Part shown: one piece after another, positions 1-64,000 of the stretch
Position numbering within the stretch: position 1 is the stretch's first letter
Layout of the letters: each line of letters opens with the position of its first letter
Source of the DNA: Spiribacter salinus M19-40
Lineage (GTDB): Bacteria; Pseudomonadota; Gammaproteobacteria; Nitrococcales; Nitrococcaceae
DNA length: 64,000 nt
Reading direction: 5' to 3'
NCBI RefSeq assembly: GCF_000319575.2
Contig: NC_021291.1
Span: 1,116,001-1,180,000, forward strand
The notes under the pieces: generated by a model
Seen by the model: only the letters and a program-made list of their open reading frames with translations
Databases searched by the model: none
What the model was told of the DNA's origin: nothing
Position numbers and translations under genes: made by a program

Positions 1-2
1 TG

Positions 3-284
3 AAAGGTGAACTCAAAGCACGTGTGGCCGAGGGCTGCGATGCCTTTGGCACGGTTGGTAGCCCCATGCAGTGCATGATGCAGGGCGTTTGCGCGCAATG
101 CCTGCAGTGGCAGATTGACCCGGAAACCGGTGAGCGGACCCGCCCGGTCTTCTCCTGTGCGGGCCAGGATCAGCCCTTGACCTGGATCGACCTCGATAAT
201 CTCGCCGCCAGACAGCAACAGAATCGTCTCAGCGATCGGCTGAACGGCCAGTGGCTGGAAGCGGTACTGCCCGAGGCTCCGTAG
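3..284 (+). CDS. FAD/NAD-dependent oxidoreductase, C-terminal fragment (5' end outside window)
   Basis: Only the last 93 codons are present; the reading frame is open to the left edge. The visible part carries a cysteine cluster (C-x5-C-x2-C in MQCMMQGVCAQC, then a later FSC) like the [2Fe-2S] site of PyrK-type electron-transfer subunits. It ends in the block [17 protein letters not shown], which I associate with the C-terminus of a proteobacterial pyridine-nucleotide-disulfide oxidoreductase family with a fused PyrK-like tail. The substrate cannot be told from this fragment. The gene converges on acpS and its last 115 bases overlap the acpS reading frame. Confidence 0.6.
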   Translation, partial: KGELKARVAEGCDAFGTVGSPMQCMMQGVCAQCLQWQIDPETGERTRPVFSCAGQDQPLTWIDLDNLAARQQQNRLSDRLNGQWLEAVLPEAP

Positions 285-661
285 CCCTCGAGTACCACAA
301 ATGCCATGGCGTGATCCTGCTCATCGGTAATGCTCAGATGCGTGGCGGTCACCTCCAGGGCCGCCGCGGTCTCGCGGGCGACGCCACTGAACTTGAGCAA
401 TGGGGCACCGGCAGGGGTATGCGTGACGACCAGGTCATGAAACCCGGCGCGACCACCGATTCCGCAGCCAAGGGCCTTCGCCGCCGCTTCCTTGGCTGCG
501 AAGCGCCGCGCCAGAAACGCGGCTTTGGACTCGGTGTCTTGATATTCCGCCAGCTCGGCCGGCGCGAGCAGTCGCACCGCCAGACGCTCGCCGTGGGCAT
601 CCTGCATACGCGCTATCCGTTCAACGGCCACCATATCGGTGCCGATGCCCACAACACTCAT
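170..661 (-). CDS. acpS: Holo-[acyl-carrier-protein] synthase
   Basis: AcpS moves 4'-phosphopantetheine from CoA to the serine of apo-ACP, which activates fatty-acid synthesis. The N-terminal [12 protein letters not shown] holds the metal-binding Asp. [14 protein letters not shown] is the family signature, with the catalytic Glu in KEA. The homologous part ends near residue 125 (MAFVVLEG), the usual family length of about 126. The frame then runs on for some 38 residues rich in Ser, Arg and Cys that resemble nothing in the family. That tail is read from the strand opposite the end of the converging oxidoreductase gene. The ATG overlaps the pdxJ stop by four bases, so the gene is probably the last of the rnc-era-recO-pdxJ-acpS operon. 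Confidence 0.93.
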
Positions 662-1407
662 TGCCGAGCCTCTCGAATCAAGCGTTTCATCTCACTCACT
701 GCGGCTTCCAGGCCGGTAAACACCGCTCGCCCGACAATCGCATGACCGATATTGAGCTCCGTGATCTCACGCAAGGCGGCGATCGGTGCGACGTTGTGGT
801 AGTGCAGCCCATGACCCGCATTCACCTGTAACCCGAGGGAATGTCCCCGGGTGGCGGCGTCATGGATGCGCTGAAACTCGGCGTGAATGGCGCCATCCTG
901 GGTGGCATCGGCGAATGCCCCCGTGTGCAGCTCCACCACTGGCGCCCCAACCTCCACGGCGGCCTCGAGCTGTGCCGGGTCAGGATCCACAAACAAGGAA
1001 ACCCGGATGCCGGCGTCGGCCAGGCGTTGGCACGCCGACCGGCAGCGCGCCAGATCACCTGCCACATCCAGCCCACCCTCGGTGGTAATTTCCTCGCGCT
1101 TTTCCGGTACGAGACAGACATCGGTGGGCCCAAGCGCCGTGGCAATGCCGATCATCTCTTCGGTGACCGCCATCTCCAGATTCATGCGCGTTTGAATGGC
1201 TTGTGCCATGCGTTGAATGTCGACGTCATTGATATGCCGCCGGTCCTCTCGGAGGTGCACCGTGATGGCGTCTGCGCCCGCCTGCTCAGCCAGAGCAGCA
1301 GCCAGCACGGGGTCGGGATAACGCGTCCCGCGGGCTTGGCGCAGCCCAGCGACATGGTCGACATTCACGCCAAGAAGCGGCTCAAGACTGCCCTGATGAT
1401 GCGCCAT
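658..1407 (-). CDS. pdxJ: Pyridoxine 5'-phosphate synthase
   Basis: PdxJ condenses 1-deoxyxylulose 5-phosphate with 3-amino-2-oxopropyl phosphate to give pyridoxine phosphate in the DXP-dependent vitamin B6 pathway. Conserved blocks are [66 protein letters not shown] and [13 protein letters not shown], covering the phosphate- and substrate-binding loops of this TIM barrel. I chose the ATG at 1407, not the upstream in-frame start at 1440, because GGAGG lies seven bases before it and the shorter protein (249 aa) fits the family. Its start overlaps the end of recO by 26 bases and its stop overlaps the acpS start by four. Confidence 0.95.
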
Positions 1408-2137
1408 TCTCGTGACCTCCGGTTGCAGGGTATCGGGCATACAGTTCGCGGCTTTTCAGTGGCCGGTCACCAATATGCGGTCGCAGGGCGGCGCGCATCA
1501 GATCGCGGCTCTGCCGCGCCGTCTCGGCACTGATGGGGTCTTCACCAAGCGCTAGCAGCAGCCGGCCTGAGAGCACGAGCCCCCCGGCCTGCGGACCACC
1601 CACCGCCATCGCGCCTCGCGTCGGATCGTACCGGTACCACTGATCCGGTGCCAGACGGTGATTGTCGGTATCTCGCTCCAGTGCCAGGCCGTACCCGAGC
1701 AGGGCCAACAGATCGCGCTCGAAAGTCCGCAGGGCGACGGCTTCATCGGCCTCAGCCGTCAGCGCTTCAAGAAAACCGACATAGCACTCGAACAGACCTG
1801 GATGCGGGTCGTCACGGCCCAGCAACCGCAGCAGTAGCTCATTGGCATAAAACCCGCTCACCAGACGCCGCCCGATCAGCCGCAGTGGCCGCCCGGCCCC
1901 TTCGACCTGTCGCAGGTTGCCAAGCTCGCCCCGGGCACGCCAGCTCGCCGCTAACGGCTGGAAAGGCTGCAGCAGCCCAGCCGTTCGCGATCGCGGCCCG
2001 CGGGCCCCACGGGCCACCAGGCCAATGCGGCCATGACCCCGCGTGAGTAACTCGAGCAACAAGCTGGTATTGCGGTAGGCCCGGCTGTGTAGCACAAATG
2101 CCGGCTCCAGGGCCGCCTCACCACTGGCCTCCGCCAT
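1382..2137 (-). CDS. recO: DNA repair protein RecO
   Basis: RecO binds single-stranded DNA and SSB and, with RecR, loads RecA in the RecFOR gap-repair pathway. The N-terminal OB fold is seen in [21 protein letters not shown] and [12 protein letters not shown]. It is followed by the helical C-terminal domain ([40 protein letters not shown]). As in other gammaproteobacterial members there is no CxxC zinc motif. The ATG at 2137 shares one base with the era stop and follows GAGGAG closely; a GTG one codon earlier (2140) is the alternative. recR, its partner, lies at 32194 in this window. Confidence 0.9.
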
Positions 2138-3051
2138 CACTCCTCGCGGTAGCCCAGGGCCTGGAGCACACGTTGATCATCCGACCACCCCTCACGCACC
2201 TTGACCCAGAGCTTGAGATAGACCCGACCACCGAACAGCCGCTCCATCTCATGGCGGGCGGCCGCGCCAATGCGCTTGATGCGCTCTCCGCCCTCACCAA
2301 TCACGATGCGGCGCTGTCCGGTACGCTCTACCCAGACAATGGCAGCGATTCGGCGTAACTGGCCTTCTTGCTCGAAGGCCTCGATTTCTACCGTGCTCGC
2401 GTAGGGCAGCTCATCGCCTAGCTGCAACGTCACCTGTTCACGGACAAGCTCAGCGGCCATGAACTGCTCGCCTCGATCGGTCACCTGATCCCGAGGAAAC
2501 AGGGCTGGACTGCTTGGCAGATGCTCAATAATCGCCTGCTCAAGCGCTTCGAGATTGTCCTTTTTTTCTGCCGACACCGGTACAACAGCCGCAAACGACC
2601 GGCGGCTGTCCATCTCGCCGATGGCGGGTAGCAGGCGGTTTTTGTCGGCCATCCGGTCGACCTTGTTCATTGCGGCAATGACCGGCGCGCCAATGGAGTC
2701 CAGGCGCTGCAGGACACGATCGTCACCGGGCAACCATCGATAGGCCTCCGTCAGCATCACGACCACGTCGACATCTCCGAGCGCGCTGCCCGCCGCATCA
2801 TTCAGGTAGCGATTCATCGCGGTCCGCCCGCCCTCGTGGAGCCCTGGCGTATCGACATAGATAATCTGAGCATCCCCGCGCTGGTGGATGCCGAGGATAC
2901 GATGTCGGGTCGTCTGCGGCTTACGCGTGGCGATACTGACTTTCTGACCCAGCAGGGCATTCAGCAGCGTGGATTTACCGACATTGGGTCGCCCGACCAG
3001 CGCGACGAACCCGGCGGGCAGATCCGCGGTTTGCGTATCGGGTTCGCTCAT
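2137..3051 (-). CDS. era: GTPase Era
   Basis: Era is an essential GTPase that binds the 3' end of 16S rRNA and helps mature the 30S subunit. The GTPase domain shows G1 GRPNVGKST (residues 20-28), G3 DTPG, G4 NKVD and G5-like VSA. The C-terminal KH domain follows, with the GEGGERIKRIG loop that holds RNA. At 304 residues it has the normal length. The start overlaps the rnc stop by four bases, the widespread rnc-era-recO coupling. Confidence 0.96.
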   Translation of the reverse strand: MSEPDTQTADLPAGFVALVGRPNVGKSTLLNALLGQKVSIATRKPQTTRHRILGIHQRGDAQIIYVDTPGLHEGGRTAMNRYLNDAAGSALGDVDVVVMLTEAYRWLPGDDRVLQRLDSIGAPVIAAMNKVDRMADKNRLLPAIGEMDSRRSFAAVVPVSAEKKDNLEALEQAIIEHLPSSPALFPRDQVTDRGEQFMAAELVREQVTLQLGDELPYASTVEIEAFEQEGQLRRIAAIVWVERTGQRRIVIGEGGERIKRIGAAARHEMERLFGGRVYLKLWVKVREGWSDDQRVLQALGYREE

Positions 3052-3767
3052 GCAGACGCTCCGTCCGTGTTATTCGGTGTTTGGCCGTTGCCGGAAAGCG
3101 GGGCCAGTTTGGCCAGCAAATCGTTCGCCGCTGCTTGCTCGGCCTGTCGACGGTTTCCCGCCAGGCCCTCACCGATCAATTGCAGCGCCTCGCTGGTGCA
3201 GACCACCCGAAAAGTCTGCGCATGGGCCCGGCCACTGACCTCTTCGACCGCATAGTGCGGCAAATCGAGATGGCGGCCCTGAAGGTATTCTTGCAGCCGC
3301 GTTTTGGGGTCTTTGTGGGCCTCCATGTCAGGGAGGCTGGAAAGATCGTCCTGGTACAGGCGTAACACCAGCGCTCGGCCCGCCTCATACCCCCCGTCCA
3401 GATAGACCGCACCGATAAGCGCCTCCAGGGCATCGGCGAGAATCGAATCGCGGCGTCGTCCCCCGCTTTTCATTTCGCCGCTACCGAGGACGATGTGCGG
3501 GCCGAGGTCAAACCGCCGCGCAATCGCCGCTAGCGCATGCTTGTTGACGAGCGCCGCGCGCATGCGGCTGAGCTCGCCCTCACGCAAATCTGGCCGGCGG
3601 TTGAACACCTCAGAGGCGATCACGAAGTTCAGGATCGAATCACCCAGGAATTCGAGACGCTCGTTATTCGGACCCGTGGCGCTGCGATGCGTCACGGCCT
3701 GGCGCAGCAGCGCCGCGTCGTTGAAGGGCCACTCGAGCCGTGCTTCGAGTTGGTCAAGGTCGCTCAT
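3048..3767 (-). CDS. rnc: Ribonuclease III
   Basis: RNase III cuts double-stranded RNA, including the 30S rRNA precursor. The signature NERLEFLGDSILNFVIA (about residues 34-50) and the later D-x2-E in ADALEALIGAVYLDGG supply the Mg-binding acidic residues. The C-terminal double-stranded-RNA-binding domain begins near residue 153 (DPKTRLQEYLQGR) and ends with the helix NRRQAEQAAANDLL. GGAGA lies upstream of the ATG. lepB ends just before this gene, so lepA-lepB-rnc-era-recO-pdxJ-acpS look co-transcribed. Confidence 0.96.
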   Translation of the reverse strand: MSDLDQLEARLEWPFNDAALLRQAVTHRSATGPNNERLEFLGDSILNFVIASEVFNRRPDLREGELSRMRAALVNKHALAAIARRFDLGPHIVLGSGEMKSGGRRRDSILADALEALIGAVYLDGGYEAGRALVLRLYQDDLSSLPDMEAHKDPKTRLQEYLQGRHLDLPHYAVEEVSGRAHAQTFRVVCTSEALQLIGEGLAGNRRQAEQAAANDLLAKLAPLSGNGQTPNNTDGASA

Positions 3768-3788
3768 ACGCCCGTCTCCGCACCACGG

Positions 3789-4526
3789 CTAGTCAATGAG
3801 CTGCCCCATCCTTGACCAATTCGGCCCACCATTCCAGCTCAGCCAGATGAAAAAGGCCTGACCCACCAGATGATCCCGGGGTACTGGGCCCCAGAAGCGA
3901 CTGTCGCTGCTGCGATCACGATTATCGCCCATCACGAAATACTGATCTTCTGGCACCGTAAAGCTGAACCCGGCGTCCGGCGACTGCTCATGGACCAGCA
4001 CCTGATGCCAGTCGTCACCGAGCTTCTCGCGGCGCATCCGAAACCCGTCGCCGTCAGACCAACGCCCCATGGGCTCGACCGCCAGCGCCTCACCGTTGAT
4101 CACAAGGCGTTTATCGAAATAAGTCACCTCGTCACCAGGCATACCCACGATGCGCTTGATGTAATCCTGCCCCGGATCACGCGGGTAACGGAACACCGCG
4201 ACATCGCCCCGGTCAGGATCGCCGATTGGGGCAATCAAGTCATGCGTCACGGGTGCCCGCAGCCCATAGCCGAATTTGTTAACAAGGATGAAATCGCCAG
4301 CCTCCAGCGTCGGCAGCATCGAGCCGGAGGGAATGCGGAACGGCTCGACAATGAACGAGCGAACCACCAGCACGATGACGATCACCGGAAATAGCGATCG
4401 GCCAAGATCGACCAGCCAGTTTACGCGCGCACCGGGGGAACGATAGCGGCGACGGATGCGATCAAACAGCCACAGCAGACCACTGACCACGGTCAGCGCT
4501 ACCAGCAGGGTCTCGAAGTCCAGCAT
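3789..4526 (-). CDS. lepB: Signal peptidase I
   Basis: LepB removes signal peptides from exported preproteins at the outer face of the inner membrane. Two N-terminal membrane helices lie at about residues 4-20 and 44-60. The catalytic Ser69 lies in IPSGSMLPTL and the general base Lys124 in DYIKRIVGMPGD. The downstream box MGDNRDRSSDSRFWG is typical. The protein is 245 residues long, somewhat shorter than the E. coli enzyme. It sits between lepA and rnc, in the common lepA-lepB-rnc order. Confidence 0.95.
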   Translation of the reverse strand: MLDFETLLVALTVVSGLLWLFDRIRRRYRSPGARVNWLVDLGRSLFPVIVIVLVVRSFIVEPFRIPSGSMLPTLEAGDFILVNKFGYGLRAPVTHDLIAPIGDPDRGDVAVFRYPRDPGQDYIKRIVGMPGDEVTYFDKRLVINGEALAVEPMGRWSDGDGFRMRREKLGDDWHQVLVHEQSPDAGFSFTVPEDQYFVMGDNRDRSSDSRFWGPVPRDHLVGQAFFIWLSWNGGPNWSRMGQLID

Positions 4527-4547
4527 TTTGTCCGCCCGCCCCCGTCG

Positions 4548-6344
4548 CTACTTGTCGTGATCCACCTGCAGAACCGCCAGGAAGGCGTCCTGCGGGATCT
4601 CGACCCGACCTACCTGTTTCATGCGCCGCTTACCCTGCTTTTGCTTTTCGAGCAGCTTTTTCTTACGCGTAATGTCCCCACCATAGCACTTGGCGGTCAC
4701 ATTCTTGCGCAGTGCCTTGACCGATGAGCGCGCAATCACCTTGGAGCCGACCGCCGCCTGAATCGCCACTTCAAACATCTGCCGCGGGATAATCTGCTTC
4801 AGTCGCTCGGTCAGCTCCCGGCCACGACTTTCCGCCTGATCCCGATGCACAATCACTGACAGGGCATCCACACGATCGCCGTTGACCAAGATATCCAGCT
4901 TGACCAGCCGCTCGGGCTGGAAGCGTCGGAACTCGTAATCGAACGAGGCGTAACCGCGCGTTGCCGACTTCAGCCGGTCAAAGAAATCGAGTACGACCTC
5001 GCCCATCGGCATTTCGTATTCCAGCGAGATCTGATTGCCGACGTACTGCATGCCTTTCTGCATGCCCCGCTTTTCCTCGCACAGCTTGATCGTTGCCCCC
5101 ACGTATTCCTGCGGCACGAGGATACTGGCCAGGATAATCGGCTCCCGGATTTCCTCGACGGCATTACTGGCGGGCAGCTGCGAGGGGTTATGGACCAGCA
5201 GGGTCTCCCCTTCCTTATCCACCACCTCGTGCACCACGGTGGGCGCTGTCGTGATGAGCTCGAGGTTATACTCCCGCTCAAGACGCTCCTGGACAATCTC
5301 CATGTGCAGCATGCCGAGAAAGCCGCAACGAAAGCCAAACCCGAGGGCCTCGGAGTTTTCCGGCTCGTAATGCAGGGCAGCGTCATTAAGGCGCAGCTTG
5401 CCAAGCGCATCCCGGAAGGCTTCGTAGTCATCTGAACTGGTCGGGAAGACCCCCGCAAACACCCGCGGCTGCACGTGCTTGAAGCCCGGCACCGGCGTTT
5501 CGGTGGACTGCTTGGCATGCGTCAACGTGTCGCCCACCGGGGCCCCGTCGATGTCCTTGATGCCGGCGACGACAAAGCCGACACGCCCGGCGCTCAGGGC
5601 ATCCCAGGGTGTGCGCTGGGGCGTAAAAATACCCAGTTCATCGACCTGGAATTCGCGGCCGGTGGTCATCACCTTAATGCGGTCACCTTTGCGTAGCTCG
5701 CCGTCAAACACGCGCACCAAACAGACGACACCAAGATAGTTATCAAACCAGGAATCGATAATCAGCGCCTTGAGCGGGCCATCGGGCGTTCCGGTGGGTG
5801 CCGGTATTCGGGCCACAATCGCCTCGAGCAGATCATCAACACCCAGGCCAGTCTTTGCACTGATCGGCACCACCTCGGCGCCATCCAGGCCAATGATCTC
5901 CTCAATCTGCTGGATCACCTGATCCGGCTCGGCTGAGGGGAGGTCAATCTTGTTAAGCACGGGGATGACCTCAAGGCCTTGTTCCACCGCGGTGTAGCAA
6001 TTGGCCACGCTTTGCGCTTCGACGCCTTGGGAGGCATCCACCAGCAGCAAGGCCCCCTCACAGGCGTAGAGCGAGCGACTCACCTCATAGGAGAAATCCA
6101 CATGCCCCGGGGTGTCGATAAAGTTGAGCTGGTAGGTTTTGCCATCAGCCGCCCGATAGTCGAGCGAGACACTCTGCGCCTTGATCGTGATGCCCCGCTC
6201 ACGCTCAAGATCCATGGAGTCCAGCATTTGCTCGTTCATTTTCCGCGTGTTGTAGACGTCGGATCGCTCAATGAGCCGATCGGCAAGCGTGGACTTGCCA
6301 TGGTCAATGTGGGCGATGATCGAGAAATTCCTGATCTGGTCCAT
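4548..6344 (-). CDS. lepA: Elongation factor 4
   Basis: LepA/EF4 is a ribosome-bound translational GTPase related to EF-G that helps ribosome assembly and stalled translation. The G domain shows [14 protein letters not shown], the switch block [18 protein letters not shown] and NKIDLPSA. The domain order ends with the LepA-specific C-terminal region ([29 protein letters not shown]). The ATG at 6344 is chosen because [19 protein letters not shown] is the standard family beginning and AGGA lies six bases upstream. An in-frame extension to 6395 lacks homology. Length from this start is 598 residues, normal for LepA. Confidence 0.96.
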
Positions 6345-6384
6345 GAAATCCTGGCCCGGAGACAACCGGTTGCGCGAACAAATC

Positions 6385-6413
6385 GGCCGCAGCAACCTCA
6401 GGCTGCTGCGGCC
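6385..6413 (-). terminator. Hairpin after degP, probable terminator
   Basis: A perfect 10-base inverted repeat (GGCCGCAGCA / TGCTGCGGCC) with a nine-base loop lies between the degP stop and the lepA start. On the minus strand it is followed by a modest T-rich run (GATTTGTT). It could end or attenuate transcription between the rpoE-degP group and the lepA group. The short T tract makes it weak. Confidence 0.45.
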
Positions 6414-6455
6414 CCGTGGACCTGCGTTGGGTCCGTTAGGCTTGAACGATACCGA

Positions 6456-7919
6456 TCAGGGCATACGCAGGGCAAGGAAACGCTGACTGCCCTCGCGCAT
6501 CACAAGCAGGGGCACCGTACGCCCTGACGGCACGCCGGAGAGCCGCTCACGAAGCTCGCCAGCATCACTGATCGGCTCACGATTCACCCGGGTAATGACA
6601 TCACCCGGGCGCAGCCCGGCTTCCGCCGCTGGACCACCAGCCACACCGGTCACGACCAGCCCGACCGCATCCGCACTCAAACCCAGGGCATCACGCCGCT
6701 CGTCATTCAGGGGCTCGACAGACATCCCAAGATTTTCAAACTCGCCAGGTTCGGCACCACCGCCTGACTGCCCAGGCCGCTCGTTCCCCTCCGGCAGCTG
6801 CTCCAGGGTGACGTCAATGGTCTGGCGCTCGCCATCCCGAACGACAACCACCGGCACGGTGGACCCGACTTCGGTACGCCCCACCATCGGCGGCAATGAA
6901 CCCGAATTGGGGACATCCTCACCATTGAATTCGACAATGACGTCACCCGACTCGAAGCCAGCCTTAGCGCCTGGCGATTCGGGCATGACCTGCGCGACGA
7001 GCGCGCCTTCCGGCCGATCCATGCCGAATGACTCAGCGAGCTCCCGCGTGACGTCCTGGATAACCACGCCGAGCCATGCCCGGCTCACTGTCCCACCGTC
7101 CCGGAGCTGATCGGCCACTTCAACGGCCAGCTCGATCGGGATCGCAAATGAGATGCCCTGGAAGCCTCCGGAACGGCTATAAATGTGAGAGTTCACCCCG
7201 ATGACTTCGCCGTCCAGGTTAAACAGCGGCCCACCCGAGTTACCGGGATTGATGGCAACGTCGGTCTGCAGAAACGGGACATAGTTTTCGGTCGGCAAGC
7301 TGCGCCCCTTGGCGCTGATGATGCCGGCGGTAACCGAGTACTCGAAACCGAATGGCGAGCCGATCGCTAAAACCCATTCACCTACCTGCAAATCGGATGA
7401 GCTGCCTGTCTCGACCGTTGGCAGGCCCTCGCCGTCCACTTTAAGCAAGGCGAGATCGGTACGCTCATCGGCACCGACCAGCTCGGCGTTCATCTGGCGG
7501 CGATCATTCAGCCGAACAACGATCTCATCGGCATTCTCGACGACGTGGTTATTGGTCAGGATGTAGCCATCCTCCGAGATAATGAACCCGGAACCCAGCG
7601 AGCGGGTATCAAATTGCCGACGCCGCTCACCGTCCTCATCCATGAAACGGTCCATGAAATCACGGAACGGGTGCCCCTCAGGCAAGTCATCCATATCTGG
7701 CATGCCCGGCATACCTGGCACATTCGGCATGCCGCCCTGCCTGGGCTGCATTTCCTGCGTGGTGCTGATGTTCACGACTGCCGGGCTGTTGTTCTCCACC
7801 AACCCGGTAAAATCGGGCAGTCCATCCTGCGCGGTGGCGGTGCCCGCCATGAGCGCCCATGCCACCAGTAGCGTCAGCAGCGCAGCTGCTGGGTGTCGAG
7901 TCATTGTTTGATTGGCCAT
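6456..7919 (-). CDS. degP: Periplasmic serine endoprotease of the DegP/MucD (Do) family
   Basis: HtrA-type protease and chaperone that degrades misfolded envelope proteins. From the ATG at 7919 a signal peptide runs to about residue 30 (LLTLLVAWALMAGTATAQ). The catalytic triad is His125 (TNNHVV), Asp155 (RTDLALLK) and Ser228 (NPGNSGGPLF). Two PDZ domains follow; each has a recognisable carboxylate loop region. A Met/Pro/Gly-rich loop (residues 60-80) replaces the usual Q-linker. I chose the ATG at 7919 because it gives a clean signal peptide with GGGA upstream and does not overlap mucB; 7967 is the alternative. As the last gene after rpoE-mucA-mucB it fits the MucD role, limiting sigma-E activation. 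Confidence 0.93.
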   Translation of the reverse strand: MANQTMTRHPAAALLTLLVAWALMAGTATAQDGLPDFTGLVENNSPAVVNISTTQEMQPRQGGMPNVPGMPGMPDMDDLPEGHPFRDFMDRFMDEDGERRRQFDTRSLGSGFIISEDGYILTNNHVVENADEIVVRLNDRRQMNAELVGADERTDLALLKVDGEGLPTVETGSSSDLQVGEWVLAIGSPFGFEYSVTAGIISAKGRSLPTENYVPFLQTDVAINPGNSGGPLFNLDGEVIGVNSHIYSRSGGFQGISFAIPIELAVEVADQLRDGGTVSRAWLGVVIQDVTRELAESFGMDRPEGALVAQVMPESPGAKAGFESGDVIVEFNGEDVPNSGSLPPMVGRTEVGSTVPVVVVRDGERQTIDVTLEQLPEGNERPGQSGGGAEPGEFENLGMSVEPLNDERRDALGLSADAVGLVVTGVAGGPAAEAGLRPGDVITRVNREPISDAGELRERLSGVPSGRTVPLLVMREGSQRFLALRMP

Positions 7920-7947
7920 CGGTTCAGTTTCCCGCTTAATCGCTGGA

Positions 7948-8943
7948 TTAATTGGTGGTGAGCGCATTCGCGACGCGCTCGACCGTAGCGGCCGGCACCT
8001 CGCCTACCGCGATGGCTTGATAGCCATCCAGCGCCCGTCCATAGGCATTGAGCGCACCCATTTGCCGTGAGCCGTCAATCGGATCCGCCTGGTCCTGCGA
8101 TTCGATATACAAGGAGACGCTCGCCAGTCCATCGCTGATCATAAGATGCCGCACAGGCTTGTCTCGGCCAGGCAGCGGCTGCATTTGGTTCATCGTGAGG
8201 GCATAGCCCTCCGGCAATGCGTTCAATGACCATTGATCAAGTCCCTGTCCTGCACTCGACTGCGCGTCATCTGGCGCTTGGCTGTTGGTGGTCATCCGAG
8301 CGTATCCAGCCTGGGGTAATTGCGAGGCCAGCTGGTCAGTGTCGATCTGCTCACGGAGCTCAAAGCTGAGCACCATGACCCGCTCGAGCACCTCGCCGAG
8401 CGGGCTGACCACCTCGGCACGCAGCAGCAGGCCCGTCTCATCGTCAAACCAGAGCCTATAGCCGTAGCGCAGGTCGTCGCGGGCATCGATGTTGAGCCGC
8501 GTCGTCGGGCGGCCTGCCACTCTGCCCTGCCCTGCGACTTCGAGCTGATAGTTCGGCTGCAAAGCGTCAGGATTACCTGGCAACCGGGCATCCAGCGGGC
8601 GCTGGAGCCGACGCTCATCGACCATAACGGATTCACTGCTCGGCAGGATGCAGGTCACGGTTTCATTGTCACGCAGGATTTCACGGGACTCTCCGGAGAG
8701 GGACTCAAGCCGCTCGCGAATCCCTGTCTCAGGATTTGCCGCGCGCCAGATACGCATGCTCTCGATGTCACCGCCGTACTGGTAGATGAACTCGCCGACA
8801 AAGCTGTAGCTCGAGCGGGCCTCGCTGGCACGCTCAAGCAGACTGCGTGGACTATCGGATTGGCTTATCGCAGCCGCTGCCCAGGCCATGAGCCCGACAG
8901 CACATGCGAGACGCACTACCACGCCGTTACTTGTCGCTACCAT
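7948..8943 (-). CDS. rseB: Sigma-E factor regulatory protein RseB/MucB
   Basis: Periplasmic protein that binds the anti-sigma factor and shields it from site-1 cleavage; lipoprotein or LPS signals release it. A signal peptide (ACAVGLMAWAAAAISQ) precedes the mature MucB/RseB fold: SYSFVGEFIYQYGGDIESMRIW, TVTCILPSSESVMVDERR, RLNIDARDDLRYGYRLWFDDETGLLLRAEVV, then the small C-terminal domain (LPEGYALTMNQMQPLPG). I used the ATG at 8943, which overlaps the mucA end by 17 bases; a TTG three codons earlier is possible. The order rpoE-mucA-mucB-degP supports the assignment. Confidence 0.9.
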   Translation of the reverse strand: MVATSNGVVVRLACAVGLMAWAAAAISQSDSPRSLLERASEARSSYSFVGEFIYQYGGDIESMRIWRAANPETGIRERLESLSGESREILRDNETVTCILPSSESVMVDERRLQRPLDARLPGNPDALQPNYQLEVAGQGRVAGRPTTRLNIDARDDLRYGYRLWFDDETGLLLRAEVVSPLGEVLERVMVLSFELREQIDTDQLASQLPQAGYARMTTNSQAPDDAQSSAGQGLDQWSLNALPEGYALTMNQMQPLPGRDKPVRHLMISDGLASVSLYIESQDQADPIDGSRQMGALNAYGRALDGYQAIAVGEVPAATVERVANALTTN

Positions 8944-9529
8944 GACCCACAATTCTTGCGTACTTCAGCGTGCCGCCCAGCTGACCGCCCGCTGCATGCT
9001 CGCTGTGATTGACAAAATACGCGTTGAGCCGCCGACGATCACTGGCATCCAGGGCACTCGCCTGCCCTGCGGCGGTGCCTTCCGAGGCCACACGCTCCAG
9101 ACCCCCCTCAGACGGCACGGCCTGCACTTGCGTCATCGCAACTTCTGGCGATGTAGTCGGACCCTGGTCCACACCCGAGAGCATGGGCCATACCGTCAAG
9201 AACCCTGCCGCTACCGACGCGGCGATGGCCACGCCAGCCACAGGCTGGAGCCAGGGCCGAAGGCGCTGCCAGCGCGCTTCGGCTTGATTACCCTCATGCG
9301 CCGACTCCTCCTCAAGCGCCGCGCTCACCCGATCACCGAGTTGCTCCGCCCCGGACGCATACTCACCGCGCATGACCGCGGAGATTGTCTGGTAACGCGC
9401 CAACGTCTCGCGGGCAGACGCATCGGAGTGCAGTCGCTTGGCCAGGAAACGCGTCTCTGTGCTGCCGAGCTCGCCGTCGACATAGGCCGAAATCTCTTCA
9501 CCCACCTTTTCGTTCATGTCTCTATCCAT
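8927..9529 (-). CDS. rseA: Anti-sigma-E factor, RseA/MucA family
   Basis: Inner-membrane protein whose cytoplasmic N-terminus holds sigma-E inactive until DegS and RseP cut it. The N-terminal domain EKVGEEISAYVDGELGSTETRFLAKRL matches the RseA sigma-binding helices. A single membrane segment lies at about residues 92-114 (AGVAIAASVAAGFLTVW), followed by a periplasmic tail for RseB binding. The start is either this ATG (overlapping rpoE by eight bases) or the ATG at 9517, four bases after the rpoE stop. Sequence conservation outside the N-terminus is low, as is normal for this family. Confidence 0.88.
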   Translation of the reverse strand: MDRDMNEKVGEEISAYVDGELGSTETRFLAKRLHSDASARETLARYQTISAVMRGEYASGAEQLGDRVSAALEEESAHEGNQAEARWQRLRPWLQPVAGVAIAASVAAGFLTVWPMLSGVDQGPTTSPEVAMTQVQAVPSEGGLERVASEGTAAGQASALDASDRRRLNAYFVNHSEHAAGGQLGGTLKYARIVGHGSDK

Positions 9530-10109
9530 CCGTATCTGACAACAACGGCCTTAACCGCTTGTCGATTGCTTCGCGAGCGCGAAAAATCCGCGATCGCACG
9601 GTCCCGATGGGGCAGTCCATTGCCTGAGCAATTTCCTCGTAAGTCAATCCCTCGAACTCCCTCAGCGTAATGGCCGTGCGCAAGTCCTCAGGCAGATCAC
9701 CGATCGCGCTAACAACCGTTTCTTGCACTTGGTCCCGCTGAGCCAGCGCCTCTGGCGACTCCTGATCCTTGAGACGCGATTCGATGTCATATCGTTCCGC
9801 ATCCTGCGCATCGATATCATTATCCGGGGGACGCCGACCTTGCGAGACCAGGTGGTTTTTCGCGGTATTGATGCCAATGCGATACAGCCAGGTGTAAAAA
9901 CTACTGTCGCCGCGGAACTTGGGTAACGCTCGGTAGGCCTTGATGAACGCTTCCTGAGAGACGTCCAGCGCTTCGGCGTGATCATGTACGTATCGGGAAA
10001 CAAGCTTCACCAATTTGTGTTGATACTTGAGCACCAACAAATCGAAGGCCTGCTTGTCACCAGCCTGTACACGCTCCACTAACTCCTTGTCCGCACTGGC
10101 GGTCGTCAT
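9522..10109 (-). CDS. rpoE: RNA polymerase sigma factor RpoE (AlgU/sigma-22 type)
   Basis: ECF sigma factor for the envelope stress response. Region 2 is seen in DKQAFDLLVLKYQHKLVKLVSRYV and SQEAFIKAYRALPKFRGDSSFYTWLYRIGINTAKN. Region 4 is LPEDLRTAITLREFEGLTYEEIAQAMDCPIGTVRSRIFRAREAI. Both are very close to E. coli RpoE and Pseudomonas AlgU. A sigma-E-type promoter sits just upstream (10157-10184), which implies autoregulation. The anti-sigma genes follow at once. Confidence 0.96.
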   Translation of the reverse strand: MTTASADKELVERVQAGDKQAFDLLVLKYQHKLVKLVSRYVHDHAEALDVSQEAFIKAYRALPKFRGDSSFYTWLYRIGINTAKNHLVSQGRRPPDNDIDAQDAERYDIESRLKDQESPEALAQRDQVQETVVSAIGDLPEDLRTAITLREFEGLTYEEIAQAMDCPIGTVRSRIFRAREAIDKRLRPLLSDTDG

Positions 10110-10156
10110 TGTCCCTCCGCGCCCGACGCCGTTGGCAGCCGGACGCTGCCAAGTTG

Positions 10157-10184
10157 AATTGACCGAAGTTGACCAGGGAAGTTC
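10157..10184 (-). promoter_or_regulatory. Sigma-E-type promoter for rpoE (autoregulatory)
   Basis: On the minus strand GAACTT (10179-10184) and TCAATT (10157-10162) are separated by 16 bases. The known consensus for RpoE/AlgU is GAACTT, a spacer of about 16, then TCTGA or TCAAA. Transcription would start near 10150, leaving a leader of about 40 bases before the rpoE ATG at 10109. The position directly before rpoE is where autoregulatory promoters are known in other gammaproteobacteria. Confidence 0.7.
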
Positions 10185-10230
10185 AGGAAAAACTGAAGGC
10201 TAGCGAAAGCATAGGAGAGGCGCAAACGCC

Positions 10231-10665
10231 CTAGCGGGCCATGAGCAGACGTCGCAACTGTCGGTGCGCCTCGCCCGACAGGGCGTCGCACGGCACCATC
10301 ACGCCGCGGTACCGCCACCCGGATTTCAGGCTGAAGAAAACCAGCGTGGGCCACACAACGGCATCGCTCAGCTCTCCCTGCCATCGCTGTCCCGCGGCGG
10401 TTTCGACCCACCATTGTCCGCCCCCCAGTGGCCCAAACGCCCGAACGGCGCGCCGCTGTCGTGGCCAGTGACGCTGCCACGCGACCGCCGCAATGACTAG
10501 ACACCCAACGGCGGCCATGAGTTTGAAAGAGAGGGAGAGACCGCCCGATAACCCGATTAAACCGCATGCGATCGCTACCGGCCCGAGGATGAGCGCACAC
10601 AGGGGTCGACTTGGCTCAAGCCGAAAGACCGGAAGCGGCTCTGATTCGCTGGACGAGATCAACAA
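10231..10665 (-). CDS. YgfX/CptA-like inner-membrane protein
   Basis: Small protein with two close membrane helices (CALILGPVAIACGLIGLSGG and LSFKLMAAVGCLVIAAVAW) followed by a basic cytoplasmic part (QRHWPRQRRAVRAFG..WWVETAAGQRWQGEL). This layout and its place right after sdhE match the YgfX (CptA) family. In E. coli YgfX was described as a toxin acting on FtsZ and MreB with YgfY/SdhE as antitoxin; that pairing is disputed. The start is uncertain. I prefer TTG at 10665, which has AGGA upstream, giving 144 residues and a 50-base overlap with sdhE. ATG at 10695 is the alternative. A frame over the same bases in another phase is a shadow. Confidence 0.72.
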   Translation of the reverse strand: MLISSSESEPLPVFRLEPSRPLCALILGPVAIACGLIGLSGGLSLSFKLMAAVGCLVIAAVAWQRHWPRQRRAVRAFGPLGGGQWWVETAAGQRWQGELSDAVVWPTLVFFSLKSGWRYRGVMVPCDALSGEAHRQLRRLLMAR

Positions 10666-10873
10666 GGCTATCCTCAGCAGGCGGCTGGCCATTGAGCAGC
10701 CAGTCGATGAGCTGATCATCTTCGCAGCTGAGCAGTCGTTCGAAACAGCCCCGGCCGTCGGAATCGAGCGCACCATACCCGCCCGAATCCGCCTCCAGGA
10801 ATCGCGTCAGCAGTCGATCAAGCTCGGTTGTGCCTCGCCGACAGCGCCATCGCAGACGTGATTGCTCGCTCAC
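10616..10873 (-). CDS. sdhE: FAD assembly factor SdhE
   Basis: SdhE helps attach FAD covalently to SdhA. It has 85 residues, the family size. The key motif RGxxE appears as RRGTTELD near residues 12-19, and the helical remainder (FERLLSCEDDQLIDWLLNGQPP) fits. It lies eight bases after the sdhB stop, so it should be co-expressed with its target. Its 3' end overlaps the start of ygfX. Confidence 0.92.
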   Translation of the reverse strand: MSEQSRLRWRCRRGTTELDRLLTRFLEADSGGYGALDSDGRGCFERLLSCEDDQLIDWLLNGQPPAEDSLVDLVQRIRAASGLSA

Positions 10874-10881
10874 GCGACCGG

Positions 10882-11661
10882 CTACTGCCGAGCCACCATC
10901 AAGCGTTTCAGCTCAGCAATCGCCTTGGCCGGGTTCAATCCCTTCGGACACGCCGAGGCACAGTTCATGATCGTATGACACCGGTAAAGCTTGAATGCAT
11001 CGTCCAGATCATCCAACCGCGCACCGGTGTCCTCATCACGACTATCCGCTACCCAGCGGTACGCCTGCAGCAGAATAGCCGGGCCGAGGTAGCGATCCGG
11101 GTTCCACCAGTAACTTGGGCAGGAGGTCTGGCAACACGCACACATAATGCACTCGTAGAGGCCGTCGAGCTCTTCGCGGTCCTCGGGGCTCTGCAAGCGC
11201 TCGCGATCCGGTGGCGGCGGCGTTTGCGTCCTGATCCAGGGACGGATCGAGGCATACTGTGCATAGAAGTGCGTCATGTCGGGCACGAGGTCTTTTACAA
11301 CCCGCATGGACGGCAACGGGTAGATGCGTACCTCGTTATCGATTTCATCGATTGCCTTGGTGCAGGCCAGCGTATTGCGCCCGTCAATGTTCATCGCGCA
11401 CGACCCGCAGATCCCCTCACGGCAGGAGCGCCGGAAGGTTAACGTCGGGTCAATCTCGTTTTTAATCTTCACAAGGGCGTCGAGCACCATTGGGCCACAG
11501 GTGTCGAGGTCAACCTCGTAGGTATCGAGCCGGGGGTTTTCACCACTGTCAGGCTCCCATCGATAGACCTTGAAGATCCGCGTATTCGCTACGCCCTCAG
11601 GCGCGGCATGGTGCTCGCCCTGCTTGATGCGGGAATTCGGGGGCAGGATGAACTGGGCCAT
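10882..11661 (-). CDS. sdhB: Succinate dehydrogenase iron-sulfur subunit
   Basis: Complex II subunit that carries electrons from the SdhA flavin to ubiquinone. The N-terminal plant-ferredoxin domain holds the [2Fe-2S] ligands ([15 protein letters not shown], then a Cys in NTLAC). The C-terminal domain holds the [4Fe-4S] cysteines ([16 protein letters not shown]) and the [3Fe-4S] set ([17 protein letters not shown]). At 259 residues it is slightly longer than E. coli SdhB (238). It follows sdhA closely. Confidence 0.96.
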
Positions 11662-11678
11662 GGCTAACCTCTCCTGTC

Positions 11679-13466
11679 TCAGTACACACGCTTTTTCGGC
11701 GGGATGACGTCCATCTCGTCGCTGAGTGTCGTCATGTGCACCGGTCGATAATCCAGCTGGACGTCACCGCTTTCCTGCAGCCAGGACACAGTGTGCTTCA
11801 TCCAGTGCTCGTCATCACGCTCGCCAAAGTCCTCACGGGCGTGGGCTCCGCGGCTCTCCTGCCGGTTCAGCGCCGAGTCGAGACTGACGACCGCGTTGCC
11901 CAGCAGGTTCTCAAGTTCCAGCGTCTCGACAAGATCGGTGTTCCAGATCAGTGAGCGGTCCACCACCTTGACGTTCTCCAGCATGCCGTGGATTTCGTGA
12001 ATCCGACGGCTGCCCTCTTCCAGCGTATCGGCCGTGCGGAAGACCGCCGCATACTCTTGCATCGTCTTTTGCATCTGCTCCCGAATCTTGGCCGTCGGCT
12101 CATCACCATCCGCATTCCGCAGCCGATCAAGGCGTCCCAGCGAATAAGCCGCGCTATCGGCGGGCAGCGGCTTGTGCTCACCGCAATCCGCCACGATCTC
12201 GGCCGCACGGATAGCCGCCGCGCGGCCAAAGACCACCAGATCCAGCAGGGAATTCGAGCCCAGCCGATTGGCCCCGTGCACGGAGATACAACCGGCCTCA
12301 CCGATGGCCATGAGGCCGGGCACCACGGCATCCGGGTCGCCGTCACGTGGGGCGACAACCTCTGCCCGGTAGTTGGTCGGAATGCCGCCCATGTTGTAGT
12401 GCACCGTCGGCAGCACGGGAATGGGCGCCTGAGTTACATCGACGCCGGCAAAGATACGGGCCGTCTCGGCAATACCGGGGAGGCGCTGATTGATCACCTC
12501 CGGGCCCAAGTGCTCGAGATGCAAATGAATGTGGTCGCTGTTCGGGCCGACACCTCGGCCCTCGCGGATCTCGATCGTCATGGATCGTGAGACAACGTCG
12601 CGTGAGGCCAGATCCTTCGCGTTCGGGGCATAACGCTCCATGAAGCGCTCACCCTCGGAGTTGGTGAGATAACCGCCCTCGCCGCGTACGCCCTCGGTGA
12701 TCAGACAGCCCGCACCATAGACGCCCGTTGGATGAAACTGGGTGAATTCCATGTCCTGCAACGGCAGCCCGGCACGCAGCACCATGCCACCGCCATCACC
12801 CGTACAGGTATGGGCTGATGTGCAGGAGAACCAGGCGCGTCCGTAGCCACCGGTGGCCAACACAACAATGTGGGCCCGGAATCGGTGGATTTTGCCGGTG
12901 GCGAGCTCGAGGGCGATCACCCCCCGACATTCACCATTTTCCATGATCAGGTCGAGGGCGAAGAACTCGATGTAAAACTCGGCCTGATGAGCGAGCGACT
13001 GCTGGTAGAGCGTGTGCAAAATGGCGTGGCCCGTGCGATCAGCCGCGGCGCAGGTCCGCTGCGCGGTGCCATCACCAAAGTGCGTCGTCATACCACCGAA
13101 GGGACGCTGATAGATCTTGCCCTCTTCGGTCCGGGAGAACGGCACCCCGTAGTGCTCAAGCTCGATGATGGCCGGTATGGCCTCGCGGCACATGTACTCA
13201 ATGGCGTCCTGGTCACCAAGCCAATCCGACCCTTTGATGGTGTCGTAGGCATGCCAGCGCCAGTCGTCCTCACCCATGTTACCCAGCGCGGCACTCACGC
13301 CGCCCTGTGCCGCCACGGTATGACTACGGGTCGGAAAGACTTTAGTCAGGCAGGCAGTTTTGAGGCCCTTCTCCGCCATACCGAAGGTTGCCCGCAGCCC
13401 GGCGCCACCGGCGCCGACAACCACCACGTCATAGGTGTGGTCTGTGATCTCGTAATCGGTGCTCAT
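11679..13466 (-). CDS. sdhA: Succinate dehydrogenase flavoprotein subunit
   Basis: Catalytic subunit that oxidises succinate to fumarate in the TCA cycle and respiratory chain. The dinucleotide fold is [25 protein letters not shown] contains His49, the covalent FAD attachment site. [18 protein letters not shown] and the substrate-binding [10 protein letters not shown] and [17 protein letters not shown] blocks are present. The ATG at 13466 is supported by CGGAGG eight bases upstream and gives 595 residues. An in-frame extension to 13559 overlaps sdhD and has no homology. Confidence 0.96.
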
Positions 13467-13470
13467 GAAT

Positions 13471-13851
13471 TCAGCCTCCGAGTGCAATCGTGAGGACAGC
13501 AAAGATGGCCGTCGTGGCAAGCAGCAGGGCAAGGAACCGCACGCCGAGCACAATTCCAAGCCGGACGCCCTTATGGCTTACATAGTCTTCGAGCACCACC
13601 TGAAGCCCCAGTGAGGCGTGATAGAACAAGACGCCAAAAAGAACGACCAGGATAACCGCGTTCACCGGGTTGCCCAGCCAGGCGACCGCTTCAGCGTGTG
13701 AACCGCCCGCATTGGCAGCAAGACCAACCACCAACCAGAGCATGAGCGGCACCATGCCGATGGCTGTAACGCGTTGCGCCCACCAGTGGCTCGTGCCGTG
13801 ATGAGAGGCACCCAGCCCCCGCGCTTCCTTGATCGGACTGCGAAATTCCAT
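13471..13851 (-). CDS. sdhD: Succinate dehydrogenase membrane anchor subunit D
   Basis: Small membrane anchor of complex II that helps bind heme b and ubiquinone. It has 126 residues with three membrane helices (about 28-48, 60-80 and 100-124). The first part, [26 protein letters not shown], and [16 protein letters not shown] fit SdhD, where the His and the DY pair lie at the heme/quinone region. The ATG at 13851 has AGGAG eight bases upstream. It overlaps the end of sdhC by nothing more than a short spacer. Confidence 0.92.
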
Positions 13852-13862
13852 GATGCGTTCTC

Positions 13863-14243
13863 CTAAACCAGCGCGATGAGCCAGGCGACCAGCGTGAGCA
13901 CAGCCGCGCCACCAATGACGGCCTGGCCCGAGCGCTCCGCCGTCTGCAGCTCGAACCCGTAACCGGCATCCCAGAAGAGATGACGAATGCCGTTGCACAG
14001 GTGATAGAACAACACGAACGTCCAGATAAAGAGCAGTGCCTGGACCGGGAGGCTTCCGAGAATGGCACTGGCGGTGGCGTAGCTCTGCGGGCCAGCCGCG
14101 GCAGCGACCACCCAATACACCAGGACAAGCGCACCACCGGCAAGCAATACCCCGGAGATTCGGTGACTGATCGAGGTGATCGCAGTGAACGGCAGGCGGT
14201 AAACCTGAAGGTGCGGTGAAAGAGGCCGATTATCCGTGCTCAT
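13863..14243 (-). CDS. sdhC: Succinate dehydrogenase cytochrome b556 subunit
   Basis: Membrane anchor with the heme b ligand. It begins with the family motif RPLSPHLQVYRLPFTAITSISHRISG (Ser and Arg at the quinone site) and has three membrane helices. The heme-ligand region is FYHLCNGIRHLFWD. GGAG lies upstream of the ATG. This is the first of the four structural sdh genes on the minus strand. Confidence 0.94.
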   Translation of the reverse strand: MSTDNRPLSPHLQVYRLPFTAITSISHRISGVLLAGGALVLVYWVVAAAAGPQSYATASAILGSLPVQALLFIWTFVLFYHLCNGIRHLFWDAGYGFELQTAERSGQAVIGGAAVLTLVAWLIALV

Positions 14244-14286
14244 CGAGGGACTCTCCAGGTGCAGGATAGTTTGAAATTATTCCGTA

Positions 14287-14315
14287 AAAATACGCGCCCT
14301 TGGCAGTAGGCGCAA
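14287..14315 (-). promoter_or_regulatory. Candidate sigma-70 promoter before sdhC, overlapping a hairpin
   Basis: TTGCGC (14310-14315) and TATTTT (14287-14292) on the minus strand are 17 bases apart. The same stretch can fold as a GCGCC/GGCGC hairpin followed by a T-rich run, so it may instead be a weak terminator or attenuator after sdhAF4. The sequence alone does not decide between these. Confidence 0.35.
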
Positions 14316-14356
14316 TATCATGCACCGCAACATGCTCGGGCAGATACCCGTGTAAC

Positions 14357-14530
14357 CTAAAAGTCGGTGCACCGGCCGTTGCTCTCCCAATCACCGTACC
14401 GAGTGGGCTCGGGGCCTTTCTTGCCGCCGACCTCTTTCGGCCAGGTCCGGGCATCTTGCCAATCCACCTGAGTTGGCGCTTCCGGGTCTTCCCGCGAGCG
14501 CTCCGGCTGAGTCTGATTTTCGTCACTCAT
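14357..14530 (-). CDS. Succinate dehydrogenase assembly factor 4-like protein (DUF1674)
   Basis: A 57-codon gene. The C-terminus is KGPEPTRYGDWESNGRCTDF followed by TAG, the hallmark of the DUF1674/SdhAF4 family (K-G-P-E-P-T-R-[YF]-G-D-W...G-x-x-x-D-F). In yeast and animals SdhAF4 binds flavinylated Sdh1/SDHA and promotes complex II assembly; bacterial members are inferred to do the same. The N-terminal half is acidic, Gln-rich and variable, as in the family. GGAGG lies six bases before the ATG at 14530 (a second ATG at 14536 abuts it and is less likely). The gene lies right upstream of sdhC on the same strand. Confidence 0.9.
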   Translation of the reverse strand: MSDENQTQPERSREDPEAPTQVDWQDARTWPKEVGGKKGPEPTRYGDWESNGRCTDF

Positions 14531-14615
14531 GGCCATCCTCCGGGTACATGGATCATTGCTGAAATGTCATTATCACATATCGACCATCGCACAATCATTC
14601 AATCGGGAGTCTTTC

Positions 14616-15626
14616 ATGTCGGGCGTCTGGGATGACCTCCTCACGGATCACACCGTCACCGATGCACCGCTCGCCGACCCGGAGACGCTCGCCACCGCAG
14701 CGAAGGACAGCGGGGTCGTCGCCCCGCTTCCCAGCCTTGCCGCGCTGCATGTGGCTGGCGCAGATGCGCGCGATTTTCTGCACAGCCAACTAACCCAGTC
14801 GATCACCGATCTTGCTGACGACGAGACGCGCCTGGCCGCCTGGTGCAACGCCAAGGGGCGAGCCCGGGCCATCGTACGTGTCGTGCCTTCCGACACCGGT
14901 CTGGTGCTGCTCGGTCATGCTGAAACACTGCACCAAATTCGACCAAAACTGCAGATGTTCGTTCTGCGGGCACAGGTTGCGCTGACAGACCTGTCCGAAT
15001 CAGAGGCCCTTCTGGGGGTGGCTGGCCCGACCGCAGAGACGCTGCTGAGCGAGGCGGTCGGGACGCTGCCGCGGGTGGCTGGTGGGCTGATTCGCGCCGG
15101 CGATTTGCACGTGATCGCGGTGCCCGCTGCCGAGGGACTGCGCTACATGCTCCTGGCGCCGGCCGGGCAGATGCAGGCGCTGTGGGTTCGTTACACCGAG
15201 GCGCTGACGCAGGGCGATGAGCGGTTCTGGCAGTGGATGGATATTCAGGCCGGCGTGCCTGACATCACACCGGCGACGCAAGAAGCGTTCGTGCCCACCA
15301 TGCTGAATCTCGAGCCCCTTGGTGGAATCAGCTATGAAAAGGGCTGTTATCCCGGCCAAGAGGTCGTCGCACGAATGCACTACCTTGGCAGCCTGAAGCG
15401 TCGTCTATACCGGGCCGCTCTACCGGCGGATCCACCGGCGCCTGGCACCCCGATCACTCGGGCGGACGGCAGTGAGGCCGGTACCGTAGTGAGCGCCGCC
15501 CAAGCACCAGCGGGCGGCAGCGAACTGCTCGCCGTCCTGCGGATCGAGGCGGCCAGCGACGCGGCACTCGCCGTCGACGACTGGCCGCTCGCCCTGCTCG
15601 AGTTGCCCTACGCCCCGCCGGCCTGA
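14616..15626 (+). CDS. ygfZ: tRNA-modifying/Fe-S maintenance protein YgfZ
   Basis: Folate-binding protein of the GcvT fold that supports some Fe-S enzymes (such as MiaB) and tRNA modification. The signature K-G-C-Y-x-G-Q-E occurs as [19 protein letters not shown] near residue 245, with the conserved Cys. The N-terminal part [30 protein letters not shown] is typical. The ATG at 14616 follows GGGAG by six bases; a longer frame from 14529 lacks homology. It is divergent from sdhAF4 and its 3' end overlaps that of lysS by 19 bases. Confidence 0.92.
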
Positions 15627-17113
15627 CTGTTGCGCGGACGCATCGCCGGGAACAGCAGCACATCCCGGATCGACGCGCTGTCGGTCAACAGCATGACCAG
15701 CCGGTCGATTCCGATCCCCTCACCCACGGCGGGCGGCATGCCGTACTCGAGCGCCTGTACGTAGTCCTCGTCGTAGTGCATTGCCTCGTCATCACCCGCC
15801 GCCTTTTCGTCGGCCTGGCGGCGAAAGCGCCGCGCCTGGTCTTCCGCATCGTTGAGCTCGGAGAACCCATTGGCGATTTCCCGGCCAGCGATGATCAGCT
15901 CGAAGCGCTCCGTGACGGACGGGTCATCGTCTTTCGGGCGGGCCAGCGGCGAGACCTCGACCGGGTAATCCACCACAAACGTCGGCTGGCGAAACGCGGC
16001 CTCAGCGGTTTTCTCGAAGATCTCCAGCAGCAGCTTACCGGCCCCCCAGTGCGCTTGAGGGCTGATTCCGAGGCCTTCTGCGTAATGCGCGAGGGCCTCG
16101 CGATCATCCAGCTGACCGGTCAAGGCAGGATTCTGGGCGAGCACGGCATCGGCCACACTGATGCGGGCAAAAGCCGGCGCCAGGTCAATCGTCTCACCCT
16201 GCCAGGTTAGCTGCTCACCCCCGCAAACTTCGCGCGCGAGTCCGCGCAACAAGGCCTCGGTCAGGTCCATGGCGTTGGTGTAATCGGCATACGCCTCGTA
16301 GAACTCAAGCATCGTGAATTCGGGATTGTGCCGAGTCGAAACGCCCTCGTTGCGGAAGTTGCGATTAATCTCGTAAACCCGCTCGAAGCCACCGACCACC
16401 AGCCGCTTCAGATACAGCTCCGGGGCCACCCGCAGATACAAATCAAGCTCCAGGGCGTTGTGGTGGGTCACAAACGGGCGCGCCGCCGCACCCCCTGGAA
16501 TGGGCTGCATCATCGGGGTTTCCACCTCAAGAAAGCCCCGCTCGTGGAACACATCCCGGATGAAACGCACGATGCGACTGCGGGTATTAAAAATCCGCCG
16601 CGCCTCTGGATTGGTCATCAGATCCAGATACCGCTGCCGGTAACGCGCCTCCGTGTCGCCCAAACCATGATATTTGTCGGGCAACGGCCGCAGAGATTTG
16701 GTCAACAGCCGCAGGGTGTGACAGTGCACCGACAGCTCGCCGGTTTGCGTGCGCATCAGCGTGCCCGCCGCGCCGACGATATCCCCCACGTCCCAGCTCT
16801 TGAACGCCTGATAGACCCCTTCGGGCAAATCATCCCGGCGAATGAAGAGCTGAATGTCACCGCTCATGTCGCGAATCGTGGCAAAGCTCGCCTTGCCCAT
16901 AACCCGCTTGAGGACCATGCGACCGGCCACGGCCGCCTCAACACCAGCGGTCTGGAGCGCGTCGGCATCGTCGTTGGCATGATGGGCTTGAAGATCACCA
17001 GCCAGATCCTTGCGCGCGAAATCGTTGGGAAATGCCGTGCCGGTCTCGCGCCAATCGGCAAGCTTGCGCCGACGCTCGGCAATCAGTCGATGTTCGTCAT
17101 TTTCTTCGGCCAT
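15608..17113 (-). CDS. lysS: Lysine-tRNA ligase, class II
   Basis: Charges tRNA-Lys. The N-terminal OB-fold anticodon-binding domain ([23 protein letters not shown]) is followed by the class II core: motif 1 around [14 protein letters not shown], motif 2 [23 protein letters not shown], and motif 3 [24 protein letters not shown]. The 501 residues match the bacterial enzyme. It follows prfB by about 40 bases, the same prfB-lysS order as in E. coli. Confidence 0.97.
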
Positions 17114-17154
17114 GGCAGCGTTATCCCTCGTTTTAATTCTGCGACCGGCGCCGA

Positions 17155-18250
17155 TTAAAGGCCGGCTTTGAGACTGGCTTCGATAAAGCCATCGAGATCG
17201 CCATCCAGCACGGCCTGGGTGTTGCCAACCTCCACCCCCGTGCGTAGATCCTTGATCCGACTTTGATCGAGTACGTAGGAGCGGATCTGGCTGCCCCAGC
17301 CAATATCCGCCTTTGACTCCTCAACCTCCGCAGCCTGGGCACGCTGCGCTTCCATCTCCCGCTCCCAGAGTTTGGCGCGCAGCTGGTTCATGGCGGTGGC
17401 CCGATTCTTGTGCTGCGACCGATCGTTCTGGCACTGAACGACAATACCGGTCGGCTGGTGGGTGATGCGCACAGCGGACTCCGTGCGGTTGACGTGCTGG
17501 CCACCGGCACCGCTGGCCCGATAGACATCGACACGAAGATCCGACGGATCCACATCAATCTCGATATCCTCATCCAGCTCCGGGCTGACATAGACCGACG
17601 CAAACGAGGTATGACGCCGGTTACCCGAGTCGAATGGCGACTTGCGAACCAGGCGATGAACGCCGGTTTCCGTGCGCAGCCAGCCGAACGCGTGATCGCC
17701 CTCCACGCGAATCGTGGCGCTCTTGATGCCGGCCTGTTCACCCTCCGAGACCTCGATGAGCTCGCTGGTAAACCCACGCCGCTCGATCCAGCGCAGATAC
17801 ATGCGCAACAGCATCTCCGCCCAGTCCTGCGCCTCCGTGCCGCCCGAACCGGCCTGAATGTCGACAAAGGCATTCGCCGAATCCATCTCGCCCGAGAACA
17901 TGCGGCGAAACTCGAGGCCCTCGATGGTGCGCTCGTAGCCCGCCAGGTCATCGACCACCGACTCAAGGGTGTCGTCGTCGCCCTCTTCTCGCGCCATGGC
18001 GAACAGTTCTTCGGCGTCCTGCAGGCCATTAATGAGCGTCTGCATCCGGGTCACGAGCTTCTCTAGCTTGGCCCGCTCGCGGTTCAGCGTCTGGGCGCGC
18101 TCCGGGTCGTTCCAGACATCAGGCTGTTCAAGCTCCCGAGTAACCTCTTCAAAGCGCTCCTGCTGCTCAGCGAGGTCAAAGGTACCCCCTCAGGGACTCG
18201 GTCCGTCCCTTCAGGTCATCAATGCGGGTCGCAATCGGGTTGGTATCCAG
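17155..18250 (-). CDS. prfB: Peptide chain release factor 2 (programmed +1 frameshift)
   Basis: RF2 ends translation at UGA and UAA. The main frame holds the codon-recognition SPF ([13 protein letters not shown]) and the catalytic GGQ ([13 protein letters not shown]). The first 24 codons lie in a different phase and end in LRGYL then an in-frame TGA (18176-18178). Slipping +1 at CTT-TGA-C joins them to [12 protein letters not shown], giving a 364-residue protein (E. coli has 365). The frameshift lets RF2 limit its own synthesis. No ATG, GTG or TTG occurs in the short frame. The only start with a well-placed AGGAG, seven bases upstream, is CTG at 18250, which gives a beginning (M)[12 protein letters not shown] that aligns with E. 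coli MFEINPVNNRIQDL. Confidence 0.95.
18175..18190 (-). promoter_or_regulatory. prfB programmed +1 frameshift site
   Basis: The minus strand reads AGGGGGTACCTTTGAC: an internal Shine-Dalgarno-like AGGGGG, a three-base gap, then the slippery CTT followed by TGA and C. E. coli has the same layout with TAT in place of TAC. When RF2 is scarce the ribosome pauses at UGA and slips forward one base. Confidence 0.95.
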
Positions 18251-18279
18251 ACCGTTACTCCTTTTTTGCTCGTCGTTGC

Positions 18280-21200
18280 CTAGCGCACATCTTCCCATGC
18301 CAGCGCCAGGCGCTTTTCCGAGACGCGCTCACGGGTTCCGAGCTCCTGTGCAAACAGCGAGATCCGATACTCTTCAATCAGCCATCGGACCTGCTCCAGC
18401 GCTGGGTCACGGATAGCGCGGCGGGCATGCCGTTCACGCGTTTCATCCAGCCGCTGCTGATGGGGCTGAATCACCGCTAACCCGGCCTGGTCCCGACTCG
18501 GATCGCGCTGAAGCCGCTCGACTCGCCGTCGCAACCCTTCAAGGTAGCGCGGCAGGTCCGCAAGCCGCTCAGGCGGCGTCTCAAGCAGGAAACCGGGGTA
18601 AATCAAGCCATCGAGCTGATGACGAATATCCTGGTAGCTGTCAATCAGCCCCAGCGAGACATTGCCTTTCAGCGCCCGGCGGACCTGCTCCTGGCGCGAG
18701 AGGATATCAGAGACGCGATCCCGCAGTTGCTCACCCGCCTCAATCAGGCCCTCGCGACCCGCTTCGCAACAGGTCAGCCAACCGGCCCGGTCGCGGGGCA
18801 CGCCCTGCTGCAGAAAGACCTGGTCAAAAACCGCGGCCGTCAGATCGCGTCTAAGACCGTCCGGGCCATCCACATCCCGATAAAGCAACGCCATGCGATC
18901 CAGCCCCTCGAGGCCACGCCGCAGCTGTCGGGCCTGCTGGGCAAAGCGCTTCATGAGCAATTGACGCACACCGGCCCGATGGATCGTTTCGGCCCGTTCA
19001 GGACTGTCGAGTAGTCGCAAAGCCAGGCCCTCCGATTCGACCTGCAGTGCGGGATACCCCTGCAAGGTGATGCCGCCCTGATCGAACGCGACCTGATCGG
19101 GCAGATCACCAAAGTCCCAATCCGTGATCCCGGTGCGCTCGAAACCCGGCTCGGTACGTGCTGCAAACTGCGCCGTCGCGCGCCCGGCCAGATCCCGCTG
19201 AAGCGCCGGCAGGTCGCGGCCGCTCGCGATCGTCTGCCCTTCCTCATCCAGCACAATAAAATGCATGCTCAGATGCGCCGGCAGGCTCACCGCCTCCCAG
19301 ATATCCCCCGGCAGATCAATGCCGGTCATCCGCCGGAGCTCGCCGCGCACCGCTGACTCAAGCGACCCCTCACGATCTGGCAGGGCCTCAAGCACGGCCT
19401 GGGCAAAATCAGGGACCGGCACGAAATGCCGTCTCAAGGACTTCGGTAAGGCCCGGATCAAGGTAATGACCTTTTCCTCTAACAGGCCCGGGACAAGCCA
19501 TTCGAACGGCTCCGGATCGAGGGCATTCAGCGCAGCAATCGGAATGCAGACGCTGACGCCGTCATCGCTGGCCGTCGGCTCGAAGTGATATCGCAGCGGC
19601 AGTTGCACGCCACTGATGGCCAGATGATCGGGATAGGCGACCCCGGTACTCTCCACCCCGCGCGCCATGAGCTGCTCACGAGACAGGCGCAGCGATCGGT
19701 CATCCCCGCCCGCGTCTAACCAGCGCTGCAGACTGGGACCGTCGACGACTTCCGCCGGCAGCGCCTCATCGTAGAAGGCATACAGCGCATCCAGGTCCGC
19801 AACGACATCGCGGCGACGGGTCTTGGCCTCCAGTGTCTCCAGCTCGGCGACAAGCGCCTGGTTGGCGCTCAGGAACTCGGGGGGCTGCGGCGGCGGTTCG
19901 CCCAGGAGCCCGTCTCGAATAAAGACCTCGCGCGCCTCAGCGGGCGCAACCTGGGCGTAGTCGATCTTGCGCCCACTCACAATCGGCAGGCCGTAGAGCG
20001 TGAGCTCTTCACGACCCATGACTTTGCCCTTATCCGCTTGCCACCACGGGCTGTGGACCCGGCGCTTGAGCAGGTGGCGGGCCAGTGGCTCAATCCACTC
20101 AGGCCGCACCTCAGCGACCGTGCGCGCGAACACGCGCCGCGTCTCGACAAGCTCCGCAGCCACAATCCAGCGCGGGCGCTTTTTGACGACTCCGGACCCG
20201 GGATGAATGGCGAGTTTCAGATCCCGCGCGCCGCGGTACTCACTACCGTCTTCCCGGCGGGCGATGTTGGACAGAAAACCGGTTAACAGGGCGCGATGGA
20301 TCGCCACCGCCTTGGCGGGCTCAGCGTTCTCGGCAAGGCCCATGCCCCGCACCAGGCCATGCAGTTGACCATGGACATCGGCCCATTCGCGCATGCGCAC
20401 ATGGGAAAGGAAATGGGTGTGGCACCAGGCCTGGAGCTTACGCCGGCTCAAATGCTGCGCCTGCTCTCGATAATCGCGCCACAGACGCAAGAGCCCCGCA
20501 AAGTCAGACTGGCGATCCTGCCAGGTCGACTGGGCGGCATCTGCCGCCTCACGGCTGTCCATTGGGCGTTCGCGCGGGTCCTGAATCGACAGCGCTGCGG
20601 CCAGGACCAGCATCTCAGTAAGCGCCCCTTCCCGATTCCCGGCCAGCAGAATGCGGGCAAGGCGCGGGTCAATCGGCAGCCGCGCCAACTGCCGCCCGAG
20701 CCGCGAGAGGTTCTGCCGACGGTCAAGCGCACCCAGCTCGTCAAGCAGCTTGAGCCCGTCGCGGACGTAACGTGGATCCGGCGGCTCAACAAACGGGAAC
20801 TGCTCGATGGCGCCCAGGCGCAGATGTTTCATCTGCAGAATCACTGAGGCCAGGTTCGTGCGAAGAATCTCCGGGTCAGTGAACCGCGGCCTTGCCTCGT
20901 AGTCGTCTTGCTCGTAGAGCCGGATACAGACGCCGGGGCCTTCTCGGCCACAGCGTCCCGCTCGCTGATCGGCACTGGACTGAGCAATGGGCTCCACGGG
21001 CAGGCGCTGGACCTTGGTCCGATAGCTGTAGCGGCTGATTCGCGCCAGGCCACTGTCAACCACATAGCGAATACCGGGTACGGTCAGTGACGTCTCCGCG
21101 ACATTGGTCGCCAACACAATGCGCCGTCCCGCATGGGGCGCGAACACCCGCTGCTGTTCGGCCGCGGACAGACGCCCGAACAAGGGCAGCACCTCAGTCC

Positions 21201-22017
21201 AGGCGCTGTGGTGTTTACGCAGCGCCTCCGCGCACTGACGAATTTCACGCTCACCCGGCAGGAAGACCAGCACGTCACCACGGCCTTCGCGGGCGAGCTC
21301 ATCCACGGCATCCAGCACGCCCTGGCGTAAGCTGCGTTCGCGCTCGTCCTCGCTCTGAGCCGCCAACGGGCGATAGCGGGTCTCGACGGGGTAGGTCCGG
21401 CCTGAAACCTCGATCACGGGGGCATCGTCGAAGTGGTGGGCAAATCGCTGGGGGTCGATCGTGGCGGAGGTAATGATCACGCGCAGCTCGGGACGCCGCG
21501 GCAGTAAACGCTTCAGGTATCCGAGCAGGAAGTCGATATTCAGACTTCGCTCATGGGCCTCGTCGATAATAATGGTGTCGTAATCGGCAAGATCGGCATC
21601 ACTCTGCGTTTCGGCAAGCAGCATACCGTCCGTTAATAGCTTAACCCGGGTACCAGGGCTTGTTCGGTCGCTGAAGCGCACTCGGTAGCCCACCCCTTCG
21701 CCAACGCGGGTATCGCATTCCTCGGCGACCCGCGTTGCGAGACTCCGTGCCGCTATCCGTCGTGGCTGCGTATGCGCGATTGCCCCGTCGACGCCGCGAC
21801 CAAGCTCAAGCATCAATTTGGGCAGTTGAGTGCTCTTGCCTGACCCCGTCTCGCCGCAGATCACCACGACCGGGTGCTGCCGGACCGCCTCCGCAATCTC
21901 TTCTGCGTGCTCAAGGACCGGGAGATCCTGGCCAAACCCCGGATTGAGTGAAGTGGCCTGCCGAGCCGCTTTGGCCTGCTCCCGCTGCTCAGCCGGCTTG
22001 CGCCGCCGGTCAGTCAC
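18280..22017 (-). CDS. hrpA: ATP-dependent RNA helicase HrpA
   Basis: DEAH-box 3'-5' RNA helicase; E. coli HrpA acts in mRNA processing and rescue of stalled or collided ribosomes. Walker A is GETGSGKST (residues 55-63), DEAH at 152-155, then SAT in VIITSATIDPQRF. Motif VI appears as QRAGRCGREGPG. After the helicase core come the winged-helix/HA2 and OB regions, then the long C-terminal region found only in bacterial HrpA (DUF3418). At 1245 residues it is the usual size. Its start overlaps the end of the upstream phosphodiesterase gene by eight bases. Confidence 0.95.
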   Translation of the reverse strand: MTDRRRKPAEQREQAKAARQATSLNPGFGQDLPVLEHAEEIAEAVRQHPVVVICGETGSGKSTQLPKLMLELGRGVDGAIAHTQPRRIAARSLATRVAEECDTRVGEGVGYRVRFSDRTSPGTRVKLLTDGMLLAETQSDADLADYDTIIIDEAHERSLNIDFLLGYLKRLLPRRPELRVIITSATIDPQRFAHHFDDAPVIEVSGRTYPVETRYRPLAAQSEDERERSLRQGVLDAVDELAREGRGDVLVFLPGEREIRQCAEALRKHHSAWTEVLPLFGRLSAAEQQRVFAPHAGRRIVLATNVAETSLTVPGIRYVVDSGLARISRYSYRTKVQRLPVEPIAQSSADQRAGRCGREGPGVCIRLYEQDDYEARPRFTDPEILRTNLASVILQMKHLRLGAIEQFPFVEPPDPRYVRDGLKLLDELGALDRRQNLSRLGRQLARLPIDPRLARILLAGNREGALTEMLVLAAALSIQDPRERPMDSREAADAAQSTWQDRQSDFAGLLRLWRDYREQAQHLSRRKLQAWCHTHFLSHVRMREWADVHGQLHGLVRGMGLAENAEPAKAVAIHRALLTGFLSNIARREDGSEYRGARDLKLAIHPGSGVVKKRPRWIVAAELVETRRVFARTVAEVRPEWIEPLARHLLKRRVHSPWWQADKGKVMGREELTLYGLPIVSGRKIDYAQVAPAEAREVFIRDGLLGEPPPQPPEFLSANQALVAELETLEAKTRRRDVVADLDALYAFYDEALPAEVVDGPSLQRWLDAGGDDRSLRLSREQLMARGVESTGVAYPDHLAISGVQLPLRYHFEPTASDDGVSVCIPIAALNALDPEPFEWLVPGLLEEKVITLIRALPKSLRRHFVPVPDFAQAVLEALPDREGSLESAVRGELRRMTGIDLPGDIWEAVSLPAHLSMHFIVLDEEGQTIASGRDLPALQRDLAGRATAQFAARTEPGFERTGITDWDFGDLPDQVAFDQGGITLQGYPALQVESEGLALRLLDSPERAETIHRAGVRQLLMKRFAQQARQLRRGLEGLDRMALLYRDVDGPDGLRRDLTAAVFDQVFLQQGVPRDRAGWLTCCEAGREGLIEAGEQLRDRVSDILSRQEQVRRALKGNVSLGLIDSYQDIRHQLDGLIYPGFLLETPPERLADLPRYLEGLRRRVERLQRDPSRDQAGLAVIQPHQQRLDETRERHARRAIRDPALEQVRWLIEEYRISLFAQELGTRERVSEKRLALAWEDVR

Positions 22018-22561
22018 CCCGGGCGCGATGGGTTCGATAGTTGCGCGGTTCGAACTGCAATGACTCGACCTGCCAAGCTGCCCTGGCGCAGGTCAGGATC
22101 ATGCAGCCTGGGCCACCGTAAGTCCTTGTCCGGCCTGCCGCACCGGGATTGAGCAACCAGGGCTGTGCCGTTTGCTCGAGCAACTGTCGATGGCTATGGC
22201 CGTACACAACCGCCCGATAATCCGCGTAATGGCGACGATAGCGCCGGTGGCGCTGCGCGACCGTGCCCCCGTCATCACCGTGGACGACTTTCAGCCGCCC
22301 GCCCGGCAAATCAACGCTGGCCTCCGCCGGCAGCGTCGCCAGCATGTCACTCTCCGCTTCTGGCCAATGACGGTGGTCATCGTTGTTCCCGCGGATGGCG
22401 ATCACCTCCTCAGTCGGATGAAGCGCAAACAGGACATCGGCACCACCGACATCACCCACATGCACCGCAACGTCGCACCGCGCCACTGCCTCGGCAACCC
22501 GGGCGTCGAGAAACCCATGGGTATCAGCCAGCAGCGCCACCCGTAGGGTGCGCTCAGTCAT
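22010..22561 (-). CDS. Metallophosphodiesterase of the YfcE/MJ0936 family
   Basis: Small calcineurin-like phosphodiesterase of 183 residues. The dimetal ligands are visible as ADTHG (D and H), VGDVGG (D), RGNNDD (N), KVVHGD (H) and YGHSHRQ (two His). YfcE acts on artificial phosphodiesters and its cellular substrate is unknown, so no substrate is proposed. It is translationally coupled on both sides: a four-base overlap with thrH before it and an eight-base overlap with hrpA after it. Confidence 0.85.
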
Positions 22562-23199
22562 ACCGACTCCAGGGCACTGGCAATGGACGAACTCAGGGCT
22601 TCGTAGTCTCTCACCACCGGGAAATGCGGAAAATCCGTCACCACCTGGTCGGGGGCATTAAACAAAATCCCGTGGTCGGCCGCTGCCAGCATGGCCGTGT
22701 CGTTGTAGGAGTCTCCCGCTGCAACCGTGCGGAATCGCAACTGGCGAAATGCCTCGACAGCCGCGCGCTTGTGATCACCCATCCGCAACTGATAACCCGT
22801 AATCCGACCGTCGCCTTGCGTTTGCAGGGTATGGCAGAACAGCGTTGGCCAGGCGAGCTGGCGCATAAGCGGCCGTGCGAACTCATAGAAGGTATCCGAG
22901 AGGATCACCACCTGGTAATGGCTTCGCAGGTTGGCGAGAAAAGACGCCGCCCCTGGCAATGGCGCCATTCCGGCGATCACCGCTTCAATGTCCGGCAGCC
23001 CGAGCCCCTGGCGCTCAAGCTCGGCAAGACGCATGCGCATCAGCTCGTCGTAATCGGCGATGTCGCGCGTGGTCGCCCGCAGGGCCTCGATGCCCGTGCG
23101 CTCAGCGAAATCGATCCAGATCTCCGGAACGAGTACGCCCTCTAGGTCAAGACAGATGATATTCACGTGATAGGTACTCGGTTGCAGCGTGGCGGACAC
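22558..23199 (-). CDS. thrH: Phosphoserine phosphatase/homoserine phosphotransferase ThrH
   Basis: HAD-superfamily enzyme that can dephosphorylate phosphoserine or, as in Pseudomonas, move the phosphate to homoserine. HAD motif I is [13 protein letters not shown], with the E of the ThrH subfamily in place of the usual second Asp residue. Motif II is [10 protein letters not shown], motif III is the Lys of DHKRAA, and motif IV is [12 protein letters not shown]. The sequence tracks ThrH of P. aeruginosa throughout. The start is GTG at 23199; another GTG at 23166 is nearer the conserved region but lacks a ribosome-binding site. Confidence 0.9.
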
Positions 23200-23260
23200 T
23201 AAGGGTTTTCCGGCGGGGCTGCAAGCGCGACGGCGTTGCTGTCATGAAGGCTTCACGGGG

Positions 23261-23288
23261 TTGAACCAACGTGACAATGACCCCATCT
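23261..23288 (+). promoter_or_regulatory. Heat-shock (sigma-32-like) promoter for yccA
   Basis: TTGAAC (23261-23266) and CCCCATCT (23281-23288) are 14 bases apart. The sigma-32 consensus is CTTGAAA, 13-15 bases, CCCCATNT, so the -10 element is a perfect match. Transcription would start near 23295, about 40 bases before the yccA ATG at 23336. Confidence 0.68.
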
Positions 23289-23335
23289 AATGGCATGTTG
23301 ATACAGGTTTAATGAATACGACTGGAGGGCTTTCA

Positions 23336-24019
23336 ATGGCTCAGGATTTCCGCACCGCAACGGTTGGCCAGGGCTCGGCAGCTGGCTCGGTTCTCTCGAC
23401 CAACAAGGTTTTGCGCAACACCTATGCGCTGCTGGCCATGACGCTGTTGTTCAGCGCCTCCATGGCGGGTGTCGCCATGGCAACCAATGCCCCGCCCATG
23501 CACTGGCTACTCGTCCTCGGGGGCTATTTCGGGCTGCTGTTTTTAACGACCTCACTGCGCAACAGCATCTGGGGCCTTGCGAGCGTCTTTGCGCTCACCG
23601 GCTTTATGGGCTTCACACTCGGGCCCATCGTCAGTCTGTATCTCTCAGCCTTCAGCAACGGCGCTGAGCTGGTCATGATGGCGCTGGGCGGCACGGGCGT
23701 TACCTTCCTGGGGCTGTCGGCTTATGCCCTGACCAGCCAGCGCGATTTCAGCTTCATGCGCGGATTCATTTTCGCCGGTGTCCTGGTGGCCTTTGCCGGC
23801 GCGATCATTGCCATCATCTTTTCGGTGCCGGCACTCTCGCTTGCGGTCAGCGCAGCCTTTGTCGTGCTGATGAGTGCGCTGATTCTCTACCAGACGAGCG
23901 AGATCATTCACGGCGGTGAGACCAACTACATCATGGCCACCATTACGCTGTACGTGACGATCTACAACCTGTTCCTGAGCCTGTTGCAGCTGCTCGCGGC
24001 CTTCGCTGGCGAGCGGTAA
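23336..24019 (+). CDS. yccA: Bax inhibitor-1/YccA family membrane protein
   Basis: Seven-helix inner-membrane protein of 227 residues. E. coli YccA is a substrate and modulator of the FtsH protease. Helices can be followed from TYALLAMTLLFSASMAGVAM to the last, YVTIYNLFLSLLQLLAAFAGER. The acidic ILYQTSEIIHGGETNYI region holds the conserved Asp/Glu-type residues of the BI-1 pore. The ATG at 23336 is chosen over 23312 because GGAGGG lies six bases before it. A heat-shock-type promoter lies upstream, fitting an FtsH modulator. The gene is single and converges on tonB. Confidence 0.92.
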   Translation: MAQDFRTATVGQGSAAGSVLSTNKVLRNTYALLAMTLLFSASMAGVAMATNAPPMHWLLVLGGYFGLLFLTTSLRNSIWGLASVFALTGFMGFTLGPIVSLYLSAFSNGAELVMMALGGTGVTFLGLSAYALTSQRDFSFMRGFIFAGVLVAFAGAIIAIIFSVPALSLAVSAAFVVLMSALILYQTSEIIHGGETNYIMATITLYVTIYNLFLSLLQLLAAFAGER

Positions 24020-24022
24020 CGG

Positions 24023-24685
24023 TTATTCGTTAACCGTAAACCGGACCGGCACCGTTATCCTCAGACGCCCCCCGGCCAACGCAGAGGCCGGGGGGGCCGG
24101 AACGGGGTTCGCACGAGATACCATCTCGTGAACCGCTTCATTCAATAAGTCATGCCGACTAGGCGACGCCAGGCGGTGATCCAGAATGCGGCCCGCTGCA
24201 TCGATATCCAGCGCCAGTCGAACGTCGCCCTCCAGCGCCCGCAACAGGGCGCGCCGGGGATAACGGCGATACTGCGCAAGATGCGCCTGTAACTCGGCTT
24301 TCCAATCCGCTTCTTCTGCTTTTCCGCTTACCCCTTCCCCAGCCGACGGCTCCAGCGGGGTTGGCGCTGGCTGCTCCGTCAATTCGGGCTCGGGCTCGGG
24401 TTCTGCTTCCGGTTCAGGCGTCGACTGCGCCGGAGCCGGCGCTTCTGACGGCAACTCGGGCAACGGTGAACGGGGCTCGACAACCGATGAGTCGGTGGTG
24501 GTGGTTGTGGCCAGCGCCGAATGCTGAGCAGGCGCAACAACGGAAAGGCGGGCAGGTTCGCCCCCCGCCGGCGCTGTTTGATCCGGTGATGCATTCTGAA
24601 GCATTGCCCACCCGCCAAGCGCTGCGATATGCACGCCCAGGGAAAGAGCCAAGGGGAATCGCATCGGGTGACGAAAGCCGATCAA
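24023..24685 (-). CDS. tonB: TonB-like energy transducer
   Basis: Links the inner-membrane proton motor ExbBD to outer-membrane receptors. One N-terminal membrane anchor (LALSLGVHIAALGGWAML) contains the conserved Ser and His. A Pro/Glu-rich spacer (PEPEAEPEPEPELTEQP) spans the periplasm. The C-terminal domain has YPRRALLRALEGDVRLALDIDAAGRI, the YP motif of TonB. The start is TTG at 24685, right after the exbD stop: GGGAGG precedes it by five bases, while the ATG at 24664 has none. It is the last gene of the exbB-exbD-exbD-tonB operon. No TonB-dependent receptor is in the window. Confidence 0.88.
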   Translation of the reverse strand: MIGFRHPMRFPLALSLGVHIAALGGWAMLQNASPDQTAPAGGEPARLSVVAPAQHSALATTTTTDSSVVEPRSPLPELPSEAPAPAQSTPEPEAEPEPEPELTEQPAPTPLEPSAGEGVSGKAEEADWKAELQAHLAQYRRYPRRALLRALEGDVRLALDIDAAGRILDHRLASPSRHDLLNEAVHEMVSRANPVPAPPASALAGGRLRITVPVRFTVNE

Positions 24686-25102
24686 CTACTCCTCCCGTTC
24701 AGGCAAATGCAGGTGGACGGGGCCCAGCCCGGCATCCTCCAAGCGCCGAACCAGACCCATCACCGTGTTCGCCTCCACGGCGCCATCGGCGGTAATTAGA
24801 ACGCCCCCCATCGCATCCTCGCCTTCGAGCCGCTTGATTAGGGCGTTCTCAGACAGTCGCTTGCCGCCCCAGGCGAGCGAACCAGCCGAGGAAACGGCAA
24901 CTCTGGCGGGTTCCTCGAAGTCGGCCGACTCGCCCTCGCCTCGCACAGGATCGAGCGCGAACGGCGGCGGTGTAATGAGCGCCGAGCTCATCATCAGGAA
25001 AATCAGGACCAGGAAAACGACGTTGATTAACGCCAGAAGCGGATCACCCTGGGTCCGCCGTCCTGTGGCGCTGAGATTGGCCAGCAACCCGCGCCTGATC
25101 AT
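24686..25102 (-). CDS. exbD: ExbD/TolR family protein (second copy)
   Basis: Biopolymer transport protein of 138 residues. A single N-terminal membrane helix (LLALINVVFLVLIFLMMSSAL) has Asn (INVVFL) where most ExbD and TolR proteins have the proton-carrying Asp (IDV). The periplasmic domain has the usual late ITADGAVEANTVMGLVRRLEDAGL. The start overlaps the stop of the first exbD by four bases. The loss of the Asp suggests a structural rather than proton-conducting role, as an inference. Confidence 0.85.
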   Translation of the reverse strand: MIRRGLLANLSATGRRTQGDPLLALINVVFLVLIFLMMSSALITPPPFALDPVRGEGESADFEEPARVAVSSAGSLAWGGKRLSENALIKRLEGEDAMGGVLITADGAVEANTVMGLVRRLEDAGLGPVHLHLPEREE

Positions 25103-25536
25103 TCCACGGGTTCCATGAGCTGGATCTCGTCTACACCGGCGGCCTCCAGACGTTCGATGGCATCCATCAGGGCCTGCAGGCCAACGCCCTCGCCAGCCTG
25201 CAGGGTCAACGCCGGCGGCTGCCCCTCAGCTGCAGGCGGGAGCGCCTCCCATTTCGCCGCAATGCTCGCCGCCGTTTCCGTCTCGGCGCGTGGCGATCCG
25301 GCTGTCGCCGCCGCATCGACGGGCACGAGGCCTCGAGACGTGACCTGATAAGCCAGCGCGTCCTCCACGCTATCGCCAGTGCTTGCGCCACCAGGTATCA
25401 GCAAACGGGTCTCCGGTCGCTGCAGATTCGCTGCCAGCATAAAAAACACCAGCAGGATAAAGACCACATCGATCAATGGCGTGAGCGCAACGATCGCCCT
25501 GCGATGGCGAGATCCAACGGCTGCCTCCACGCTCAT
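25099..25536 (-). CDS. exbD: ExbD/TolR family protein (first copy)
   Basis: Motor subunit of 145 residues with a short cytoplasmic N-terminus (RHRRAIVALTPLIDVVFILLVFFML). The membrane helix contains the essential Asp in PLIDVVFILLVFF. The periplasmic domain ends GLQALMDAIERLEAAGVDEIQLM, the ExbD fold that contacts TonB. It overlaps exbB by four bases and the second exbD by four. Confidence 0.9.
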   Translation of the reverse strand: MSVEAAVGSRHRRAIVALTPLIDVVFILLVFFMLAANLQRPETRLLIPGGASTGDSVEDALAYQVTSRGLVPVDAAATAGSPRAETETAASIAAKWEALPPAAEGQPPALTLQAGEGVGLQALMDAIERLEAAGVDEIQLMEPVE

Positions 25537-26180
25537 GGCTGTGGCGCCGCGGTGGGCTTCGCAACATCGGGCACCAACAGCTCACTAATGAGTCCGTCCA
25601 GGACCTGGGCAAAGCGTAAGCTGCGCTGATCCAGCAGGTTAAACGCAATGACGCTGGGTACCGCGACGGCAAGGCCAAGGGCGGTGGTGGACAAGGCGGC
25701 CCAGATACCGCCGGAGAGCATCGCGGGATCGACGGGACCGGCTGCGGCCTCAAGCGCCTGAAACGCCTCGATCATGCCCAGCACGGTACCAAACAGCCCC
25801 AGCAGTGGCGCCAGATGCCCAATCATCTCAAGCGTGCGCAGACCATCGCGTTGCTCCATGAGCACAACCGTCCCCTGTCGCTCGAATGCCTCGCGGATCG
25901 CCACGGCATCCCGCTCAGCGGCCAGCCCCTCGACAGCGCCTGCCAATAGTTGCGCAACCGGGCCCCGGTGACGGCTCAGTCGATTGACTGCCGGGTCGTA
26001 GTGCCCCGCCTGGGCCAGCGCCAAGGCCTCGCGCATCGCCCCGGAGACCCGCAATGGCGCAGACCGCAATTGCCATACTTTGGCCAGGACGATAGCCAGC
26101 GCGACAACCGACAGTATCAGCAGGAGGGCAATGACCGGCGCGGCAACTCCCAGCGCGTTCCAATTATTTACAAATGGCAT
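25533..26180 (-). CDS. exbB: ExbB/MotA/TolQ family proton channel protein
   Basis: Three-helix membrane protein of 215 residues that forms the proton channel with ExbD. Helix 1 is APVIALLLILSVVALAIVLAKVW. Helices 2 and 3 lie in LEMIGHLAPLLGLFGTVLGMIEAFQAL and GGIWAALSTTALGLAVAVPSVIAFNLL; the TVLGMI and STTALGLAVAVP motifs are the family signatures. It starts the exbB-exbD-exbD-tonB operon and is divergent from cysB across 42 AT-rich bases. Confidence 0.92.
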   Translation of the reverse strand: MPFVNNWNALGVAAPVIALLLILSVVALAIVLAKVWQLRSAPLRVSGAMREALALAQAGHYDPAVNRLSRHRGPVAQLLAGAVEGLAAERDAVAIREAFERQGTVVLMEQRDGLRTLEMIGHLAPLLGLFGTVLGMIEAFQALEAAAGPVDPAMLSGGIWAALSTTALGLAVAVPSVIAFNLLDQRSLRFAQVLDGLISELLVPDVAKPTAAPQP

Positions 26181-26222
26181 TGATAAGGCCGAAAATAGAG
26201 CAAAATGTAATTAAGGAATTCC

Positions 26223-27209
26223 ATGAAACTCAGCCAGCTTCGCTACATCGCTGAGGTCAATCGCCGCGGTCTGAACGTTTCAGCGGCGGCCGAGGCGCTG
26301 TATACCTCTCAACCCGGTGTCAGCAAGCAAATTCGCCTGCTGGAGGAAGAGCTCGGCGTACAGATCTTCGAGCGAAGCGGCAAACACTTTACCCAGCTTA
26401 CCCCAGCGGGCAAAGAGATCATGCAGGTCGCTGAGCGTGTGCTGGCGGAGACCCGGAACATCGGGGCCATTGCCGAGGAGTATGGCGACGAGCAGACCGG
26501 CAGTCTCAGTATCGCCACCACCCACACGCAGGCCCGCCATGCACTCCCCCCAGCCGTCAGTCGATTTCGCGATGCCTATCCGGGGGTCAGCCTACATTTC
26601 CATCAGGGCACGCCGCTTCAGATCGCCGAAATGGTCATGGACGGTAACGTCGACTTTGCGATCGCCACCGAGGCGCTCGAGCTCTACGAGGACTTGGCGA
26701 TCCTGCCCTGCTATCGCTGGAACCGCAGCATCATCGTCCCTGAGGGTCATCCGCTATGCACGGTCAAACCCCTGACGCTCGAGGCGGTGGCCGAACACCC
26801 GCTGGTGACTTACGTGTTCGGCTTTACGGGCCGCTCCCGATTAGATGATGCCTTTGCGCACCGTGGCCTTGCACCGGATGTCGTCTTCACCGCCACCGAC
26901 TCTGAGGTCATCAAGACCTACGTCCAACTGGGTCTGGGGGTGGGGATCATGGCCAGCATGGCCTTCGATCCGGATCGCGATACGGGTCTCGTTGCCCTTG
27001 ATGCGGGGCACCTGTTCGCGCCGAGTGTCACCAGCATCGCCTTCCGCCGGGGTGCGTACCTGCGCGGGTACATGCTGGCGTTTATCGAGACCTTCGCGGC
27101 CCACCTCACCCCGGACACCGTCGAGCAGGGGCGAGAGGCCCGCACACCGGCGGCCCGGGAAGCCCTCTACGAGCGCCTGGGCCCTGCCCTGGACCGGGCC
27201 GGGCCATAG
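26223..27209 (+). CDS. cysB: LysR-type regulator CysB
   Basis: Master activator of sulfate assimilation and cysteine synthesis; N-acetylserine is the known inducer. The N-terminal helix-turn-helix is MKLSQLRYIAEVNRRGLNVSAAAEALYTSQPGVSKQIRLLEEELG, with ERSGKHFTQLTPAGKEI and SIATTHTQARHALP, all specific to CysB rather than LysR proteins in general. The ligand domain follows to 328 residues. AAGGAATTCC before the ATG supplies the ribosome-binding site. It is divergent from exbB. Confidence 0.94.
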   Translation: MKLSQLRYIAEVNRRGLNVSAAAEALYTSQPGVSKQIRLLEEELGVQIFERSGKHFTQLTPAGKEIMQVAERVLAETRNIGAIAEEYGDEQTGSLSIATTHTQARHALPPAVSRFRDAYPGVSLHFHQGTPLQIAEMVMDGNVDFAIATEALELYEDLAILPCYRWNRSIIVPEGHPLCTVKPLTLEAVAEHPLVTYVFGFTGRSRLDDAFAHRGLAPDVVFTATDSEVIKTYVQLGLGVGIMASMAFDPDRDTGLVALDAGHLFAPSVTSIAFRRGAYLRGYMLAFIETFAAHLTPDTVEQGREARTPAAREALYERLGPALDRAGP

Positions 27210-27254
27210 GCGGACAATAGACATATTCCCCCTTTCCCGTAACAGGTTAAGCCC

Positions 27255-29180
27255 ATGGATCCGGAACTGCTGGGCATCCGCCGCCACCTCAGCGATTTTC
27301 CGCCCTTCGATGGCTTATCCGATGAGCATCTCGACGCGATTACCGAGCAGATCGAGGTGTCGTATTACCGGGCTGGCAGCCACATCCTCGCGGCTGGCGA
27401 TTCGATTGACGCGCTGTACTACGTGCGTAGCGGCGCTGTGGAGATCTACCGGCGAAGCGGCGATCTTTACGACCGACTCAGCGAGGGCGGCATCTTTGGC
27501 CAATACGGCCTGCTGCGCGGGCGACGGACTCAATACCCCGCGATCGCCCTGGAAGACACGCTGCTTTATCTGATCCCGGCGGACCTGTTTGATCAACTCT
27601 GCGAGGAAGACACAGACTTCGCCGATTTCGTGGAGCTCGGACGCACGCGCCCCGAGGCCTCCCAGCCAGTCTCCCAACGCAGTCAGGACATGCTCACAAC
27701 GCGTGTGCGCCGACTGGTCGCGCGGCCACCCCTGATCGCGGAGGCCACCGAGACGGCCCAGGCCGTGGCCCAGCGCATTGCGGGTGAACCACTCGCCGCC
27801 GTGCTGGTGGTAGAGGCCGAGGGTGATGATCCCCGCTACACCTATGCCGACACCGACGGTGCGCTTTGGCAGGTTCGCGGCATCCTGACCGATGCGGACT
27901 TCCGGAGTCGGGTCGTGGCCGAAGGCCGAGACAGCCAAACCCCGGTCGGCGAAATCGTTACTGACCACCTGGTCGCCGTGCAGTCAGATGAAACGGTCCA
28001 GGAAGCCATGCTCATCATGCTGCGCCACAATATCCATCATCTGGCCGTCATCCACCGCCGCCGGCCGATCGGCGTCATCCGCCTAGAGGATGTCGTGCGC
28101 TACGAGACCCAAAGTAGCTTGTATCTGATGGACAGTATTTTCAGCCAGGACAGCGTGCGCGGCCTGGCAACGCTGCTGCCGGACGTGCGTGCATCGGCGG
28201 TGCGCATGATTCGCGAAGGCGCTGACTCGAAGACCATGAGCACCGCGCTATCGGCCGTCGGGCGAAGCTTCACACGCCGACTGATCGAACTCGCCGAGGC
28301 AGACCTGGGGCCACCACCAGTGCCGTATGCCTTTATGGCGATGGGCTCCATGGCGCGCAACGAGCAGACCCTGGTCACGGACCAGGATAACGCGCTGGTG
28401 CTCGACGACCGCTTTGATCCATCAGCACACGATGAATATTTCCTCGCCCTCGCCCAACGCGTCAGCGATGGGCTGGATGCCTGCGGTTACGCCCACTGCA
28501 AAGGCGACATCATGGCGACAAACCCGCAGTGGCGTCAGCCGCTCGGCGTCTGGAAACAGACCTTCCAGAGCTGGATCGAGGCGCCGAATCCCGAGCGTCT
28601 GCTGCATTCCAATATTTTCTTTGATCTGGATAACGTCTATGGCGAGGAGCGGTTGGTTGAGCAGCTCCAGGAGCGCGTGGCCACGCAAGCGGGTAAAAGC
28701 CCGGCCTTCCTTGCGGCGATGGCCCGCAATGCATTGAATCGGACGCCGCCCATTGGGTTTTTTCGGGATTTCGTGATGGAAAAGGATGGCCGGCACAACA
28801 ACTCAATTAACGTCAAACGCCGAGGCACTGCGCCACTGACCGACCTAATTCGCATCCACGCCCTGGCATGCGGCTCCCGGGCACAGAACTCATTCGAGCG
28901 TCTCAATGACATCGCCGAGACCCAGCTGCTTGGCCCCGGCGTGCCCGAGAATCTGCGCTTTGCCCTTGAAGTCCTCAGCTTCACCCGACTCGAGCACCAG
29001 GCGATCGACATCGAGCAGGAACGCGAGCCGGATAATAATATCGAGCCGGAGAACGTACCCGATAAGCAGCGTGCCGAGCTTAAGGAGGCTTTCCGTGCCC
29101 TCAGCCACGCACAAAAATTCCTGCGCTTCCGCTACCCGATGCCAACCGCTCGCCGCAGCACAAGCCGACGCGCCGGATGA
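27255..29180 (+). CDS. cNMP-binding/CBS/DUF294 nucleotidyltransferase-like protein
   Basis: A 641-residue cytosolic regulatory protein of unknown target. Domains in order: cyclic-nucleotide-binding fold at about 15-130 (YYRAGSHILAAGDSIDALYYVRSGAVEIY), two CBS motifs at about 155-285 (SDETVQEAMLIMLRHNIHHLAVI), a DUF294 nucleotidyltransferase-like domain at about 305-450, and the DUF294 C-terminal domain. The nucleotidyltransferase motif G-S-x...D-x-D is seen as GSMARNEQTLVTDQDNAL, so GlnD-like chemistry is possible. The four-base overlap with the next gene, a DEDD exonuclease, is a conserved pairing in proteobacteria as far as I recall. The signal molecule is not known. Confidence 0.85.
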   Translation: MDPELLGIRRHLSDFPPFDGLSDEHLDAITEQIEVSYYRAGSHILAAGDSIDALYYVRSGAVEIYRRSGDLYDRLSEGGIFGQYGLLRGRRTQYPAIALEDTLLYLIPADLFDQLCEEDTDFADFVELGRTRPEASQPVSQRSQDMLTTRVRRLVARPPLIAEATETAQAVAQRIAGEPLAAVLVVEAEGDDPRYTYADTDGALWQVRGILTDADFRSRVVAEGRDSQTPVGEIVTDHLVAVQSDETVQEAMLIMLRHNIHHLAVIHRRRPIGVIRLEDVVRYETQSSLYLMDSIFSQDSVRGLATLLPDVRASAVRMIREGADSKTMSTALSAVGRSFTRRLIELAEADLGPPPVPYAFMAMGSMARNEQTLVTDQDNALVLDDRFDPSAHDEYFLALAQRVSDGLDACGYAHCKGDIMATNPQWRQPLGVWKQTFQSWIEAPNPERLLHSNIFFDLDNVYGEERLVEQLQERVATQAGKSPAFLAAMARNALNRTPPIGFFRDFVMEKDGRHNNSINVKRRGTAPLTDLIRIHALACGSRAQNSFERLNDIAETQLLGPGVPENLRFALEVLSFTRLEHQAIDIEQEREPDNNIEPENVPDKQRAELKEAFRALSHAQKFLRFRYPMPTARRSTSRRAG

Positions 29181-29881
29181 GGGCCGGCGGCGGTGACTGG
29201 CCGTCGTGGATGCGGGGACAAGCGCAGCGCGCGCATCAACCCCAACTCCAGGCGTTTTATCAAACATTCAGCCTGACGGCTGAGCAGCCGATCAGCGAGA
29301 CACCCCTCGTCGCGCTGGACCTGGAAACGAGCGGGCTTGACCCCGCCCGCAGCGCGATCCTCAGCATCGGCCTGATCCCGTTTGATCTGCAGCGCATTCA
29401 CCTGGGTGAGCGACGCGCCTGGGTGCTACGTCCGCCATCCGGGTTTTCCGGGGAGAGCATTCCGTATCACCACATCACGCATTCCGACACCCAAGAGGCG
29501 CCGGATTTTGCCGATGTGCTTCCCGAGCTGCTGGATTGCCTCGCCGGTCACTTGGCGGTGGTGCATTACCACCCGATCGAGCGAGCATTTCTGGGGCGCG
29601 CCGTTCAGCAGCGCTTCAAGGAGCCGCTGCGCTTTCCGCTTATCGACACCATGGATCTGGAAGCCCGACGCTATCGTCGCGGCTGGCGAACCCGCATGCG
29701 AGCGATCTTTGGCCAGACCCCCGTTTCAATCCGGCTGGGAGACAGCCGGTCGCGCTACCACTTGCCGCTCTACGAGGGCCATCAAGCCGCGCTGGACGCG
29801 CTAGCCACCGCCGAGTTACTGCAGGCGCAGATCCAGCACCACTACAGTCCCTCGACGGCCATTGGCCAGCTCTGGATTTGA
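29177..29881 (+). CDS. DEDDh 3'-5' exonuclease, DnaQ-like
   Basis: A 234-residue exonuclease of the DnaQ/epsilon superfamily. Exo I is VALDLETSGLDP (Asp48, Glu50); Exo III is YEGHQAALDALATAEL with the catalytic His and Asp. In Exo II the usual Asp is a Glu (VVHYHPIERAFL), which I believe is common in this subfamily. It is not the replicative epsilon subunit: it is short and is translated from ATGA shared with the DUF294 gene, so the two probably act together. An N-terminal 35-residue lead is unassigned. Confidence 0.82.
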   Translation: MRAGGGDWPSWMRGQAQRAHQPQLQAFYQTFSLTAEQPISETPLVALDLETSGLDPARSAILSIGLIPFDLQRIHLGERRAWVLRPPSGFSGESIPYHHITHSDTQEAPDFADVLPELLDCLAGHLAVVHYHPIERAFLGRAVQQRFKEPLRFPLIDTMDLEARRYRRGWRTRMRAIFGQTPVSIRLGDSRSRYHLPLYEGHQAALDALATAELLQAQIQHHYSPSTAIGQLWI

Positions 29882-29885
29882 CCCG

Positions 29886-31541
29886 CTACGCCCCTCGAGG
29901 CTCGTCCATGAGACCCCGGACAATCGAGTAGCAAGCAAACAGCAGCAGGATCGTGAACGGAAAGCCGGCAGAGACCGCCATCGCCTGCAGGGCGGTCAGA
30001 CCGCCGCCAAGCAGCAGCGCAATGGCAATGGCGCCTTCGATGATGGCCCAGAACATCCGCTGAGGCTTCGGCGCATCCACCTTGCCACCCGCGGTAATCG
30101 CATCAATCACCAGCGAACCCGAGTCCGACGAGGTCACGAAGAACACGATGACCAGGAAAATCGCGATGGTCGAGGTGATCAGGCCCAACGGCAGATTGCC
30201 CAGCATCTCGAAAAGCTGCAGATCACCACTGGCCGACGCGACGTTCTCCATGCCGAGATTCACGACCTGGTGGATGCCCGTACCGCCGAGTGACGTCATC
30301 CAGAGCACGGAAATGACCGTGGGAATAATCAGCACCGCGATCAGGAACTCACGGACTGTGCGCCCCCGACTGACCCGGGCGATGAACATGCCCACAAACG
30401 GTGACCACGAAATCCACCATGCCCAGTAGAACGCAGTCCAGCCCTGGCTGAAGTTGGCGTCTTCGCGACCGAACGGATTGCTGAGCGCCGGCAGGTTTTT
30501 GAGATAAGCCAGCATGTACTCGAAAAAACCCGTCGCAATCAGCAGCGTTGGCCCCGCAATAATGACAAAGGCCAGTAACAGCCCGGCCATGGCCATATTG
30601 ATCTGAGAGAGGCGCTGGACCCCTTTATCCACGCCCAGCATCACGGAGCCGAGCGCGATGACGGTGATCCCCATGATGAGTAGCACCATGGTGAGCTCGT
30701 TATTGGGCACACCAAAAAGGTGCGAAAGCCCGGTCGTCGCCTGCTTCGCACCCAGCCCAAGCGATGTCGCAAGCCCGAACAGCGTGGCAAAGACCGCCAG
30801 AATATCGATGGCGTGACCCGGCCAGCCCCATACCCGCTCACCCAGGATGGGATAGAAAACCGAGCGCATGGTCAGCGGCAGACCCTTGTTAAAAGAGAAC
30901 AGCGCCAGCGCCAGGGCCACCACGGCGTAAATCGCCCACGGGTGAATACCCCAGTGGAAGATCGTGGCGGCCATTCCGAGCGTGACGGCGGCCTGCTCGT
31001 CACCTGCCGCGGCCCCTAGCGGAGCCCAGTCGGTCCGCACACCGCCCTCAGCAGCGGTCCCGCCCAGGGCGGTTCCGTAATGGCTTAGTGGCTCGGAAAC
31101 ACCGAAATACATCAGCCCAATGCCCATACCGGCGGCAAACAGCATGGCAAACCAGCCGGCATAGCTGAAATCGGGTGTGGCGTGCTGTCCACCCAGGCGG
31201 ACCTTGGCGAGTGGCGTAAAAATCAGGCCAACGGTGAGGACCAGAAACACGTTGGCGCCGCTCAAAAAGACCCAGCTGAGATTACTGGTCAGCCAGGCCC
31301 GCATACCCTCAAAAACCGGCTCGACCTGGTTTTGCAGGGCGAGCGTCAGAATCACGAAGAGGAGGATGACCAGAGACGAGACGGTAAAGACCTTGCCATG
31401 CAGATCGACATCCATCCCGAGCGGACTGGCGGCGACGTTGTCCTGACCGATGACATAGTCGGTATCAATGAGATTGGCCGGTCCCTCCGGCGCGGGAACC
31501 CCCACGGATTCGTTCGTTTCGTTAGAGTTTTCGCTGCTCAC
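29886..31541 (-). CDS. BCCT family (betaine/choline/carnitine) transporter
   Basis: Twelve-helix sodium- or proton-coupled symporter for quaternary ammonium osmolytes such as glycine betaine. The glycine-rich substrate stretch AAGMGIGLMYFGVSEPL and the FYWAWWISWSPFVGMFIARVSRGRTVREF block, with the aromatic cage tryptophans, are both clear. It lacks a long C-terminal regulatory tail. The start is GTG at 31541: GGGAG lies eight bases before it, while the TTG at 31568 has none. It lies 38 bases after a universal stress protein gene on the same strand and fits a halophile's need for compatible solutes. Exact substrate not determined. Confidence 0.92.
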   Translation of the reverse strand: MSSENSNETNESVGVPAPEGPANLIDTDYVIGQDNVAASPLGMDVDLHGKVFTVSSLVILLFVILTLALQNQVEPVFEGMRAWLTSNLSWVFLSGANVFLVLTVGLIFTPLAKVRLGGQHATPDFSYAGWFAMLFAAGMGIGLMYFGVSEPLSHYGTALGGTAAEGGVRTDWAPLGAAAGDEQAAVTLGMAATIFHWGIHPWAIYAVVALALALFSFNKGLPLTMRSVFYPILGERVWGWPGHAIDILAVFATLFGLATSLGLGAKQATTGLSHLFGVPNNELTMVLLIMGITVIALGSVMLGVDKGVQRLSQINMAMAGLLLAFVIIAGPTLLIATGFFEYMLAYLKNLPALSNPFGREDANFSQGWTAFYWAWWISWSPFVGMFIARVSRGRTVREFLIAVLIIPTVISVLWMTSLGGTGIHQVVNLGMENVASASGDLQLFEMLGNLPLGLITSTIAIFLVIVFFVTSSDSGSLVIDAITAGGKVDAPKPQRMFWAIIEGAIAIALLLGGGLTALQAMAVSAGFPFTILLLFACYSIVRGLMDEPRGA

Positions 31542-31579
31542 GGTGTTTCTCCCTGGTTCATTGGGCAAGCCCGTGCCCT

Positions 31580-31999
31580 TTAGGCCGGGCGCACAAGAAA
31601 GACGGATACGTCCGTATGGCTGGCCACCTTCCCGCCGTGCGCAGGCACGACCGCATCGAGATGGCGCGGCAAATGCGTGGCCATCAGCACCAGATCGGCA
31701 CCCTCCGTGCGAATGGCTTCAATGATGTGGTCTTCCAGATCAGCGACCGGATCGGGTGAGCTGATACACCGGGCCGAGGTCGGCTGGCCGTGCACTTTGC
31801 CCTGTTCTGCCGCGAAGTCTCGCAGCTTCTGCTCGTACTCCTCGGGACTGCGGGCCACGGTGCCGGGTGTGGTCGCCGTCACCCCCAGGTAGCAAACTTC
31901 GGCGCCATGGTGCCGCGCCAAATCGGCACACACAGTCAATGAACGCTGCAGTGCCTCAAGGTGGGCAAGGTCCACCGGGACCAGGATCTTCTTGAACAT
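31580..31999 (-). CDS. Universal stress protein, UspA family
   Basis: A 139-residue single Usp domain beginning MFKKILVPVDLAHLE and ending HTDVSVFLVRPA. The nucleotide-binding G-x2-G-x9-G-[ST] motif is degenerate here (LMATHLPRHLDAVVPAHGGKVA), so ATP binding is doubtful. AAGGAG lies eight bases before the ATG at 31999; an ATG six bases earlier is too close to it. It is probably the first gene of a two-gene unit with the BCCT transporter. In Halomonas the Usp protein TeaD modulates the ectoine importer TeaABC, a useful parallel but not proof. Confidence 0.88.
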   Translation of the reverse strand: MFKKILVPVDLAHLEALQRSLTVCADLARHHGAEVCYLGVTATTPGTVARSPEEYEQKLRDFAAEQGKVHGQPTSARCISSPDPVADLEDHIIEAIRTEGADLVLMATHLPRHLDAVVPAHGGKVASHTDVSVFLVRPA

Positions 32000-32193
32000 G
32001 CGCATAACTCCTTGCGTTGACAAGCGTCGACTGGACAGGAGAAGCGGTGATCGGGAACGGGATGGAAAACGGTGAGCTCAGTGTTTGTAACCGCAATGAC
32101 CGTGCGTAAATCAGCCGACTTCATTGCCAAATTGTTGTGACAGTACAACGGCAGGCTGAGGTACAAGACCCGCTCGGTCAACCCGGGGTTGGG

Positions 32194-32793
32194 TCATTCG
32201 TAATTCGAGCGACCAGCAAAGGCATGGGACAGCGTGCCGCTGTCCACGTACTCGAGATCACCCCCCAGCGGCACGCCATGGGCGATGCGCGAGACACGGA
32301 TATCGGCGCCCCGTGCCATTTCCGCAACGTACTGCGCGGTTGCCTCACCTTCGACCGTGGGATTGGTCGCCAGTATGATTTCACGCACCTCGCCCCGGTT
32401 GAAGCGGGCCTCAAGCACCTCGAGGCCAAGCTCCGCTGGGCCAATCCCGTCCAGCGGCGACAGGCGGCCTTTGAGCACGAAGTACCGGCCCCGATAGTCC
32501 GTGGCATCTTCCAGCGCCTGGATGTCGGCCGGATTTTCCACGATGCACAACACCCCAGCATCTCGCCGATCGCTGGCACATAGGCCACAGACGGCCGTCT
32601 CACTGAGCGTACGGCATTGTTCACACTCGCCGACGCCTTCAACCGCCGCATCAAGGGCACGGGCTAGCTGCTGCGCCCCACCCCGATCACGCTGCAACAA
32701 CGCGTAGGTCATCCGCTGCGCAGATTTGGGCCCCACGCCGGGCAGGCAGCGAAACGCTTCGATGAGTTCGCGAACGAGCGGCGATTGCACCAT
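32194..32793 (-). CDS. recR: Recombination protein RecR
   Basis: RecR forms a ring clamp on DNA and works with RecO in RecA loading. Present are the helix-hairpin-helix region ([21 protein letters not shown]), the four-Cys zinc finger ([16 protein letters not shown]) and the Toprim domain ([14 protein letters not shown], then [12 protein letters not shown]). The 199 residues are normal. It follows ybaB by three bases in the dnaX-ybaB-recR operon. Confidence 0.96.
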
Positions 32794-32796
32794 GAA

Positions 32797-33117
32797 TCAG
32801 AACGGCATCTTCATGCCCGCAGGCAGATTCATGCCCTCGGTGACATTGGACATTCGCTCCTGGGTCACCTGCTCGAGCTTCTGGACGGCGTCATTGCAGG
32901 CCGCCGCCACCAGATCTTCAACCATCTCGCGGTCGTCATAGACACTCTCGTCAATCGTGACGCGCCGCACCTCATGACGGCCGGTCATCACGACACTGAC
33001 CATGCCGCCACCGGCCTGACCGGTCACTTCCATTTCAGCGAGTTCGGCCTGCGCTTTCTGCATCTCTTCCTGCATGCGCTGGGCCTGTTTCATCATGTTG
33101 CCGATTCCACCTTTCAT
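32797..33117 (-). CDS. ybaB: Nucleoid-associated protein of the YbaB/EbfC family
   Basis: Small DNA-binding protein of 106 residues that forms a tweezer-like dimer. The family core is [35 protein letters not shown], then [16 protein letters not shown] and the Met/Gly/Pro-rich end [12 protein letters not shown]. It lies between dnaX and recR, the standard gammaproteobacterial order. Confidence 0.95.
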
Positions 33118-33126
33118 GTCTCTCTC

Positions 33127-34737
<1,611 letters not shown>

Positions 34738-34785
34738 GTTCTGGAGTATATCATCGGGCAGGGGACGAGGCGGTAAGGGAAAAGG

Positions 34786-34889
34786 CGGGGCGCCAGCCAC
34801 ACCCCGGCGCCCGAGTCCACCGCTACCGCTGCTCCCTTCCGGGCCTGACGGGGTTTGCGGTTTATCGTCGCGAGGGGACCAGCGCCACC
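34786..34889 (-). ncRNA. ffs: 4.5S RNA (signal recognition particle RNA, small bacterial type)
   Basis: The minus strand contains the conserved SRP domain IV core CAGGCCCGGAAGGGAGCAGC, equal to the E. coli core apart from a few paired bases. The tetraloop GGAA and the asymmetric internal loop that binds Ffh are intact. The ends pair through GGCGC-type sequence, and a short T run (34780-34783) follows the 3' end. It lies 48 bases upstream of the dnaX start on the same strand. Exact ends are estimates within about five bases. Confidence 0.92.
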
Positions 34890-34946
34890 GCATCGACGAT
34901 GCTAGCAGTTTGCAGGCAGACGGGCGAGCATTCACTGGGAGAAACC

Positions 34947-36119
34947 ATGCAGCGCAGCGCTGAGATTTTCTGGGTATTCCTGCGCCTGGGTTGTATTGCC
35001 TTCGGCGGGCCTGTCGCCCACCTCGGCTATTACCGACGCTGGTTTGTCGACGACCGCCAGTGGCTGACAGACGCAGCCTATGCCCAGCTCATGGCCCTCA
35101 GCCACATGCTGCCCGGCCCCTCGAGTAGTCAGACCGGCTTCGCCATTGGCCTGCATCGCGGTGGACTCGCGGGCGGCCTCGCGGCATGGGTTGGCTTTAC
35201 CCTGCCCTCTGCCGTGATCATGATCGCCTTTGGCGTCGGGACGATGGCCTTCGCTGAGCTGGGGAATGCCGGCTGGCTACAAGGCCTTAAACTGGCGGCT
35301 ATCGCCGTCGTCGCCAACGCCCTCTACGGCATGGCCCGGCAACTATGCCCGGATCGCCCGCGCGCGTTGATTGCCCTCGGTGCCGCGATGGGTGTCTCGT
35401 TCATGCCGGGTATCGCAGGCCAGGTGAGCGTTATTGTGGCGGGCGGGCTCGTTGCGCTGCTGATCATGCCCCCACCCAGCGTAAACGACGTCGACGGACC
35501 CACTCCCCTTTCCCCGCGTATCGGCATCGTCGCCCTCGCGCTCTTTGGTATCGGCGTGATGTTGGTCGGGCTGCCTGTCCTGGACATCGCACCGGCCTGG
35601 GCCGCCCTCTACCGCAGCGGTGCCCTGGTGTTTGGTGGAGGACATGTGGTTCTGCCGTTGCTGGAATCCGGTTTGGTTAACCCCGGGCTCATTGAGGGTG
35701 ACCGCTTCCTCGCCGGCTATGGGATGGCGCAGGCCGTACCCGGGCCGGTGTTTACCTTCGGTGGCTACCTGGGCACTCAGGCACTGCCTGACATGCCGAT
35801 CTGGGCCGGGCTGCTTGGCGTGGTCACGCTCTTCGCACCCGGCCTTTTGCTCATGGCGGGTCTGTTGCCATTTTGGGGCCACGTCAGTCGCTATGCGCGA
35901 GCACAGCAGGCCCTTCTGGGCATCAATGCGGCGGTCGTAGGCCTTCTGGCGGCGGTGTTATGGGATCCGCTGCTGACCGGTGGCATTCGGCAGCTGAGTG
36001 ATGCCGGCATTGCCGGGGCCGCGCTAGCGGCGCTATCGCTGGGGCGAGTACCCGCCTATCTGGTCGTCGCCGCCTGCGCCGCGCTCGCTCAACTATTGAC
36101 CTATCTGCCGAGCGGCTGA
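34947..36119 (+). CDS. chrA: Chromate transporter, ChrA (CHR) family
   Basis: Long-chain CHR protein of 390 residues with two homologous halves, which exports chromate in characterised members. Half one begins FLRLGCIAFGGPVAHLGYYRRWFV and has LPGPSSSQTGFAIGLHRGG. Half two begins LYRSGALVFGGGHVVLPLLE with AQAVPGPVFTFGGYLG. About ten membrane helices can be counted. The ATG at 34947 follows GGGAG; an earlier in-frame start at 34899 is inside the region upstream of ffs. It stands alone, divergent from ffs-dnaX and convergent with the Ubi-type gene. Actual substrate here is unproven. Confidence 0.9.
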   Translation: MQRSAEIFWVFLRLGCIAFGGPVAHLGYYRRWFVDDRQWLTDAAYAQLMALSHMLPGPSSSQTGFAIGLHRGGLAGGLAAWVGFTLPSAVIMIAFGVGTMAFAELGNAGWLQGLKLAAIAVVANALYGMARQLCPDRPRALIALGAAMGVSFMPGIAGQVSVIVAGGLVALLIMPPPSVNDVDGPTPLSPRIGIVALALFGIGVMLVGLPVLDIAPAWAALYRSGALVFGGGHVVLPLLESGLVNPGLIEGDRFLAGYGMAQAVPGPVFTFGGYLGTQALPDMPIWAGLLGVVTLFAPGLLLMAGLLPFWGHVSRYARAQQALLGINAAVVGLLAAVLWDPLLTGGIRQLSDAGIAGAALAALSLGRVPAYLVVAACAALAQLLTYLPSG

Positions 36120-37298
36120 CTACTGACCGTCCAGGGCGTAACGCAGAACGCGACGCTTCAGCCAGCCCCCTCGATCGGCAAGCCCGATCCCCCAGCCCCG
36201 CAGTGGTGCCAACGGACCGATCGGTGCAGTAAAGCCCACGTGGAAGGCGGTCATAGTGGACTGCATCAGCTGATTGTCAGGGCGCCGAGCCCGCTCATAG
36301 GCACTGAGCAGCGGTGGATGCGCCAGGGGCAGGCCCAGACGATGCGCCTCGGCAATCTGCTCGGCCAGCGCCCGGGCATCGCGCAGGCCGAGGTTCACGC
36401 CCTGTCCAGCCAATGGATGGATGACATGCGCGGCATCACCCACCAGCGCAAGATTACCCCGCCAGTAGCGCCGGGCATGCAGCCGACGGATCGGGAAGCT
36501 GGCCCGTCCATACAAATGCGCAATCCGACCCAGCTCAACCGGCATCGCATCTTCAAGGGCGCGAACAAAGTCCGCTTCGGGCAGCGCCAGAAGCTCGCGG
36601 GCCTTGGCAGGCCGGACATACCAGACCAGAGAGGCGGCGCCACCGGCGAGCGGCAGCAGGGCCTGGGGGCCTTCGGGGGTGAACCGCTGCCAGGTTCGAC
36701 GCGCTGCAGCGGGTTCAGGATCGACAGTGGCGACGACCGCATGCTGGCCGTAATCGCCCTCCCAAACCCGGATACCCGCTGCATCGCGCAGGGGCGAGGC
36801 CGCGCCATCCGCAGCCACGACCAGGCCAGGATCAAGTGTGCCCTCACCAGCCAGCTCTAAGCGCGGGCCTGAGTCACCCGGCTCGATGTCCAGCGTCGGC
36901 GCTGGCGCATCCAGTTGCACGGCGCTCTGCGACCGCGCGACATCGAGCAGGGTCGTCTGAAGATGTTCGTTTTCGATGAACACACCCAGGCGCTCAAGCC
37001 CCAGCTCTTCCGCACTGAAATGCAGCCGGCCGGATCCGCTGACATCCCAGGTCAGCACCTCGTCAAAGTCTGCCAACCGCCCGGGCTGTAGCGCCGACCA
37101 GGCGCCGATCTCTTCGAGATAACTGATTGAGCGTCGATTCAGTGCCGACACCCGGAGCCGAAGTGGCTCATCGCCTGTGAGGGGTTTCGGTGGATGGGCC
37201 TCGAGTACGCGCACCGGAATGCCGCGGCGGCCCAGATCGACAGCCAGGGCCGCGCCAACCATGCCTCCGCCTACCACCAGTACGCCGTTGGATTCCAT
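36120..37298 (-). CDS. FAD-dependent monooxygenase of the UbiH/UbiF/VisC family
   Basis: Aromatic-ring hydroxylase family, most members of which act in ubiquinone synthesis. The N-terminal FAD fold is VLVVGGGMVGAALAVDLGRRG. The second FAD motif is LVGDAAHVIHPLAGQGVNLGLRDA, the UbiH/COQ6 fingerprint. The 392 residues are normal. The conserved R-x-S-A-L-N stretch (RVSALNRRSISYLEEIGAW) places it with UbiF/UbiH/UbiM, but I cannot tell which ring carbon it would hydroxylate. It overlaps no neighbour; its stop abuts the end of chrA. Confidence 0.88.
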   Translation of the reverse strand: MESNGVLVVGGGMVGAALAVDLGRRGIPVRVLEAHPPKPLTGDEPLRLRVSALNRRSISYLEEIGAWSALQPGRLADFDEVLTWDVSGSGRLHFSAEELGLERLGVFIENEHLQTTLLDVARSQSAVQLDAPAPTLDIEPGDSGPRLELAGEGTLDPGLVVAADGAASPLRDAAGIRVWEGDYGQHAVVATVDPEPAAARRTWQRFTPEGPQALLPLAGGAASLVWYVRPAKARELLALPEADFVRALEDAMPVELGRIAHLYGRASFPIRRLHARRYWRGNLALVGDAAHVIHPLAGQGVNLGLRDARALAEQIAEAHRLGLPLAHPPLLSAYERARRPDNQLMQSTMTAFHVGFTAPIGPLAPLRGWGIGLADRGGWLKRRVLRYALDGQ

Positions 37299-37357
37299 GC
37301 GATGGCTCCTATCGATTCACTGACAGGATGCCACATCGCGGCCCCGGCCGCAGCGGT

Positions 37358-38968
37358 TTAAGGGGCGTCAGCCCCCTGCTCTAACACCGTTAATAAAACC
37401 CCTCTGAGATCCGCCAGCGAGCCCAACGGGGCCGCCGCGCCCTGCGGACCCGGGGAGAACCCCTGCGCCTCAAAATCCGCCAGCAGCGATGCATCACTCG
37501 CAATGATGTGCACCGGCACCGACCGGGACCCGGCGTCACCCGTGATCAAAGGCGCCGGCTGATGATCACCGAGCAGGACAAGGACACCGTCATCCAAATA
37601 GCGGGCCGCCCATTCACCGGCGGTCCGCAGCGCATAGTCGACGGCCTCGGCATAGTGCCGGCGGATGCGATCACGGTCGCCCCAAACCGCTGCCGGTGAG
37701 GGGCCTGCCTCGGCGTAGCGCTGGAAAACCTCGCCATCACCCAGGGTATCCCAGTCCAATCGCTCCAGAATGGGTGTCCAGGGCGCATGACTGCTAATGA
37801 GGGCGAGTTCTGCAAACACCGGTTCATCGGATGAATGGCGCACCTGATTTTCGAAGTAATGCCAGGTGTATTGATCCGGCATGGTCACCCAGTTCAGCGC
37901 CGGTCCCGCGTAGTCGATCCGGGCATCATCATGAATCTGGTCATATCCCCATTGCTTACCCGCTGGCCATGGCTTGGTGATCGCGGGCATCACCGCCACG
38001 CTGCGATAGCCCTCGCGCTCAAAATCATCGATCAGCGACGAGCGCCCCTCGGCAAGGAAAAGGTCATAGCGGATTTGACTGTCGAGCCACAGGCCACTAA
38101 GTGCCGTCCCGTGGGCAAGCCACGACTGCCCGCCCTGCACGGGTGAGTCGAAATGACCCGTCACCACATCAAGCCCGGCCGCCTGCAACTCGTCATCGAG
38201 CGCCTCAAGCGCTGCGGTACCGATCGCCTGATAACGCGCATCGGTGGTCATGACGACACCATAGGACTCGACAAAGCCCATGATGACGTCACGGCCCGCC
38301 AGCCGATCGAGCGAGACCCGAGACGGTGGCAAGTCGGCCAGGCGCTCGGGAAAGCGACGATGTTCCCAGGCGGTCGCCGCCGTGCGCGCGACCTGGTCAG
38401 TCAATCGGATGGACAGCGGCGCGTCGATGAATCGATCAATGGCGGGCACCTCGCGCCAATGTCCCAGCGTGAGCCCGACGAGCACCAGGCAGAGCCCCAG
38501 ACCCTGGATCCCGGCGTGCCAACGCATCGCCACCAGCCCCGTCAGCCAGCGGCTGAGCTGCCAGGCGATCAAAACGACCATGGCGGCCGCCAGGCCCAGC
38601 ACCAACCAGGCCAGCGGCTTGCCGATCGCACCGCGCAGGAGGTGCTCCACAGAGGCCGCCAGCGGCAGGTCAATGTAGAGGTTGAGCGGTCGGCCCAGGG
38701 CCCAATAAGTCCCCAGATCGGACAAGGCCAGCGCGAGTGTCACCAGCAGCAGCACGACCACGGCAGGCGCAAGCCAGCGACCCAGACGGCCCGGCACCAG
38801 CAGCAAGGCACCGGCAAGCACCAGAGACTCGGTCGCGAGGGCAGGCTCGGCCATGCCGCCGTACGGCATCAACCATTCCGGCAGCACCAGCAAAGCGTTC
38901 ATCACGACCACGCCAATAACCAATCGGCGTAGCCAGGCAGCGGTACTGAGCGCGCGCACCGGGATCAC
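37358..38968 (-). CDS. Membrane-anchored sulfatase-fold protein, OpgB/LtaS-like
   Basis: Alkaline-phosphatase-superfamily protein of 536 residues. About five N-terminal membrane helices (to roughly residue 165) precede a catalytic domain. VIMGFVESYGV holds a Glu and Ser in place of the usual E-N/S-T nucleophile motif, and the late VLVLLGDHQPAP supplies the Asp-His metal ligands. Such proteins transfer phosphoglycerol or phosphoethanolamine from lipids. It is divergent from opgH, so modifying periplasmic glucans (as OpgB does) is a fair guess. Both the reaction and the nucleophile residue need proof. The start is GTG at 38968 with no clear ribosome-binding site. Confidence 0.75.
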   Translation of the reverse strand: MIPVRALSTAAWLRRLVIGVVVMNALLVLPEWLMPYGGMAEPALATESLVLAGALLLVPGRLGRWLAPAVVVLLLVTLALALSDLGTYWALGRPLNLYIDLPLAASVEHLLRGAIGKPLAWLVLGLAAAMVVLIAWQLSRWLTGLVAMRWHAGIQGLGLCLVLVGLTLGHWREVPAIDRFIDAPLSIRLTDQVARTAATAWEHRRFPERLADLPPSRVSLDRLAGRDVIMGFVESYGVVMTTDARYQAIGTAALEALDDELQAAGLDVVTGHFDSPVQGGQSWLAHGTALSGLWLDSQIRYDLFLAEGRSSLIDDFEREGYRSVAVMPAITKPWPAGKQWGYDQIHDDARIDYAGPALNWVTMPDQYTWHYFENQVRHSSDEPVFAELALISSHAPWTPILERLDWDTLGDGEVFQRYAEAGPSPAAVWGDRDRIRRHYAEAVDYALRTAGEWAARYLDDGVLVLLGDHQPAPLITGDAGSRSVPVHIIASDASLLADFEAQGFSPGPQGAAAPLGSLADLRGVLLTVLEQGADAP

Positions 38969-39052
38969 CGGCGGGGCACCATGGCTTTATTGCAACTTCT
39001 GCCGCAGCCGTGCTGTCGATCCCTAGCGGTGGCAACGGTGAACGGAGACGTA

Positions 39053-40879
39053 ATGACGGAGCACGGACACACTTCCTGGCGCCTGCACGAGCCAGGTTTG
39101 GCAATGCGTCGTCTGCTCATGGTGTTACTGGTCTCCCTAACAGCCGCGGTCGGCATAAGCGGCATGTTAACCGTTCTGGGTCCCGACGGACTGAGCGCCA
39201 TCGATTGGGTGGTGCTGAGTTTGTTTTTCATCACTTTCACAACAACCTGTCTGTGGTTCTGGACCGCAATCATCGGCATTGTGCTTCGCAGTGCCCAACT
39301 CCATCCCGTCACACTCGGCCCTGAACACCCGGATGCCGAGGATGCGCCCGGTCTGGCGCCAACGGCGATTGTCATGCCGGCCTTTAACGAAGACATGGAA
39401 GCGGTCGCACACTGCATCACGGCGACGTGGCGGTCACTGGAAGCCACCGGCGAGACCGAGCCTTTTGATTTTTTCCTGTTGAGCGACAGCAGCGATCCCG
39501 AGCGCCAGGCCACCGAAGCGCGCACCGTCTCCAGCTTACGGGCCAGGCTGGGTACCGGTATTCGACTGTACTATCGCGCACGATCAGCGAACCACGGGCG
39601 CAAACCGGGCAATATCCGGGATTTCTGTGAGCGCTGGGGCGGGCACTACCGTTACATGATCGTGCTGGATGCCGACAGCCGCATGACCGGCACGTCGCTC
39701 CTCACCCTGGTGCGGCGCATGGAAGCGAACCCCCAGGCCGGGATACTCCAGACTGTGCCGCTACCCGTAGGACAGCGCACCGTCCTGGGCCGCCTACAAC
39801 AGCTGGCCGCAAGCCTGCATGCCCGCAATCTGGCCGCCGGACTCGCATTCTGGCAAGGCAATAGCACCAACTATTGGGGCCACAACGCGATTGTGCGCTT
39901 GAGCGACTTTCTCGACTGCTGCGGTCTGCCGCCTCTGCCGGGTGAAGCGCCACTGGGCGGTGACATCATGAGCCATGACTACGTTGAAGCCGCTTTGATG
40001 CGGCGGCATGACCGCGGCGTCTATGTCCTCTCGGAAATCGAGGGTAGCTACGAGGGGATGCCAGGTAACCTGGTGGATGACCTCAAGCGTGAGCGACGCT
40101 GGTGTCAGGGCAATCTCCAGCACCTGCGGTTACTGTTTCGCCCCGGCTGGCGGCTCATCAGTCGGCTGAACTTCCTGGTGGGAGCGCTGGCGTATGTTAA
40201 TGCGCCGCTATGGTTGGCGCTGGTCGGCCTGGGCGTTGGCGATGCGATCATTGGTACCGAGAGCGTGTGGCTCGCCGCCGCCGGTGTTCAGGGCGGCGCC
40301 GTCCTCCCCCTGGTCGGCCTGACCGTGGCTCTGCTGTTTCTGCCCAAATTACTCAGCATTGCACTGGCGGCCTATCGTGAACCAAGAGGTGCCTACCGGC
40401 GGCATCTGCTTGTCGCCTCTGGCGTGGAGATGGTGTTCGCGCTTCTAAGGGCCCCCGTGATGATGGTGCTTTATGCCCTGTATGTTGTTCGAATTATCAG
40501 TGGACGCCCGGCTGGCTGGAGCCCACAACTGCGCACCCAACGCACGATTCCGCCACACCTTGCCATTCAACTCGGCCTGCCAATGGCCTGTAGTGCGCTG
40601 CTGACTGCCGCGCTCATCATCACGGCGGCTCCCGCTTTCCTGCCCTGGCTAATCCCCGTTCTGCTGGGCCCGCTTCTCTATCCTGGCCTGCTGTACTGGA
40701 CCAGCCTGAATGCCCCCGCGTCCTGGCTGCCTTCAACGCCGGAAGAACATGCCGGGGGGGTACCGATGAACCGCCGCATCCACCCGGATCAGCGCCGGGC
40801 CGGCACGGAAGCGTCATCAAAGCCCGTTGTCCCCGCGGAGTGCTTTCAGCCGATGCCGCTTCAGCCGCTCTCCGGCTGA
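39053..40879 (+). CDS. opgH: Glucans biosynthesis glucosyltransferase OpgH (MdoH)
   Basis: Inner-membrane family-2 glycosyltransferase that builds the beta-1,2 glucan backbone of osmoregulated periplasmic glucans. Membrane helices flank a cytosolic domain: IVMPAFNEDMEAV, MIVLDADSRMTG (the D-x-D), YWGHNAIVRLSDF, and GNLVDDLKRERRWCQGN, which matches the RRWC-GN site of OpgH. The ATG at 39053 follows GGAG; a start at 38981 would add 24 residues without homology. At 608 residues it is much shorter than E. coli OpgH (about 847) and lacks its long N- and C-terminal cytosolic extensions. No opgG is adjacent. Its 3' end overlaps lon by 19 bases. Confidence 0.88.
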   Translation: MTEHGHTSWRLHEPGLAMRRLLMVLLVSLTAAVGISGMLTVLGPDGLSAIDWVVLSLFFITFTTTCLWFWTAIIGIVLRSAQLHPVTLGPEHPDAEDAPGLAPTAIVMPAFNEDMEAVAHCITATWRSLEATGETEPFDFFLLSDSSDPERQATEARTVSSLRARLGTGIRLYYRARSANHGRKPGNIRDFCERWGGHYRYMIVLDADSRMTGTSLLTLVRRMEANPQAGILQTVPLPVGQRTVLGRLQQLAASLHARNLAAGLAFWQGNSTNYWGHNAIVRLSDFLDCCGLPPLPGEAPLGGDIMSHDYVEAALMRRHDRGVYVLSEIEGSYEGMPGNLVDDLKRERRWCQGNLQHLRLLFRPGWRLISRLNFLVGALAYVNAPLWLALVGLGVGDAIIGTESVWLAAAGVQGGAVLPLVGLTVALLFLPKLLSIALAAYREPRGAYRRHLLVASGVEMVFALLRAPVMMVLYALYVVRIISGRPAGWSPQLRTQRTIPPHLAIQLGLPMACSALLTAALIITAAPAFLPWLIPVLLGPLLYPGLLYWTSLNAPASWLPSTPEEHAGGVPMNRRIHPDQRRAGTEASSKPVVPAECFQPMPLQPLSG

Positions 40880-43317
40880 GCGACGGACGGCGCGTCAAGG
40901 GGGCCATCCGGCGCCTCGTCGTGCCCGCGCAGGGCAATGGCCGTTGCCTCCTCGACGTGCTCGATCCAGTGAAACTCAAGGGCGTCACGGGCCGAGGCAG
41001 GGATGTCCTCGAAGTCCTTTCGGTTACGGGCGGGTAGCAGCACCGTAGAGATTCCAGCCCGGCGGGCGGCCAGCACCTTTTCCTTGATGCCGCCGACCGG
41101 GAGCACGAGGCCACGCAGGGTGATCTCACCGGTCATGGCCACATCTTCTCGAATACAGCGGCCAGACATCAGCGAGACCAGAGCGTTGTACATCGCCACA
41201 CCCGCACTGGGCCCATCCTTCGGGATAGCGCCCGCCGGGACATGCACATGCACATCATCCGACTGCAACGCTTCCGCGTCGATACCGAGTTCTCCTGCCC
41301 GCGCCTTGATCAGGCTCAGGGCGGTCTGCGCGCTTTCCTTCATCACATCGCCCAGCTGACCGGTCAGCACAAGGCGGCCGGTACCGCGGGAGCGATTGGC
41401 CTCGATAAACAGGATATCTCCGCCGACGGGTGTCCAGGCCAGTCCAGTTGCTACACCGGGCACGCTGGTGCGCATGGCGACCTCACTCTCGTGCTGTGGT
41501 GCACCGAGCACCTCGTGGAGATCATCGGCATCCACCCGCGCCTGCTCGATCTGACCCTCAGCGATACGCACCGCGATATGACGGGTTACCGCACCGAGCT
41601 GACGCTCGAGCTGACGGCAACCCGCCTCGCGGGTATAGCTTGACACGATGCGCTCGAGCGCTGCGTCGGTAACAGCCAGCTGCTCCGCTGTCAGCCCGGC
41701 ATTGTCCCGCTGGCGATCCAGCAAATAGCGCCGGGCAATCTCCACCTTCTCCTCTTGGGTGTAGCCGGGGATTTCGATCATTTCCATGCGATCGCGCAGT
41801 GGCCCGGGGATCTGATCTGGCACGTTGGCTGTGGCGATAAAAAACACACCACTCAGGTCAAAGGGCATGCCCAGATAGTTGTCCTGGAAGGTGCCATTCT
41901 GTGCCGGGTCAAGCACCTCAAGAAGAGCGGCGGACGGATCCCCCTGAATGCCGCCACCGAGCTTGTCCATCTCATCAAGCATCAGCACCGGGTTACGAGA
42001 GCCGGCCTTGTGAATGCTCTGGATGACCTTGCCCGGCAACGCGCCAAGATAGGTCCGACGATGGCCCCGAATTTCGGCCTCGTCATGGACACCGCCCAGG
42101 CTTGAGCGCATGAAATCACGGCCAGTGGCCCGAGCAATACTCTGCCCCAGCGATGTCTTGCCGACACCCGGCGGGCCAACGAAGCACAGAATCGGGCTGC
42201 GACCCTGTGGGTTGAGCTTGCGAACGGCCAGATGCTCGAGAATCCGACGCTTCACCGGCTCCAGGCCGTAATGATCCGCATCCAGAATCTCCCGAGCCCG
42301 CGCAATATCGATATCTTCAGTCCGCTCGGTCGACCATGGCAGCTCAAGCAGCCAGTCAATATACGTGCGCAGCATCGAGTACTCGCCCGCGCCCTCGGGC
42401 ATCCGCTCGAGACGCCGCAACTCCTTTCGAGCCTGTTGATCGACCTCTTCGGGCATCTGGGCCGCGTCGATCCGACGCTCGAGCTCGCGAATCTCCTCGC
42501 CCTTTTCATCACTCTCACCCAGCTCTTCCTGGATGGAGCGCAGCTGTTCTCTCAGCAGCGCCTCACGCTGGCGCTCCGACATCGTCTCGTGCGTTCGTTC
42601 GCTGATTTTCTGCGAGAGCTTGAGCACCTCAACGCGATAATCCAGCAGCGACAGCACCCGCTCGAGTCGCGTCTCGATGTCCAGTGTCTCCAGCAACTCC
42701 TGGCGCTCAGCGCTTCCCAGGTCAAGATACCCGGCGACGGAATCGGCCAGCACCCCGGGCTGCTCGATACTGCTCAGCGCGCCAGCCAGCTCCTGGGGCG
42801 CCTGCGGCAACAGCTCGAGCGCCTCAAGCGCCTTTTCGCGAAGCGCCAGCATGCTGGCATCAATCTCCGGGCCCGCGGGCTGGACTTCCTCAATGCGCTC
42901 GACCCGGCCAACCGGGAAGGGATAGTCCTCCAGAAACTCTTTGACCCGGAAGCGCTCGACCCCCTGAAGTACCAGGTGATGATGACCTTCGCGGCCGCTG
43001 ACGAATCGCATGACACCACCGACGCACCCCACGTCGTAGAGATCATCCGGACCGGGCTCTTCCACACTTGAATCGCGCTGCAAGAGCACACCAATGGGCT
43101 GGTCATGCTGCACCGCCTGGCGGGCCGCGAGCACCGACTGCGATCGCCCGATGCCCACGGGCACCACCATGTTCGGGAACAAGACCATGTTGCGCACGGG
43201 CAGCAGAATCAGCGCATCGTCCGGCAGCTTGGGGATCACCAGGCTGCGAGATGGGGAAAGGGTGGCCTCGCTTTGTGCGCCGTCGTGGTTTTCCGTCTCG
43301 GTATCAACCGTATTCAT
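40861..43317 (-). CDS. lon: ATP-dependent protease Lon
   Basis: Soluble AAA+ serine protease that degrades unstable and damaged proteins. The N-terminal substrate domain (LPDDALILLPVRNMVLFPNMVVPVGIGR) is followed by Walker A GPPGVGKTS near residue 380, and the protease domain with catalytic Ser in PKDGPSAGVAM (about residue 700) and Lys in GGIKEKVLAARRAG. The ATG at 43317 follows GGAGG at proper spacing; an ATG at 43329 overlaps that site. A sigma-32-like promoter lies upstream. Length is 818 residues. Confidence 0.96.
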   Translation of the reverse strand: MNTVDTETENHDGAQSEATLSPSRSLVIPKLPDDALILLPVRNMVLFPNMVVPVGIGRSQSVLAARQAVQHDQPIGVLLQRDSSVEEPGPDDLYDVGCVGGVMRFVSGREGHHHLVLQGVERFRVKEFLEDYPFPVGRVERIEEVQPAGPEIDASMLALREKALEALELLPQAPQELAGALSSIEQPGVLADSVAGYLDLGSAERQELLETLDIETRLERVLSLLDYRVEVLKLSQKISERTHETMSERQREALLREQLRSIQEELGESDEKGEEIRELERRIDAAQMPEEVDQQARKELRRLERMPEGAGEYSMLRTYIDWLLELPWSTERTEDIDIARAREILDADHYGLEPVKRRILEHLAVRKLNPQGRSPILCFVGPPGVGKTSLGQSIARATGRDFMRSSLGGVHDEAEIRGHRRTYLGALPGKVIQSIHKAGSRNPVLMLDEMDKLGGGIQGDPSAALLEVLDPAQNGTFQDNYLGMPFDLSGVFFIATANVPDQIPGPLRDRMEMIEIPGYTQEEKVEIARRYLLDRQRDNAGLTAEQLAVTDAALERIVSSYTREAGCRQLERQLGAVTRHIAVRIAEGQIEQARVDADDLHEVLGAPQHESEVAMRTSVPGVATGLAWTPVGGDILFIEANRSRGTGRLVLTGQLGDVMKESAQTALSLIKARAGELGIDAEALQSDDVHVHVPAGAIPKDGPSAGVAMYNALVSLMSGRCIREDVAMTGEITLRGLVLPVGGIKEKVLAARRAGISTVLLPARNRKDFEDIPASARDALEFHWIEHVEEATAIALRGHDEAPDGPLDAPSVAQPESG

Positions 43318-43362
43318 CAAAACCTCCATGCCAACGGGGAAATCCCGGTGCGAATACAGCAG

Positions 43363-43391
43363 AAATGGAGGCGGCCTGGCGGGGATTCAAG
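43363..43391 (-). promoter_or_regulatory. Heat-shock (sigma-32-like) promoter for lon
   Basis: On the minus strand CTTGAA (43386-43391) and CTCCATTT (43363-43370) are separated by 15 bases; the consensus is CTTGAAA, 13-15, CCCCATNT, so one mismatch in the -10. Transcription would start near 43355, about 38 bases before the lon ATG. lon is a classic heat-shock gene in E. coli, which supports the reading. Confidence 0.65.
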
Positions 43392-43453
43392 GCACACGCA
43401 CCGACCCGGAGATGTACGATGCTGAAGCGAGTGCATCGGCAAGGTAGCGACCC

Positions 43454-44809
43454 ATGACAGACCGAGCCATCGTCAACGCCAGCTGGATCATCAACCCGGG
43501 CGGCGCGGCACCCGCCCTACCCGACGCGAGCATGATCGTCCGGGACGGATTCATCGCGGAGATGGGCCCGGCCTCTGAAATCAACACCGACGGCCTCGAG
43601 TGCCTTGATGCGCGTGGTCTGGTCCTGATACCCGGGCTCGTTAACACCCATGACCATTTCCTGGAATGTCTCACCCGGGCGTTACCCGGCGCGCAGAATG
43701 CCGGACTGATGGACTGGCTGAAGACCCACAACCCGATTTGGTCGACGGCTACGCCCGAGGCACTGCAAATCGCCACGCAGATCCGCGCGGCCGAGCTATT
43801 GCTCAGCGGTTGCACCACCACCGCGGATCACAATTACCTGTGGCCGAATGGCTGCGCGGTCGATGACCAGGTTGAGGCGATGCAGGCAATGGGCCTGCGT
43901 TTTCATGTAGCCCGGGGGTCGACCACGATTGGAGCTTCCAATGGTGGCCTCACGCCGGACGCCGTTGCCGAGGATGAGCAGCAGGTGCTCAAAGACAGCG
44001 AGCGCGTCATTCAGCGCTACCATGACTCCTCAGCCGGGAGTTTCCTGCAAGTGGTGCTCGCCCCCTGCTCACCCTATTCGGTCAGTGAAACGCTCATGCG
44101 GGAGACAGCGGCATTGGCGCGATTCCATGGCGTCAGACTCCACACCCACCTCGCCGAGGGCCAGGATGAACACGCGTTTTGCCTCGAACAGTTGGGCAAG
44201 ACACCCCTGGCGCATATCGAGGCACTTGGCTGGCTTGCCGAGGATGCCTGGTTTGCGCACATGATCACCCTTTCGGAGCCAGAGATCGTGCGACTGGGCA
44301 TGAGCGGCTGCGGCGTTGCTCACTGCCCGTGCTCAAACATGCGACTGGGCAACGGCATTGCACCCATTCGGGCCATGCTGGCCCGCGACGTGCCAGTTGG
44401 CATCGGGGTGGATGGCGCGGCCTCCAATGATGGCGGACATCTCCTCGCGGAGACCCGTCAGGCCATGCTGCTCCAGCGGGTCAATCAAGGGGCGGCGGCC
44501 ATGAGCGCCGAGCAGGCCTTGACGCTGGCAACCCGTGGTGGGGCCAGCCTGCTCGGCCGCCACGACATCGGTGAGCTCGCACCCGGCATGGCCGCTGACA
44601 TTGCCGGCTATCGACTCGATGCCCTTGAGATGGCCGGGGGTGCCGTCCATGACCCCCTGGCCGCCCTGGTATTTTGCCCCCCGGCACGAGCCGACCTGGT
44701 CGTCATTGGCGGCGAGGTGCGCGTCCAGGCGGGTGAATTACTCGGTCATGACCTCGGGGCACTGATCGCCCGGCACAACACCATCGCCCATGCCCTGGTC
44801 CGTCCGTAG
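43454..44809 (+). CDS. Amidohydrolase, 8-oxoguanine deaminase-like
   Basis: Metal-dependent hydrolase of the TRZ/ATZ/guanine-deaminase group, 451 residues. His66 and His68 (LVNTHDHF) start the metal site; later ligands are in HTHLAEGQDE and the Asp of GVDGAASNDGG. The sequence AELLLSGCTTTADHNYLWP and APCSPYSVSETLMRE closely tracks the Pseudomonas 8-oxoguanine deaminase family, which turns 8-oxoguanine to urate. Substrate in this organism is inferred. It is divergent from lon and followed by trpB2. Confidence 0.82.
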   Translation: MTDRAIVNASWIINPGGAAPALPDASMIVRDGFIAEMGPASEINTDGLECLDARGLVLIPGLVNTHDHFLECLTRALPGAQNAGLMDWLKTHNPIWSTATPEALQIATQIRAAELLLSGCTTTADHNYLWPNGCAVDDQVEAMQAMGLRFHVARGSTTIGASNGGLTPDAVAEDEQQVLKDSERVIQRYHDSSAGSFLQVVLAPCSPYSVSETLMRETAALARFHGVRLHTHLAEGQDEHAFCLEQLGKTPLAHIEALGWLAEDAWFAHMITLSEPEIVRLGMSGCGVAHCPCSNMRLGNGIAPIRAMLARDVPVGIGVDGAASNDGGHLLAETRQAMLLQRVNQGAAAMSAEQALTLATRGGASLLGRHDIGELAPGMAADIAGYRLDALEMAGGAVHDPLAALVFCPPARADLVVIGGEVRVQAGELLGHDLGALIARHNTIAHALVRP

Positions 44810-44861
44810 CCGGGGGGTGATATTCTGGACGTATTCTGTTTTTTTGTGAGGCGCCCCGAAC

Positions 44862-46220
44862 ATGAGTGAGAGCGTAAAAACCGTCCTGCCAGAGTCTGAA
44901 CTGCCTCGGCATTGGTACAACATCAACGCCGATCTGCCTGTTCCGCTGGCCCCGGTACTCCATCCGGTGACCCATGAGCCGGTGGGCCCGGACGACCTTG
45001 CGCCGCTGTTTCCGAGGGCGGTCATTGAACAGGAGATGAGCACCGAGCGCGACGTGGACATCCCCGAGCCTGTGCGTGATGTCTATCGCCAATGGCGCCC
45101 ATCACCGCTGTATCGGGCCCGTCGCCTGGAAAAAGCCCTGAATACGCCCGCCCGGATCTACTATAAATACGAGGGCATCAGCCCTGCTGGCAGTCACAAG
45201 CCGAATACGGCGGTTGCCCAGGCATTCTATAACCAGGCTGAAGGCGTCAAGCGCATCACCACCGAGACAGGCGCCGGGCAGTGGGGATCATCGCTTGCCC
45301 TGGCTGGGGCCATGTTTGGTCTGGACATTGAAGTGTTCATGGTCAATGTCAGCTTCCATCAAAAGCCGTACCGCCGCGCATTCATGGAAAGCTTCGGGGC
45401 GCAGTGCATTGCCAGCCCCAGCACACTGACGGCGGCCGGTCGAGCGGTCCTCGCCGAGCATCCGGATTCAACAGGCAGTCTGGGGATTGCCATCAGCGAA
45501 GCGGTCGAACTCGCCGTGCAGCGGGATGACACCAAGTACGCGCTCGGGAGCGTATTGAATCATGTTCTGCTGCATCAGACTGTCTCGGGTCTGGAGGCGA
45601 TGCGTCAGCTCGACATGCTCGATGACTACCCGGACAAGGTCATCGGCTGCACCGGGGGTGGCTCTAACTTTGCCGGTATTGCCTTCCCGTTCCTCGGCGA
45701 GCGTCTGCGCGGCGGCCCGGAGACGGACTTCATTGCTGTCGAACCGGCCTCCTGCCCCACGCTCACCAAAGGCAAATTCGCATATGACTGGGGCGATACC
45801 GGGCATCTCACGCCGCTGACCAAGATGCACACGCTCGGATCTGGCTTCGTGCCGCCCGGCTTTCATGCAGGCGGGCTGCGCTATCACGGCATGGCGCCGC
45901 AGATCAGCCACCTGACCGACTTGGGCTATATTCAGCCGCGATCCTACGGGCAGCTCGAGTGCTTTGCCGCCGGACTGGCATTTGCCCGGGCAGAGGGAAT
46001 TATCCCAGCGCCCGAGGCGAACCATGCCGTTAAGGCGACAATGGATGAGGCCATTGCCTGCCGGGAATCCGGTGAGTCAAAGGCGCTGCTGTTCAATCTC
46101 TGCGGCCACGGCCACTTTGACATGCAAGCCTACACCGACTACCTCGCCGGCCATCTGAAGGAAGAAGAGACGAGCGCCGCAGAGCAGTCCATGGCGCTTG
46201 CCGGGTTGCCCGGGGTTTAG
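44862..46220 (+). CDS. Tryptophan synthase beta chain-like protein, TrpB2 type
   Basis: PLP enzyme of 452 residues. The PLP lysine is Lys113 in [13 protein letters not shown] and the phosphate loop is [11 protein letters not shown]. The N-terminal WYNINADLP and [19 protein letters not shown] are diagnostic of TrpB2, which runs without an alpha subunit and can join indole or related molecules to serine. No trpA or other trp gene is near. A GTGAGG precedes the ATG. It probably provides a secondary or salvage route; the main TrpB, if any, would lie elsewhere. Confidence 0.9.
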
Positions 46221-46513
46221 TGCCGCGCGGCGCCGAGGGCGATGGTCACCCAGGCCGGCAGGCCATCCGCCAATCGATAGTGGATGCGAAACCGCTCACG
46301 GCGCTCAGCGAGCAGGCCGGAGGCCGTAAGCTCTCCCAAGGACCGTCGCGTCTCGGTAATTTCCAGGGCTAGGGCGGCCGCCAGCTCTTCGGCATCCAGC
46401 TCACCGGCCTCATGCAGGCTGGTAAGCATTTTCAGGCGCCCCTCATCGCTGATTATGCGATGGAATTCGGCCCCGCGCAGCGTAACGGCCAGTGCAGATG
46501 CTTCCGCGCCCAT
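46217..46513 (-). CDS. Small winged-helix regulator, ArsR-like
   Basis: A 98-residue protein with a winged helix-turn-helix ([66 protein letters not shown]). No metal-binding Cys or His cluster is seen, so it is not a classic metal sensor. AGGAGA lies upstream of its ATG. Its stop overlaps the end of trpB2 by four bases in convergent orientation. The target is unknown. Confidence 0.72.
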
Positions 46514-46586
46514 GATGGTTCTCCTGTATGCGTTTAGCGGATTGTTGCCCGGCGCATGTGACAGGAATGTGAAGCAGGCGAGAAAA

Positions 46587-46663
46587 TGGCGTCCCCAACG
46601 GGATTCGAACCCGTGTCGCCACCTTGAAAGGGTGGTGTCCTAGGCCGGCTAGACGATGGGGAC
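46587..46663 (-). tRNA. tRNA-Glu (anticodon TTC)
   Basis: A full cloverleaf on the minus strand: acceptor arm GTCCCCA/TGGGGAC, anticodon stem CCACC/GGTGG with loop CTTTCAA (anticodon TTC), T arm GGGTTCGAATCCC, and an encoded CCA. It lies 57 bases after tRNA-Ala and downstream of gltX. Confidence 0.96.
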
Positions 46664-46720
46664 GTTGGCTAGGCAGACGCCGGATAATAGGCAGTTCGCC
46701 GGTTATCGTCAATAAGCAGA

Positions 46721-46796
46721 TGGTGGAGCCAGGCGGGATCGAACCGCCGACCTCCTGCATGCCATGCAGGCGCTCTCCCAGCTGAGCTATGGCCCC
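46721..46796 (-). tRNA. tRNA-Ala (anticodon GGC)
   Basis: A full cloverleaf on the minus strand: acceptor GGGGCCA/TGGCTCC with one G-T pair, D arm AGCTCAGCTGGGAGAGC, anticodon stem CCTGC/GCAGG with loop ATGGCAT (anticodon GGC), T arm CGGTTCGATCCCG, encoded CCA. It lies between gltX and tRNA-Glu. Confidence 0.96.
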
Positions 46797-46838
46797 TTTT
46801 CGGCAAGAGGCGCAGTCTAGAAACCGCACCCTGCCCTG

Positions 46839-48257
46839 TCAAGCGCCGTCCTGAGCCGCCGCCCATTCCGCGGCGCGGTTGATGCGCGCAAGCGTCGTCT
46901 GGCGCCCGAGCAGGACCAGCGTGGCATCGATGGGCGGTGACACCGGCCCGCCCGACACGGCCACACGCAGGGGTTGCGCCACTTTACCCATCTTGAGCTC
47001 GTGCTCCTCGGCTACGCCCACCACCGCCTGGTGAATATCCTCGGCCCGCCAGTGCTCCAGGGCCTCCAGCGCGCCGACCAGGGCTTCGAGAATGGGACCG
47101 GCCCCGGCGAGATGCTTCCGCGCGGCCTTTTCGTCATAGCGCGCCGGCATCTCATAGAAAAAACGGCTGTTCTCGGCCATCTCCACGAGGGTCTTGCTCC
47201 GCTCTGCCTGGGCCTCGACGATGGCCTCGATATCCGGTGCACCCTCAGCACCGGGGTCAATTCCCAGCGCGCCGAGATGCCCCGCAAGGTGACGGGCTAC
47301 GTGCGCCGGTGGCAGCGTCTTCATGTAGTGCTGATTCAACCAGTCCAGCTTGGAGGGGTTCAGACTGGAGGCCGAGTGGTTAATATCCGCAATATCGAAG
47401 TACTCGATCATCTCATCAAGGGTAAAGACCTCCTGATCGCCATGGGCCCAGCCAAGGCGCACCAAGTAGTTAATGACGGCCTCCGGTAGATAGCCGGCAT
47501 CGCGGTAGTCCGTCACGCTGGCCGCACCCGTGCGCTTCGACAGCTTCTTGCCCGCCTCGTCCAGAATCATTGGCACGTGCGCATAGACCGGCGGCTCGAC
47601 GGCCAAGGCTTTTAAGATATTGCTCTGCCGGGCGCTGTTATTGAGATGATCATCCCCGCGGATCACGTGGGTGATCTCCATGTCCATATCATCCACGACC
47701 ACGACGAAGTTATAAGTGGGTGTGCCATCCCCGCGGGCAATGATCAGGTCATCCAGCTCGGCGTTGTCAAAAATCACTTTCCCTTTGACGCGATCATTGA
47801 CCACCGTATGCCCCTCATGGGGCTGGCGAAAACGGATAACCGGCTGGCCCTCAGCATCCGCTGGTGGTTCGGTCAATTCCCGGCAGCGCCCGTCGTAGCG
47901 GGGTTTTTCCTTGCGCGCCTGCTGATCAGCCCGCAGCCCTTCCAGTCGCTCCTTCGAGCAGTAACAGCGGTAGGCGGTACCCTCCTCGAGCATGCGGTCA
48001 ATAACCGCCCGATACCGCTCAAAACGATGCGTCTGATAGAGCGGTCCCTCGTCATAGTCCAGGCCCAGCCAGCTCAACCCCTCAAGAATGGCGTTGATGG
48101 CCTCAGGGGTAGAGCGCTCCAGATCGGTGTCCTCGATGCGCAATACGAAGCGTCCACCGTGACGCCGGGCATAAAGCCAGCAAAACAGCGCCGTGCGGGC
48201 ACCACCAATGTGCAGGAAGCCAGTGGGACTAGGCGCAAAGCGAGTGGTAACGGTCAT
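46839..48257 (-). CDS. gltX: Glutamate-tRNA ligase
   Basis: Class I synthetase that charges tRNA-Glu. HIGH is seen as HIGG in [25 protein letters not shown]-like is [11 protein letters not shown]. The GluRS zinc region and [15 protein letters not shown] are present, then the helical anticodon-binding domain ([15 protein letters not shown]). The ATG at 48257 gives 472 residues and has AAGG upstream; an extension to 48356 has no homology. Two tRNA genes including tRNA-Glu follow on the same strand. Confidence 0.96.
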
Positions 48258-48349
48258 GACAGCCTTCGGTGAATAAAAACGCCCTAGTGTAGCCAGTGCC
48301 AAGGGTGATCGGCCAGCCGCGCCCGGCCAAACGCCATTCAGACGCCGCG

Positions 48350-48378
48350 TTGACACCCCACGGGGGAGTTTCTAGACT
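48350..48378 (+). promoter_or_regulatory. Strong sigma-70 promoter for tRNA-Val
   Basis: A perfect TTGACA (48350-48355), a 17-base spacer, then TAGACT (48373-48378). The start would lie near 48385, six bases before the mature tRNA. A GC-rich discriminator (TTGCGCC) follows the -10, as in stringently controlled stable-RNA promoters. Confidence 0.82.
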
Positions 48379-48390
48379 TGCGCCTCGGTT

Positions 48391-48465
48391 GGGCGGTTAG
48401 CTCAGCGGGAGAGCACTGCCTTCACACGGCAGGGGTCGCTGGTTCGATCCCAGCACCGCCCACCA
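48391..48465 (+). tRNA. tRNA-Val (anticodon CAC)
   Basis: A cloverleaf on the plus strand: acceptor GGGCGGT/ACCGCCC, D arm AGCTCAGCGGGAGAGC, anticodon stem CTGCC/GGCAG with loop TTCACAC (anticodon CAC), T arm CTGGTTCGATCCCAG, encoded CCA. Confidence 0.96.
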
Positions 48466-48530
48466 GTCTTTGCCTCTGACATGTCAGGGCATCCCCACCT
48501 GAATTAGCCCAAGCCCGCAGGAGCCATTCC

Positions 48531-49571
48531 GTGGAGTACCGAAAACTCGGCAACACCGATCTCAATGTCAGCGCCCTGTGCCTGGGCACCATGACCTGGG
48601 GCAAACAGAACACGCAGGACGAGGCATTCGCACAGCTCGACTACGCGCTGGAGCGCGGCATTAACTTCATCGATACCGCCGAGATGTACCCCGTCCCTCC
48701 CGAGACAGAAACCCAGGGCGCCACAGACATCATGATCGGCAACTGGCTCGCCGAGCGCGGCTGTCGGGACCAGGTCGTACTGGCCACCAAAATCGCGGGA
48801 CCGGGTCTGGGCACGGTACGTGGCGGTCAGGGTGATTACAGCCGAGCTAACATCGAGACCGCGGTGAATGAGTCCCTGCAGCGCCTGCAAACCGATGTCA
48901 TTGATGTTTATCAGCTTCACTGGCCAGCGCGAAACAGCAATTTCTTTGGCAAGCTCGGCTACCAACCGAACGCAGATGAGGCTGACCCCGTCCCAGGCAT
49001 GCTGGAGGTGCTCGAGTCACTGCAGACCATGGTGGACGCCGGCAAGATTCGCTATGTAGGTCTGTCCAACGAATCGGCCTGGGGCACCATGAAGTTCCTT
49101 GAGTTGGCCGAGCGCCACGGTCTACCGCGGGTGGTGAGTGTCCAGAACCCCTACAATCTGCTGAACCGGAGCTACGAGGTTGGTCTGGCTGAGGTCTCAG
49201 ACCGCGAGCAGGTCAGCCTGCTGCCTTATTCGCCGCTCGCCTTTGGCGTTCTGAGTGGGAAATACCTGGGTGGCGAGCAACCCGCCGATGCGCGGCTTAC
49301 CCTGTTCGACCGGTTTACGCGCTACACCAAGGACCCGGGCGTTCGTGCCACAGCGGCGTACGTCAATCTGGCACGCGAGCATGGACTCGACCCCGCACAG
49401 ATGGCCATCGCCTGGGTGACCGCGCAGCCGTTCGTCACGAGCAACATCATCGGTGCGACGACGATGGAACAGCTTGCTGCCAACATCGACAGCGCCGAGG
49501 TCACCCTGACCGACGAACTGCTCGAGGGCATTGAGGCGATCCACGCCGAGGCGCCCAATCCCTGTCCTTAA
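48531..49571 (+). CDS. tas: Aldo/keto reductase, Tas family
   Basis: NADPH-dependent oxidoreductase of 346 residues. The tetrad is visible: Asp48 and Tyr53 (IDTAEMY), Lys in LATKIAG, and His in YQLHWP. VPPETETQGATD..GNWLAERG and RNSNFFGKLGYQ match E. coli Tas almost block for block. Tas was found as a tyrosine-auxotrophy suppressor; its natural substrate is not known. The start is GTG at 48531 with GCAGGAG upstream. It follows tRNA-Val and converges on the barrel-protein gene. Confidence 0.92.
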   Translation: MEYRKLGNTDLNVSALCLGTMTWGKQNTQDEAFAQLDYALERGINFIDTAEMYPVPPETETQGATDIMIGNWLAERGCRDQVVLATKIAGPGLGTVRGGQGDYSRANIETAVNESLQRLQTDVIDVYQLHWPARNSNFFGKLGYQPNADEADPVPGMLEVLESLQTMVDAGKIRYVGLSNESAWGTMKFLELAERHGLPRVVSVQNPYNLLNRSYEVGLAEVSDREQVSLLPYSPLAFGVLSGKYLGGEQPADARLTLFDRFTRYTKDPGVRATAAYVNLAREHGLDPAQMAIAWVTAQPFVTSNIIGATTMEQLAANIDSAEVTLTDELLEGIEAIHAEAPNPCP

Positions 49572-49594
49572 GGGCCAAAGGCTCGAATTGCGAG

Positions 49595-50527
49595 TTAGAA
49601 AAACCGGACGAATCTGACCTGCGCATTATCCTGTAGCTGCAGGTCTGACCGGTCATCAACCGTGCTTTTGTAGCTTAAGTTGATCCGGGTCCGGGGTGAC
49701 AGCGCCACAAGCGCCCAGAGCCCGTAGCGCTCGCGATTAATGGATCGACTCCAGTCGCCCCCGCCTACCCGAGACGCCCCACCGCGATCTGCATAGAGGC
49801 TGACGGCCAGAGAAATCGCGGGATGGGCCCGCCAGGCCAGCGCCATCTGATAGCTGAAATACGGTTTCACCTCGAGCCGTGCGGGTTCAGCAGGTTCCGA
49901 AGTGCCGGGTGCGAACCGCGCGCCGATGAACCGATCGTTGTCTTCAAAAAACATGGCGTCTGCCGCCAGGCTCCAGTCGAAGCGCTTGCCGAGCCGCTGA
50001 TGGAACGCGGCCTGCACGACGCCCGCGAATCGGTTGTTCCCTGGGTTGAGGTTAAAGCCAAAGGTGCGGCTGGCATCATAGCGGCCAGTGGGTACGACCG
50101 CATAAGCGGCCACACCGACAAAACGGCCAATTTCCCGGTCGGCGTACGGCCAAATCGCAGCCGCAAGTGCGAGATCACCCACGCCCTCGCCTGCCTCAAG
50201 ATCAACACCGGTCACCGATTTGTCGTCGAGGTCTCCGCCCAATTCAAGGGCAACGTAAGGCAGCGACGCGTAAAAATAAGCGGGTGTTTCACCGAACTGT
50301 GCCGAGCGCCCGAGGCGTACACTGGCGTTGCGCCGATCGACTCGACTACCCAGCGTATTCTGACCATCCAGCGTCACATCGCCCTGAAAACTGCGATGAC
50401 CGATCTGCAGGCTGGCGCCGCGGATATCCGCAGGCGGCGCAACGACATCATAAGGCGCCAGATCAACGGCACCGACGGGGATCGCCAAACACAGCAGAAC
50501 GATGGAAACGATGGAACGTGCGTACAA
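49595..50527 (-). CDS. Outer-membrane beta-barrel protein, phenol-degradation-meta (SphA-like transporter) family
   Basis: A 310-residue exported protein. The signal peptide is IVSIVLLCLAIPVGA, with cleavage before VDLAPYDV. The rest consists of amphipathic strands (GRFVGVAAYAVVPTGRYDA, LEVKPYFSYQMALAWRAHPAISLAVSLYAD) and ends in Phe, as outer-membrane barrels do. The family is annotated as transporters of aromatics or amines, on weak evidence. It has its own strong promoter with palindromes (50533-50586) and lies downstream of a LysR gene on the same strand. Confidence 0.75.
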   Translation of the reverse strand: MYARSIVSIVLLCLAIPVGAVDLAPYDVVAPPADIRGASLQIGHRSFQGDVTLDGQNTLGSRVDRRNASVRLGRSAQFGETPAYFYASLPYVALELGGDLDDKSVTGVDLEAGEGVGDLALAAAIWPYADREIGRFVGVAAYAVVPTGRYDASRTFGFNLNPGNNRFAGVVQAAFHQRLGKRFDWSLAADAMFFEDNDRFIGARFAPGTSEPAEPARLEVKPYFSYQMALAWRAHPAISLAVSLYADRGGASRVGGGDWSRSINRERYGLWALVALSPRTRINLSYKSTVDDRSDLQLQDNAQVRFVRFF

Positions 50528-50557
50528 GTGAGGTCACTCAAATTGAGGATCAACGTT

Positions 50558-50586
50558 TATATACCCGAAATCCGTGCATCTGTCAC
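50558..50586 (-). promoter_or_regulatory. Sigma-70 promoter for the barrel-protein gene
   Basis: On the minus strand GTGACA (50581-50586), a 17-base spacer and TATATA (50558-50563). The -35 overlaps the stop codon of the upstream LysR gene. Two short palindromes, CTCAA-A-TTGAG and GTGA-GG-TCAC, lie between the -10 and the start codon and could be operator sites. Confidence 0.65.
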
Positions 50587-51521
50587 GCAGTGCTCTCCGC
50601 CGGCGCGGCGGCGGCAGCTGTCGTCTGACCCGCAAAGTGGTCAATAATGTGCTGCACCAGCGCTTCAACCGCGGCACCGCGCGCGGGCATTCGCAACAGC
50701 AACACCTCGTAATCACCGAGCGCGCTGAGCCCGCCTTCCTCTTCCTCAATCATCCGAATCGGTGATTTCACCAGGCTACGAGGGAAAGGCGTAATCGCAA
50801 TGTCCTGCAGCACAGCGGCCTCCTGGGCACCGGTATGCTCGCAGGTGTAAGCGATTCGGTAACGCAGCCCCGAACGGTTCAGCGACGACAAGGCCATTTG
50901 CCGCCAGGCGCAGCCTCGATCGGCCACGGCCAGAGGCAATGGGGTCCGTTGCAGTGCGACACCGCCCTCACGGCCAGCCCACACCAGCGGTTCCCGGTAA
51001 ATCGCCTCCGCCCGCGCATGCGGTCGCTGGCCGGCCTCGGCAATCATCAACACCACATCCAGTTCACCGATATCGAGCCGACGCATCAGATCTGGGCTGC
51101 GCCCCACCCGCACGTTAACCTGAACCGCAGGATAGTTCCGGCTGAACTGCGAGAGCACACCGGGCAGCACCCGCGTACCCAGATCATCCGGCGCCCCCAG
51201 CCGCACCGTACCGCCGACCTGGGGCGAGAGAAACTGACCGACTGCCTCGTCGTTCAGCTCCAGGAGCTGGCGGGCATAACCGAGCATTGTTTCCCCTTCC
51301 GGTGTCAGATGCACTTGACGGGGTTCGCGAACAAACAGGGCTCGCCCCAGCATCTCTTCAAGGCGCTTGATCTGCATGCTTACCGCTGAAGGTGTACGAA
51401 AAACCTGCTGCGCCGCGCGAGTAAAACTCCCGGTCTCGGCGATGGCCACAAAAGTCCGCAGGACCTCAATATCCAGCAACGGCAGCCCTTGAGGCGAGTT
51501 CGGCGAATGCGTGCTTGCCAT
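50583..51521 (-). CDS. LysR family transcriptional regulator
   Basis: A 312-residue regulator. The N-terminal winged HTH is LLDIEVLRTFVAIAETGSFTRAAQQVFRTPSAVSMQIKRLEEMLGRALFVREPRQVHLTPEG. The effector domain follows, starting GGTVRLGAPDDLGTRVLPGVLSQF. The ATG at 51521 has AGGAGCC just before it; a start nine codons earlier lacks this. It is divergent from the DUF1127 gene and lies 55 bases before the barrel-protein gene. Either neighbour may be its target; the inducer is not known. Confidence 0.88.
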   Translation of the reverse strand: MASTHSPNSPQGLPLLDIEVLRTFVAIAETGSFTRAAQQVFRTPSAVSMQIKRLEEMLGRALFVREPRQVHLTPEGETMLGYARQLLELNDEAVGQFLSPQVGGTVRLGAPDDLGTRVLPGVLSQFSRNYPAVQVNVRVGRSPDLMRRLDIGELDVVLMIAEAGQRPHARAEAIYREPLVWAGREGGVALQRTPLPLAVADRGCAWRQMALSSLNRSGLRYRIAYTCEHTGAQEAAVLQDIAITPFPRSLVKSPIRMIEEEEGGLSALGDYEVLLLRMPARGAAVEALVQHIIDHFAGQTTAAAAAPAESTA

Positions 51522-51577
51522 GGCTCCTGGTCCAATATCGTTCAACAAGATTGATTGTAAAGTTTATTCTTTTTCGA

Positions 51578-51606
51578 TTGTGTGAACAAACCGAAATATT
51601 GATAAT
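51578..51606 (+). promoter_or_regulatory. Sigma-70 promoter for the DUF1127 gene
   Basis: TTGTGT (51578-51583), 17 bases, then GATAAT (51601-51606), inside a 154-base AT-rich region between divergent genes. The leader would be about 60 bases. Confidence 0.5.
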
Positions 51607-51675
51607 AATCACCAGATAGCGTCATTAAGCTGTCATTTGATGTCAGGCACTAACCATCACGGAGGACTTTCGGCC

Positions 51676-52029
51676 ATGGCAGCTCAGAATCATCGACAGG
51701 GCGAGACAATGAATTTAACTGATCGCCGCGGACAGAAAGCACCCGGGATTTACATGCCGGCCATGCCGCCCATGGGCCTCCATCGGGCGATCAGTCGGTG
51801 GTTGCGTGCGCGGCGCCGCAATACCCGCGGCCAAGACCTGCGCGGCCTTGACGAGCGCCTGCTGAAAGATATCGGCGTGCCGGCGCGGCGTCGGGCCGAC
51901 CTGACCGAGCGTCAGCTCAGCGCGTTCTACGAGCAGCCGCTCGGCCGGGCACAGGGGAGCTACCGCATGGGTGAGCCCGCTGAACAGCACGCAACTCGGG
52001 CGCGCCCTCCCCGCGACACCCGCCAGTAA
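51676..52029 (+). CDS. DUF1127 (YjiS-like) small basic protein
   Basis: A 117-residue, Arg-rich protein. The DUF1127 core is at about residues 45-75: WLRARRRNTRGQDLRGLDERLLKDIGVPARR. Typical members have 45-70 residues, so this one carries extra N- and C-terminal stretches rich in Pro, Arg and Gln. In Rhodobacter and Agrobacterium such proteins affect RNA handling and phosphate or stress responses; no role is assigned here. The ATG at 51676 follows GGAGG by ten bases; ATG at 51709 would also be possible. A strong hairpin lies downstream, so the gene is a single unit. Confidence 0.75.
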   Translation: MAAQNHRQGETMNLTDRRGQKAPGIYMPAMPPMGLHRAISRWLRARRRNTRGQDLRGLDERLLKDIGVPARRRADLTERQLSAFYEQPLGRAQGSYRMGEPAEQHATRARPPRDTRQ

Positions 52030-52057
52030 GGCCCAACGCTCAATCAGCGTAACTGCG

Positions 52058-52085
52058 ACGAAGCCTGTCGAATGACAGGCTTCGT
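52058..52085 (+). terminator. Rho-independent terminator after the DUF1127 gene
   Basis: A perfect 12-base stem ACGAAGCCTGTC/GACAGGCTTCGT with a GAAT loop, followed by TGTCTTGT. The stem is strong and the T run moderate. It ends 40 bases before the nuclease gene. Confidence 0.7.
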
Positions 52086-52125
52086 TGTCTTGTGCACGGC
52101 GCCCGGATAGCCGAGCATTAACCTC

Positions 52126-53406
52126 ATGTCGATGAAATTGCTCGCGGTTGGTGATCTGCACCTGGGCCGGTTACCCACCCGACTCCCCGAATCACTCGGT
52201 TTGCCCCTTCAGGAGCTAGCGCCCGCTGGCGTCTGGGATCGAATCGTTGACTGCGCGTTGCAGGAACGCGTCTCAGCCGTCCTTCTGGCGGGCGACATTG
52301 TTGAATCCGATGATGATTTCTTCGAGGCGTTGCCCCGCTTGCGAGTTGGCATCCAGCGCCTGAGCGACGCAGGCATCCGCGTCCTTGGTATTAGCGGCAA
52401 CCACGATGGCGAAGTGCTCCCCTCACTTGCCGAGCAGCTTCCCGCCTTCGAGCTCATCGGTGCGGGGGGCAACTGGCAGTCCATCACATTGACTGATGGC
52501 GGCGAATCGGTGGATCTGTGGGGCTGGTCGTTCCCGGCCATCCACTATGACGCTAACCCGCTCAGCGCTTTTCCTGGCCGGCAAGACAGTCGACTCACGC
52601 TCGGACTACTGCACTGTGATCGTGACCAGGCTGGCAGCCGCTACGCGCCGGTGACCGGAGCAGATTTAAAAGACACCGGCCTGGATGCCTGGTTACTGGG
52701 CCACATTCATCAACCCGACACCCTGGGACTCGACCAACCGATCGGCTATCTCGGCACCGCCTCACCACTGGACGCCAGTGAAACTGGACCCCGTGGCCCC
52801 TGGCTGATCACCATCGCAAACGGCCGCCTGACGGACTGGCGGCACTGCCTGTTGGCCGCACTCCGCTGGGAGCGGCTAGACGTTGACTTGACCGGTGTCG
52901 ACGAGCGCTCGGGCGTTGATGGTCGCCTGGTCGAGGCCCTGGAGCGGTTGGCGGGCGAACTGACCGTGACGCCTGCACAACCCAGAGCGGTTGGATTGCG
53001 ATTGCGCTACACCGGAACCAGCGACATTGTCTCCGACCAGCTGCCCGCAGCGCTCGGTCGTGAGGCGGTCTCCGGTCTGCCAGGGGCTGAGCACATCGCC
53101 GCTTTTGTGGAATCGACAACCGTCGATCTGCGCCCCCGCATCGATCTGGCAACGCTGGCAGAAAGAGAAGACCATCCCGGGCTTCTGGCCCGACGTCTAC
53201 TGATCCTTGAGCGATCCGCGGAGGACCCTGAACGACAAGCGCTCATCGACAGCGCCGTGACCCACGTTAGGACGCTCGCCGATAACAGCCAGTGGCGACG
53301 CTTGGGCACGCCCCCTGAGGGGTCAACTGAAGTGGCCGGTCAACTCTGCCAGGCGGGTCAGGACGCACTGCGGGCCATGCTCAACCAGCAGGCCGACACG
53401 GAATGA
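52126..53406 (+). CDS. SbcD/YhaO-like metallophosphoesterase (DNA nuclease)
   Basis: A 426-residue protein with the full Mre11/SbcD ligand set: GDLHLGR (Asp10, His12), LLAGDIVES (Asp), GISGNHDGE (Asn, His), LLHCD (His) and LLGHIHQPD (two His). A capping region follows, then a C-terminal helical part. It is closer in form to B. subtilis YhaO than to SbcD, as far as motifs allow. The stop overlaps the ATPase start by four bases (ATGA), a strong sign of a two-subunit complex. mutS follows, so a DNA-repair setting is likely. Confidence 0.82.
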   Translation: MSMKLLAVGDLHLGRLPTRLPESLGLPLQELAPAGVWDRIVDCALQERVSAVLLAGDIVESDDDFFEALPRLRVGIQRLSDAGIRVLGISGNHDGEVLPSLAEQLPAFELIGAGGNWQSITLTDGGESVDLWGWSFPAIHYDANPLSAFPGRQDSRLTLGLLHCDRDQAGSRYAPVTGADLKDTGLDAWLLGHIHQPDTLGLDQPIGYLGTASPLDASETGPRGPWLITIANGRLTDWRHCLLAALRWERLDVDLTGVDERSGVDGRLVEALERLAGELTVTPAQPRAVGLRLRYTGTSDIVSDQLPAALGREAVSGLPGAEHIAAFVESTTVDLRPRIDLATLAEREDHPGLLARRLLILERSAEDPERQALIDSAVTHVRTLADNSQWRRLGTPPEGSTEVAGQLCQAGQDALRAMLNQQADTE

Positions 53407-56400
53407 AACTGACACGACTTGAAGTCCACCAGCTGCCCGGACTGCCAGCGGTGACCGTGGAGGATTTTCGGGCTGGTGTGAATTTTATTGTCGGTGACAA
53501 TGCCATCGGCAAGAGCAGTCTCATCCGCGCGCTGCACAGCGTGCTGTTACCCGCTGGTGCACGCCAGGCGTCGGCCATCGCCGTTGCCGCTGAGTTCGAC
53601 CAGGGGGATGATCACTGGCGTGCGGATCGCGCCGGCACCCAGGTGGACTGGAGCCTGAATGGACAGACGGCCGAGCCACCGCCGCTGCCAGCACCCGAGG
53701 CACTGCACTGTTACTGGCTGAGCGCGCAAAGCCTCCTCACGCCTAATGAAGCCGATCAGCAGGAGCTCTCCCGCCGGCTGCGTCAGGCCCTGGCCGGCGG
53801 CATCGACCTTGGCGCCGTTCGAGAGACCCCAGGTCTTCGACGCGTCCAATTCCCCCAGCGCCTGCACGGTGAGCTGGACGAAGCTCGAAGCGCGCGACGC
53901 GCCCAGGAAAGCGCCTACCGGCAGCTGGAGGCTGAGCGACACCGGTTGCCAGAGCGCCGAGCCGCCCTTGACCAGGCACGGGCTGCCGGGGACAGGGCCG
54001 ATCGGCTCGAACAGGCATTAGCTGTCGCTGACCTCCACCAACAGCGGCTTGAAATCGATCGCCAGCTCGAGGCATTCCCCACCGCCATTCTCGCCATGAA
54101 AGGGGATGAGCTAGAGCGGGCGGATGCGCTGTCGAGCGCGATGGCCGAGTCTGAACAAACACTGGCTCAGGCCGAGCGCACGCTGGGCCAAACCGAGCAG
54201 GCGCTTCAAGCAACCGGTCTCCCGGATCAGCAACCGACCCGTGCCCAACTGGAAAGCCTGCGCCTGGCGCTCCAGCACCTGCGTGACCGGGAGCAGGCTG
54301 CCGAGCGGGCCACCCTTGCCCGCCAGCGGGCCGAGGCGGTTGCCGATGAGGCCTACGCAGAACTTGGCGCCCATGCACCAGGCGACGTGCGCGTCACGCC
54401 TGGGTTTATCGACACGCTCGAGGAGGCGATTCGCGAGCGCGAGATCGCCACGCAGGCCCTCGCTGCCCATGAGACCCGATCCAACACACCCTATGCGGTC
54501 AAGCCCTGGCTGCAGGGCGTCCTGCCGGTAATTGGCGGTGGTGTTGCGACGCTGGGCGGACTGATTGGCCCCAGCCCGATCGCACTCATTGGCGGTGGCC
54601 TGGCGCTGCTTGGGGGGTTGCTGGCCATGATGTGGACGCGCTGGCGATCGCCGGCGGCAGACAACGCGGGCGGCGCGGCCCTGAAGACGGCGGCTGATCA
54701 AGCCAGCGAGCGCGTCAAGCGACTCTTAATCGAGCAAGGCATCGAACCTGACGCGCTCGAGAACAGCGGTATCCCCCGCCTGCTGCGCATTGGCCAGCGC
54801 CTGGACCAGGCAAAAGCGGATCAAGCCGGCGCCCAGGCAGAAGAAACGCAATCAAGAGAAGCGGCCGAGCAACTGCGTGAGCAATTTGTCGGGCATCTGA
54901 GCGCATGGGTGCCTGTCGAGCGCGACGACCTCGAGGCCCTGCAGGCAACGCTCGAGGATCTGGTCAATCGATCTGACGAAGCCGCGACGATCCTGCGGAC
55001 GCGCGCGACCGAAACCGAGCGGGCATCCGCTGTGCGGGAGACGCTGGAAGATCAGCAGACCTATCAGACAAAGCTCTACCAGGCGCTGGCACTCAACCCG
55101 GGCGATCGCGCGGGCCTCGAGCACAAGCTGGCACAGCACAGCGAGTTTCAAGCACTTAAAGCGCAGCAAGCCGAGCTCGAGGCCCGAGAGCAGGAGCGAG
55201 CCCAGCAGCTTCACGCTCACCCGGCGCTCCTGGAACAGGCCAGAGCCCATGAGACGGAAGTGCTCGCGTCCGCCCTGGCCGAGGCCAGGCTGGAGGCGGA
55301 GCGCGTTGAGCCGTTACACGCAGAAATTGCCCAAATCGAGGCGCGGCTATCACAAACCGGCAGTGACGAGGCGCTCGCTGAGGCGATCACCCGAGAGCAG
55401 CAGCTCACCGAGACACTCGCGGATGCTCGACAGGCCCACCAGTATCAATGCCTGGGCGACTGGTTACTGAGTGATGTCGAGACGGCCTATCGTGAGCAAC
55501 ATGAGCCCGCCCTGATTGAAGATGCCCGCGCGCGCTTCGAGCGATTCACGCGCCATGAGTGGTCATTGTCCGTCAACGAGGCCCATGAGCTAACCGCCAG
55601 AGATCTGCGAAGCGGCGCCTTACGCCCCCTCGATGAGCTCTCCTCGGGCACACGCATGCAGCTGCTGCTTGCCGCACGAGTTGCCTGGGCCCGAGATCAG
55701 GAGCGTCAGACCACACCGCTGCCGCTGGCACTGGATGAGACCCTCAATGCAAGCGACCCCGCCCGGTTCCGCGCCGCGGCAGAGAGCCTGGCGCAGTTGG
55801 CGGCAGAGGAAGACCGACAGATCCTGTACCTGACCGCACGCCCAGAAGACCCGCTGCTCTGGGAATCCACGACAAAGACGCCCGTCCACACAATCGACCT
55901 TCAGCAACACTTGCAAGGGAAGCCGTTCGCGGCACCCTCCACGCCGATACCCGCGCGGCCAGCCATCCCCGAGCCGGGCGATGAACCGCCCCAGGCATAC
56001 GCCGAGCGCCTGGGCGTGCCCGCCATCAACCCGTTACAGGATGCCGGTGAGATTCATCTTTTTCACCTGTTTCAGGATCACCTCGATGTGCTGTACGACT
56101 TGCTGGCGAACTGGGGCATTGATCGGCTCGGGCCGGCTGAACGGTGGCTGCAGAGTCCAGCTGCCCAACACCTGAGAGAGAAGGCCACCTGGCCTGAGAC
56201 ACTCTCGGCCCGCATCCGTATGGCTCGGACCTGGGCGACCCTCGCCCGCCAGGGCCTGGGCCGGCCCGTTGGGCCAGAGGCCATTGTGGAGAGCAAAACA
56301 CAGAGTGTCGCGATGGCCGAGCGGATCGCCCGCGTCGCGCAAACCTGCGAAGGCCAGGCCGATCAGCTGATTGCCAAGCTGCGCAAGGGTGATGTCCCGA

Positions 56401-56585
56401 ATCTGCAGAAAACGCGAATCGACGCCCTCGCCGACTGGCTGACCGAGCATGATTACCTGGATGCCCGCGAGCCGGCCGACGCCATGACCCTGGCCGCCGA
56501 GCTGGCCGGTCAGTTCGGGCACCGCGACGGACCAACCGAGGCCCAGCAAGTAGCAGCCTGGCTTGCCAGCGGCGCAGGCCGCTAG
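53403..56585 (+). CDS. SbcC/YhaN-like SMC-type ATPase with membrane segments and C-terminal extension
   Basis: A 1060-residue partner of the nuclease. Walker A is GDNAIGKSS (residues 31-39); the ABC signature region is LDELSSGTRMQLLLAARVAW near 743; Walker B is LPLALDETLNASD near 773. Long coiled coils rich in Glu, Arg, Ala and Gln fill residues 160-360 and 420-690. A pair of membrane-like helices (residues 366-412, GVLPVIGGGVATLGGLI and IALIGGGLALLGGLLAM) sits where SbcC has its zinc hook, as in YhaN. About 200 residues after the ATPase (from about 855) form a separate helical domain that I do not recognise. Start and ATGA coupling are clear. Confidence 0.8.
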   Translation: MKLTRLEVHQLPGLPAVTVEDFRAGVNFIVGDNAIGKSSLIRALHSVLLPAGARQASAIAVAAEFDQGDDHWRADRAGTQVDWSLNGQTAEPPPLPAPEALHCYWLSAQSLLTPNEADQQELSRRLRQALAGGIDLGAVRETPGLRRVQFPQRLHGELDEARSARRAQESAYRQLEAERHRLPERRAALDQARAAGDRADRLEQALAVADLHQQRLEIDRQLEAFPTAILAMKGDELERADALSSAMAESEQTLAQAERTLGQTEQALQATGLPDQQPTRAQLESLRLALQHLRDREQAAERATLARQRAEAVADEAYAELGAHAPGDVRVTPGFIDTLEEAIREREIATQALAAHETRSNTPYAVKPWLQGVLPVIGGGVATLGGLIGPSPIALIGGGLALLGGLLAMMWTRWRSPAADNAGGAALKTAADQASERVKRLLIEQGIEPDALENSGIPRLLRIGQRLDQAKADQAGAQAEETQSREAAEQLREQFVGHLSAWVPVERDDLEALQATLEDLVNRSDEAATILRTRATETERASAVRETLEDQQTYQTKLYQALALNPGDRAGLEHKLAQHSEFQALKAQQAELEAREQERAQQLHAHPALLEQARAHETEVLASALAEARLEAERVEPLHAEIAQIEARLSQTGSDEALAEAITREQQLTETLADARQAHQYQCLGDWLLSDVETAYREQHEPALIEDARARFERFTRHEWSLSVNEAHELTARDLRSGALRPLDELSSGTRMQLLLAARVAWARDQERQTTPLPLALDETLNASDPARFRAAAESLAQLAAEEDRQILYLTARPEDPLLWESTTKTPVHTIDLQQHLQGKPFAAPSTPIPARPAIPEPGDEPPQAYAERLGVPAINPLQDAGEIHLFHLFQDHLDVLYDLLANWGIDRLGPAERWLQSPAAQHLREKATWPETLSARIRMARTWATLARQGLGRPVGPEAIVESKTQSVAMAERIARVAQTCEGQADQLIAKLRKGDVPNLQKTRIDALADWLTEHDYLDAREPADAMTLAAELAGQFGHRDGPTEAQQVAAWLASGAGR

Positions 56586-56603
56586 ACGCGTTCACCCCTG
56601 ACG

Positions 56604-56627
56604 TCGCACTGAGACTCACCGTATAGT
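56604..56627 (+). promoter_or_regulatory. Candidate promoter for mutS, implying a leaderless mRNA
   Basis: TATAGT lies at 56622-56627, just eight bases before the mutS ATG, with a TGAC-containing -35-like block about 17-18 bases upstream. Transcription would start at or next to the ATG. No Shine-Dalgarno sequence precedes the ATG. Confidence 0.45.
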
Positions 56628-56634
56628 AGCGCGC

Positions 56635-59217
56635 ATGGCCGAAGACGCTCCGCACACACCCATGATGCGTCAGTTCCTGCGCATTAAGGCAGAACACCCG
56701 GATGTTCTGCTTTTTTATCGCATGGGTGATTTCTATGAGCTTTTCTACGACGATGCCCGCCGGGCAGCCGGGCTTCTCGATATTACGCTGACCCAGCGCG
56801 GTGAATCGGCGGGCGCACCGATCCCTATGGCCGGCATTCCCGCGCATGCCTATGAGGGCTATCTCGCACGTCTCCTTGCCCGCGGCGAATCCGTCGCGAT
56901 TTGCGAGCAGGTCGGCGATCCCGCCAGCAGCAAAGGGCCGGTTGAGCGGCAAGTGGTGCGGATCGTCACGCCCGGCACGCTCACGGATGAGGCGCTGCTC
57001 GACGCGCGACGCAGCAATCTTCTGACAGCAGTCGCCGGCTCGGCAGCACAATGGGGACTGGCCACGCTGGAATTGGCGGCCGGGCGTTTCAGTGTGACTG
57101 AAGGCACGGGTGAAACCGCGCTGGCTGCCGAACTGGAGCGCCTGGCGCCCGCTGAACTGTTACTACCCGATGACCTACCGGATTCGGCTGCCTGGACGGC
57201 TCGGCGCGGCCTCACTCGCCGACCGCCCTGGCACTTCGTGCATGACGCCGCAACACGAACGCTGACCGAGCATTTCGGCACCCGTGACCTCAATGGATTT
57301 GGCGTCGCCGACATGCCCCGAGCCATCGCGGCAGCGGGCGGGCTATTGCAGTACGTCCGTGACACTCAGCGTGCCGCCCTACCGCATATCCGCCACCTGG
57401 GCGTGGAGAGCAGCGACGAGGCGATCATGATCGACGCCGCCAGTCGTCGAAACCTCGAACTGGAAAACAATCTGGCGGGTGGCCGCGAGCACACCCTCGC
57501 AGCCGTCCTCGACACCACGGTCACGGGGATGGGCAGCCGACTGCTCCGGCGCTGGATCAACCGGCCACTCCGCGATCACGGCGAGCTGCTTGCCCGACAG
57601 GCGGCGATTGGGGCGCTTCTGCCCGGCGGCCTTCACGCGCCCCGCGACCTCCTGCAGCGATGTGCCGACATCGAGCGTATTGCCGCCCGCATCGGCATGC
57701 GGACCGCCCGCCCCCGCGACCTGACCGGTCTGCGCGATACGCTGGCCTGCCTGCCCGACCTCCATGGCGCCCTCGCCGCGTTCACCGATCCCCGGCTGCA
57801 AACCCTGACGGCCGCCCTGACACCCCGGCCAGCCGTTGCCGCGCAGCTTCAACGCGCCATCGTCGAGCAGCCTCCAGTCATCCTGCGCGATGGCGGTGTG
57901 ATCGCGGAGGGCTACGATGCTGAACTCGATGAACTGCGGGGCCTCTCCCGTAACGCGGATGGCTTTTTGCGTGATCTTGAGCAACGTGAACGCGAATCAA
58001 CCGGCCTGTCCACGCTCAAGGTGAGCTACAACCGGGTCCATGGCTATTACATCGAAATTAGCCGTGGCCAAGCCGATCAGGCTCCAGAGCGCTATATCCG
58101 TCGCCAGACATTAAAGGGGGCCGAGCGTTACATCACGCCCGAGCTCAAGGAATTTGAAGACAAGGTGCTCTCTGCGAAAGAGCGCGCGCTGGCTCGGGAA
58201 AAGGCCCTGTACGAATCGCTGATCACCGCACTGGCCGAATCGCTCGAGGACTGGCTGGCCCTCGCCGAAGCGCTGGCGGAGCTCGACACCCTCACCACGC
58301 TTGCCGAGCGCTCCGCCACCCTGGGTTACCGCGCACCGGTTCTCGATAGCGAACCCGGCATCGAACTCACCGCCGCGCGCCACCCGGTCGTGGAGCAAAG
58401 CCTTGACGCCCCCTTCGTCCCCAATGACATTGCGCTCAATGAGCAACAGCGCATGCTGGTGATCACGGGCCCGAACATGGGGGGCAAGTCCACCTACATG
58501 CGCCAGATCGCGCTGCTGACCCTCATGGCCCATATCGGCAGCCATGTGCCAGCGGATGCGGCCCGGTTCGGGCCCATCGATCGTATCTTTACCCGCATTG
58601 GCGCCTCGGATGACCTCGCAGGCGGTCGATCCACGTTCATGGTCGAAATGACCGAGACGGCCAACATCCTCCACAACGCCACGCCTTCAAGCCTGGTTTT
58701 GCTCGATGAAATCGGCCGTGGCACCAGTACATTTGATGGCCTGGCACTGGCATGGGCAACGGCCGAGGCCCTGTGTGGCCAGATCGGTGCGTTCACGCTT
58801 TTTGCCACGCATTACTTCGAGATGACCGCCCTGCCGGCGCAGTACCCGAGCGCGGCCAATGTGCATCTGCAAGCCGTTGAACACGGCGAGCGAATCGTCT
58901 TTCTGCATCGCGTCCAGCCAGGAGCTGCCAATCAAAGCTATGGCTTGCAAGTGGCGGCACTCGCTGGCGTACCCGACGCGGTCCTCACGGCGGCGCGCCA
59001 GAAACTGACCGAGCTTGAACAGGGCGACGGCGGCCCGCCGCAGCTGCCGCTGTTCGCGGCCCCGCCGGCCGAGCCACCTCCCCAGCCAGCGATGGACGGC
59101 CCAGAGCGCGCGGTGCTTGAAGAGATTGAGGGCCTCGATCCAGATGCATTAACGCCCCGAGACGCGCACGCACTGCTCTATCGCCTACGAGCACTTGCGA
59201 AACCCCATGAGCGGTAG
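56635..59217 (+). CDS. mutS: DNA mismatch repair protein MutS
   Basis: Recognises mismatches and small loops and recruits MutL. The mismatch-binding F-x-E is in [12 protein letters not shown]; Walker A is [13 protein letters not shown] near residue 612 and Walker [13 protein letters not shown] near 691. The C-terminal tail has the short helix used for tetramer formation ([20 protein letters not shown]). The 860 residues fit. fdxA follows, the mutS-fdxA order seen in Pseudomonas. Confidence 0.97.
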
Positions 59218-59282
59218 GTTGATGACGGGCCTCGTCACGCCTAATCTCACACTTCGATCTTCCACCGAATGCCGGAGACCCC

Positions 59283-59606
59283 ATGACCTACGTTGTCACC
59301 GAGAACTGCATCAAGTGCAAGTACACGGACTGCGTCGAGGTCTGCCCCGTGGACTGCTTCCACGAAGGCCCGAACTTCCTCGCCATCGACCCCGATGAGT
59401 GCATCGACTGCACCTTGTGTGAGCCAGAGTGCCCGGCGGAGGCCATTTACTCCGAGGACGACCTACCAAGCGAGATGGCGCACTTCCTTGAGCTCAACGC
59501 CGAGCTGGCCCAGAAATGGCCTGTCATCACCGAGATGAAAGACGCCCCGGCGGATGCCGAACAGTGGGATGGGGCACCCGGCAAGCTGGAATACCTTGAG
59601 CGCTAA
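59283..59606 (+). CDS. fdxA: Seven-iron ferredoxin, FdxA (Azotobacter FdI type)
   Basis: A 107-residue electron carrier with [3Fe-4S] and [4Fe-4S] clusters. Cysteines are in [18 protein letters not shown] and [12 protein letters not shown]. The long C-terminal tail ([19 protein letters not shown]) is characteristic of the FdI type. It follows mutS by 65 bases and converges on xerD with a 12-base gap. Confidence 0.95.
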
Positions 59607-59618
59607 CGCCGCTGTCGC

Positions 59619-60545
59619 CTATCCGCGCGGATGATGCTCGGCGTGAAGGGTTTGTAGCCGCGCCCGAGCGACGTGTGTGTAAATTTGCGTGGTCGACAGA
59701 TCACTGTGGCCAAGCAGCATCTGCACCACACGCAGATCCGCCCCATGGTTGAGCAAGTGCGTAGCGAACGAATGGCGAAGCGTGTGCGGTGACAGCGGCT
59801 GCTGGATGCCCGCAGACACCGCATGCCGCCGAATCAAATACCAGAAGGCCTGGCGTGTCATGCCCGTGCCACGCGCCGTAATAAACACCGCCCGCGTCTT
59901 CGGGCGCGCACTCAACGCACCGCGAAACTGCTCCAGATAATCAGCGAGCGCATCCTGCGCCTGCTCTCCCAGTGGCACCAGACGCTCTCGGCCTCCCTTG
60001 CCCGTTACCCGCACCACACCCTGGCGTAGATTGACCTCGTCGAGTTGCAGGTCCACAAGTTCTGAGACCCGCAGTCCGGTCGCATACAACACCTCGAGCA
60101 TACAGCGATCCCGACGGCCCATGGGGGTGTGCTCGTCCGGCGCAGCAAGCAGGCGGTCAATATCCGATTCGGTCAGGGCACCGGGCAGCGGCCGGTCCGG
60201 TTTCGGCGCATCAACCCGTGCGGTCGGATCCTCTGTCATGGCGCCCTGACGAATCTGATAGCGATAGAAACGCCTGAGGCTCGACAACAACCGGGCGCTG
60301 GTCCGACGGCTGGCACCACCTGCCACCCGTGCCGCCAGATACCCCATGACGTCCGCCCGGCCAGCCTCAAGCAGGTGGTGGCGACCGCGGCGTTTCAGCC
60401 AGGCATCAAAGCCCTGCAGGTCGCTGCGATACGCTGCGAGCGTATTCTCCGCCAGCCCTCGCTCCATCCAGAGCGCGTCCAGAAAACCCGCCACGACGGC
60501 GGGCAATTCTGCCACCTCAGTCGCCCTGGGCTCGTGAACCGGCAT
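59619..60545 (-). CDS. xerD: Tyrosine recombinase XerD
   Basis: Works with XerC at dif to resolve chromosome dimers. The N-terminal SAM-like DNA-binding domain (FLDALWMERGLAENTLAAYRSDLQGF) is followed by the catalytic set Arg159, Lys183, His254, Arg257, His280 and Tyr289 (GLRVSELV, HTLRHSFATHLLNHGADLRVVQMLLGHSDLSTTQIYTHV). The 308 residues and lack of any nearby att or phage genes argue for the housekeeping enzyme, not an island integrase. Confidence 0.94.
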   Translation of the reverse strand: MPVHEPRATEVAELPAVVAGFLDALWMERGLAENTLAAYRSDLQGFDAWLKRRGRHHLLEAGRADVMGYLAARVAGGASRRTSARLLSSLRRFYRYQIRQGAMTEDPTARVDAPKPDRPLPGALTESDIDRLLAAPDEHTPMGRRDRCMLEVLYATGLRVSELVDLQLDEVNLRQGVVRVTGKGGRERLVPLGEQAQDALADYLEQFRGALSARPKTRAVFITARGTGMTRQAFWYLIRRHAVSAGIQQPLSPHTLRHSFATHLLNHGADLRVVQMLLGHSDLSTTQIYTHVARARLQTLHAEHHPRG

Positions 60546-60550
60546 ACGGA

Positions 60551-61360
60551 TTACTCCTCGTCCCCATCCGTCGCCGGCGGCTGGGACTGGGGCTGGAAGG
60601 GTGCCCCACCGGTCTGAAGGGCCTGGGGACTAAGGTGCTTCAGAAGATCCATCGGCACCGGGAAGACGATGGTCGAGGCGTTGTCCACCGAAATATCACT
60701 CAGCGTTTGCAGATAACGCAGCTGGATCGCCTGGGGATTGCCCGAGAGCACGTTCGCTGCCTCATAGAGCTGCTGTGAGGCCTGGTATTCACCCTCGGCA
60801 TGAATCACCTTCGCGCGTCGATTACGCTCTGCCTCGGCCTGTCGCGCAATCGCCCGGATCATCGACTCATCCAGATCGACGTGCTTGATCTCAACATTGG
60901 CCACCTTGATACCCCAGGCATCGGTCTGGGTGTCGAGAATCTCCTGGATATCAGAGTTGAGCTTGTCCCGCTCGGAGAGCATCTCATCGAGATCGTGCTT
61001 GCCCAGCACCGAGCGCAGCGTCGTCTGTGCAAGCTGACTGGTCGCCGCGCTGAAGTCTTCGACATGAATAACGGCGCGCTCCGGGTCAACCACGCGGTAA
61101 TACAACACCGCATTGACCTTCACGGTAACGTTATCGCGGGAGATCACATCCTGCGAGGGGACATCGAGCGTCACCAGACGCAAGTCGACCTTAACGGCCT
61201 GCTGGATCAGCGGAATAATTAACCGGAGCCCAGGCCCTTTAACTTTCCAGAAACGCCCGAGCAAAAACACTACGGCTCGCTCATATTCCCGGAATACCCG
61301 GAATGCTGCGATGACAATGGCTGCCAGGGCAGCGACGACAATCAATACCGGTATGGTCAT
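60551..61360 (-). CDS. Slipin (SPFH/band-7 domain membrane protein)
   Basis: A 269-residue stomatin-like protein with one N-terminal membrane helix ([21 protein letters not shown]) and an SPFH domain ([51 protein letters not shown]). A coiled coil ([27 protein letters not shown]) follows. Such proteins form membrane microdomains, often with an NfeD protease; no nfeD is adjacent here. The ATG at 61360 has GGGAGG seven bases upstream; an extension to 61456 is unsupported. It lies just before xerD on the same strand. Confidence 0.9.
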
Positions 61361-61468
61361 TCGATGGCCTCCCGACCACTGTGTACAAAGACGGCGTTGC
61401 CTTTGTGACAAGCAGGCCGCAGTGGGGTTCGACCCACTGCGGCCTGGCCGGGACAAAGAGCGGGCCGA

Positions 61469-62494
61469 CTAGCGCCAGCCTACCCGATCCATTAGGCGAA
61501 CCGCATCCGCATTATTCTCACCAAGCACCGCGACATTCAGGTCATCAAGATGCCTGTCAGCGTAGGGCTGGAGCGGCTCGATGGGCTCGACGCCCTGGAC
61601 TGCCGGAAATTCGTTATTGCCCGCAGAAAAGAGCGACTGCGCCTCATCGGACGCCAGGAACTCGAGGAATTGCCGCGCTGCCTCCGCGTTCGGTGCGCCC
61701 GAGACCATACCGGCACCGCCGATATTCCGATGGGTGCCCCGGCCATCCTGGTTCGGGAAGATCATCGCCGTGCGATCAGCGACTGCCTGATCGTCCGGAT
61801 CATCGGAGGTCGCCAGGCGGATCCAGTAGTAATGGTTGCCGACACCCAGACTGCATTCACCGGCGGCGACGGCCCGAATCTGGTCCGTGTCGCCGCCCTG
61901 CGGTGAGCGGGCCATGTTCTCGACCAAACCCTCGGCCCAGATCTCAGTAGCCTCCAGGCCATTGGCAGCAATCAAGGAGGCAACCAGCGACTGGTTGTAG
62001 TCATTACTCGAGGAGCGAATGCAGACCTCATTATCAAAACGCGCGGCTGACAGGTCTTCGTAACGCGACAGCGGTGGCTCGTCGTATACCTCGGTGTCGT
62101 AGTAGATCACGCGAACCCGCTCACTAAAGCCGAACCAGAGCTGTTCTGGATGGCGCAGTGCCTCGGGAATACGGTCTTCGAGGGTGCGCGAATCAACGGC
62201 GGTAAAGATGCCCGCTTCCTCTGCGCGCCGGAGTCGGGCGGCATCGACGGTCATGAAAACATCGGCGGGGCTGGCTTCACCCTCCCGGCTAATCCGTTCG
62301 ATCAACTGGTCTGAATCGCCCTGCAGGACATTCACCTCAATGCCCGTCTGCGCCTCGAATGCCTCGTAAAGGGCCTCGTCCGAGTCGTAGTGGCGTGCGG
62401 TGTAGAGATTCAACGCCTGAGCGCCGGCGACACTGGCGCCCGCCATGAGGCCCACGCCAAGCATTAGCGATGCGCCACGAGTCTTGCTGGACAT
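61469..62494 (-). CDS. fbpA: Iron(III) ABC transporter substrate-binding protein, FbpA-like
   Basis: Periplasmic ferric-iron-binding protein of 341 residues. The signal peptide is SLMLGVGLMAGASVAGA; the mature part begins QALNLYTARHYDSDEALYEAFEAQTG. The two adjacent tyrosines in GNHYYWIRL are the iron ligands in this family. AAGGAG precedes the ATG by six bases. The promoter and a palindrome lie upstream. The ATPase gene is divergent and the permease gene lies farther along on this strand. Confidence 0.9.
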   Translation of the reverse strand: MSSKTRGASLMLGVGLMAGASVAGAQALNLYTARHYDSDEALYEAFEAQTGIEVNVLQGDSDQLIERISREGEASPADVFMTVDAARLRRAEEAGIFTAVDSRTLEDRIPEALRHPEQLWFGFSERVRVIYYDTEVYDEPPLSRYEDLSAARFDNEVCIRSSSNDYNQSLVASLIAANGLEATEIWAEGLVENMARSPQGGDTDQIRAVAAGECSLGVGNHYYWIRLATSDDPDDQAVADRTAMIFPNQDGRGTHRNIGGAGMVSGAPNAEAARQFLEFLASDEAQSLFSAGNNEFPAVQGVEPIEPLQPYADRHLDDLNVAVLGENNADAVRLMDRVGWR

Positions 62495-62527
62495 GATTGT
62501 CTCCTTGCAATGGTTTTAGTTAATGCG

Positions 62528-62546
62528 GATGCGAACCATTCGCATC
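62528..62546. promoter_or_regulatory. Perfect palindrome, probable operator of the iron-transport genes
   Basis: GATGCGAACCATTCGCATC: two 8-base arms around a 3-base spacer. It is 19 bases long like a Fur box and its ends (GAT...ATC) agree with the Fur consensus, but the middle does not. It lies right at the predicted fbpA transcription start, where a bound repressor would block the polymerase. Confidence 0.6.
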
Positions 62547-62553
62547 TAGGAGC

Positions 62554-62582
62554 ATTTAACCTGACCTCCACTGACGGGTCAA
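62554..62582 (-). promoter_or_regulatory. Sigma-70 promoter for fbpA
   Basis: On the minus strand TTGACC (62577-62582), a 17-base spacer and TTAAAT (62554-62559). The start point falls near 62547, against the palindrome at 62528-62546. Confidence 0.6.
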
Positions 62583-62589
62583 CCGGCAA

Positions 62590-62604
62590 TGAGAATCGCT
62601 TGCA
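62590..62604. promoter_or_regulatory. Fur-box-like 7-1-7 site before the ABC ATPase gene
   Basis: TGAGAATCGCTTGCA: the left half equals the Fur half-site TGAGAAT, while the right half keeps only part of ATTCTCA. It lies 13 bases before the ATPase start codon, so binding would affect expression of that gene. Weak evidence alone. Confidence 0.35.
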
Positions 62605-62617
62605 ATAACGCCGGGCC

Positions 62618-63775
62618 ATGGCCGACACTCTGAGGATGAGCGCTCATCAGGACAGTCTCGTCTCCCGGTTTCCGGCAGGCGGCGTATCCGCCGTCCAGGC
62701 ACCGTGCCCCTCGCCCGCTGGCGAGGCGTTGCGCCTGGAAGACATTAGCCACGATTTCGAAACGGTCACGGCGGCGGAGGACATCAACCTCAGCGTCGAG
62801 CCCGAGGAACTGCTCTGCCTGCTTGGTCCATCGGGCTGCGGCAAAACCACCCTGCTGCGCTTCGCCGCCGGCCTTGAGCGCCCGCAAGCCGGGCGCGTGC
62901 GCATCGGCAATACGCTCATGTCCGATTCCGAGAGCAGCATCTGGACCCCGCCCGAGCAGCGACAGGTCGGCCTGGTCTTTCAGGATGCCGTGCTTTTCCC
63001 GCATCTGAGCGTGATGGATAACGTCGGGTTTGGCTTGCCGAAACTCTCGGCGAGGGAACGGGAGCAACGCGCTCGAGCACTGCTCGCCCAGCTTGGCCTG
63101 GCGCCGTTCGCTGAAAGCTTCCCGCATGTCCTCTCCGGGGGTCAGCAACAGCGCGTGGCCCTTGCCCGGGCACTGGCGCCATCACCCCGCATCATGCTGC
63201 TCGATGAACCGTTCTCAGGCCTTGATGCGCGGCTTCGTGACCGCATTCGAGATGACACGCTCCATCTGCTCAAGCGCAACGGGACCGCCACCCTGCTGGT
63301 AACCCATGACCCGGAAGAGGCGCTTTTCATGGCCGATCGTATCGCCGTCATGCGCGATGGACGCATCGTCCAGCAGGGCAACCCCACCGATATTTACTGC
63401 CGCCCGACAGATCCCTTCGTGGTGCGCTTTTTCGGCGACGTCAATGAAGTGCTCGGCGTGGTGGCGGATGGCCGGGTGGAGACCCCGGTCGGCCCAGTCG
63501 ACGCAAGCCACCTGGCGGACGGCACGCCCGCCCAGGTGCTGATCCGCCCAGAGGCATTGCGGGTCGAAAAGCGCTCAGGCGCGCGTGACCACAGCACCAG
63601 CCATGTCCTGATGTCGCGGCTGCTCGGAGGCGCCAGCTTCATCCACCTGTGCGTCCATCAGGGCAATGACGAATTCCACATGCATGCCCACATGCCCGGG
63701 GTTTTTCTGCCCGAGCGGCTCGAACCCATCAATATCCACCTCGACCCGACCCAGGCCTTCGTCTTCCCCGCTTGA
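62618..63775 (+). CDS. fbpC: Iron(III) ABC transporter ATP-binding protein, FbpC-like
   Basis: Energises ferric-iron import. Walker A is GPSGCGKTT, Q-loop VGLVFQDAVLFP, signature LSGGQQQRVALARAL, Walker B IMLLDEPFSGLD and the H-loop His in VTHDPEEAL. A C-terminal TOBE domain starts near residue 290 (GRVETPVGPVD). The 385 residues include a 40-residue N-terminal lead. No clear Shine-Dalgarno is seen, and ATG at 62636 is a possible start. It is divergent from fbpA and converges on the permease gene. Confidence 0.9.
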   Translation: MADTLRMSAHQDSLVSRFPAGGVSAVQAPCPSPAGEALRLEDISHDFETVTAAEDINLSVEPEELLCLLGPSGCGKTTLLRFAAGLERPQAGRVRIGNTLMSDSESSIWTPPEQRQVGLVFQDAVLFPHLSVMDNVGFGLPKLSAREREQRARALLAQLGLAPFAESFPHVLSGGQQQRVALARALAPSPRIMLLDEPFSGLDARLRDRIRDDTLHLLKRNGTATLLVTHDPEEALFMADRIAVMRDGRIVQQGNPTDIYCRPTDPFVVRFFGDVNEVLGVVADGRVETPVGPVDASHLADGTPAQVLIRPEALRVEKRSGARDHSTSHVLMSRLLGGASFIHLCVHQGNDEFHMHAHMPGVFLPERLEPINIHLDPTQAFVFPA

Positions 63776-63776
63776 T

Positions 63777-64000
63777 TCAGCTGGCTTGCGACCCCGGCCG
63801 CGAGCGCCGCATGGCCCGACTCAGCAAAATCACAGGAAGGATACCCACCAGCACAATCGCCAGCGAAGCGGTTGCGGACTGACTCAGCCGCTCGTCCGAG
63901 GCGAGCTCGTAGGAGCGCACCGCAAGCGTTGTAAAGTCGAATGGTCGCAAGATGATGGTCGCGGGTAGTTCCTTCATGACATCCACGAACACCAGAATGC
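63777..64000 (-). CDS. fbpB: Iron(III) ABC transporter permease, FbpB-like, C-terminal part (5' end outside window)
   Basis: Only the last 74 codons lie in the window; the frame stays open to the right edge. The sequence VFVDVMKELPATIILRPFDFTTLAVRSYELASDERL is the conserved end of FbpB-type permeases, followed by the last membrane helix TASLAIVLVGILPVILL. The stop lies one base beyond the fbpC stop in convergent orientation, which puts all three iron-transport genes together. Confidence 0.88.
   Translation of the reverse strand, partial: ILVFVDVMKELPATIILRPFDFTTLAVRSYELASDERLSQSATASLAIVLVGILPVILLSRAMRRSRPGSQAS

Follow-up and report, generated by a model that had tools for sequence, protein, structure and literature searches.

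A nuclease gene and an ATPase gene in Spiribacter salinus M19-40 probably encode a membrane-tethered Mre11-Rad50-type complex that would fill the role of SbcCD or SbcEF in DNA-end processing, a reading to which a probability of about 0.6 is given. The two genes lie in a window of 64,000 nucleotides, the whole stretch of DNA that was analysed, from a complete genome of 1.74 Mb. Together with their relatives, found by searches with the window protein and with profiles, they form a family here called T1, which is a real, conserved variant of the SbcCD/SbcEF kind in scattered Gammaproteobacteria and on haloarchaeal plasmids. On present evidence, T1 is not a new kind of system. Gene pairing, active-site conservation, a hairpin with positively charged flanks, a conserved C-terminal domain, and a tendency against other SbcCD-like pairs were seen directly.

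The gene pair and its relatives

The Mre11/SbcD-type metallophosphoesterase nuclease (426 aa) is encoded at 52126..53406 on the forward strand, and the SMC/Rad50-type ATPase (1060 aa) follows at 53403..56585 on the same strand. The genes overlap by the ATGA at 53403-53406 (GGAATGAAACTG); the coupled pair and the length of the ATPase can be read in the sequence as an earlier note on this DNA had given them. These open reading frames are not due to chance, because the ATPase is conserved between genera with 22-48% identity to the window protein. Promoter and terminator scans stayed near chance with 2 vs 1.0 and 6 vs 4.9, respectively. T1 comprised 105 loci scoring more than 300 bits; 95 of these are distinct, and the nuclease was found directly upstream of the ATPase in 90 of the 95. 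In the other five (L110, L133, L148, L150, and L154) the ATPase match starts less than 0.8 kb from the contig end. The gene overlap measured 4 bases in 58 loci and 1 base in 18, while the start was unassignable in 7 loci of this count.

The nuclease was assigned by its open reading frame, its aligned ligands, and the PF00149 metallophosphoesterase model, which it passes with 34.1 bits (cut-off 21.5). Residues D10, H12, D57, N92, H93, H163, H193, and H195 were invariant in 19 of 19 aligned nucleases, as were the motif stretches N92-H93-D94 and H193-x-H195. With ligand roles that we take over from Mre11/SbcD, this confirms that all SbcD/Mre11 metal ligands are present, as had been claimed. The SbcD model TIGR00619 gave the window nuclease 26.6 bits, below its cut-off of 77.65 bits. 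Profile comparisons matched the nuclease to SbcD at E 6.8e-10 and to YhaO-type nucleases at E 9.7e-42 (profile-profile, residues 2-423), and judged by these profiles the nearest relatives of the T1 nuclease are YhaO-type nucleases.

The ATPase was assigned by its open reading frame, its predicted structure, and its fold matches. Sequence and alignment located Walker A (GDNAIGKSS, residues 31-39, 53493..53519, forward strand), the ABC signature (LSSGTRMQLLLA, residues 746-757, 55638..55673, forward strand), and Walker B (LPLALDE, residues 773-779, 55719..55739, forward strand). The signature reads LSSGTRMQLLL from residue 746 and has the YhaN-like form SxGTRxQL. Sequence searches matched Rad50/SMC sequences weakly, mostly at the Walker A region. 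The full-length model (mean pLDDT 83, pTM 0.43) was matched by Foldseek to Smc5/6, Mre11-Rad50-Nbs1, and the E. coli SbcC head with E values of 1.6e-11, 2.2e-11, and 2.2e-5, respectively, with MukB chains also among the structural matches. Model secondary structure and Foldseek both indicate a split ABC head around a coiled coil, and on this modelled structure the window ATPase is placed in the SMC/Rad50 ATPase superfamily. The paired genes, the ligands, and the fold matches uphold the earlier description as a nuclease/SMC-ATPase pair of SbcCD-like kind.

Rad50 complexes are described with zinc hooks and with the recognition and processing of DNA ends (PMC10586767). T1 has the Mre11-type ligands, the SMC/Rad50-type head, and a coiled coil with an apex element in common with SbcCD/Mre11-Rad50, and the window pair combines Mre11-type metal ligands with an adjacent SMC-like ATPase, the mark of an SbcCD-like system. 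It differs from SbcCD in that the nuclease stays below the SbcD cut-off, the ATPase was unlisted by the SbcC model TIGR00618 at E<=1, the CxxC hook is absent, and the hairpin and the C-terminal domain are added. Elsewhere in the genome the sole SbcC match lies in a 1177-aa frame, while no second SbcD match was found.

SbcEF (YhaN/YhaO of B. subtilis) is described as having a part in double-strand-break repair, with a role called poorly characterised (PMC6452273). It has the nuclease-ATPase operon, a nuclease alignable over its full length, the SxGTRxQL signature, and long coiled coils in common with T1. The YhaN/YhaO types among the relatives (1152-1226 aa, here T2) score on AAA_27 (PF13514, cut-off 22 bits), with E values of 3e-67 to 5e-76 in 4 of 4 proteins tested, whereas the window ATPase was unlisted at E<=1 and is not one of the three AAA_27 matches in its own genome. 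AAA_27 matched 7 of 20 T1 members at E<=0.01, the best at 1.7e-5. The earlier comparison with YhaO/YhaN thus stands for the YhaO-type nuclease and for the signature, but not for an AAA_27 match. A further group, the SbcC-like ATPases of 876-902 aa (T3), has a nuclease neighbour, matches the T1 ATPase profile at E 1.2e-31, and showed no CxxC in eight proteins checked; unlike T1, it has neither the apex segment pair nor the C-terminal domain. All 69 T1 rows of the tree, from which T2 was left out, separated from four T3 rows with a support of 100.

The coiled-coil apex and the C-terminal domain

A membrane hairpin is predicted by hydropathy and model at the coiled-coil apex of the window ATPase (residues 369-413, 54507..54641, forward strand). 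Hydropathy marks segments at 370-388 and 393-411 within an uncharged run of 45 residues (368-412), while the model shows helices at 369-388 and 392-413 with a three-residue turn between them. The two membrane-like helices had previously been put at residues 366-412, which is right to a few residues. Their proposed location in the place of the zinc hook also holds, as the hairpin sits at the apex and CxxC was absent there (residues 250-650) in 61 of 61 T1 members; the only Cys residues of the window ATPase are 103, 683, and 982. At the hydropathy threshold used, two apex segments were found in 51 of the 61 members, one in 9, and none in 1. In the 51 members with both, the 12 residues on either side of the hairpin, its edge being set at the nearest charged residue, hold 2.5 and 3.0 K+R (1.8 in the rest of the coils) and 0.9 and 1.4 D+E (2.4 in the rest), figures given without a significance test. 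On sequence grounds, the hydrophobic hairpin and its basic flanks would fit a cytoplasmic protein dipping two helices into the membrane.

An ordinary soluble SbcCD/YhaNO variant, in which the apex helices serve as a hydrophobic dimerisation hook and the C-terminal domain merely stabilises the head, is considered somewhat unlikely. A helical hairpin with so short a turn and a Gly-rich, weakly hydrophobic first helix would suit such a hook, as would the 10 of 61 members in which the threshold used finds fewer than two segments and the at least one charged residue inside 23 of 51 hairpins. Against this, the uncharged apex run reaches at least 33 residues in 36 of 61 T1 members vs 15-27 in seven YhaN types, and the hairpin flanks are positively charged. 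All five complete haloarchaeal members also carry at least one apex segment (three of them carry two), whereas no apex segment pair was found in nine T2 and eight T3 ATPases, of which three T2 and one T3 had one marginal hydrophobic segment elsewhere than the apex. The confidence of the apex model is low, with blocks of pLDDT 39-67; this, the Gly-rich first helix, and the charged hairpins count against the membrane-tethered reading.

In another gammaproteobacterial genome (G384), a contig end cuts an unclassified ATPase (L062) down to its C-terminal half, which has a YhaN-like LSRGTRDQ signature and a T1 profile match of E 1.5e-39. It resembles T1 in its two hydrophobic apex stretches but stops where the ATPase head ends and lacks the C-terminal domain. 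The hairpin as a mark exclusive to T1 is ruled out by this protein, and it may be common to some YhaN-like proteins because L062 has it without the domain. The membrane-tethered resemblance to YhaO/YhaN suggested in the earlier note is accordingly divided: L062 has a hairpin, while the nine gammaproteobacterial YhaN types compared have neither the segment pair found in T1 nor the domain.

The T1-specific C-terminal domain was delimited by profiles and model to residues 846-1060 (55938..56582, forward strand), close to the roughly 200 residues (855-1060) that had been noticed beyond the ATPase core. It adds 215 residues to the window ATPase and was not found in the nine gammaproteobacterial YhaN types aligned. 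At E<=1e-5, its profile matched all 95 distinct T1 loci, while T2, T3, and the nuclease gave no match. Of 78 loci from one search, 76 reach the stop codon, and in these 76 the domain is 211 to 241 residues long. The domain is thus standard in T1 and foreign to the YhaN-type and SbcC-like ATPases compared, so the suggestion that it could be a standard part of YhaN/SbcC proteins fails. It occurred in 8 of 369 class genomes, all in ATPase-sized frames, with 2 further weak matches, and in a single one of 398 phylum genomes, that of the window, with 3 further weak matches. Other protein contexts for the domain were rejected, as all but these five weak matches sit in ATPase-sized frames.

Modelled alone with 68 sequences, the domain is all-helical with a mean pLDDT of 96, while the linker to it (residues 840-850) has low model confidence. 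The earlier statement that this region is unassignable is borne out by profile and fold searches, which gave no convincing Pfam or PDB match. A Pfam scan of the 68 members yielded scattered weak matches, none convincing among the matches listed (25 of 49 families); Ish1 appeared in 7 of 68 (best 0.0054) and DUF3263 in one (0.00052). A PDB sequence profile search returned a single match at 0.46, Foldseek reached E 2.1 in the PDB and 1.4 in viral models at best, and a second structural comparison gave a best Z of 5.3 over 52 residues. The weak fold matches cluster on residues 109-172 of the domain model, with SAM-like and HhH-like pieces among others; they are within chance, and no new fold is shown by them. 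A function drawn from known families was rejected, all Pfam, PDB, and Foldseek matches being weak. Charge gives no support to DNA binding by the domain, whose acidity (-0.040 per residue) is close to that of the remaining protein (-0.035), although it has a few conserved K/R columns. A catalytic role of H885/H888 is unlikely, as the six haloarchaeal rows have Tyr in place of H888 and Halorussus has Asp in place of H885. The domain could possibly give the complex a new partner or target.

Distribution, plasmid carriage, and neighbouring genes

The T1 ATPase was found in 14 of 14 sampled genus genomes, in one merely as a contig-end piece, as expected of a housekeeping gene. T1 occurred in 31 of 59 relatives, with one weak match set aside, and in 8 of 369 genomes of an even class sample, the own genome included. 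The relatives also carry T2 and T3 pairs, while canonical SbcCD was found in 1 of 59 (G036). The nearest named relatives of the locus are Spiribacter and other Ectothiorhodospiraceae, and many bacterial T1 hosts are presumably salt or soda-lake organisms, judged by their names. Five MAG contigs attributed to Bacillota, Planctomycetota, and others (L092, L105, L124, L143, and L152) may be misbinned, and no claim is based on them.

T1 relatives were present in nine haloarchaeal plasmid records, six of which were compared residue by residue and three of which were added to the tree. Five complete pairs matched the T1 profiles with E values no worse than 3.1e-210 for the ATPase, 7.4e-94 for the nuclease, and 5.9e-47 for the C-terminal domain. 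The LSSGT signature pattern was found in 4 of these 5 ATPases and CxxC in none of the five, while the Natrinema halophilum record is an ATPase fragment carrying the domain. All eight haloarchaeal rows form one clade in the tree, and almost identical copies occur across four genera of two families (Haloarculaceae and Natrialbaceae), which argues for recent spread. On a Halapricum plasmid the pair has UvrD and PD-(D/E)XK genes as direct neighbours, and on a Halorussus plasmid such genes are at least four genes away. Plasmid carriage with near-identical copies in two families would fit a mobile or defence function too, and counts against the membrane-tethered end-processing reading.

Defence or plasmid competition, with the anchored complex attacking incoming DNA near its entry and the domain sensing foreign DNA or a phage protein, is regarded as unlikely. 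Besides the spread on plasmids, it draws on the sparse occurrence outside the genus in the class sample, on a TmtA-like defence gene one gene away from the pair on one plasmid, and on the resemblance of the full ATPase model to Lamassu LmuB (9hqx, E 7e-7). LmuB is likewise an SMC-like ATPase with a coiled coil in a nuclease complex; the difference is that the T1 nuclease has no PADLOC match and that the LmuB models match the ATPase weakly, at the Walker region (best 1.5e-4). PADLOC gave no family at E<=1 for the window nuclease and no match for the Natrinema nuclease. The window ATPase matched 41 families (best 1.8e-8, mad3), but these matches are generic, nearly all of the best 25 of 41 lying at the Walker A region alone, and no single PADLOC system was matched by nuclease and ATPase together. 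No T1 relative was found in a phage collection or among the 63 pattern matches of a pattern-based scan of viral contigs, and the presence of T1 throughout the sampled genus, often beside mutS, also speaks against defence.

Across the T1 family, no constant neighbour was found except the nuclease. In the window, mutS (56635..59217, forward strand) begins 49 bp past the ATPase, outside the conserved T1 module. Among the 11 genus loci with mutS found, the window included, 8 have it on the same strand and at most 60 bp downstream, and the pair and mutS are possibly co-transcribed in this genus. The contig of a further genus member (L087) ends too early to place mutS. The position directly upstream of mutS, pointed out in the earlier note, is thus correct for the window, but the neighbour survey shows the link to belong to the genus and not to the T1 family. 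A partnership with MutS in mismatch or long-loop repair, which this close spacing and a mutS 4-5 kb upstream of the pair in L131 and L159 would favour, is very improbable, given the nuclease as sole constant neighbour across the family and a gap of 1.2-3.8 kb in three genus members.

Genes of double-strand-break repair adjoin some T1 pairs. By Pfam, the recD gene of L037, next to recB, stops a few bases away from the pair, and recB and recD lie 0.7-0.9 kb upstream of it in L145 and L146, which are perhaps not independent. A motif search for recB, recD, or UvrD near the pair was positive in 6 of 95 loci, a count without a random control. These recBD/UvrD neighbours suggest double-strand-break repair. 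For B. pumilus, yhaO and yhaN appear under lexA/SOS (PMC3896406), whereas the T1 loci have no upstream LexA box: none of 82 loci had the E. coli-type box CTGT-N8-ACAG between -300 and +60, against 7 of 1800 random stretches in the control. SOS control through a box of this E. coli type was rejected on this count, and the missing box also counts against the end-processing reading.

Genomes with T1 less often hold another SbcCD-like pair. Such a pair, defined by an SbcD model match of E<=1e-9 outside the T1 pair (a threshold fixed after viewing the table), was found in 3 of 31 relatives with T1 vs 13 of 28 without (Fisher p 0.003, phylogeny ignored), or in 4 of 31 if a doubtful short match in G011 is counted. 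Among high-quality genomes, the numbers were 2 of 22 vs 9 of 20 (p 0.013, phylogeny ignored). In the class sample, 43 of 369 genomes have canonical SbcD above its cut-off, whereas none of the 8 with T1 does, a difference that chance can account for with so few genomes.

Proposed role in DNA-end processing

We infer that the nuclease and the ATPase form a heteromeric Mre11-Rad50-type complex, and the inference extends to its membrane insertion, its substrate, and the role of its extra domain. An ATP-gated end-processing nuclease is what homology leads one to expect of the window pair, and the complex would act as SbcCD/SbcEF do, in the ATP-gated processing of double-strand-break ends, hairpins, or blocked ends. 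On binding ATP, two ATPase heads would come together and so regulate entry to a metal-dependent nuclease dimer. The coiled coils would reach out to an apex where the two-helix hairpin, seated in the cytoplasmic membrane, replaces the zinc hook; with the apex fixed in this way, both heads and the nuclease would remain in the cytoplasm. A flexible linker would connect the helical C-terminal domain to the C-terminal ATPase lobe, and the domain, close to the head, would most likely dock a partner protein or DNA.

A bolder form of the membrane-tethered reading is put forward tentatively: T1 may be a distinct cross-domain Mre11-Rad50 class, anchored by its apex in the cytoplasmic membrane and equipped with a new recruitment domain, that processes or polices DNA ends there and replaces SbcCD. 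The family shared by Gammaproteobacteria and haloarchaea was found undescribed in the literature searched, mainly within open-access reach, where no account of a family combining the apex hairpin and the C-terminal domain was met.

By the usual view, the zinc hook lets Rad50-type proteins join or close at the apex of their coils. A membrane hairpin at the apex of a Rad50-type protein, in bacteria as well as archaea, would link the processing of DNA ends to the membrane, and T1 would offer a natural test of the purpose of the coil apex. T1 also defines a conserved domain without a match in the libraries searched. If the bolder reading is true, T1 would act in place of SbcCD, both on plasmids of haloarchaea and in bacteria of which many are salt-adapted, and it may explain how some bacteria manage without SbcCD.

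ORF upstream of the nuclease

An ORF of 130 aa (51637-52029) separates the nuclease of the window from the LysR-type gene. By its appearance it resembled DUF1127, but no Pfam matches were obtained for it at E ≤ 0.001.

Related ATPases and weak domain matches

A nuclease-ATPase type of smaller size, with 876-902 aa, occurred at loci L173 and L178-L184, and is devoid of the zinc hook, the hairpin pair, and the C-terminal domain. This type and the pair of the window seem to alternate among relatives. The C-terminal half of an ATPase is encoded at L062:1-1476, with two hydrophobic stretches in its apex and a YhaN-like signature, and it lacks the C-terminal domain. L062 may be a link between the window's ATPase family and hairpin-bearing YhaN-like proteins. 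Residues 112-171 of the profile built from the family's C-terminal domain were matched weakly at L196 and L198 (E 0.007-0.01), which come from two species of one genus (G637 and G607).

Neighbors on haloarchaeal plasmids

On a Halosimplex plasmid, a TmtA-like defense protein (L205:3739-6171, E 2e-105) is encoded one gene from the pair. Genes for a UvrD helicase and a PD-(D/E)XK nuclease, together AddAB-like, are found near the pair on two other haloarchaeal plasmids (L199:1-3839 and L202:15334-19306). In L203, L205, and L206, a 562-aa protein with a large protein ahead of it is encoded upstream of the pair; it lies two genes off in L205 and directly before the pair in the other two. The 562-aa protein carries an NrS-1 polymerase HBD domain (Pfam, tested in L203 and L206). 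As this protein and the large one precede the pair, the arrangement suggests a replication-linked module.
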